IMG/VR virus record: IMGVR_UViG_3300050821_001089 | Span: 1 to 27,132 of that record | From: a virus | Direction: 5' to 3' (one strand) | Length of the DNA stretch: 27,132 bases | In this document: positions 1 to 27,132 of the stretch, one piece after another | How the letters are laid out: every line of letters begins with the position of its first letter | How positions within the stretch are numbered: the first letter of the stretch is position 1 | Program-made: the position numbers and the translations under genes | Notes under the pieces: model-generated | Database searches by the model: none | Seen by the model: only the letters and a program-made list of their open reading frames with translations | What the model was told of the DNA's origin: nothing

Positions 1-736
1 ACATATTATTGACGCTTTGGAGATTTGTAATGACTGAACCAGTTGAAGCATCTGATGTGTTATAAAACTTTACATTTCCATAATCGTTTTGGTCTCTCAC
101 ATATTGTAATAAATAATTGAAAATCATTTGAGAACGCCATGCTGGAACGCAGAAATGAATGGTGTTTGTTGTTGACATTTTTTGTATGTTGAGTTGAAAT
201 AAATCTCCAGGAATCTGTAAATCTGTGGTAAGATGTTGGTTTATTATCGTATCTATTGTGACACCATCTTCGGGTGTTCCATATGATTTCAACCATACAT
301 TCGTGTTATATTTTAGAAAAAATGGGGCTTCTATGACATGGAACTTCAAAGCTTTTTGAGTGAATCTATCCTTTTCAGACCCAGAAAATTGGATTTCTTC
401 TATATCATAGACATTGAAGTGCATCGTTCTTGGTTGTCTTGAATATGCCGTTCCCATAGCAGCATTGGCGTATTTGAGTGATAATATTTCATTGCCTGTC
501 AATGGAAGCGTTTCACGAATACCCAGCTTATCCTCGAACATAATAAACCCATAACGGAACATACCGTTTATAGATTGATATATCTCAAATGACATAGGAA
601 CACCAAGCAAATTATTATAAAACTGCGATGTGTTGAGTCCATCAAACGATGGTCCTTGATTGATATAAACCGCCGCAGCAACTTGGTCAAATGCTGGAGA
701 ACTATCTGGAACTGTGGTAGTATTGGCGTTTGGCAT
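1..736 (-). CDS. gp27-like baseplate hub protein (partial, 3' end outside window)
   Basis: The reading frame starts with ATG at 736-734 and stays open to the window edge, giving 245 residues without a stop, so the C-terminus is missing. The visible part is a mixed beta-rich protein without signal peptide or membrane segment. Its order of segments recalls T4 gp27 (about 390 aa): an N-terminal beta region with FRYGFIMFEDKLGIRE near residue 60, a strand rich in FNVYDIEEIQFSG, then IHFCVPAWRSQMIFNYLLQY near 200-220, similar in placement to the gp27 segment that precedes its second hub domain. gp27 forms the trimeric hub connecting the tail tube to the gp5 spike. It follows the gp53-like gene by 5 nt and is the last visible gene of the tape-measure/baseplate operon. 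The gp27 assignment rests on remembered architecture and gene context, not strong identity; another baseplate protein is possible. Confidence 0.5.
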   Translation of the reverse strand, partial: MPNANTTTVPDSSPAFDQVAAAVYINQGPSFDGLNTSQFYNNLLGVPMSFEIYQSINGMFRYGFIMFEDKLGIRETLPLTGNEILSLKYANAAMGTAYSRQPRTMHFNVYDIEEIQFSGSEKDRFTQKALKFHVIEAPFFLKYNTNVWLKSYGTPEDGVTIDTIINQHLTTDLQIPGDLFQLNIQKMSTTNTIHFCVPAWRSQMIFNYLLQYVRDQNDYGNVKFYNTSDASTGSVITNLQSVNNM

Positions 737-741
737 AAAAG

Positions 742-1170
742 TTAGTTATTTGGGTCTAATGGATTTATCGTCAGTTGTTGAGCAAAGTTCCTATCATTTT
801 GTATCTTAGTCTGACGAGCAGAAAGCAATAAAGCATTCAAGTATTGTGATTGAAGAACTTTGACTTGTTTGACTGTATCCATGAGTAGATTTTGCGACAT
901 AACTATAAATGGGTCTTCTATTTCGTTGAATAAAGGAATTACCCACCACAATCTTTCATCACCATAGTAATATAAAGCCAAAGAAACCCATGTATCATTT
1001 GTTTGTATTTTATGTAGCTTGAAATAGCGTATCTGGTCTTGATAAAATTGCCCAATGACATACGCATCCCAAATATCCAAAGATATATTCGTATTAGTAA
1101 TTGGGTCATATATGATATTGCTAAACAGATTCATAAAACTTGTATTTGGAAAATTGCTATTTGTAGTCAT
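742..1170 (-). CDS. gp53: gp53-like baseplate wedge protein
   Basis: This is a 142-aa protein, somewhat shorter than T4 gp53 (about 196 aa). Residues 59-90 carry the typical gp53/LysM-like stretch: DTWVSLALYYYGDERLWWVI followed by an N-E-I-x-D-P-F turn, the pattern of a wedge subunit that joins neighbouring wedges around the hub. The N-terminal 35 residues include Y-D-P-I-T-N-T, and the C-terminal 40 residues are polar and helical. It starts with ATG at 1170-1168, two nucleotides after the stop of the 1146-aa gene, so translational coupling is likely. In the family the protein acts in the virion baseplate. The family call is firm because of the W-W aromatic pair and the following D-P-F, both usual in gp53-like proteins. 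Confidence 0.8.
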   Translation of the reverse strand: MTTNSNFPNTSFMNLFSNIIYDPITNTNISLDIWDAYVIGQFYQDQIRYFKLHKIQTNDTWVSLALYYYGDERLWWVIPLFNEIEDPFIVMSQNLLMDTVKQVKVLQSQYLNALLLSARQTKIQNDRNFAQQLTINPLDPNN

Positions 1171-1172
1171 AG

Positions 1173-4100
1173 TTAGAATACCTGTGGTGGTTGAACTTGA
1201 CCATTCGTTTGTGTAGCAACTTCAGAAACTGTAACAACACTACTCGCATCATTTGCTATACCAACTCCATTATAAAGATTCATGAAGTCTTCTCTAAATA
1301 GAGGAACTGCATTTTTATAAGTTATACTACAGGTAGCGAATGTTGGGAAAGCATATGGAAGTCTATATTGTTGTAGTAATGGGTCATCTGGAGAACGAGA
1401 CGCAATATCTGCCAAGCTTCCAGGACCACCAAAAGCGGTAGAAGTATTTGTGCTATCAGCAGTTTGGAACTGTTGGACTATTTGGTCTAATGATTGACCA
1501 GCAGCACTATTTATTCCAGCATTTATAAGTTGTCCAAAATTACCATTTGCTTGAAGAGGAGTTCCATCATAATTGTACCACGGTCCATGAAACTCATAGG
1601 TTACATTTTTTATAACTGCTATTGGGAAATAAAATAGACCTGATGCATGACGAACTGAAATATATTCAGGATTTTTCACTATAAAATATCTATAAGGACC
1701 AAATCCACCAGCTTGAGCTGTAGCAGTATCTATAGTTTGTGCTGTTTGTGAGGCTTGGTTTATCAATTGTCCCAAAGATTGAATGGTTTTAGAATCTGAA
1801 GCAGCGGCAGCGGCTCCAAATTGTGCAAGAGATTGTCCAAGATTTCCTGAAGAAGTTCTTGTTGGGTAGCTCAAAGCAGTCAAAAACATCAACGGTCTAA
1901 AAACATCATTCAGGAAATCATCTTTTGTAAATAGAGTAAACTCTGTTGTGATTTCTTGTTTATCAGTAGCAGCATACCTATCAAGTGTGTCCAACTTACG
2001 TGTCATCTTTTGTGGAATTGCTTGAGGACTTCCTTTGTTGATTGAATTGAGAACGGCTCCTCCTAATGTAAATAAAGCATCTGCTCCATTGACCATATCA
2101 AGAACAGAGTTTATAGAAGATGCTATGACATTATCACCAATTCCTTCATAATTGTGGTTATGTGTCATATTCAAGTCCATATTACTTGGATAGATGGTAA
2201 ATGTTCCTAATGAAGTAGTAGTTGTAGGAGGAACAACGTTTTGTATCAGATTAGTATTTCCAACTTGTTTTGCTTGTGGAACTGGTGGAGTATTCTGGAA
2301 AATATTGAAATGAATAGCATGTCTGGCTATTTCATCTGGGTCTTGCTGACCATATGGACTTATTCCATTCCTCATTCTAAAATCGCTAATGGATTGTAGT
2401 GTTGGGAATTGTAAATAAAATGGACCACCGCCAGCTACTCCACTAAATCCAGTACTTGCATTTACATTGCTACCATTGATTGAAGTTGCTGTATTTCCGC
2501 TGTCTATTTGTGATTGTGTCTGTGCTTGTGAAGTTGTATTATTAGTTCCAGCGAGATTATTGGCTGTTACCTGGGCTAATATTTGCTGTGGGTCAACTCC
2601 TGCCGCAGTCTGTGCTGGGTCTACTCCAGCAGCGCCCATTGCTTGAGGACCATTTGGATTCGGGTCACCATCTACATATGATGCATAGTTGATTACTGAT
2701 TGTTGTTGGGCGGCTTGAGCAGTCATCAATGAAGTCTGAGCATTATCAACCAATGTTATATCTTCTGAAGCCCACGTATTTGGATTTGACGGGTCTGGAG
2801 AACCAGCTAAAACGGCATTATTGACAGCATTATTATAAACGGAAGTAAATGTCTGTTGAGCAGAAGCAACATCATCATTCGCATTCTGAAATGTTGCTAA
2901 CAAAGAAGTTGCCGTCTGAACAGTTGCTGGCAAGTTTCCAGCAGAAAGAGCCAAATTGAGCTGCTCATTGCGTGCTTCTACAGACGAGTTATAGACATTA
3001 TAAGCTACTTGGATTTGTGCGTTGTATCCCACAACGGCTGCATTGTATATGTTTTGGTTGGCCTGTTGCTGAGCAACCAATCCAGAGTTTACTATCGTCA
3101 AATTGTTTATAGTTTCTTGGTCAGATGTACTGGCTATTGTAGCATTATTAGCTGCTATTTGCTGAGACAATACAACATTATTCGTAGTCAAAGTTGTCTG
3201 AGCCGCTGTTATAGAAGCTTGTAATTGTCCTATAGTATTATTGAGGATTATCTGATATCCATTGATTGCTACTTGAGCATTCGCTTGTTCTACACTAATC
3301 GGATTCACATTTCTTGAACTAATATAAATGCCACTTTGTATATCTGATTGAGAAATACTTGAAGCAGCAACATAGGTTCCAGTTTTTATATTGTAATAGG
3401 TATTAGGAGGAGCAATCTGTTGACTTGCTGCTATTGCTTGATTTGAGGTAGCATTATTGATAGTATATGGTATGAGAACAGACGCAGCAGCTTGAGAATC
3501 GCCAGTCAAATAAGGAATACTGCCAAATGGATTTACTGCTGGTGCTAACGTTGAAACGACATCTTCAACTGTAACAGCAGATGAATAAGCAACAGAAGGA
3601 GAATCTGGAGAATCTCTAAACCCAAGCATGGTATCTATCAAATCAGTTTTCTCAAGCGTCAAATCATTATAAACAATTTCAGCAGCACTTATCTGGGCAC
3701 TACTACCACTTATTTGAGCAGCATACAGATTATCTGAGGCTATAAGAATGTTAGCATCTATATTATTGAGTTCATCAGAAAGAATAAAAAACGCATTTGG
3801 GTCAAATGGAGTACTTACATGTGTAATGGGAACCGATGTTGACATTGCTGTAACAGCCTGATTGAGGCGTGCTAAAGCAGTTATTTTATCTTCTGGAGTC
3901 TTTGCAGTATAAAAAGCATCTAAGACATTCTTACGCATGACCATATGAGCTTCATCATCAGTTGCAGCATCATAACCATCTTTTTGTATGAGAACACTAT
4001 GGATGAATGAGCGGACATCTTGAGAAAAGATATCATTGGTTGGTGATGAAACAGCGGTCGTAGCAGCTATACTTTGATTCAGAGACGTTTGAGTTTGTGT

Positions 4101-4613
4101 CAAATCGTCAAATAACGTCTGAGTAGCAGCAAGTTCTTGAGTAGCAGCATTCAATATCTGTGTCTTTGTTGGATTGGTGTCTGGTAACGAAGCCGCATTG
4201 ACGACTGCTTGAGTATTTACTGATAGTGCCGTTCCAACTTGAAGAATATTAGAAGTCACAACTCCTTGTGCTGAAATAAGTTGTGTCAAAGATGTTGGAG
4301 GCAATAATGAAGCTTCGTATTGAACCGTATTAGGAACTTGAATTTCGTTGGCCCATGGAGTTGCCACAAACCCACTTGTATTAATCAAAGCAGAATTATA
4401 TATTAGAGGGCTAATTTGATTAGAAATAAGATACAAATTGGCACTATCTATAATAAACTGTTCGTTTTTAATATTCATTTTGATTCCAAGACGAATAGAG
4501 TATGTTGGATCATTCGTGTTATTATACGTAGCGAATTGATTCTCAAGACCAAATCTTGATATAAATGCTGTCACTAACTGGGTTTGTGCGTCTAAAGTAC
4601 TTAAAAATGTCAT
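1173..4613 (-). CDS. gp48/gp54-like tail tube initiator with a very long N-terminal extension
   Basis: The protein has 1146 aa, about three times T4 gp48 or gp54. Roughly residues 730-1146 resemble that family, which caps the baseplate hub and nucleates tube polymerisation: PFYLQFPTLQSISDFRMRNG near 730, a helical TEFTLFTKDDFLNDVF block near 890, and the C-terminal beta part with FYFPIAVIKNVTYEFHGPWY near 1000 and FATCSITYKNAVPLFREDF near 1095. Residues 1-100 form a polar globular start. Residues about 110-720 are rich in Ala, Gln, Asn, Thr and Ser, with heptad-like helical stretches (for example QASITAAQTTLTTNNVVLSQ) and no cysteine. The ATG overlaps the preceding stop by one base (TAATG). 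It sits directly after the tape-measure genes, as 48 and 54 follow 29 in T4. The extension's role is unknown; it might form a rod or fill tail space. Confidence 0.65.
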   Translation of the reverse strand: MTFLSTLDAQTQLVTAFISRFGLENQFATYNNTNDPTYSIRLGIKMNIKNEQFIIDSANLYLISNQISPLIYNSALINTSGFVATPWANEIQVPNTVQYEASLLPPTSLTQLISAQGVVTSNILQVGTALSVNTQAVVNAASLPDTNPTKTQILNAATQELAATQTLFDDLTQTQTSLNQSIAATTAVSSPTNDIFSQDVRSFIHSVLIQKDGYDAATDDEAHMVMRKNVLDAFYTAKTPEDKITALARLNQAVTAMSTSVPITHVSTPFDPNAFFILSDELNNIDANILIASDNLYAAQISGSSAQISAAEIVYNDLTLEKTDLIDTMLGFRDSPDSPSVAYSSAVTVEDVVSTLAPAVNPFGSIPYLTGDSQAAASVLIPYTINNATSNQAIAASQQIAPPNTYYNIKTGTYVAASSISQSDIQSGIYISSRNVNPISVEQANAQVAINGYQIILNNTIGQLQASITAAQTTLTTNNVVLSQQIAANNATIASTSDQETINNLTIVNSGLVAQQQANQNIYNAAVVGYNAQIQVAYNVYNSSVEARNEQLNLALSAGNLPATVQTATSLLATFQNANDDVASAQQTFTSVYNNAVNNAVLAGSPDPSNPNTWASEDITLVDNAQTSLMTAQAAQQQSVINYASYVDGDPNPNGPQAMGAAGVDPAQTAAGVDPQQILAQVTANNLAGTNNTTSQAQTQSQIDSGNTATSINGSNVNASTGFSGVAGGGPFYLQFPTLQSISDFRMRNGISPYGQQDPDEIARHAIHFNIFQNTPPVPQAKQVGNTNLIQNVVPPTTTTSLGTFTIYPSNMDLNMTHNHNYEGIGDNVIASSINSVLDMVNGADALFTLGGAVLNSINKGSPQAIPQKMTRKLDTLDRYAATDKQEITTEFTLFTKDDFLNDVFRPLMFLTALSYPTRTSSGNLGQSLAQFGAAAAASDSKTIQSLGQLINQASQTAQTIDTATAQAGGFGPYRYFIVKNPEYISVRHASGLFYFPIAVIKNVTYEFHGPWYNYDGTPLQANGNFGQLINAGINSAAGQSLDQIVQQFQTADSTNTSTAFGGPGSLADIASRSPDDPLLQQYRLPYAFPTFATCSITYKNAVPLFREDFMNLYNGVGIANDASSVVTVSEVATQTNGQVQPPQVF

Positions 4614-7120
4614 TATTTGTTACCTAATAATCCTTTAGAAAGCTGACGCATCGTATATAACTCGTGTGACTCCATGTTATTAGAAGATTCCTCTATTATA
4701 GTTATATTATTTGTAATATCTTTTTGTTTTTTAATTTCGTCGTCTGGAAGCCTAATATCCTTTATTTTGCTTCTAATATAGTCTCTACCAATAGAATCTA
4801 GGGGAAGGATGTTTTTAGCCGCTGGAGGAACTATGCCACCCATAGCAAAATGGTGCTCTGAAAGAGAAATGTCTATATCTGCTGTTTCGGTAGAAGGTGA
4901 TTGTGGGCCTGGGGACGGAGCCGCTAACGCGGGGAAAGGAATATTAGATTGATTGTTTGTTATTGATGAAGAAGTACCCGGTGCAGATGCACTCCCATAA
5001 AGAAGTCTTCCTACTCCAGTTGATGATAACTTATTATATACGGTAGCATCTAAAGCATCAGCTTTGCCTTTATAGTACGACAATGCTGTACTAGTTTTGT
5101 CTGCTAAAACTCCTGCTATAATTCCAGTATCTCTAGCATATGGCTTAGAAAAATCCCATAAAGTCCCAATATCTAAAGACCACGCATCTAACGTACGAGA
5201 AACAATAGATTGAGACCTTTTTATAGATTCTGCGTCTTGAGCTTCTATATTTGTAGCAATATTTCGTAAAGTAGCATCTTGAAGTTGTATCTTTTTTTCA
5301 TTTTCAATAAGTTCATCAAATTGTGCGGGAGTGGGAATATTAGATGTCGGCATAGCCTGTTTATCTAATAAAATACCAGATTTCAATAGTTTTTCTATAA
5401 ACTCTTTATCTTTCGCATTATTGGCATCTAATAAACCACTACGAGTCAACTTCAGTTTAGCTTCTAATTCATCTACATATTTTACTCGTGCTAAAATGTT
5501 CTCATCAGAAAAACCACCTTCTCCTTTTTTGATGTTGGCAATAACTTGATTTTTGATATTTTCTACAGCATCAGTAGATAGTCCACCAAAGGCGCCTGTT
5601 TGTAAAGTGTCTATATTTTTATTGACAAGGGCATTGAAATCCTTTTCGTTGAGATTTTTTGGAATAGAAATAAGAGCATTTTGGAGAGTTTCCTGGAATC
5701 CAAGAACTTTTTCATCTTGGATTTTTTTACGTAACTGGTCATTTATCCCACTAGCAAAAGCAAATCCAAACTTGCTCGTCAAATAAGATATAACAAAACC
5801 AGTTCCTGGTATGTGGTTTAGAATATCAACATATTTTTCTACAAGAGTTTTTTTAGATACCGAAGAAAAAAATGATATAACTTTATTATATTCATCTTCA
5901 ACCCAACTAACAATTGGTGTCAAATTAGTCTTTATCCAATTATAACTCGTGTTTATCCATGAAAAGGCAGCACGAACATGTTCATGAGTTCCCCACCATG
6001 ATTCAATACTATCACTTATAGACTTATATGCTTTATCAATGGTCGGCTTGAGCCACGTAGATGATTCGTATTCGTTCTTCAACCAACCAAACATTCCACT
6101 AACACCACTCCATATCCAACTACCAACAGATTCGACGACATTCATAGCACCAGCGAAAGCTCCTTCAACAAGAACTAAAGATGCGACTCCAGCCGTGAGT
6201 AAAAGTGTTATTGCCGAAACTATTGCGAAACACAAAACTAAAAACAGAGGAATGTTTACAATCCACATACTTGGAGAAAATATAGTATTAGATAATAACT
6301 TGAACCACCAACCGAAAAATGCTTTTGTTCCATAAGCTAAATATTGAACCGCCTTAGATACTATTGTAAATCCAACCTTGAAGATTGTTGAAAATCCTTT
6401 CCAGACGTATAAAATAGCATCAATTCCAGTTTTTACGAACCATTTGACAACTTTTGTGGCAGAGGATACAACTCCTTTGATTGCTCTCCATATAGGACCA
6501 GTGAGTTTAGTCAATAAAGAATCAACAATTCCCCATGCTAACTTGAATGGTCCAAACAAAAACTTTGATACACAATGAATGGCATTTGACGCAAACTCTA
6601 ATCCAATAGATAAAAATCTTTTAGAAAAATCATAAGCAGAACCCATTTTATCTGTTATCCAAGTAGACGCCTTTCCTACATTAGAAAACAATGGCTTCAC
6701 CAAATAATATAATTTATCTTCATTTTTTGCTGAACTAAACTCTACCACATATTTGTTCATGGAATCAGTCAGAGCCTTGAATACTTTAGATGCTGCCTTT
6801 TTATAAACCGAAACGTCTGTTTTTAGCGAACTAATATGTTTTTCTAAATCTTTATTTTTCTTATTAGTTTCTTCTGTTAGTTTTTCAATGATACTTTTTA
6901 TTTTTTTATTATTAGTTTTCTGAGAATCAGTAATAAAAGTCGTTGTTTTATAAACTTTTTCTATATGCGAATCTAATGTCTGAACACGTTCTTGTTCGTT
7001 TTCTAACAATTCTTCAATTTTATCAGTATCATTTGTTTTATTAACTGGTTGTTTTCTAGCAGCACTAAGCTTCTTGAAAAAATCATCAGGTTGTATAGGA
7101 GGTAGTTGAATATTAGGCAT
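4613..7120 (-). CDS. second tape-measure-like protein
   Basis: An 835-aa protein with the layout of a tail tape-measure protein. Residues 30-130 are charged and coiled-coil-like. Residues 165-330 are amphipathic and hydrophobic helices ending in a strongly apolar segment at about 286-328. A long helical region follows, then a polar linker rich in Ser, Pro and Asn near 710-750. Near residue 761 it has GGIV, the start of the motif that usually closes tape-measure proteins, but the rest of that motif has degenerated. The last residues (LYTMRQLSKG) match the end of the neighbouring 803-aa protein (LYDMKNLSTG), and both N-termini share a P-x-D-x-F-x-K-L pattern. The ATG is 2 nt after the upstream stop; TTGGAG lies 11 nt before it. 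The family sets tail length and is ejected with DNA. This copy could be a partner or hub protein instead of the true ruler. Confidence 0.65.
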   Translation of the reverse strand: MPNIQLPPIQPDDFFKKLSAARKQPVNKTNDTDKIEELLENEQERVQTLDSHIEKVYKTTTFITDSQKTNNKKIKSIIEKLTEETNKKNKDLEKHISSLKTDVSVYKKAASKVFKALTDSMNKYVVEFSSAKNEDKLYYLVKPLFSNVGKASTWITDKMGSAYDFSKRFLSIGLEFASNAIHCVSKFLFGPFKLAWGIVDSLLTKLTGPIWRAIKGVVSSATKVVKWFVKTGIDAILYVWKGFSTIFKVGFTIVSKAVQYLAYGTKAFFGWWFKLLSNTIFSPSMWIVNIPLFLVLCFAIVSAITLLLTAGVASLVLVEGAFAGAMNVVESVGSWIWSGVSGMFGWLKNEYESSTWLKPTIDKAYKSISDSIESWWGTHEHVRAAFSWINTSYNWIKTNLTPIVSWVEDEYNKVISFFSSVSKKTLVEKYVDILNHIPGTGFVISYLTSKFGFAFASGINDQLRKKIQDEKVLGFQETLQNALISIPKNLNEKDFNALVNKNIDTLQTGAFGGLSTDAVENIKNQVIANIKKGEGGFSDENILARVKYVDELEAKLKLTRSGLLDANNAKDKEFIEKLLKSGILLDKQAMPTSNIPTPAQFDELIENEKKIQLQDATLRNIATNIEAQDAESIKRSQSIVSRTLDAWSLDIGTLWDFSKPYARDTGIIAGVLADKTSTALSYYKGKADALDATVYNKLSSTGVGRLLYGSASAPGTSSSITNNQSNIPFPALAAPSPGPQSPSTETADIDISLSEHHFAMGGIVPPAAKNILPLDSIGRDYIRSKIKDIRLPDDEIKKQKDITNNITIIEESSNNMESHELYTMRQLSKGLLGNK

Positions 7121-7122
7121 TG

Positions 7123-9534
7123 TTATTCAACTCCAACTGAACCAGTTGAAAGATTCTTCATATCATAGAGTGTATAATCAGTTTTTTGGGCTGATTTAGA
7201 TAGTCGTCCAATAATATTATTTTTATAATTTTTCTTCATTTCTGGCATTTCCATACCAGTGCTCACTATACCCATAGAACTATTGACAAAATCCATGCCT
7301 TCTTTATTTATAGGAATAACGATTTCAGGATATCCAGCTTCTCCAACGAGAGCATGGACAGGTCCAGTTACGACTCCACCAGATGCTTCTTTGACTTCTT
7401 TTTTACCTAATAAACCAAAAACATCAAAAGGTGATAAAGTTTTTCTAACTGAAGAAAATAAAGTGTTTATATTTTTTTGTATTTCATCATAATTTTTGTT
7501 GAAAATAGCGGATAAAATTATCTTAAACATTCTTTGTGGTTCATTGGAACTTACTGTATGATACAGAGTCAAAAGTTGTTTATTGAGGTCTTCTAGTGAA
7601 TTACGATTAGAGTTTTTAGATATACTCAACATTGTTCCGTTCAGTGTATTCAATCTATTCGTTTGTAAAGCTAATTGAACTCCCACGAGAGAAGGAGGAA
7701 TGAAATCTCTGCCCAAATTAGACATTGTAATATTAGAAATCAAACTATCATGGGCTAATTTTGATAACGAATTATCAAGGCGAAAAGACACTTTTTCGGT
7801 TTGTGCTATATCCTTGAATGCTGGACTTTGGATAATATCTAAAATATTAGAAGATATTTGCTGACTTGCTATAAACTCGTCTGATTTTTCATATCTAAGA
7901 TTTTTTAGAGTTCTTATACTTTCTTTAGAAAAATTATTGACAATACTTTCCACACTAATAAATATTCCAGATAATATTTTTTTGCCTAAAGCATCATTAC
8001 TAAACTTTCTTGAGTTTATAAAAAACTCTAATTGTTGACGACCATATGAAACTAAAGCATCTTTATTTCTATCATCTATAATTCCATTATAATTATTGAA
8101 GACTTCTTCTAATATATGGCTTTGGACATAGGCTTCGGCTTCATTTTGGATGCTTTGGCGCAATCCCGCATATGCTCTTGTATTATTTTCTCCAGCAACC
8201 AACTCATTTCTATAAGTTTCTTTACCGACAACTATTTGCTTAAGAACTGCCCATACTACTAATAATTCATCAAATAAATTATCATTTTTGATAGATGTAA
8301 AGATATTGACGAAAACGTTAAACCCTCTTTTTAGAAAGTCAACTCCTTCAGTCCATAGATTTTTGATATTTTCTGACGTAAATCCTATCTTTGTTCCAAT
8401 GTAATCATCATAAAACTTAGTGAGACCTTCTGGAGCTGTTATAAAAGTATAGACATCACTAATATAACCCACTAACTGGTCTTTTTTTTCTAAAAAAGTA
8501 CTTTTTAAGGCTTTAACATTATCTGGTCCTAACCAGCTCTTGACCTGTTTACTCACCCAATCCCATGCCATTGTAGCAACTGTTCCAATAAAATTGATTA
8601 TAGGCTTCCAAAACACAGCACCAATATATGCAGCAACTGTTATTCCAGCAACAACAAGAAGAAAACCAATAGGTGAAGATGCGAAATCAACAAGTTGTTC
8701 TACAAACCATTTACCCACTGAAATAATTGGGGCAGTTATAACATTGAAGATTCCTGATATGACAGCCCATCCTATTTTAGCCAAAGCCTTGAATCCATCC
8801 CATAGTTTTTCTACAACCCAAATGACACTATTAGAAATCAAAGTCAATCCAGACCAAATAATAGATGCGGAACTAAGAAATAAACCTAACGTAGGTCCAT
8901 GACTCTTGAAAACTCTAAAAGCTTTTCCTAATGTATTATCAAAAAACGAACAGAAACTTCCATGACCTATGAACCGACCAACTGATTTTGCTCCAGAGTA
9001 GAGACCAGTTCCATATTTTTTGATACCGTCCCACGTTTTTCCAAAGAATGTTCTGCTTGTTGAAATAGCCTGTGTTGTGTTTTTTAGAGAAGCATTACTC
9101 AACGTTCCAATATCTTTAGATAGTTTATTAGTAGCATCATTATTTGTTTTTATAGTGGTTTCTATTTTTTTATCTAATTGCTTCTTTTCTAATGCCGCAA
9201 ACTCATCATCAGTATCAAGTTCGTCTTGGATTTCATCAGTTTCTTCATAAACTTTATCCTGATGTTTATCATTTGTAGTCTTTTGGTGTTCAGCAAACCG
9301 AGTGAGATAGTCCATGATGTCACTATCAGTTTTGAGAGATTCTTCTCCTTTTTTTATAAGAGCATTCAACGTCTGTGTAGATTGGTCTCCAGATTTCTTA
9401 GACTTCTCTATCATCTTTTCAACAGTTGTTTGAATAGACTGTAACGTCAACTTCAGACTGGATACTTGTTTATCGTCTGGCTGAGGCGCTTGAAGCTTGT
9501 CAAATATATCTTTTGGTGGTATATTGTCAGCCAC
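7123..9534 (-). CDS. tail tape-measure protein
   Basis: An 803-aa protein. Residues 25-160 are charged and predicted coiled coil. Residues about 210-325 are hydrophobic amphipathic helices with the most apolar stretch at 286-322. Residues 717-745 carry the hallmark tape-measure closing motif: ASGGVVTGPVHALVGEAGYP, then EIVIPI. Tape-measure proteins fill the tube lumen, fix tail length and lead DNA into the host. At roughly 0.15 nm per residue this length would suggest a tail near 120 nm, an estimate from the family rule. The start is GTG at 9534-9532, preceded by TAGGTA at a workable distance. It lies 5 nt after the 85-aa frame and 2 nt before the paralogous 835-aa gene. The chaperone pair immediately upstream is the standard neighbour of a tape-measure gene. 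Confidence 0.85.
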   Translation of the reverse strand: MADNIPPKDIFDKLQAPQPDDKQVSSLKLTLQSIQTTVEKMIEKSKKSGDQSTQTLNALIKKGEESLKTDSDIMDYLTRFAEHQKTTNDKHQDKVYEETDEIQDELDTDDEFAALEKKQLDKKIETTIKTNNDATNKLSKDIGTLSNASLKNTTQAISTSRTFFGKTWDGIKKYGTGLYSGAKSVGRFIGHGSFCSFFDNTLGKAFRVFKSHGPTLGLFLSSASIIWSGLTLISNSVIWVVEKLWDGFKALAKIGWAVISGIFNVITAPIISVGKWFVEQLVDFASSPIGFLLVVAGITVAAYIGAVFWKPIINFIGTVATMAWDWVSKQVKSWLGPDNVKALKSTFLEKKDQLVGYISDVYTFITAPEGLTKFYDDYIGTKIGFTSENIKNLWTEGVDFLKRGFNVFVNIFTSIKNDNLFDELLVVWAVLKQIVVGKETYRNELVAGENNTRAYAGLRQSIQNEAEAYVQSHILEEVFNNYNGIIDDRNKDALVSYGRQQLEFFINSRKFSNDALGKKILSGIFISVESIVNNFSKESIRTLKNLRYEKSDEFIASQQISSNILDIIQSPAFKDIAQTEKVSFRLDNSLSKLAHDSLISNITMSNLGRDFIPPSLVGVQLALQTNRLNTLNGTMLSISKNSNRNSLEDLNKQLLTLYHTVSSNEPQRMFKIILSAIFNKNYDEIQKNINTLFSSVRKTLSPFDVFGLLGKKEVKEASGGVVTGPVHALVGEAGYPEIVIPINKEGMDFVNSSMGIVSTGMEMPEMKKNYKNNIIGRLSKSAQKTDYTLYDMKNLSTGSVGVE

Positions 9535-9539
9535 GATTG

Positions 9540-9797
9540 TTACCTACTGCCTCCGAGTTTGCTCAAGAGCTTGAATAAGGATTCTATACCCTTATTAGCC
9601 CATTCCATAATTGATTTTATAAAGTCCTGCCGAGCCTTCTGCTTTTCTTCATAAAACCTCTTGAAATTATGTATAACATACATAAACTCATCTGCTGACA
9701 TATTTTCGGTATCTGACCACGTGACTCCGCCTTCAGAATACATACATAACTCAATTTGCTGATTCAGGATGGTGGCGAAATGGTCCGTCGCCATCAC
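9540..9797 (-). CDS. small reading frame, probable T-part of a tail assembly chaperone fusion
   Basis: An 85-aa frame between the chaperone and the tape-measure gene. It is charged and helical, with aromatic and acidic residues (DEFMYVIHNFKRFYEEKQKA). It could start at GTG 9797 or at ATG 9794, which overlaps the upstream TGA by one base (TGATG). No good Shine-Dalgarno sequence sits at the usual distance; the nearest purine run is about 20-30 nt upstream. The frame is open upstream of these starts through a T7 run that forms an in-frame -1 slippery site for the upstream gene. The simplest reading is that much of it is made as the C-terminal part of a 349-aa fusion, like lambda GT. Independent translation by reinitiation remains possible. 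No domain was recognised in the sequence itself; the role rests on position and frameshift signal. Confidence 0.7.
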   Translation of the reverse strand: MMATDHFATILNQQIELCMYSEGGVTWSDTENMSADEFMYVIHNFKRFYEEKQKARQDFIKSIMEWANKGIESLFKLLSKLGGSR

Positions 9798-9809
9798 ATT
9801 ATAAAAAAA
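9773..9809 (-). promoter_or_regulatory. probable programmed -1 ribosomal frameshift signal
   Basis: Read on the minus strand, the chaperone gene ends AGT TTT TTT ATA ATG TGA. Bases 9809-9803 form the heptamer T TTT TTT in exactly the X XXY YYZ register. After a 9-nt spacer (9802-9794) comes a stem-loop: TGGCGA at 9793-9788 pairs with TCGCCA at 9778-9773 around a 9-nt loop. A -1 slip continues as Tyr-Asn-Val-Met-Ala-Thr into the 85-aa frame with no stop, giving 262+2+85 = 349 residues. Slippery site, spacer and hairpin match known bacterial -1 signals, and the location just before the tape-measure gene is where tail-chaperone frameshifts occur. Seen directly: heptamer, register, stem and open frame. 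Inferred: that shifting happens. Confidence 0.75.
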
Positions 9810-10588
9810 CTCAGAAGCGATGCCTCTTCTTTGTCATTTTCATAAACATCAGATTTGAACCTAAACTCTGGTTTTATACCAAAATCTAAAGTCTTCATGA
9901 AATCATCAATAATCATAAGATGCTCTTGGCGGCAATATTCAGTCAAGAACTTCAATTTGTCATCAAATGACATACCCTCAACATCTTCATATTTTTCAGA
10001 TGAAAGGTCTGTTTTATATTTGACGCCCTTTACAACTCCAGCATAGGCACAATAGCGCTTATCAACCATGGAATCTTTCGTTCCATTCATTTTTAGCCAC
10101 TTTTCTATATCTTTTTCTGTTTTACGAGTCACTGGACCTAAAACAAGCTGAATCGTTGGGGTTAAATCTATGGCTTTATTGATGGAACCTTCATACTTGA
10201 CAACTGGAAAGGTGCTAATATCAACTTCAATATCGTTGACCACCTGTTCTGATTTTGGACAAATATGACTTATTTTAGCCTTTGGACCAGTCGTTAGTTG
10301 TCTTATTTTCATCAAAAGAAAGGCTCTATCTTGAATACAGACGGTATCATTGTCAAAGGGCTTATCGTTTATAGTTTCAACACAATTTATAAGAATCCTA
10401 TCAAAACACTCGTTTATAAGGTACTCATCCTTCTTTTCCAGAGCCTTCAGGAAGTCTTTTTGGTCCTTCACCTTCATAGCACGGATGGTAGCTTTTGTGC
10501 CATCTGAGGGCAAGGAAACGGCATCCTGGGGCATGGATTTGTTGATGTCTACTGCGACACGCTTCTTGAAGTCATTGAAATCGACCAT
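9794..10588 (-). CDS. gp26/gp51-type baseplate hub assembly protein, probable tail assembly chaperone (G-like)
   Basis: A 264-aa soluble protein without signal peptide. It looks like the T4 gp26/gp51 base-plate family (gp26 is about 208 aa, gp51 about 249). The N-terminal part has RAMKVKDQKDFLKALEKKDE, the middle has DRAFLLMKIRQLTTG followed by a C-P-x-S turn and VVNDIEVDIS, and the C-terminal third is helical (DDKLKFLTEYCRQEHLMIID). T4 gp26 and gp51 help assemble the baseplate hub. Here the gene lies two positions before the tape measure and ends in a slippery site, so a chaperone binding the tape measure before tube growth is the likely role. It starts with ATG at 10588 behind AAGAGG and has its own strong promoter after a terminator. 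Family assignment is from memory of the pattern. Confidence 0.6.
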   Translation of the reverse strand: MVDFNDFKKRVAVDINKSMPQDAVSLPSDGTKATIRAMKVKDQKDFLKALEKKDEYLINECFDRILINCVETINDKPFDNDTVCIQDRAFLLMKIRQLTTGPKAKISHICPKSEQVVNDIEVDISTFPVVKYEGSINKAIDLTPTIQLVLGPVTRKTEKDIEKWLKMNGTKDSMVDKRYCAYAGVVKGVKYKTDLSSEKYEDVEGMSFDDKLKFLTEYCRQEHLMIIDDFMKTLDFGIKPEFRFKSDVYENDKEEASLLSFFIM

Positions 10589-10627
10589 TGGTATACCTCT
10601 TATAAAAGTAGTTATTTCTATAAGGTA

Positions 10628-10656
10628 ATTATACCAGATTTTCAGAATATATACAA
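10628..10656 (-). promoter_or_regulatory. sigma70-type promoter with extended -10
   Basis: On the minus strand, TTGTAT (10656-10651) and TATAAT (10633-10628) are separated by exactly 17 nt. TGG directly before the -10 makes an extended -10 (TGGTATAAT). Transcription would begin near 10621 and run into the chaperone/tape-measure operon, with the start codon about 33 nt further on. It lies just downstream of the terminator that closes the tube gene, so the operon has independent control. Confidence 0.7.
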
Positions 10657-10686
10657 AAATAAACCCAGTTTTTTAGAACTGGGTTT
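10655..10686 (-). terminator. Rho-independent terminator after the tail tube gene
   Basis: A perfect 10-bp inverted repeat, AAACCCAGTT (10661-10670) and AACTGGGTTT (10677-10686), surrounds a 6-nt loop. On the minus strand it is followed by ATTTTTG, a short U-rich tail. It begins 22 nt after the tube stop codon and separates the sheath/tube transcript from the next operon. Confidence 0.85.
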
Positions 10687-10707
10687 ATAAACTTAGATTT
10701 TATTAGT

Positions 10708-11343
10708 TTATTGCGGATTGAACGGAGTTGTCCAAGCGCCATTAGGTGGTGGAGAACCACGACTAATTTGAACGGAAGTAGAGCTATTGACAAATGAATT
10801 TGCCATAGCTTGAGTTCCGAACTGGTCAACAACGCGGAAGTAATCCATGCTAAAGGTTACTGGGAATGATTCGAACGTTGCATTTTGGTCATGACCAACT
10901 TCAATGTCACCAACAGCCTTAGGCCATGCACCTACAAGACCAAAAAGTGATACTTGTTCGCCATCACGAGCTAACTGAGCAACACCAATTTGGTCACTCT
11001 TATACATGTTGCTATGACCTACATTTCCTAGACCAATATCATAAGCTAGGGTCTGCCATGTGAAGAATATTCTACGAAGTTGATGAGCTTCATCACACAG
11101 GAATGTGACATCCCAATCCTGGAAGGTAGGAGTTCCACCAACTTTGATGTTTACGCCTTGGAAAGGAATATCAATGCTTCCGAGAGTTTGACCAGGAAGC
11201 TTTGTGCTACGAGCCATTGCCGTCATTGTTTGGTCAGTTCCAACTTCTGGAATGTGAATAAGAAACAAGAATGGACGAGCTGGATCGCCAATAACCTGTC
11301 TGAAATTATATAAGTTGAATGGAACATCTGGTTGTAGTGGCAT
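10708..11343 (-). CDS. gp19: gp19-like tail tube protein
   Basis: A 211-aa protein with the tube-protein fold signature: an early strand after a Pro (RPFLFLIHIPEVG near residue 24), the MARSTKLPGQTLGSIDIPFQ segment at about 43-62, then VNIKVGGTPTFQDWDVTFLC, an amphipathic helix (RRIFFTWQTLAYDI), and a late strand pair near ESFPVTFSMDYFRVV. This order is typical of gp19 and of the related contractile-tail tubes. The protein polymerises in hexameric rings inside the sheath. It is longer than T4 gp19 (about 163 aa), mainly through a C-terminal tail rich in Ser, Pro and Asn. ATG at 11343 has CAGGAG upstream. It follows the sheath gene by 52 nt, and a terminator closes the unit. Confidence 0.93.
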   Translation of the reverse strand: MPLQPDVPFNLYNFRQVIGDPARPFLFLIHIPEVGTDQTMTAMARSTKLPGQTLGSIDIPFQGVNIKVGGTPTFQDWDVTFLCDEAHQLRRIFFTWQTLAYDIGLGNVGHSNMYKSDQIGVAQLARDGEQVSLFGLVGAWPKAVGDIEVGHDQNATFESFPVTFSMDYFRVVDQFGTQAMANSFVNSSTSVQISRGSPPPNGAWTTPFNPQ

Positions 11344-11374
11344 TTTTAGTAATCTCCTGCTATCTTCTTATATA

Positions 11375-11382
11375 TGTTTATA
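11375..11382 (-). promoter_or_regulatory. possible late promoter for the tail tube gene
   Basis: TATAAACA on the minus strand, one base different from the T4 late box TATAAATA, lies between the sheath stop and the tube start, 32 nt before the ATG. It would give extra tube transcripts, as tube subunits are needed in high number. The match is imperfect. Confidence 0.35.
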
Positions 11383-11395
11383 ACTCGTTTTCCTA

Positions 11396-13354
11396 TTAGC
11401 TCACGACAACTTCGCTGAAGTCAACACCAGTTCCAACAGCAGTGAAGGTCAATTGAATGAATTCTGCTGCTCTTGCTGGTTTCACTAATATATCAGCATT
11501 GAATTGGTTCGCATCAACAACTTCTGGAGGATTGTTTGTAGAGTTACAGACAACCAAGAAGTCATACACGCCACGCCCAGCTTTCACATCAGTCAAGAAT
11601 GGATTCACACGTCCAACAAAATTAGACTGTGATTGTGAATCGTTGAACTCAAACAAGAAGTATTGAGCCATAAGCTTGACAGTCTTTTCCAGATATAGGA
11701 AGAGACGACGAACGTTGATTCTATTGAAGGCTGAAGCACCACTAATCATGGTCTTTTGACCCCAGATGACAATGCCTAAGTTCTGGAACTTAGCAATTGG
11801 ATTGATGGCATTGTAATAAAGAACGTCTCTTTGACCCTTGTTTGGGTTGACGGCAATGCTGATGACGTTGCTGATGATACCACGGTTCAAGCCTGCTGGC
11901 GCAAACCATGGAGCATTAGAGAAGTCAGTAAATGCTATTGTAGCTGCGACATAACCAGCGACAGGCACCCACACATTTTGTTGTGTGAATCTGTTGTAGA
12001 TGAGGAAGTAGTTACCATAGATAGCTGAATATGATGAATCTATATTCAAGATATTAGCAACATAGTTACTCATGGTTGTGAACGGATTTGCAATTGGCTG
12101 GAAGTCTGTCGTATTCTGCATATATTGCTGAGGAACGTTCAGAACTGCCATACAGTCCATACGAATGGTGCTGCACAATTGGTCCAAGTATTGCTTCACA
12201 ACATCTGGATAATCGGGGTCTATGAGTAAGTCAACTGAGATATCTTCAGCATTGGAGAAGAAGGTTTCCCATGCTGTAAGTATTTCGCTGGTCAAGTCAC
12301 CAAGGCCCGTTCCGGGGATATCACCAGTGAGTAAATCGGCATCACCTAAGAAGGTTTGGTTGACGGTTACAACTGGGATACCAGCGGCTGCTGCTATTGA
12401 GTTTCCAATGAAGAAGTAGATATAAGAACTATTACCATTGACGATTTGAGGTCCGAACTCTGGATCTCCAAGACCATTCAATTTGTCTTGTAAATTAGAG
12501 AATACATAGGCTTCTGCTGGAGAATCATTTTCGTCCCAAACGATGAGCAATCCTTCATCTGCTGTTTGAGGACCAACTTCAAAGTTAGTCAATACTGCGA
12601 GAGTGCCTGTATTGACAAACCATGTGGTTGAATCACCAGTAGGAGGAGTTATTACATCATATTTGATGAGAGAGTTAGAAAGAAGGTCTATGGCTGGAGC
12701 AGCAGTTGTTGCCGGAACGCCAGTATAGTATTCTTGGGCAATTGCGTTGATGGCTGTTTGAGTAGTCGCTTCAGAAAGAGCACCCTTGAAGGCTACGAGA
12801 ACATTCCAGTCATTTGCATTGACGACAGTTACTGAGATTTCATCATAATAGGTGCCAGGTCCAACGGCATAGAAATGATAAACATCTTCATTATAAAGAT
12901 TATTAGCAGCATTATCAAGTTCACCAGTACCAGTTCCTGGTGGGAGACCATAGTTTATTTTCGCTTCATGCAACTTTATTTCATTATAAGCTAAAGGATA
13001 ATTCACAACCTGTTCAGTTGTAGGAGTGCTTAGAACTATATTTCCCATTCCAGTTGCTGAAAGGCCTACTGTAACGCCAGCACATGCCTTTGTATCTGCT
13101 TCCACACGTACAACATAAAGTTGATTAGATACTTTGACGAATGCTTCAGCATTGAACCAGTGTGTATAATCGACATCATTGGGTATACCAAACTTATCTT
13201 GTAAATCTGAAGGGGATGTAACTAAAGTGCGAACATTTACTGCGCCCTTAGTTGTGTGCATAACCATAGCACCAACCGATGTGGTTACTGAAGGAACCGA
13301 TTGTGAAGCATTCTGCTCAACTATTGTTACGGCTGGAGAAAGATTTGTGGCCAT
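11396..13354 (-). CDS. gp18: gp18-like contractile tail sheath protein
   Basis: A 652-aa protein, close to T4 gp18 (659 aa). The N-terminus has SPAVTIVEQNASQSVPSV, the strand that threads between sheath subunits. The middle (about 130-400) is variable and beta-rich and should correspond to surface-exposed domains. The C-terminus is the conserved polymerisation core: NRINVRRLFLYLEKTVKLMA, then FVGRVNPFLTDVKAGRGVYD, and a final strand TAVGTGVDFSEVVV. It surrounds the tube and contracts on infection. ATG at 13354 is preceded by AAGGAG. Its leader of about 60 nt begins at an exact late promoter box and contains a stem-loop, consistent with high expression. The downstream gene is the tube, as in T4. 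Confidence 0.96.
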   Translation of the reverse strand: MATNLSPAVTIVEQNASQSVPSVTTSVGAMVMHTTKGAVNVRTLVTSPSDLQDKFGIPNDVDYTHWFNAEAFVKVSNQLYVVRVEADTKACAGVTVGLSATGMGNIVLSTPTTEQVVNYPLAYNEIKLHEAKINYGLPPGTGTGELDNAANNLYNEDVYHFYAVGPGTYYDEISVTVVNANDWNVLVAFKGALSEATTQTAINAIAQEYYTGVPATTAAPAIDLLSNSLIKYDVITPPTGDSTTWFVNTGTLAVLTNFEVGPQTADEGLLIVWDENDSPAEAYVFSNLQDKLNGLGDPEFGPQIVNGNSSYIYFFIGNSIAAAAGIPVVTVNQTFLGDADLLTGDIPGTGLGDLTSEILTAWETFFSNAEDISVDLLIDPDYPDVVKQYLDQLCSTIRMDCMAVLNVPQQYMQNTTDFQPIANPFTTMSNYVANILNIDSSYSAIYGNYFLIYNRFTQQNVWVPVAGYVAATIAFTDFSNAPWFAPAGLNRGIISNVISIAVNPNKGQRDVLYYNAINPIAKFQNLGIVIWGQKTMISGASAFNRINVRRLFLYLEKTVKLMAQYFLFEFNDSQSQSNFVGRVNPFLTDVKAGRGVYDFLVVCNSTNNPPEVVDANQFNADILVKPARAAEFIQLTFTAVGTGVDFSEVVVS

Positions 13355-13385
13355 TTAGGTAGCTCCTTCTGAGATAATAAACAAG

Positions 13386-13408
13386 GAGAAGATATAAAAT
13401 CACTTCTC
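13386..13408 (-). other. stem-loop in the sheath mRNA leader
   Basis: GAGAAG (13408-13403) and CTTCTC (13391-13386) on the minus strand form a perfect 6-bp stem with an 11-nt loop. It would lie a few nucleotides from the 5' end of a transcript starting at the late promoter near 13412. It could protect the mRNA or mask the purine-rich run before the true ribosome site. It is short, so chance is possible. Confidence 0.4.
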
Positions 13409-13417
13409 TAGTACCTT

Positions 13418-13425
13418 TATTTATA
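13418..13425 (-). promoter_or_regulatory. T4-type late promoter box before the sheath gene
   Basis: Exact TATAAATA on the minus strand, 64 nt before the sheath ATG, in the 94-nt gap after the terminase gene. T4 late promoters consist of this -10 box alone and are read by the gp55 sigma factor. The expected start is near 13412. Confidence 0.7.
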
Positions 13426-13448
13426 TCAAACGAAAGGCTTCCAAATCA

Positions 13449-15248
13449 CTAAAAATCTTTATCTTTATTTTTCTTTTTTAAGGCTTGGCGCTTTTCGTCT
13501 AATTCAAGCCAATTATCACCATGAAGGTCTTCATCTCTTTCTAAAAAGGCATCATAGGCAGCTTCTACATCGGGATCGCTAATAGCTTCTTCCTCAAGAG
13601 GAGCATCATAAGTAACTCCTAATTGAAGTTCTGGAGGCTCTAATTTTACTTGAGGAGCCTTTTTAGGCTTGTTGATGTTCCATGTATCTCGAACATCCTC
13701 AAAGAAACGCGATTTTAGAAAATGAGCAGCCCAAATACAGGTTATAACACAGTCGTCGTGGTTGTTTCTACCGCCCTTGGCTTTATAAACTCCAGGAGAT
13801 ACTTCTTCGAAATAACCTAATTGGTCTATTGTTTGAGAATCTCTAATTATAAGACGTTCCTGTTCTAGTTCTTCCTTGAACCAGACACATGCTTGTGGTT
13901 TACTTACTTTATCTGAGCAAATGCCATAAGCGTCATCTTCATAATCAAAATAAATGTTTTCATATTCTTTTTCATCAAATAAACGAGTGAGAACTTCATT
14001 GCTCAATCCATTTGTCTCTCCAATGAGATAAGCATTATTCCAATATGACAAAGTATCATGAATAAAATCTGTAAACATTGGAGGAGTAACATCGTTCCTA
14101 GCCCAAATAGCAACTTGTTCAGCCGGTTTATGTGGATAGAAAGTAATATCAAAAACATTCATAACTGAAAAATCAGAACCCACTCCACCTGAAGTATCTA
14201 TACTAACAAGATACTTGTGTCCAGGCTGGGGTTGTTTCCATAATTTTGAGTAATCATCAGGTTTTAGAACTGGTTCTTCCCACTTCAATTTTTTGATAAT
14301 AAAATTTGCATCAATCAGTGTAACAGATGAACCGACAAATTGGCAACCGAATTCTTGGTTGAATTTTATAACTGATCCTAAATCCCTAATAGTTCTTTCT
14401 TTCCATTTTTCGTCACGTTCTGGAACTTCTGACCATTTGACTTCAACATGATGAAAATTATTCGTTCCATCTATAGAATCTTTCCACAATTTGTAAAACT
14501 CATTTGCTGTTCCATTGGGAGTTGAAACTACTATACATGAACCACCAGTAGAAATAGTTGGATAATTAGCAGTCCAAAACTCTTCAGCAATATTTTGTGG
14601 GACGTGGCTGTACTCGTCGCAGAATAAACATGAAACGCTCTCGCCACGTAGAGCGTCGGCTGATGTTGCTTTCGCAAAAATAGTACATCCATTCTCAAAT
14701 TTCACATTGAAGGCATTATATTCTACAACTCCAGATTTGATATGAAGTGGCAAATATTCATACGCATATTTTATTTCAGCTAAAATACCTTTCGCAGTAT
14801 CGGCTTTGTTAGCTAAGACTGCTATCGTTTTATCCTTATTGAACATAGCAAACCACAAAAGATATATTGCTGAAGTGGTTGTATTATGACTCACGAAACC
14901 ATTAGAATAAAACTCGTGTTCGTCTGAATCAACTTCAACATCATACATATTCTCTGCTGGAACATCTAATTTCTTTATTTCAATACACTTGAAATAACCA
15001 TCGTCAGTTTCTATAGGCATTCCAACCGTTATATCTTGTAAATAAATAGATGTATGATTTTTGGTATATAGAATATGGGTATCTGCGCCCTTCAAGTCAT
15101 CACCGTTTTCAAGCTTTATATACCAAACATCGTAAGGAATAGTCTTGAAAACTTTTGTAATTGGCTTCCAGCCTTGAGGAGTTTTTATGCTAAATCTATT
15201 TGGTTTTATTATTACAGTTTTCTCAAATTTACGCAATGGCTGGAGCAT
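13449..15248 (-). CDS. terL: large terminase subunit, C-terminal part fused to a C-intein
   Basis: 599 aa. Residues 1-122 are a C-intein: block B-like G-A-D-T-H-I-L at about 54-60, block F-like YDVEVDSDEHEFYSNG, and block G F-V-S-H-N ending at 122. Residue 123 is Thr, the +1 splice nucleophile. Residues 123-599 are the gp17-type terminase after the Walker A Lys: TTTSAIYLLW, Walker B LFCDE (D211, E212), coupling motif STPNG (242-246), and nuclease residues D351 in SIDTSGG, E411 in LIGET and D498-D499 in NHDD. All catalytic positions seem intact. After trans-splicing with the 84-residue N-extein the enzyme would have 561 aa (T4 gp17: 610). An in-frame TAG lies 12 nt before the ATG at 15248, so no earlier start exists; AGAGG lies between them. 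The gene overlaps the endonuclease gene by 20 nt. Confidence 0.95.
   Translation of the reverse strand: MLQPLRKFEKTVIIKPNRFSIKTPQGWKPITKVFKTIPYDVWYIKLENGDDLKGADTHILYTKNHTSIYLQDITVGMPIETDDGYFKCIEIKKLDVPAENMYDVEVDSDEHEFYSNGFVSHNTTTSAIYLLWFAMFNKDKTIAVLANKADTAKGILAEIKYAYEYLPLHIKSGVVEYNAFNVKFENGCTIFAKATSADALRGESVSCLFCDEYSHVPQNIAEEFWTANYPTISTGGSCIVVSTPNGTANEFYKLWKDSIDGTNNFHHVEVKWSEVPERDEKWKERTIRDLGSVIKFNQEFGCQFVGSSVTLIDANFIIKKLKWEEPVLKPDDYSKLWKQPQPGHKYLVSIDTSGGVGSDFSVMNVFDITFYPHKPAEQVAIWARNDVTPPMFTDFIHDTLSYWNNAYLIGETNGLSNEVLTRLFDEKEYENIYFDYEDDAYGICSDKVSKPQACVWFKEELEQERLIIRDSQTIDQLGYFEEVSPGVYKAKGGRNNHDDCVITCIWAAHFLKSRFFEDVRDTWNINKPKKAPQVKLEPPELQLGVTYDAPLEEEAISDPDVEAAYDAFLERDEDLHGDNWLELDEKRQALKKKNKDKDF
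14883..15248 (-). other. C-terminal half of the split TerL intein
   Basis: Codons 1-122 of the C-terminal terminase gene. The segment has the Hint-fold order SIKTPQGWKPITKVFKT, WYIKLENGDDL, the A-D-T-H block B, QDITVGM, then the HEFYSNGFVSHN end with penultimate His and terminal Asn. At 122 residues it is much longer than the 35-45 of a usual C-intein, so block B sits in the C-part, as in the AceL-TerL type of atypically split intein. Splice junction Asn122/Thr123 is at 14883/14882. Confidence 0.9.
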
Positions 15249-16365
15249 TCTTTTTAGCCTCTAATAATTGTAATATTTCATTATAAAAATCATTTATTGC
15301 TTTAGTTTTATCAGCATTGAAATCTTTTTCTTTTATATGTCGGATAGTAAGTTTAGGATTACAAATTAGTATATTCTTTTCTCGTTCATCATAATGAGCC
15401 TGTCTCCCACGTTGTACTCCATGCCAAAAATCGCCATCAAACTCTATAATATATTCTATATCTTTTACATAAAAATCAAACAAATAAACTTTTTGATTTT
15501 CGTCTATCATACAGAATTCGTGATTCTTATTACTTTTGTCAATTGTTTCTATTGGTCTTTTCATAAGTTGAGCAAAATAAATATCTGGTAAAGTATTTAC
15601 ATCGGTAAACTTATTATAAATGCCTATAAAAAGTTCTTGAGATATTTTAGAAAATCCTCCGCCACTCCATAATTTTGCTTTAGCAATTCTTTCCAGTTCT
15701 TCGGGGCTTTTGTTTTTTAGAGTTTTTTGCCATTTATCTTGTCTCTCTTGCCATATTTTTGTACCTTCAGCTTCGCCGTGTTTTTCAATACATATTTTTA
15801 GTGAAAATGTTTGTTGACGTTCGTGAACCAGTTGCACTGCTTCTTCTTCGGTTTTTCCTTTATTTATCCAATATTGTGTGTGTACTGGACTTAGTTCAAA
15901 GTTTGGATCGTCTTCTTTTTTCTTTTCTCTAGTCTTTAAGGATTTATCTACTCTAGTAGTATGCTCATTGTACCATTTTGTTCCACATGGAAAACTACAG
16001 AATTTGTCATAAACAATTCCTAATCCCTTGAAAGGCAAATCAACTTTACAAGACATACATTTACCTGTTGGATTTTCCATAGGAATATATTTGTGAGCAT
16101 ATTCTATTATTGTAATTTCTTTGTGTTTTTTCTTTACATGTTTAGCCAAGGTTCCCTTACTAAAACATTTTTCATGACAAATACCACAAAAAATATCTTC
16201 TTTTATTTTTTTAGGTTTATTGTTGTCTTCTGATGCTTTATAATTATGATCGCGTTCTCTATGTTTGGCGAGCGAAACCTCAATGTTATATTCTTTTCCA
16301 CAATCTGGGCAAGAAAAAACTTCTATTGGCTTAATAATCAGTTTTCCATCAAGATACAGATCCAT
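15229..16365 (-). CDS. zinc-finger Vsr-like homing endonuclease between the TerL halves
   Basis: 378 aa. Two C2H2-like fingers (C19, C22, H35, H40 and C60, C63, H76, H81) and one C4 site (C103, C106, C123, C127) form a DNA-binding front. Residues about 160-215 are helical and include KHGEAEGTKIWQERQDKW, a module also found as repeats in the endonuclease at 20746-21651. The C-terminal third is a Vsr/EDxHD-type nuclease: VYLFDFYV (D297), then YIIEFDGDFWHG (E308, D310, H315) and a late IRHIKEKDF strand. GGAGG precedes the ATG. It starts 23 nt after the N-half stop and overlaps the C-half by 20 nt. A gene for this enzyme class between split-intein halves is the known fractured-gene arrangement; the likely target is an unsplit terL allele. 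The target site cannot be deduced here. Confidence 0.85.
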   Translation of the reverse strand: MDLYLDGKLIIKPIEVFSCPDCGKEYNIEVSLAKHRERDHNYKASEDNNKPKKIKEDIFCGICHEKCFSKGTLAKHVKKKHKEITIIEYAHKYIPMENPTGKCMSCKVDLPFKGLGIVYDKFCSFPCGTKWYNEHTTRVDKSLKTREKKKEDDPNFELSPVHTQYWINKGKTEEEAVQLVHERQQTFSLKICIEKHGEAEGTKIWQERQDKWQKTLKNKSPEELERIAKAKLWSGGGFSKISQELFIGIYNKFTDVNTLPDIYFAQLMKRPIETIDKSNKNHEFCMIDENQKVYLFDFYVKDIEYIIEFDGDFWHGVQRGRQAHYDEREKNILICNPKLTIRHIKEKDFNADKTKAINDFYNEILQLLEAKKNAPAIA

Positions 16366-16388
16366 ATAACTACCTCCAATAAATGAAG

Positions 16389-16751
16389 TTATTTCATATC
16401 TTCATTATATAGTAAATCAAATAAATGTCCAATAGTAATTTCTTGTTCTTCTCCAGTTTCATTATCTTTGATAGTTATTAGAGTATCAAAACTCTGGCAC
16501 TTACCCGATTGCCTACTCGAAAGTACTATTACCTTAGTATTTGATTCAAATGCTGATAATAATTTTTTCTGATAATCTCTTAGCTTTATAAGTTGTGCGC
16601 CAGTTTTTGCGTGAATGATACGATAGAAGTTCTCAGCGAAATAAATTACCGAATTAGCGCTTTGAGCATATTCAGATATCATTTTTGTATCATATTCTAT
16701 TTTTAGTCCAGGACGTTTTATATGTCCATGGTCATCATATTTGATTGGCAT
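16389..16751 (-). CDS. terL: large terminase subunit, N-terminal part fused to an N-intein
   Basis: 120 aa. Residues 1-84 match the start of gp17-type ATPases: SVIYFAENFYRIIHA, then LIKLRDYQKKLL (Q-motif region), and VIVLSSRQSGK, the Walker A loop ending exactly at Lys84. Residues 85-120 begin with Cys85 and form an intein block A (CQSFDTLITI) plus a short helix (IGHLFDLLYNEDMK). The TAA follows at once. Splicing to the C-part would restore S-R-Q-S-G-K-T-T-T. ATG at 16751 overlaps the small-subunit gene by 17 nt and has GAAGGA about 8 nt before it. Alone this piece cannot bind or hydrolyse ATP, so DNA packaging depends on trans-splicing. A simple sequencing error is excluded by the intact intein ends and the full gene in between. 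Confidence 0.95.
   Translation of the reverse strand: MPIKYDDHGHIKRPGLKIEYDTKMISEYAQSANSVIYFAENFYRIIHAKTGAQLIKLRDYQKKLLSAFESNTKVIVLSSRQSGKCQSFDTLITIKDNETGEEQEITIGHLFDLLYNEDMK
16392..16499 (-). other. N-terminal half of the split TerL intein
   Basis: Codons 85-120 of the N-terminal terminase gene. It starts with the catalytic Cys (TGC at 16499-16497) and block A, and stops after 36 residues, before where block B would be. Typical split inteins have N-parts of about 90-120 residues; the AceL-TerL N-part is about 25. The break is therefore of the rare early type. Confidence 0.9.
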
Positions 16752-17355
16752 CTGTGTTTCCTTCTATTGTTATAGTTTTATTTTCTATGGGAGGTTCTAT
16801 AGCTGCTGGAGCGTTACCATCTGGAATAACTTTTTTAGTTATAAGAAGATCCATCAAGTCGCTTGTAGTCCCAAACATCATGACATTATTCGTCACAGTT
16901 CCTTGGGGCGCTCCAGCAGACTGTTTCTTCACATCTATTTTTTGTTGTTCTAATCCTAGTTTAGCCTGAGATACTTTTATGTTGTTTATGTTGTCTATGA
17001 TTGAGTTTATAGATGTTATCATAGCTGCGGCAGTTTCGACATCTCTACCAGTTGGATTGTCTTCTATTTCGTGTTGTAAGGAGTCTAACATGACCATACC
17101 TTTGCCAACAAGCTCTTTCAAGATGTTGCTCATGTATTCATCAACATTCGTCATTGATTGGATCTCGGCAAAGCGTCTCTTAAAGTCTTCTATTTGCTTC
17201 TTTCGCGCTTCCATTTCCATAAGTTCTTTTTCTGCGGCTGCTTCATCAAAGCCATCAGAACCATCCATTTTTAGTAAATCGGCAATGTTCTTGAATGATT
17301 TACCTTTTGTTGGCTGATTGTTGGAGTCTTGTGGCTGCTGATTATTGGTGGACAT
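16735..17355 (-). CDS. terS: gp16-like terminase small subunit
   Basis: 206 aa. The N-terminal 60 residues are polar and then charged. Residues about 50-150 form long helices suited to the oligomeric coiled-coil core (TNVDEYMSNILKELVGKGMV, then NNIKVSQAKLGLEQQKIDVK). Residues near 157-170 read VTNNVMMFGTTSDLMDLL, closely parallel to the T4 gp16 motif with V-F-M-G-S-P-T-E-L-M-D. The C-terminus is acidic and Pro-rich. TerS forms a ring, recognises concatemeric DNA and stimulates the TerL ATPase. It directly precedes terL with a 17-nt overlap, the T4 16-17 order. It is somewhat longer than gp16 (164 aa). ATG at 17355 follows AAGAGG. Confidence 0.88.
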   Translation of the reverse strand: MSTNNQQPQDSNNQPTKGKSFKNIADLLKMDGSDGFDEAAAEKELMEMEARKKQIEDFKRRFAEIQSMTNVDEYMSNILKELVGKGMVMLDSLQHEIEDNPTGRDVETAAAMITSINSIIDNINNIKVSQAKLGLEQQKIDVKKQSAGAPQGTVTNNVMMFGTTSDLMDLLITKKVIPDGNAPAAIEPPIENKTITIEGNTDANQI

Positions 17356-17373
17356 AGTATTCCTCTTTTATAA

Positions 17374-17382
17374 ATTATAGCA
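17374..17382 (-). promoter_or_regulatory. extended -10 promoter before terS
   Basis: TGCTATAAT on the minus strand, a perfect TGn plus TATAAT, about 20 nt before the terS ATG and in the 41-nt gap after the gp15-like gene. No good -35 box was seen at 17 nt spacing. The short leader would be close to 15 nt and contains the AAGAGG ribosome site. Confidence 0.5.
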
Positions 17383-17396
17383 TCTTTTATAAGTTT

Positions 17397-18563
17397 TTAG
17401 TAGCCCGTTATGTCTGGAGTAGCTGATATAATCCCATCACCAGAAGGATACGTATCATTAGGAATGACAGTTGTATCAGTTATAAGAGTTCCGTTCGAAC
17501 TATACACTCGTATATAAGAAACTATCTCTATAATAGAGTTAGTAACAACTTCTTCTTGCCAATAATTCGTAATGTTACCTGAGAGAGGATCTATGATTAT
17601 TAGAGGATATTTTAGCGGCGGATGACACGGAGTAGCATCTAATGCTGGATCCCAAATTGGTCGTGGTCCTGGATCGGTAGCGCAGTTTGCATCTACACAA
17701 TCATTTACTGTTGGCTGCTGCATGTTCCTGTTTGCTAATTTCCAATAATCTGTCATCAAATCATAAGATTCTTGGGCATCTAAATCAAAGACAGTAAGAT
17801 TCGTCGGCTTATCAAAAATACTTGTAACTTGATTTGGAATAATTGGATCATATGTAACAATTTTAGTTCCAGCGAATGGAAGTTTTTGGCATGGAACATT
17901 AGCTATTCTAATGATGGAACATAAGATTTCTGGCTTTATTTCCATAGGCTTCCACATAATGGTTTCCATGGTAAATGCCAATGTCCATTGCAGAACTCTG
18001 CGGCTCTTATCACCACCTTCTCCATATTCATAGACAAAGTTTGGAGTGACTGAATTGAGAGTCGTTTTGCACTTATGTTCAATACCAAAGTTTCTTTCTT
18101 TGAAGGAAATCTGTATTTCTGGAGCGAACCATGGAAGAATGTTCTCCATGATTTGCATTCCATCGGTCATATACTTAGCCCATACAACAACCTCAAACTC
18201 CAAGTTATATGGAACGGGTTGCATGTCAACCTGCATTTCACGACTTAAGCCATCTTCCTCATATTCTATATTGAGAAGTCTTGTTTCATATTTTCCACGC
18301 ATTCTATCTGGATTCCATTCCATTCCACTCAAATTGATTGAAATACGAGGAAGATAGTTATCTACTTGTGGGTCAACATCATTGATGTTACTTGCCTTCA
18401 AGATAGAAACTATTTTCTCTCGTGGAGTCAAAGTTGCTGGAACTGGTTTGATGCCAACAATCGCGCCATTTTTATCGTAGACACGAACTGTCATATCACA
18501 GAAAACTTCTGCGAATGCAGTTACAGCAGTATAGGTTGATTGTGGATAGAAATAAGACTTCAT
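17397..18563 (-). CDS. gp15: gp15-like tail completion and sheath stabiliser protein
   Basis: 388 aa, longer than T4 gp15 (about 272). The start, with SYFYPQSTYTAVTAFAEVF, parallels the gp15 opening (a Y-F-Y aromatic run followed by a helix). LPRISINLSGMEWNPDR near residue 70, PVPYNLEFEVVVWAKYMTDG near 117-136 and ENILPWFAPEIQISFKE near 141-157 match the family order, and RRVLQWTLAFTME is the late strand. gp15 forms the hexameric ring at the head-proximal tail end that fixes the last tube and sheath rings and joins the neck. Residues from about 260 on are an extra Asp-, Pro- and Asn-rich part ending in a short beta segment, absent from T4. It lies between an unknown gene and terS, consistent with T4 order 14-15-16. 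Confidence 0.88.
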   Translation of the reverse strand: MKSYFYPQSTYTAVTAFAEVFCDMTVRVYDKNGAIVGIKPVPATLTPREKIVSILKASNINDVDPQVDNYLPRISINLSGMEWNPDRMRGKYETRLLNIEYEEDGLSREMQVDMQPVPYNLEFEVVVWAKYMTDGMQIMENILPWFAPEIQISFKERNFGIEHKCKTTLNSVTPNFVYEYGEGGDKSRRVLQWTLAFTMETIMWKPMEIKPEILCSIIRIANVPCQKLPFAGTKIVTYDPIIPNQVTSIFDKPTNLTVFDLDAQESYDLMTDYWKLANRNMQQPTVNDCVDANCATDPGPRPIWDPALDATPCHPPLKYPLIIIDPLSGNITNYWQEEVVTNSIIEIVSYIRVYSSNGTLITDTTVIPNDTYPSGDGIISATPDITGY

Positions 18564-18568
18564 CTAAA

Positions 18569-19042
18569 TTACTTCTTCTTGTCTTCCGTCAACGGAAAGT
18601 TATTGACTTTATTTTCTTCTTTCATTTTATGGAAGGTTTCTGGATTCCTGTGTTGCTTATTAGCTGTAGCATAATAGGCAGCTTCGCCAGCTTTGTCACC
18701 ATATTCTTTCTTGAACTTATTGATGACTTCAGCATTTTCAGCAACTGCTTCTTCTTTAGAATGATTTTGGTTATAATCATCCATAATAGCCTTGCGAGTT
18801 GCTTTAGGAAGTCCTCCGTCTTGGTCAACCATAGATGGAATGAAGATGTCAATGGTATTTCCACTCGCATCTAACACATTGAACTCATTTTCATCTGGTT
18901 CAACTTTGACGCTATAAGAGACTCCATCAGCTCCAGTATGAATAAAGTCATTGGTTGGTTCATCTTCTTCGGTTATGTGAGTATTGTAATCCATATTCTC
19001 AAATATGGTTTTTACCTTTTTCTTGAAATCTTCGTCTAACAT
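18569..19042 (-). CDS. unknown charged 157-aa protein
   Basis: A soluble protein rich in Glu, Asp and Lys without signal peptide, membrane segment or cysteine. The N-terminal 30 residues are helical and acidic. Residues 36-80 have alternating strands (GVSYSVKVEPDENEFNVLD). The C-terminal half is helical, with KKEYGDKAGEAAYYATANKQ near 110-130. A YG...YATA-type motif recurs in phage structural proteins as I remember it, but no function can be assigned. It sits between gp14-like and gp15-like genes, 5 nt before the latter, where T4 has no gene. An extra neck or completion factor is one possibility. The ATG has an AAAGGAA purine run about 8 nt upstream. Confidence 0.75.
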   Translation of the reverse strand: MLDEDFKKKVKTIFENMDYNTHITEEDEPTNDFIHTGADGVSYSVKVEPDENEFNVLDASGNTIDIFIPSMVDQDGGLPKATRKAIMDDYNQNHSKEEAVAENAEVINKFKKEYGDKAGEAAYYATANKQHRNPETFHKMKEENKVNNFPLTEDKKK

Positions 19043-19081
19043 GTTCTGTTCCTTTTATAAAAATAGTTTGTTATCAAGTGA

Positions 19082-20098
19082 TTACCAGTCTCCAAATAAA
19101 TCCCGATCGTGTTTTATGGTTCTTCCATTGGGTCCATATTCACTTTCAGTTCCTGATGGTCCTGGAGTTGCTGGTTGATCGGTTTGTGGATCTATAATAA
19201 GTTCTGCTGCTTCCTTTATTTCGTTCTGGTCTCCATTGGTGCTATAATCCTTTTCAGGTACCACCTTATATTTACTAGCGACACGACCATCTGGAAGGAG
19301 AATATCATCTGGCACAGTTCCATCACTAGGACCAGGAGGAGCACCAATGGTGACATAAGCAACTGGTTCTAATGGATTTTGTGTTGGAACACCAGATGGC
19401 TGAACTGTTTGGATAGTCTGGTCAGCAGCATCTAATTCTGCTCGTGTTGGAGATGGTAATACGAATTGAGGATTACCAACATATTTAGGATCTAAAGGAA
19501 TGACTTCTGGTAATGCTCCACGCTGTTCACCAAGACCAAAGGCGGCTTGAGAAGTCTCGCGCATCTTACCAGTCACTTTATACCAAAACTTATGACCAAA
19601 CGTTTGAGCAGTCGAATCCATAAAATGTAAGCCACCAGTAACGACTTCATACACTAAACCATTGTAAATAGTTCTTATTTCGTCTTTGGCTATAGGACCA
19701 TAGGCACCACGGCGCTCTGTATTTGTAACTGGAGCTTTTTTACTTCTAATTCCAACAAGTTTGTCAAATGTAGAACGATGAATGTACATCGTTATGTCAT
19801 CAATCTGTTTTTCTCCAATGGCTAAAAAAGCTTGAAGTTCTGGAGAAAACTCTTCAATGATGCCAGTTAGAACATACTTTCTGTCCCATTGAGGGCGGTC
19901 ATTATCTCCGTAAATAGGGTCCATTTCATCAGCATAGCCATCAACATTGATGGTATAATATTCAATAGGAATGCCTTTTATTCCAGCCATTTCTGCTGCT
20001 AAATTGTCGTACAGTTCAATTTCTTTCTGATTATTGAAATCACCAGAATACTGACCAAAGTACTTTTTATATTGAAGTGGATCTGAAAGCCCTGACAT
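19082..20098 (-). CDS. gp14: gp14-like neck protein
   Basis: 338 aa; T4 gp14 has about 256. Residues 1-160 follow the gp14 layout: QYKKYFGQYSGDF, then KEIELYDNLAAEMAGIKGIP and EYYTINVDGY, a partner of the gp14 part with a conserved RGxxxYYxPR-like segment, and an ITMYIHRSTFDKL strand. IYNGLVYEVV and HKFWYKVTGKMRE complete the beta domain. The last residues (H-D-R-D-L-F-G-D-W) echo the acidic D-x-F-x-D-F end of gp14. Residues about 225-325 are a Pro-, Asp- and Gly-rich extension not present in T4. The protein belongs to the neck, where tail and head join. An exact late promoter box lies 26-33 nt upstream, and GGAG precedes the ATG. Confidence 0.78.
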   Translation of the reverse strand: MSGLSDPLQYKKYFGQYSGDFNNQKEIELYDNLAAEMAGIKGIPIEYYTINVDGYADEMDPIYGDNDRPQWDRKYVLTGIIEEFSPELQAFLAIGEKQIDDITMYIHRSTFDKLVGIRSKKAPVTNTERRGAYGPIAKDEIRTIYNGLVYEVVTGGLHFMDSTAQTFGHKFWYKVTGKMRETSQAAFGLGEQRGALPEVIPLDPKYVGNPQFVLPSPTRAELDAADQTIQTVQPSGVPTQNPLEPVAYVTIGAPPGPSDGTVPDDILLPDGRVASKYKVVPEKDYSTNGDQNEIKEAAELIIDPQTDQPATPGPSGTESEYGPNGRTIKHDRDLFGDW

Positions 20099-20123
20099 AT
20101 TGGTTATAAGACTCCAAAAATGA

Positions 20124-20131
20124 TATTTATA
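20124..20131 (-). promoter_or_regulatory. T4-type late promoter box before the gp14-like gene
   Basis: Exact TATAAATA on the minus strand, 26 nt before the gp14-like ATG, with GGAG between box and start. The predicted start is near 20118. It shares a 90-nt divergent gap with the extended -10 element reading toward the endonuclease genes. Confidence 0.7.
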
Positions 20132-20140
20132 TCTATTTTG

Positions 20141-20149
20141 TGGTATAAT
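20141..20149 (+). promoter_or_regulatory. extended -10 promoter for the plus-strand endonuclease pair
   Basis: TGGTATAAT (20141-20149) is a perfect extended -10 sequence, 40 nt before the GIY-YIG start. The same nine bases occur before the chaperone gene. A -35 at 17 nt spacing is poor, as is common with extended -10 promoters. Host-type transcription would allow expression apart from the late programme. Confidence 0.55.
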
Positions 20150-20188
20150 TAGGGAGATCGTTTATAAAAATACTAAAAAGGATAAGTT

Positions 20189-20743
20189 ATGGAAGGATAT
20201 ATTTATGTTTTAACGAGTCCAAGCGGCAAACATTATGTAGGTCAAACTTGGAATATAGCTATGAGATGGAATTGTTATATGAAATTATACACTAAACAGC
20301 AACGCAAATTAGACAGAGCATTAAGAAAATATGGACCCGAAAACTTTATATTTTATATTATTGATGCGGCTAAAACACAAGAAGTTTTAGATAAAAAAGA
20401 AATATATTGGATTGGCTCATATGATGCGGTTAATAATGGCTATAATATAGAAGAAGGAGGGCGTTTTTGTAAAACAACAAATCCCAGAAATGAAGAACTA
20501 AACTTTACTGTAGATACTGACGAAAAAGCAAAAATAGAATATCGTGCTCAATTATTTGGGTTCAAGAACGTCAGTGATTATATCCGTTTTGTTTCTATGA
20601 ATTCATTTTTGATGGCTGGAATTGATACAGTCAACATGAATGGAGAAACGAACCAATCGGTTCAACAGAAAAAAGAAATTGAAGACTTATTAGCAAAGAC
20701 AATGAAAACTGTCCAGAATTATTTCAATAAAGAAGAGAAATAA
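20189..20743 (+). CDS. GIY-YIG homing endonuclease
   Basis: 184 aa. Residues 1-92 form the GIY-YIG nuclease: YIYVLTS (4-10), HYVGQT with YVG at 16-18, a conserved Arg at 26, the metal-binding Glu at 71 (KKEIYWIGSYDA) and Asn at 86 (GYNIEEGG). Residues about 104-140 look like a ribbon-helix-helix DNA-binding unit: a strand NFTVD, a helix KIEYRAQLFGF, a turn, then SDYIRFVSM. The rest is a polar helical tail. It lies on the strand opposite to the structural genes, between gp13-like and gp14-like, with a 2-nt gap to the next endonuclease gene. AAGG precedes the ATG. It is likely a free-standing mobile gene; no intron boundary was seen near it. Confidence 0.92.
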   Translation: MEGYIYVLTSPSGKHYVGQTWNIAMRWNCYMKLYTKQQRKLDRALRKYGPENFIFYIIDAAKTQEVLDKKEIYWIGSYDAVNNGYNIEEGGRFCKTTNPRNEELNFTVDTDEKAKIEYRAQLFGFKNVSDYIRFVSMNSFLMAGIDTVNMNGETNQSVQQKKEIEDLLAKTMKTVQNYFNKEEK

Positions 20744-20745
20744 AG

Positions 20746-21651
20746 ATGAAAAATAAAACTAAACTACCGCCTATACCAACAGAGAAGACGTGTCCAATTT
20801 GTGGAACAATATTTTATAGGAGAGAAAGTGAGAAATCAACAGATTGGAGAGCAAGAGCAACATGCTCTAAAAAATGTGGACACAAAGCAATCTCAAAAAA
20901 GAAAAAGGGCTGGAAAGGCTATTTCCAGTGGTTATTAGAACACGAAGGACCAGAAGCAGTTGCTGCTTATAAAGAAAAGAGAAAGAAGACTTATAAAACT
21001 ACATACCAGAGACTTATAGATAAGTATGGTCCGAAACGCGCTCCTGCGGAATTTGAGAAATATAAAAAGAGAATGTCAAAAAGAAATAAAGGTCAAAAAT
21101 GTCAATATGATTTATTAGTTGCCAAATATGGTGAAGAAGAGGCTACTAAAAGATATAATAAAACCAGAAAGAAAATATCAAAAATTGTTAAAAAGAGAGG
21201 GAAAAACGTTAAAAGATTATTATATGAAAAATATGGAGAAAAAGAAGGAGAACGCCGTTATAAAGCAATGAGAAAGAAAATGTCTATCAAAAAGAAACAA
21301 TATCTAAAAGATAATCCTGACAAAATTCCGTATCTATTATATAATTCTTCTAAAATGAGTTATCCTGAAAAGATAATGTACGAAGTTCTAACTAAAGCAA
21401 ATATACAATTTCATTATAATTATCCGATTGGTGGATATGCCTACGATTTTGCTATTATCAACAAAAAGATAGATATTGAAGTTGATGGGGCTTTACATCT
21501 GCGTTCGGATATAGCCAAACGAGATAAAATTAGAGATAAATATACAAAATCAATTGGATGGAAAGTTCTGAGATTTACGGCTAAAGAAGTAATGTATGAT
21601 ACAGAAAACGTACTAAAACGCATAAAATTGTTTATCAAAAGAAAGTTATAA
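20746..21651 (+). CDS. Vsr/DUF559-like endonuclease with zinc site and internal repeats
   Basis: 301 aa and strongly basic. Residues 16-44 contain a C4 zinc site (C16, C19, C40, C44). Residues 64-182 hold four related helical units centred on E-G or Y-G (about 67, 94, 128 and 163), with the pattern KYGxxxxxxxYxxxRKKxS, for example KYGEKEGERRYKAMRKKMS. Residues 205-290 are a PD-(D/E)XK-type nuclease of the Vsr/DUF559 kind: YPEKIMYEVL, YAYDFAI (D234), KIDIEVDGALH (E245, D247, H251), and VLRFTAKEV. The gene follows the GIY-YIG gene by 2 nt, with the stop TAA two bases before ATG, so the two are co-translated. The repeat unit is also seen in the endonuclease inside the terminase. Homing activity is inferred; no target or accessory gene is visible. 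Confidence 0.82.
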   Translation: MKNKTKLPPIPTEKTCPICGTIFYRRESEKSTDWRARATCSKKCGHKAISKKKKGWKGYFQWLLEHEGPEAVAAYKEKRKKTYKTTYQRLIDKYGPKRAPAEFEKYKKRMSKRNKGQKCQYDLLVAKYGEEEATKRYNKTRKKISKIVKKRGKNVKRLLYEKYGEKEGERRYKAMRKKMSIKKKQYLKDNPDKIPYLLYNSSKMSYPEKIMYEVLTKANIQFHYNYPIGGYAYDFAIINKKIDIEVDGALHLRSDIAKRDKIRDKYTKSIGWKVLRFTAKEVMYDTENVLKRIKLFIKRKL

Positions 21652-21675
21652 GTTGTGTAATGACAACAGGTTAGA

Positions 21676-22866
21676 TCAACCCATCCAAAATCCTGGAGGT
21701 TCTGCGTACATTCCAGATTGTATTTGTCCTTCTATTTTTTCTCGTAAGGCATCTCCGCGTTCAAGATAAAGTGCGCCATTGATTGCTGCTCCACCTGGCA
21801 TTGTTAGATTAGTATATTTGCTGGCATTCATTCCAACGTTTATCATCGTATGCGCCAGGCTCAATTCAAGGACCGCCTGATGGGAAAATAAATACTCATC
21901 TGCTACTCTTCGTGTGCACTCAAAGGCTATAACACCTTTAGCCGTTGGAGGAGGAGTAATTCTAACTTTATGTGCTACTGAATCAAGTTGTGCTGTCATA
22001 TGAACTGTAAATAAAGTTCTAAACATCTGGATGTATTGCATGGCTATTTCATAACCAACAATATCAACGAATCCACCATTTCCACCCATCCAGAACCCCC
22101 AACGATTATCTACTGAAGAACCAGGGCTTTGCATGCCCCACGAACCACCAGCTTGTAAAAGCATATATGCTGGAGAAAATAAGGCATTATCTTCTTCATT
22201 GGTTCTGTCACCAATGATGCTATTCAAGCCTCTATCTAAATGTTGTTGGACAGCTATAACGTCGCTTGGAACATCATAAACGGTCTTGAATATAAACCCA
22301 CGATGAGTTGGCTTAGCTGTAGTGTCTCCTTCTACCCAAAATGGTCCAAAGGCATTTGGGTCAAAGGGTTCTACATCAGTAAAGCATTGTGGCTCTTGAT
22401 GCTCTCCACACCAGTTAGGTCCACGAATACAAGACTCTTCTGGGCATGGATTACCATCTTTATCTTCTGGAGGAAATACAGTATCTTTATGAACGTGGAT
22501 ATTATCACATTTGTCAGCAGGTTGTGCTGTATCAGTAGGAATTGGACAGGCTGATGAACCTGTTGTCTGACAGGACATTCCTGAAGTTCCTGAAGGACTA
22601 GGAGTTGTAGCCTTCTTTCTCCATTTTCCAGCTATTGGAGCGGGTTGATTCGCATTACCAGTCCCATCATAATACACTTGTTCAGGAGAAATAAGAATAA
22701 TAGATTCTTGGTTACCTATACCACCTGCATGTTCACCGAAATAAAGGCATGCAAGGTCGATACAGTCATCTATTTGAGTTGAATCTATGAGGACATCTAT
22801 AACTGGAGAACCCAAGCGGCGACGTATCCAGTTAGCTAATTCTCTCTTTTTTCTGTATGGTACCAT
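21676..22866 (-). CDS. gp13: gp13-like neck protein with a cysteine-rich insertion
   Basis: 396 aa; T4 gp13 has about 309. The start is characteristic: KKRELANWIRRRLGSPVIDV, then DSTQIDDCIDLACLYFGEHA, matching the gp13 pattern of a basic helix, L-G-x-P-V-I, and a Q-I-x-D-x-I-x-x-A helix. Residues 190-215 (GFIFKTVYDVPSDVIAVQQH) and the C-terminal half, with WGMQ, a strand pair and a long helix (QYIQMFRTLF), continue the neck fold. The protein forms part of the head-tail connector. Residues about 85-165 are an unusual insertion with seven cysteines (99, 107, 120, 141, 146, 153, 161) and three His, possibly metal-binding or surface-exposed. The gene converges on the endonuclease pair; the 24-nt gap holds only a weak 5-bp hairpin. 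ATG follows AGAGAGG. Confidence 0.82.
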   Translation of the reverse strand: MVPYRKKRELANWIRRRLGSPVIDVLIDSTQIDDCIDLACLYFGEHAGGIGNQESIILISPEQVYYDGTGNANQPAPIAGKWRKKATTPSPSGTSGMSCQTTGSSACPIPTDTAQPADKCDNIHVHKDTVFPPEDKDGNPCPEESCIRGPNWCGEHQEPQCFTDVEPFDPNAFGPFWVEGDTTAKPTHRGFIFKTVYDVPSDVIAVQQHLDRGLNSIIGDRTNEEDNALFSPAYMLLQAGGSWGMQSPGSSVDNRWGFWMGGNGGFVDIVGYEIAMQYIQMFRTLFTVHMTAQLDSVAHKVRITPPPTAKGVIAFECTRRVADEYLFSHQAVLELSLAHTMINVGMNASKYTNLTMPGGAAINGALYLERGDALREKIEGQIQSGMYAEPPGFWMG

Positions 22867-22889
22867 GGAATATCCTCTCTTATAAACAC

Positions 22890-22897
22890 TATTTATG
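22890..22897 (-). promoter_or_regulatory. probable late promoter before the gp13-like gene
   Basis: CATAAATA on the minus strand differs from the T4 late consensus only in the first base. It lies 24 nt before the gp13-like ATG and is followed by TTTATAAGAGAGG, the leader-and-ribosome-site pattern shared by several genes here. Confidence 0.5.
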
Positions 22898-22917
22898 TGT
22901 TTTTAGAGGACTTATTT

Positions 22918-23472
22918 TTATTTTCCTATTCCTAAAGCTCTTTTTATAAGCGCTATCATGTCCCACTTTTGGTCTTTCAATGGCTTTTGATTTATTACTG
23001 ACATATCTATGTTAAGAATTGCCATTGTTTTATGTAAATCTTCAGTTTTAACACTCATCCAACTAAAACCATCTGCCTTTGGATTGAATGGAAGTAATGA
23101 CATATCAATAGCGACTTGTTCTATAACTGGTTCTTTAGGAATTGGTTGATGATACACTGCATTCGTAAAGGTTGGTGGTCTTTCTTCAACGCCCTTGAAA
23201 TCAAATGGAGGAGTCACAATAACTGGTTCAGTTGGAGCTTGTTGTGCATGTTCTGTTATTTTATCAGTATACTCAAAATTAGGAGCCTGTGTGATACTGT
23301 CTACTTTATGAAAGTCAAACGGGACTGGAGATAAGAAATAATATTTAGAAAGAAGGTCCATCGGGCCTTCTACTTGCTCTCCCGGCTTTAACTTAGCTGA
23401 AGGAGCCTCAGGAAGCCACGTTTTCCTCAAAGACACATCAAATGGCATTTTATTGAAATATTTACCGTTCAT
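22918..23472 (-). CDS. unknown 184-aa protein
   Basis: No family was recognised. Residues 1-130 are Pro-, Phe- and Val-rich with few predicted helices (for example PVIVTPPFDFKGVEERPPTF), suggesting an extended or disordered linker. Residues 138-184 are compact and helical: SWMSVKTEDLHKTMAILNID, then KDQKWDMIALIKRALGIG, a helix-turn-helix spacing that resembles small SAP/HeH-type folds, but weakly. No cysteine or membrane segment is present. It lies between the fibre and the gp13-like neck gene, so a role at the neck or in fibre attachment is conceivable. ATG at 23472 has TAGGAG about 12 nt upstream, and TTTTATAAA between them. The gap to the next gene is 51 nt. Confidence 0.75.
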   Translation of the reverse strand: MNGKYFNKMPFDVSLRKTWLPEAPSAKLKPGEQVEGPMDLLSKYYFLSPVPFDFHKVDSITQAPNFEYTDKITEHAQQAPTEPVIVTPPFDFKGVEERPPTFTNAVYHQPIPKEPVIEQVAIDMSLLPFNPKADGFSWMSVKTEDLHKTMAILNIDMSVINQKPLKDQKWDMIALIKRALGIGK

Positions 23473-23495
23473 AGATTTATAAAACTCCTACAAAC

Positions 23496-23504
23496 ATTAT
23501 ATCA
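23496..23504 (-). promoter_or_regulatory. extended -10 promoter before the 184-aa gene
   Basis: TGATATAAT on the minus strand, a perfect TGn plus TATAAT, 24 nt before the ATG in the 59-nt gap after the fibre gene. There is no clear -35 box. TAGGAG lies between the expected start and the ATG. Confidence 0.5.
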
Positions 23505-23531
23505 TAAAATATATATTTTTATTAGAATAAC

Positions 23532-26324
23532 TTAGAATATTCGCACAGCATAGATAGACCCTTGCCATGCATCGGCGCCGCCAATTTCATGCCACATAAT
23601 AAAGGCCATAAGATACAGTGTTGTATTAGTCGTACAGTTGAAATTGACAGTTGGTGTGGTCAGTGTAGGTTGTATTACATCACTTGATTTATTTGTCGAA
23701 AACCAACATGCGGTTGCCCCTATTCCAAAGAGACTTCCACCAAAGCCACCGACTAGTGTTCCATTTGCTGGAGTTGAAGAAGTAGAAACCTCTATTCCAC
23801 ATCCTGATACGTTTGCGGTTGAAGATGGTGGAATCAGCCACAAGCCAGGACATGCAGCAGCAGAAACTAACCAATATCCTGGTGTAAGAGTAATTGAACA
23901 TATTTGACTATAAACACCTTGACTGCCATAAGAAACACCAGTGCCATAATTTGCTATTACTTCACCAACCTGACCAGCAGATGCGCCTACTGTTCCAGTT
24001 TGATTTCCCCAAATAACATTGCCTTGGAATGTTGATGTAGGTTTAGTTAGGCCACCAGCATATAGACAATCATTATTAGATGTTGGAGTGAGAACAAGTG
24101 CTCCTGCTGGAGAAACTTGAATGTTAGGTGCCGATGAAATGGAAACTGTAGTACCATAAAGAACTTGGCTTGATGGAGCATTTGTAAGTCCAGCACCAGA
24201 ATATCCGCTAACTCCTGAATAACCACTAAAACCGCTGAAACCTGAATATCCAATAGAAGTATACCATTGCGACCCATCCCATTGTAATGAGGATATAGCA
24301 TATTGCCCAGACAATGTTTGCGTTGAAGTGCCGTTTATAGTGTGCGTTGCTCCACCAGAAATAGTTATAGTATTTACTGATACTTTCTTGTATATCTCGT
24401 AAGTCTGTCCAAAGTTTGGCGTAGCAGGTAAATTGAATATAAGATTGCCTGATGTGCTATCACCAACAATGACCATATCAGTCGTAGCCAATGTATAGTT
24501 AGCCGTCTTGGTTTGTGGCGTAAGTTCAAGCGAGCCTATTTGAGCGTTAGACGCCGAAATTACCGATGTCCAAGTGTTGTTAGCTAAAAGATATGACGGA
24601 GGATTACCGCTAATTTGGAAGACAGTAGGAGCATTCACTACACCTGCCGCCGAGGCTGAGAAGGTTTGGATTTGTTGCCAGGCTCCAGACGCAGCAAGGA
24701 ACATATCAGCAAAACCATCACCAATGGCTGGAGCTGGAACGAGTCCTGCCATTGGGGTTTCAATATTGTATAACTGGAAATATTGGACGAAGATTTTTAC
24801 GCTTGGGTTGAGTTGAAATCTGTAATACCTATATCCAGTGGTATTTGAGAAAGTTGAAGTCATATTGACGGTTGTTGGAAGCGACGTTGGAGGGTAAATC
24901 ACCGTTATGCCTGTTTGTATGGTTGTGTAAGTCACATTGTCATGTGAGCCATCTACTTCCCACACGCCTGTAACTGTTAGGGCTCCATTGTTATAATTTC
25001 CAGCACGTGACACGAATTGGTCACATACTACGTTTGCTCCACTACCAAAATCAACTATGAATTGCCCGAGCGAACTTCCACCTTCATCGGTTGATGTATT
25101 CACATTATCAAATAAGTGCCAAGGATTTGGAAAGTTTGTTCCCGCTATGATATCATATGGACTTGGTGTAGTCGCTGATGTCATAACTGGAACAAGACCA
25201 ATTGGAGCACTTCCGTTAGTATCACCAACAAAGTTTGGAATAGTGGACCATTGACCGTCAGCATTTAGAAAATAATTTCCAGCAGATATTTCCGCTACAG
25301 TCGCAGCAGGAACTGAACCACTTATGCTATAATACCATTGTGTTCCATCCCATTGAAGCGACGTTGAATTGTATTGGTTATTCAGAGTAACTGAAGATAA
25401 TCCACTGATAGTCTGTAGATTTCCTGCTGAAATTGTAATTGAGTTTGTGAGACTCTTTTTATATATTTCGTAGGTTTGACCGTAATTCGGAACTAATGGA
25501 AGGTTAAAGGTTATATTTCCATTGGTGCTATCACCAACAATAACCATATCAGTTGTGAGAATATTATAATTAGTAGTCTTTGTCTGAGTACCATATTCAA
25601 GAGAACCAATCTGAACATTATTTGCCGATATATTATTAGACCATATACCATTAGATTGTAAATAATACGGAGAGCCAGAAGTTTGTGCTGTTGTTGGTCC
25701 TGGAACAGCGCCTGAAATATTTACAGAAAAGAGGTTGGCGCTTCCGCCAGAACCAGAGAATCCTGATATACCCTGGCTGCCGCTAAATCCTGACACGCCA
25801 CTGAAACCTGAGAATCCGCTCGTTCCACTAACTCCATTACTTCCTGTTCCTCCTGAATATCCAGATACCCCGCTAAATCCAGAAGTACCACTTACTCCGT
25901 TAGAACCAGTTCCTCCAGAAACACCACTGAAACCTGAGAATCCAGACGTTCCAGAAACACCATTGCTTCCTATAGTTCCATTTGTTCCAGAGAATCCACT
26001 AAAGCCTGATATACCAGAGGTTCCAGAATAACCAGAGAATCCTGAAGTTCCACTAAAACCACTTACTCCACTAAAGCCAGAAAATCCAGATATTCCTTGA
26101 CTACCAGTCGCTCCACTAAAGCCAGAATATCCACTAAATCCTGATGCTCCTGCTCCTCCAGCAGAACCAGAAAGAGCGATCTGTGAAACACTTCCCGCTC
26201 CATTCAATAGATATAAATTGCCGTCATTTTTATAATATAAAATAACTTCGCTGGTTAATGGAGGAGTATTTGGAGTTGAACTCATTCCATTGAAGATAAC
26301 GCCACCATCATTGAAACCAGCCAT
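23532..26324 (-). CDS. collagen-like tail fibre or adhesin with discoidin-like domain
   Basis: 930 aa from ATG 26324, which has AGAGGG five bases upstream; a GTG at 26330 lies inside that ribosome site and is less likely. An N-terminal 50 residues (LTSEVILYYKNDGNLYLLNG) resemble fibre attachment ends. Residues about 55-195 are Gly-x-Ser/Thr triplets without proline, probably a trimeric triple helix. Two duplicated 120-residue units follow (about 215-334 and 571-691), each with TTDMVIVGDST, GQTYEIYKK and SLQWDG. Between them, about 391-521, is an F5/8-type C (discoidin/CBM32) fold: PWHLFDN, GQFIVDFGSG, GVWEVDGSHDNVTY, GYRYYRFQL, a likely sugar binder. A second short collagen patch is near 692-710. 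The last 170 residues are a beta-rich tip (PGYWLVSAA, TNTTLYLMAF). Receptor binding is the inferred role. Confidence 0.85.
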   Translation of the reverse strand: MAGFNDGGVIFNGMSSTPNTPPLTSEVILYYKNDGNLYLLNGAGSVSQIALSGSAGGAGASGFSGYSGFSGATGSQGISGFSGFSGVSGFSGTSGFSGYSGTSGISGFSGFSGTNGTIGSNGVSGTSGFSGFSGVSGGTGSNGVSGTSGFSGVSGYSGGTGSNGVSGTSGFSGFSGVSGFSGSQGISGFSGSGGSANLFSVNISGAVPGPTTAQTSGSPYYLQSNGIWSNNISANNVQIGSLEYGTQTKTTNYNILTTDMVIVGDSTNGNITFNLPLVPNYGQTYEIYKKSLTNSITISAGNLQTISGLSSVTLNNQYNSTSLQWDGTQWYYSISGSVPAATVAEISAGNYFLNADGQWSTIPNFVGDTNGSAPIGLVPVMTSATTPSPYDIIAGTNFPNPWHLFDNVNTSTDEGGSSLGQFIVDFGSGANVVCDQFVSRAGNYNNGALTVTGVWEVDGSHDNVTYTTIQTGITVIYPPTSLPTTVNMTSTFSNTTGYRYYRFQLNPSVKIFVQYFQLYNIETPMAGLVPAPAIGDGFADMFLAASGAWQQIQTFSASAAGVVNAPTVFQISGNPPSYLLANNTWTSVISASNAQIGSLELTPQTKTANYTLATTDMVIVGDSTSGNLIFNLPATPNFGQTYEIYKKVSVNTITISGGATHTINGTSTQTLSGQYAISSLQWDGSQWYTSIGYSGFSGFSGYSGVSGYSGAGLTNAPSSQVLYGTTVSISSAPNIQVSPAGALVLTPTSNNDCLYAGGLTKPTSTFQGNVIWGNQTGTVGASAGQVGEVIANYGTGVSYGSQGVYSQICSITLTPGYWLVSAAACPGLWLIPPSSTANVSGCGIEVSTSSTPANGTLVGGFGGSLFGIGATACWFSTNKSSDVIQPTLTTPTVNFNCTTNTTLYLMAFIMWHEIGGADAWQGSIYAVRIF
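24252..24614 (-). repeat. second copy of the duplicated fibre unit
   Basis: This encodes a 121-residue copy containing L-L-A-N-N-T-W, TTDMVIVGDSTSGN, GQTYEIYKK, TITISGG and SLQWDGSQW. It matches 25323-25682 residue for residue at many positions in the protein. The stretch with a nucleotide-level match is shorter. Confidence 0.8.
25323..25682 (-). repeat. first copy of the duplicated fibre unit
   Basis: This encodes the 120-residue partner of 24252-24614 (QSNGIW, TTDMVIVGDSTNGN, GQTYEIYKK, SITISAG, SLQWDGTQW). The two copies flank the discoidin-like domain, which may therefore have been inserted into, or captured between, duplicated units. Confidence 0.8.
25740..26162 (-). repeat. collagen-like coding repeat
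   Basis: About 47 Gly-x-y triplets, mainly GFS, GVS, GTS and GYS. A larger 20-22-residue unit with TGSNGVSGTSGFSG and a S-G-V-S-G or similar end occurs three times in tandem with small changes. There is no proline, unlike vertebrate collagen. The near-identical units make length change by slippage or recombination likely. The plus-strand complement is a proline-rich open frame without biological support. Confidence 0.9.
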
Positions 26325-26355
26325 TGACACCCTCTTTTATAAAGTTTTCTAATGG

Positions 26356-26363
26356 TATTTATA
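26356..26363 (-). promoter_or_regulatory. T4-type late promoter box before the fibre gene
   Basis: Exact TATAAATA on the minus strand, about 32 nt before the fibre ATG at 26324 and followed by TTTATAAAAGAGGG. It is back to back with the plus-strand box at 26374-26381. Confidence 0.65.
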
Positions 26364-26373
26364 TGAAAATCCA

Positions 26374-26381
26374 CATAAATA
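26374..26381 (+). promoter_or_regulatory. probable late promoter for the plus-strand pair
   Basis: CATAAATA, one base off the late consensus, 17 nt before the ATG at 26399, with GAGG close to the start. The leader would be very short (about 10-12 nt), so the assignment is moderate. Confidence 0.45.
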
Positions 26382-26398
26382 GAATTGAGGATTTATAA

Positions 26399-26731
26399 AT
26401 GGCCAGATATGAGAAGACAGTTGCTGGTTTTGATTATGTATTCGCAATAACCATTCCAACTGGTTCTTTTGTTACAGTTTTTAGTTTATTAACATCTGCC
26501 CAACAATCTATAGTGCTCGGTAATACCGCCGAGTTCAACCTTCTTGATGGTTATGTAGTGTCATATCAAGGGCCATGGCAAGCATCACGATTGCATCTCA
26601 ATGCAGGAACAGAAACTGTCATGACTAATGAAAAGTATTGTAGCCCAGTTGAAGGCTGGCCAACCTTCGTAACATGTTCAGCATCTGTGCCTACGGCCGC
26701 TATCGTACGTATATTCGTTTGCGGAGGCTAA
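26399..26731 (+). CDS. unknown 110-aa protein
   Basis: A small, mainly beta-rich protein with no charged coiled coil: DYVFAITIPTGSFVTVFSLL near 12-31, then LLDGYVVSYQGPWQASRLHL and TAAIVRIFVCGG at the end. Three cysteines (81, 93, 108), no lipobox, no signal peptide. It resembles small virion decoration or fibre-associated proteins only in general character, so no function is named. It diverges from the fibre gene, with ATG at 26399 after GAGG, and ends 6 nt before the HNH gene, so the two are co-transcribed. Whether it is structural or part of a mobile pair is open. Confidence 0.75.
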   Translation: MARYEKTVAGFDYVFAITIPTGSFVTVFSLLTSAQQSIVLGNTAEFNLLDGYVVSYQGPWQASRLHLNAGTETVMTNEKYCSPVEGWPTFVTCSASVPTAAIVRIFVCGG

Positions 26732-26737
26732 TAAACT

Positions 26738-27106
26738 ATGTTTTTATCTAGGCTTCATGGGCTTATTAGAGAACATATAATAAAACCTTTAACTCGTTCA
26801 GGAAGATGGAGGACAGTTCGTAAAGACTTTTTAGAAGCCCATCCAACATGTGCTGCATGTGGTGGGACCAAGTGGTTGAATGTCCATCATAAAATGCCTT
26901 TCCATGACGAACCAGAAAAAGAATTAGACCCTAATAATCTTATAACATTATGTATGGGTAAAAATGAATGTCATCTCAAAATAGGGCACGGAAACAACTT
27001 CAAGTGCTTCAATGACAAAGTTACGGAGATGGCCAAAGAGGATTTAGAACATCCAGAAAAACGCGGTTTATTAGAAGAACAAGCTAAAGAAAATAAGAAG
27101 TGTTAA
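26738..27106 (+). CDS. HNH endonuclease
   Basis: 122 aa. Residues 20-37 are a basic lead (SGRWRTVRKDFLEAHPT). The HNH fold follows: C38-x2-C41, the VHHKMP segment with H50-H51, N67 in DPNNLITLC, then C72, C78-H79 and H84. The zinc-binding C-x2-C and late Cys/His support an intact beta-beta-alpha-metal nuclease. The tail is charged and helical. GGAGG lies about 10 nt before the ATG. It follows the 110-aa gene by 6 nt. In phages such short HNH proteins are either homing nucleases or packaging partners; here, away from the terminase and next to other mobile nucleases, a homing role is more likely. The end at 27106 is complete; the last 26 bases of the window hold no visible feature. Confidence 0.88.
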   Translation: MFLSRLHGLIREHIIKPLTRSGRWRTVRKDFLEAHPTCAACGGTKWLNVHHKMPFHDEPEKELDPNNLITLCMGKNECHLKIGHGNNFKCFNDKVTEMAKEDLEHPEKRGLLEEQAKENKKC

Positions 27107-27132
27107 ACTAATTATCAATATGTAACTTGGCT

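Follow-up and report, generated by a model that had tools for sequence, protein, structure and literature searches.

A conserved slippery site predicts a -1 frameshift in the tail assembly chaperone gene of a divergent T4-like phage

The phage represented by the window, the whole 27,132 nt stretch of an IMG/VR virus record analysed here, very probably uses a programmed -1 frameshift to make two forms of its tail assembly chaperone (TAC), a short TAC-N and a TAC-NC fusion, to judge from the sequence and its conservation. We infer that the shift occurs with an efficiency such that most ribosomes would terminate at the TGA codon at 9796-9794 to give TAC-N, while a minority would slip back one base on the heptamer T_TTT_TTT (9809-9803) and continue in the -1 frame to give a 349 aa TAC-NC. 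By analogy with lambda gpG and gpGT, TAC-N would serve as a coat for the tape-measure protein and TAC-NC would bring in tail-tube subunits through its C domain; neither product would be present in the virion.

The tail genes of the window lie on the minus strand in the order sheath, tail tube, a 264 aa protein, an 85 aa frame and a tape-measure-like protein. The tail tube gene (10708-11343, minus strand; PHROG 45, E 6.9e-37) is directly upstream of the 264 aa gene (9794-10588, minus strand), whose product matches PF12322 (E 2.4e-16), the family of T4 gp26-type 'baseplate hub' chaperones, and PHROG 150 (E 8e-18); the 803 aa tape-measure-like protein (7123-9534, minus strand; PHROG 167 tape measure, E 5.9e-9) adjoins the small frame downstream. 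A short chaperone gene thus sits between tail tube and tape measure, as in the G/GT type. The window also encodes a T4-type terminase (PF03237), about 35 % identical to terminases of T4-like phages, and a sheath protein (PF04984) alongside the gp26-type chaperone, and the 264 aa gene is very probably the TAC-N gene of a T4-like myovirus. A search of phage sequences gave no match for the tape measure, and a search of viral_contigs gave no direct relatives of the 264 aa and 85 aa proteins.

Several other genes of the window deserve mention. The large terminase (13449-16751, minus strand) looks fractured into parts: an N part that ends in an intein-like start (16389-16751, minus strand), a 378 aa zinc-finger protein similar to a homing endonuclease (15229-16365, minus strand), and an intein-like end joined to the terminase C part (13449-15248, minus strand), an arrangement resembling the 'fractured gene' split inteins. 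Genes for GIY-YIG, DUF559/Vsr-like and HNH nucleases (20189-20743, 20746-21651 and 26738-27106) lie on the plus strand, opposite to the structural genes. A probable tail fibre, the 932 aa protein at 23532-26330 (minus strand), combines collagen-like repeats (GFSG/GVSG) with a C-terminal phage depolymerase domain.

The 3' end of the chaperone ORF (10588-9794, minus strand) reads AGT (9811-9809), TTT (9808-9806), TTT (9805-9803), ATA, ATG and TGA (9796-9794). The initial annotation placed T_TTT_TTT in exact slippery register with a stop 6 nt beyond it, and described a -1 frame open into the 85 aa frame; the sequence agrees on each count. The heptamer (9803-9809, minus strand) has the X_XXY_YYZ register suited to a tandem -1 slip, and its 3' end is followed after 6 nt by the TAC-N stop (9794-9796, minus strand), which overlaps an ATG of the -1 frame (TGATG). 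From 9803 that frame begins TAT AAT GTG ATG GCG ACG GAC (YNVMATD) and is open to a stop at 9542-9540; this TAC-C region (9540-9803, minus strand) comprises 87 post-shift codons plus the stop, contains the 85 aa ORF at 9540-9797, and with the 262 residues before it gives the predicted length of the fusion. When codons were shuffled within genes, 0.25 % of trials placed T_TTT_TTN in the last six codons of the chaperone gene (P=0.0025), and 8 % of windows had it at that position in one gene or another (0.08), a result that taken alone is suggestive; since the site is also conserved in relatives, it is beyond what chance would give. A TATAAT promoter within the slip site (TTTTTTTATAATG) was considered and set aside, being absent from the relative L093 (TTTATCATG).

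Searches with the tail tube and with the terminase gave close relatives, and the two closest found by way of the tail tube are L093 (from a 262,529 nt contig, the same as L094) and L095. In both, seven T's stand in the register seen in the window, at 12 nt from the stop; the -1 frame is likewise retained and carries the motif FFY..MATDHFAT.., and the stop-start overlap reads TAATG where the window has TGATG. Since two other contigs have the same run in register, the T-run of the window is unlikely to be a sequencing error. Conservation among related phages, proposed from the outset as a check, thus holds for the run and its register and fails for the GC-rich 6 bp stem-loop that had been put forward with them. 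That stem, TGGCGA (9793-9788) paired with TCGCCA (9778-9773) around a 9 nt loop (9773-9793, minus strand), is present and starts 9 nt past the heptamer as described, but a role as stimulator finds little favour: it is no better than shuffled sequence (z -0.61; 51 of 200 shuffles fold equally well), one of its pairs is lost in L093, and it is probably not a needed element. A second candidate is the purine-rich GAAGAGG (9823-9829, minus strand), a putative internal Shine-Dalgarno stimulator 13 nt upstream of the heptamer that is kept in L093 and L095; across clusters, anti-Shine-Dalgarno pairing in this region was not above synonymous expectation (Fisher P 0.07).

Junctions were also collected more widely, from annotated phages and 80 IMG/VR loci, the chaperone being located in each by profile, and all counts that follow refer to 74 distinct gp26/small-frame junctions of T4-like phages. 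An in-frame T_TTT_TTN lies 0-2 codons before the gp26 stop in 72 of them, ending in TTC (64), TTT (7) or TTG (1), and the -1 frame is open in all 74. The set covers Kyanoviridae, several Straboviridae other than T4 (phages of Aeromonas, Cronobacter and Vibrio), phages of Rhizobium, Sinorhizobium and Stenotrophomonas, Pseudomonas phage pf16 and others. The heptamer is missing only from the Ackermannviridae phage CRW-SP2 (L010, 3001-3962) and Vibrio phage D495 (L011, 2932-3888). Both encode a gp26-type chaperone, and TAATG is present in their -1 frame.

The chaperones share a C-terminal GLxDFF/SFF motif conserved at the protein level, and a T-run with an overlap might on that account be a by-product of this protein end and of closely packed genes, without any frameshift. 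The codons themselves were therefore tested, in 23 clusters at no more than about 60 % identity, conditioned on the protein end and on each locus's own codon usage. The joint chance of a T before the first Phe and of TTT for that Phe in all 23 clusters is 10^-13.4, a figure to be taken as a guide, since the clusters are related and it overstates their independence. Every one of the 72 junctions encodes the first Phe as TTT and has a T just before it, regardless of whether the preceding codon specifies S, A, D or N, and even GC-rich phages with TTC for 71-82 % of Phe use TTT at the slip site; T4, which has separate genes, keeps the two Phe residues but encodes them as TTC TTT. The slip-site codons are constrained far beyond the protein requirement, and the by-product account is extremely improbable. 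The run of seven T's in the window would also allow RNA polymerase to add or drop a U, so that some mRNAs encoded the fusion. Against such transcriptional slippage, a C or G closes the run in 65 of the 72 heptamer junctions (T_TTT_TTC or TTG), leaving six T's, and the window, read on either strand, has other T-runs at least as long; this explanation is hardly credible. Six T's are fewer than transcriptional slippage usually requires.

A different route to the C domain would be translational coupling, with ribosomes stopping at the TGA and restarting at the overlapping ATG to give a separate 85 aa protein, like the 'gp51' annotated in a large number of T4-like genomes. The overlap (TGATG or TAATG) is found in the window, L093 and L095 and also in VH7D, Marzo and RHph_I1_9, and L010 and L011 combine TAATG with the lack of a heptamer. 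Many relatives, however, have no such start: the -1 frame of phiAS5, LPCS28 and many cyanophages reaches its first ATG, GTG or TTG 50-95 nt past the stop, inside the conserved domain, and the M of the window corresponds to L in many cyanophages. With no start codon before the conserved domain, the second frame of many cyanophages would be made by the shift alone. In the window itself nearly all other genes have a Shine-Dalgarno-like sequence and the second-frame start has none, and coupling leaves the fixed slippery codons unexplained. Coupling in place of a frameshift is accordingly quite improbable; the lack of an early start codon, the change of M to L and the missing Shine-Dalgarno sequence together point to the fusion as the common product. 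Because the window, L093 and L095 share the ATG that overlaps the stop, coupled re-initiation could additionally yield a free C domain, and it is conceivable, if rather unlikely, that this lineage makes its longer, lineage-specific C domain in two ways, within the fusion by frameshifting and as a separate protein by restarting at the overlapping ATG; were that so, the longer C domain could set a different chaperone ratio. For the frameshift itself, the proposed joining of the chaperone frame to the small frame is strongly supported by the heptamers (72/74), the open frames (74/74), a codon constraint of about 10^-13 and the several phages with no usable second-frame start. Many T4-like records misannotate 'gp51', either as a separate or truncated gene from an internal ATG or by omission (S-CAM1, LPCS28, VH7D): at L005 (3718-3890), L006, L009 and L128 public annotations shorten or omit the C domain, with a late-starting ORF in phiAS5 and none in the three phages just named.

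The fold predicted for TAC-N is consistent with its assignment. When an AlphaFold2 model of the 264 aa protein (pLDDT 85.7, pTM 0.82) was compared with the PDB by Foldseek, the best matches included the HK97 tail assembly chaperone 2ob9 (probability 0.92, E 0.23), and the same entry headed the VIA comparison of the predicted structure (Z 7.3, 84 residues, rmsd 4.2), followed by the uncharacterized 3fgx (Z 6.8) and 5ir0 (Z 5.3), the remainder being at 2.7 or below. The predicted structure thus has the TAC fold at a moderate Z; a Z under 8 is by itself moderate evidence, and it agrees with the gene order and the proposed mechanism. A search of PDB sequences with the TAC-N profile returned only marginal VipA matches (E 0.29). 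The likeness to 2ob9 lies in the predicted fold of residues 13-104, whereas identity is 13 % and the window protein has an additional domain and is the longer of the two.

The C domain is less easily placed by sequence, its match to the TAC-C family of T4-like phages being weak (hmmsearch E 0.1 with a six-sequence set; hhalign P 0.0036, probability 9). T4 itself is instructive here. The TAC-N profile finds T4 gp26 (E 2.5e-23), corresponding to the short form, and also T4 gp51 (7.5e-10), whose end is matched by the TAC-C profile as well (1.2e-7). As gp51 consists of a TAC-N-like part and a TAC-C part, the fused form would exist as a single T4 gene; genes 26 and 51 lie on opposite strands and thus look like separate genes for the short and the long form. 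T4 thus differs from the window in having two genes and no slippery codons, in keeping with the view of the initial annotation that T4 is not known for this shift. The abstract of Vladimirov and colleagues reportedly describes the frameshift as conserved in several T4-like groups, with T4 using genes 26 and 51.

Compared with lambda, the window shares a -1 shift site at the end of a short chaperone gene, a C domain in the -1 frame and a position just upstream of the tape measure, so that the equation of this site with lambda G/GT is upheld by gene position and predicted fold. The tail of the phage described here differs in being contractile and T4-like. The lambda slip site, G_GGA_AAG, is also unlike T_TTT_TTT. 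The suggestion that the window carries the mechanism into a T4-like gene set for the first time does not stand, as a passage in PMC12846349 credits Vladimirov, Gautam & Davidson 2022 (doi 10.1016/j.virol.2021.11.003) with poly-T slippery sequences in T4-like TAC-N genes, and a passage in PMC10274946, citing Vladimirov et al. 2022, has some T4-like phages carrying a short and a long copy instead, T4 being the exception. The frameshift mechanism in T4-like phages is already reported, and the window adds a further member. It shares with the T4-like TAC-N/TAC-NC genes, as described in those passages, a gp26-type chaperone before the tape measure, a poly-T slippery site and a -1-frame C domain, but belongs to a divergent lineage whose C domain is longer (87 versus about 60 codons) and shows only weak sequence similarity. 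The comparison supports a lambda-type chaperone frameshift with deep roots among T4-like phages, T4 being the two-gene exception.

What the first reader, a model, noticed from the sequence alone, without database searches (positions are those of the whole stretch)
13449..16751. Terminase split by an atypically divided intein with an endonuclease gene between the halves
The N-half ends G-K then Cys85 with a 36-residue N-intein. The C-half starts with a 122-residue C-intein ending in H-N, then Thr and the rest of gp17. The break inside the intein lies far earlier than usual, as in the AceL-TerL type. The intervening gene is a zinc-finger Vsr-like endonuclease. This agrees with the fractured-gene arrangement reported by Dassa and colleagues (2009) for environmental phage sequences, now with full neighbours. 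Seen: intein blocks, splice residues, restored P-loop. Inferred: efficient trans-splicing and homing.
Basis: partly seen in the sequence, partly recalled or inferred. Interest (0 to 1): 0.92.

Follow-up and report, generated by a model that had tools for sequence, protein, structure and literature searches.

The report
Terminase gene split by intein
In this phage the gene for the DNA-packaging motor is cut in two by a parasitic DNA-cutting gene, and the two protein halves almost certainly stitch themselves back together through a split intein; the arrangement is a known kind, but this one belongs to a widespread family that breaks the ATP-binding loop of many unrelated motor proteins.

Summary
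Confirmed. A T4-type large terminase gene (terL) is broken exactly between the Walker A Lys and Thr codons. The N-half (84 aa of terminase) ends in a 36-aa N-intein, the C-half starts with a 122-aa C-intein, and removing both restores a 561-aa TerL. Between them lies a 378-aa zinc-finger, EDxHD (Vsr-like) homing-endonuclease gene. The class 1 splice residues are present, except that block B reads A-D-T-H. A close relative (L002) has the same terL uninterrupted; Ackermannviridae and L043 carry a contiguous intein at the same site; L104 and L105 share the exact fractured layout. So this is a new member of a known kind (Dassa-type fractured gene, AceL/GOS-TerL-like early split), but at another TerL site and with Cys1/Thr+1.

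New here, as far as I could search: the endonuclease family is almost always tied to such split inteins. Of 73 unique loci picked by the endonuclease alone, 68 precede a C-intein, three more do on inspection, two sit beside an intact terL. At least 56 insertions follow a Walker A GK, in terminase, Rad50/gp46-, ClpB- and DnaB-like genes. The nuclease domain is swapped (EDxHD or GIY-YIG). Splicing and homing were not tested.

The parts
16500..16751 (-). terL N-extein (84 aa, ends SRQSGK, Walker A up to Lys)
16389..16499 (-). N-intein, 36 aa, Cys1 (plus stop codon)
   Evidence: aligned to contiguous inteins
16373..16377 (-). GGAGG, likely ribosome-binding site of the endonuclease gene
   Evidence: read from sequence; inference
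15229..16365 (-). zinc-finger EDxHD (Vsr-like) endonuclease gene, 378 aa
15661..15897 (-). conserved central module of the endonuclease family (residues 157-235), shared by EDxHD and GIY-YIG forms; presumably DNA-binding
   Evidence: role inferred
15241..15660 (-). EDxHD nuclease domain (residues 236-375)
14883..15248 (-). C-intein, 122 aa, ends FVSHN; its ATG overlaps the end of the endonuclease gene by 20 bases
13449..14882 (-). terL C-extein (477 aa, starts TTTSAIY) plus stop
16735..17355 (-). terminase small subunit-like gene directly upstream (context)
   Evidence: (phrog_445 E 0.001), homologue at the same place in L002
11396..13354 (-). tail sheath gene directly downstream (context)

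Best explanation
A fractured terL gene. The phage makes TerL as two polypeptides; their intein pieces meet, fold into one Hint domain, cut themselves out and join Lys84 to the following Thr, restoring the Walker A motif and a 561-aa terminase (protein trans-splicing, class 1, Cys1/Thr+1). The gene in between encodes a zinc-finger EDxHD endonuclease which most likely cuts intein-free terL alleles across the GK/T codons in co-infecting phages, so that repair copies intein halves and endonuclease together into the break (homing). Shown: gene layout, splice residues, extein continuity, the fold family of the intein relative and of the nuclease, recurrence, empty and contiguous alleles. Inferred: splicing, cleavage, homing.
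For: Layout, residues and 561-aa product. Extein continuity against T4 gp17. Intein profile hits on VidaL, gp41-1 and Cat; TIGR01443 above cut-off. A contiguous terL intein at the same site (L043, 153 aa) folds as a Hint domain, pLDDT 93, best PDB match VidaL E 3.7e-10, with low confidence only around residues 31-40, where the others are broken. Ackermannviridae carry a contiguous intein at the same site. Empty site in L002, 58% identical C-extein. Same fractured layout in L104 and L105. Endonuclease model matches I-Bth0305I and Vsr. 68 of 73 unique endonuclease loci precede a C-intein. In the TerL tree split, empty and contiguous alleles interleave, 8 changes forced by well-supported branches, L002 (empty) lying inside the window's own clade at 99/94. 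L149 has its halves on opposite strands, which only trans-splicing could join.
Against: No splicing or cleavage was measured. The window's two intein pieces could not be folded together with the tool at hand; the Hint model is of a contiguous relative. Block B has Ala where Thr is usual, three residues before the His; so do all seven aligned relatives, including the contiguous Ackermannviridae inteins. Distances of the endonuclease module and of the C-intein are not correlated (Spearman 0.03 over 87 loci), so the pair does not clearly travel as a fixed unit; the alignments are short and saturated. The endonuclease model is mediocre (pLDDT 65).
Confidence: 0.9

Rival explanations
1. The split is bridged at the RNA level: a group I or II intron with an endonuclease gene inside joins the terL halves before translation.
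For: Such terL introns exist (ICP1 terL is spliced at RNA level and has a T5orf172 endonuclease gene beside it; PMC10448857).
Against: No Rfam intron match in the window or locally at E up to 1; both halves carry intein blocks in register with contiguous inteins; in L149 the halves are on opposite strands.
Confidence: 0.02
2. The split terL is a decayed or misassembled gene and the phage is defective or uses another terminase.
For: Single metagenomic contig, incomplete genome; no reads available here.
Against: All three ORFs are intact, exteins are conserved to the last motif, and the same layout recurs in contigs from other samples and with other host genes.
Confidence: 0.03
3. Trans-splicing is real, but the endonuclease is a passenger or an ordinary free-standing homing gene that does not target the intein site.
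For: Endonuclease and intein distances do not correlate; Cr30 and L012 have the gene next to an intact terL; other nuclease types occupy the same slot.
Against: The association is near-exclusive (68 of 73, plus 3 on inspection), and the sites share one codon context.
Confidence: 0.25
4. The two halves work as separate subunits without being joined.
For: None found; possible in principle.
Against: The break separates the Walker A Lys from its Thr, which must share one loop; splice residues are kept.
Confidence: 0.02

Closest known systems
Fractured genes with split inteins and Vsr-like endonucleases (Dassa et al. 2009, doi 10.1093/nar/gkp095; not held, known from citing papers and memory)
   Same: A host gene broken inside an intein, with a free-standing endonuclease gene of the EDxHD/Vsr-like kind between the halves.
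   Different: Host gene and site (TerL Walker A), early break in the intein, zinc fingers, and here a whole family centred on Walker A sites.
AceL-TerL and GOS-TerL atypically split inteins (Thiel 2014; Bachmann and Mootz 2015; via PMC11766414, PMC13014065)
   Same: TerL of environmental phages; short IntN (25 and 37 aa; here 36) and long IntC (104 and 115; here 122); break after helix 1 (S2).
   Different: They use Cys at +1 (AceL Cys1/Cys+1, GOS Ser1/Cys+1); here Cys1/Thr+1 in the Walker A. L017's third intein, at ...QEFS|C...KN|CKFLGS, with Cys+1 and best PDB match Cat, looks like their site (the AceL site itself is from memory).
VidaL split intein (PDB 6vgv)
   Same: Closest solved structure by profile and by fold; natural, early split.
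   Different: IntN of 16 aa and S1 break (PMC13014065).
TerL1-a inteins of mycobacteriophages (PMC5050341)
   Different: Another terminase family; the word 'split' does not occur in that paper, so they are described as contiguous.
Contiguous TerL intein of Ackermannviridae (Kuja, KpS110, A221)
   Same: Same site GK|TT, 30-33% identical over the intein.
   Different: One uninterrupted gene, no endonuclease gene inside.
I-Bth0305I, EDxHD homing endonuclease (PDB 3r3p)
   Same: Nuclease fold, Z 9.7.
   Different: Treated as a group I intron homing endonuclease (PMC3943268); different DNA-binding part.

Membership tests
Class 1 split intein | Cys or Ser at position 1 with block A | tested here: met
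   Cys85 of the N-half, CQSFDTLITI
Class 1 split intein | Block B T-x-x-H | tested here: inconclusive
   His present and invariant in 8 aligned C-inteins; the Thr position is Ala in all 8 (A-D-x-H)
Class 1 split intein | Block F, block G His-Asn, and Cys/Ser/Thr at +1 | tested here: met
   MYDVEVDSDEHEFYSNGFVSHN|T; TIGR01443 above cut-off
Class 1 split intein | Hint fold formed by the two parts together | tested here: inconclusive
   Contiguous relative L043 folds as Hint; the window pair itself could not be co-folded
Class 1 split intein | Trans-splicing activity | not testable with these tools
   Needs expression of both halves
Atypically (early) split intein, AceL/GOS-TerL-like | Short natural IntN of about 15-37 aa, break after beta 2 or helix 1 | tested here: met
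   36 aa; the break falls after the first helix of the L043 model (helix 23-29, uncertain loop 31-40)
Atypically (early) split intein, AceL/GOS-TerL-like | Cys+1 as in AceL and GOS (same terminase insertion site) | tested here: not met
   Thr+1 in the Walker A; AceL and GOS use Cys+1 (PMC11766414)
Fractured gene (Dassa type) | Host gene in two ORFs, each with an intein part, endonuclease gene between | tested here: met
EDxHD (Vsr-like) homing endonuclease | Vsr/EDxHD nuclease fold | tested here: met
   I-Bth0305I Z 9.7, Vsr Z 7.3 over residues 237-369; model confidence moderate
EDxHD (Vsr-like) homing endonuclease | Cleaves the element-free allele and promotes homing | not testable with these tools
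   Only distributional support
Group I/II intron | Catalytic intron RNA | tested here: not met
   No Rfam match at gathering score in the window or at E up to 1 locally

The most novel reading that the evidence does not exclude
The window is one copy of a single family of mobile gene-breaking elements whose endonuclease recognises the DNA that encodes the Walker A motif (GGN AAR | ACN or TCN), so that it can invade unrelated P-loop NTPases (terminase, Rad50/gp46, ClpB, DnaB-like helicases) and break each at the same catalytic codon, with interchangeable nuclease domains (EDxHD or GIY-YIG) on one shared DNA-binding module.
Probability: 0.35. Interest if true: 0.75.

Novelty: new member of a known kind. 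Interest (0 to 1): 0.5.

Why it matters
It gives the full gene context of a terminase split intein in the Walker A, together with empty, contiguous and fractured alleles at one and the same codon in related phages, so that the path from contiguous intein to fractured gene and the role of the endonuclease can be tested directly. The wider family offers dozens of natural, early-split inteins with short N-parts (mostly 26-55 aa), useful for protein labelling, and cases such as a ClpB in three pieces that ask how two related split inteins avoid mispairing. An essential motor that only works after trans-splicing is also a possible control point in phage assembly.

Tried and rejected
Group I/II intron: no Rfam match. 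Co-inheritance of endonuclease and intein by distance correlation: none seen over all loci (0.03) or TerL only (0.02); an earlier run with wrongly classified host genes was discarded. Host-gene classes by regular expression failed and were replaced by BLAST clustering. Foldseek alone gave only zinc fingers and PvuRts1I at weak E-values for the endonuclease; the second aligner was needed. Genomes of bacteria and archaea: one relative of the endonuclease (Treponema MAG, L184), so it is essentially a phage family. Dassa 2009 and Bachmann 2015 are not held, so whether they already note the Walker A bias could not be checked. My statistic counts N-halves recognised by a Cys after [AGS][KR]; 56 of 57 so recognised were GK, but 16 loci gave no recognised N-half, and L010 (polymerase; gp41), L150 and L181 are inserted elsewhere (in or next to the P-loop for the latter three), so the bias is strong, not absolute.

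Full report
What is there. The minus strand of the window holds, in order, sheath stabiliser, terminase small subunit, terL N-half (16751-16389), endonuclease (16365-15229), terL C-half (15248-13449) and tail sheath. The N-half is 84 aa of TerL ending ...SRQSGK, then Cys and 35 more residues; the C-half is 122 aa ending ...FVSHN, then TTTSAIY and the rest of TerL. T4 gp17 matches the N-half up to its residue 192 and the C-half from its residue 191, so removal of the two intein parts restores an uninterrupted protein of 561 aa with its Walker A motif. The C-half ATG overlaps the end of the endonuclease gene by 20 bases, and the endonuclease gene has a GGAGG seven bases before its ATG, which suggests coupled translation (inference). 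The record is a 27-kb IMG/VR contig.

The intein. A profile of eight C-inteins finds VidaL (5.7e-13), gp41-1 (1.2e-12), Cat, the AceL/GOS-TerL consensus (5e-9), and further inteins. Ackermannviridae terminases (Kuja, KpS110, A221) carry a contiguous intein at exactly this site, 30-33% identical over its length. L043 carries a 153-aa contiguous one, 39-48% identical to the aligned relatives; it folds as a Hint domain with pLDDT 93, closest to VidaL, and its only uncertain stretch (about residues 31-40, after the first helix) is where the window intein is broken. The break thus corresponds to the S2 position of AceL-TerL and GOS-TerL (PMC13014065). Nucleophiles are Cys1/Thr+1; AceL and GOS use Cys+1 (PMC11766414), so the terminase site differs. 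In L017 a third intein at ...QEFS|C...KN|CKFLGS, with Cys+1 and Cat as best match, probably is the AceL/GOS site. Block B has A-D-x-H instead of T-x-x-H in all eight aligned C-inteins.

The endonuclease. C2H2-like fingers, a conserved central module, and a C-terminal domain whose model matches I-Bth0305I (Z 9.7), NGO0050 (9.7), PvuRts1I/AbaSI (7.4-8.1) and Vsr (7.3). The stretch IEFDGD(F/Y)WH is kept in L104 and L105. In L012, L013 and L018 the same central module is joined to a T5orf172/GIY-YIG-like domain instead (L012: PF10544 above cut-off; the others by eye and alignment only).

Other alleles. L002/L003, the former a 262-kb phage contig, have the same neighbourhood and an uninterrupted terL, 58% identical in the C-extein. 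L104 and L105 have the identical three-gene layout (C-intein 63-64%, endonuclease 38-46% identical). In a TerL tree of 61 rows the split, empty and contiguous states interleave; eight changes are forced by well-supported branches; L002 falls inside the window's clade (99/94), L043 inside a clade of split forms (98/92), and the Ackermannviridae beside L013 (100/98). Sampling was by intein and endonuclease, so the counts are not prevalences. Repeated gain and loss is what homing predicts; the direction of each change is not resolved.

The family. Among 73 unique loci chosen by the endonuclease alone, 68 have a C-intein downstream on the same strand. Of the other five, L010's polymerase copy, L149 and L181 prove to be split-intein genes as well. 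Only Cr30 (L020/L138) and L012/L177 are not; in both the endonuclease gene lies directly upstream of an intact terL, as expected of a free-standing homing gene beside its target. In Cr30 the motif reads SAK|S, so the second G of the GG that all 82 invaded sites share is changed; I take this as a hint, no more, that its own site is protected.

Walker A bias. All 82 paired sites found by the GK|C rule continue with Thr or Ser (the rule itself selects GK). In the endonuclease-chosen set, where N-halves were recognised by a Cys after Ala/Gly/Ser plus Lys/Arg, 56 of 57 end in GK. By BLAST clustering of 87 C-exteins from both scans: 53 terminases, 21 Rad50/gp46/SMC-like, 6 ClpB-like, 4 DnaB-like helicases, 3 singles (class names from motifs). 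Pfam supports one example each: AAA_23 (L009), AAA_2 with ClpB_D2-small (L155), DnaB_C and DNA_pol_B (L010), ResIII (L181). P-loop insertion of inteins is well known (PMC5050341); that one endonuclease family is this narrowly tied to it I did not find stated, but key papers were not readable here.

Trans, not cis. In L149 the N-half and endonuclease are on one strand and the C-half on the other, head to head, 132 bases apart. If this is not a misassembly, only protein trans-splicing can join them. L155 breaks one ClpB-like gene into three pieces with two split inteins, one in each Walker A. L017 carries three inteins in terL, two split and one contiguous with LAGLIDADG. L100 keeps the intein frame open through an HNH/NUMOD3 gene read in another frame at the very point where relatives are broken (0 of 20,000 synonymous resamplings keep it open), an alternative to fracture.

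What I believe. The window locus is a working fractured terL with about 0.9 confidence; active homing today is less sure (about 0.65). It is a new member of a known kind; the added value is the complete context, the three allele states at one site, and the Walker A centred family.

Noticed in passing
L149:2112-4034 (-) and 4167-5534 (+): terL N-half plus endonuclease on one strand and terL C-half on the other, head to head: a fractured gene with rearranged halves (single metagenomic contig; the endonuclease frame is broken).
   Followed up: partly
L155:327-7213: ClpB-like gene in three pieces with two related split inteins, one after each Walker A, each with an endonuclease gene between; mispairing would skip or repeat a segment.
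   Followed up: partly
L017:2495-9032 (also L015, L016): terL with three inteins: a split one in the Walker A (endonuclease reduced to a remnant), a contiguous LAGLIDADG one before the TPKG motif, and a split one at QEFS|CKFLGS with two endonuclease genes between.
   Followed up: partly
L100:2427-5357 with 2788-3687: Contiguous 448-aa terL intein whose frame stays open through an HNH/NUMOD3 endonuclease gene read in another frame, placed where relatives are broken.
   Followed up: partly
L002:5818-6477 and L005:742-1407: Directly upstream of an intact terL lies a 219-221 aa degenerate copy of the TerL ATPase domain with a damaged Walker A; function unknown.
   Followed up: no
L127, N-half upstream of 3290: N-half reads GRQQGK|TFTSNTIIRYN: Thr where Cys1 is expected, so splicing there is doubtful or unusual.
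   Followed up: no
L181:4159-6876: Helicase (ResIII, UvsW-like) split by the same endonuclease family (GIY-YIG-like form); C-intein too diverged for my profile; C-extein starts SGKS.
   Followed up: partly
L021:1-1418 (Vibrio phage VmeM-32): uvsX in two pieces with a SegG-like endonuclease gene between and a short C-intein at the start of the second piece.
   Followed up: no
window 20189-21651 (+): Two further endonuclease genes, GIY-YIG then DUF559/MTES_1575, inserted against the direction of the surrounding virion genes.
   Followed up: no
window 26738-27106 (+): HNH endonuclease (PF01844 above cut-off) at the edge of the contig.
   Followed up: no
window 23532-26330 (-): Collagen-like protein with many GFSG/GYSG-type repeats, probably a fibre.
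   Followed up: no
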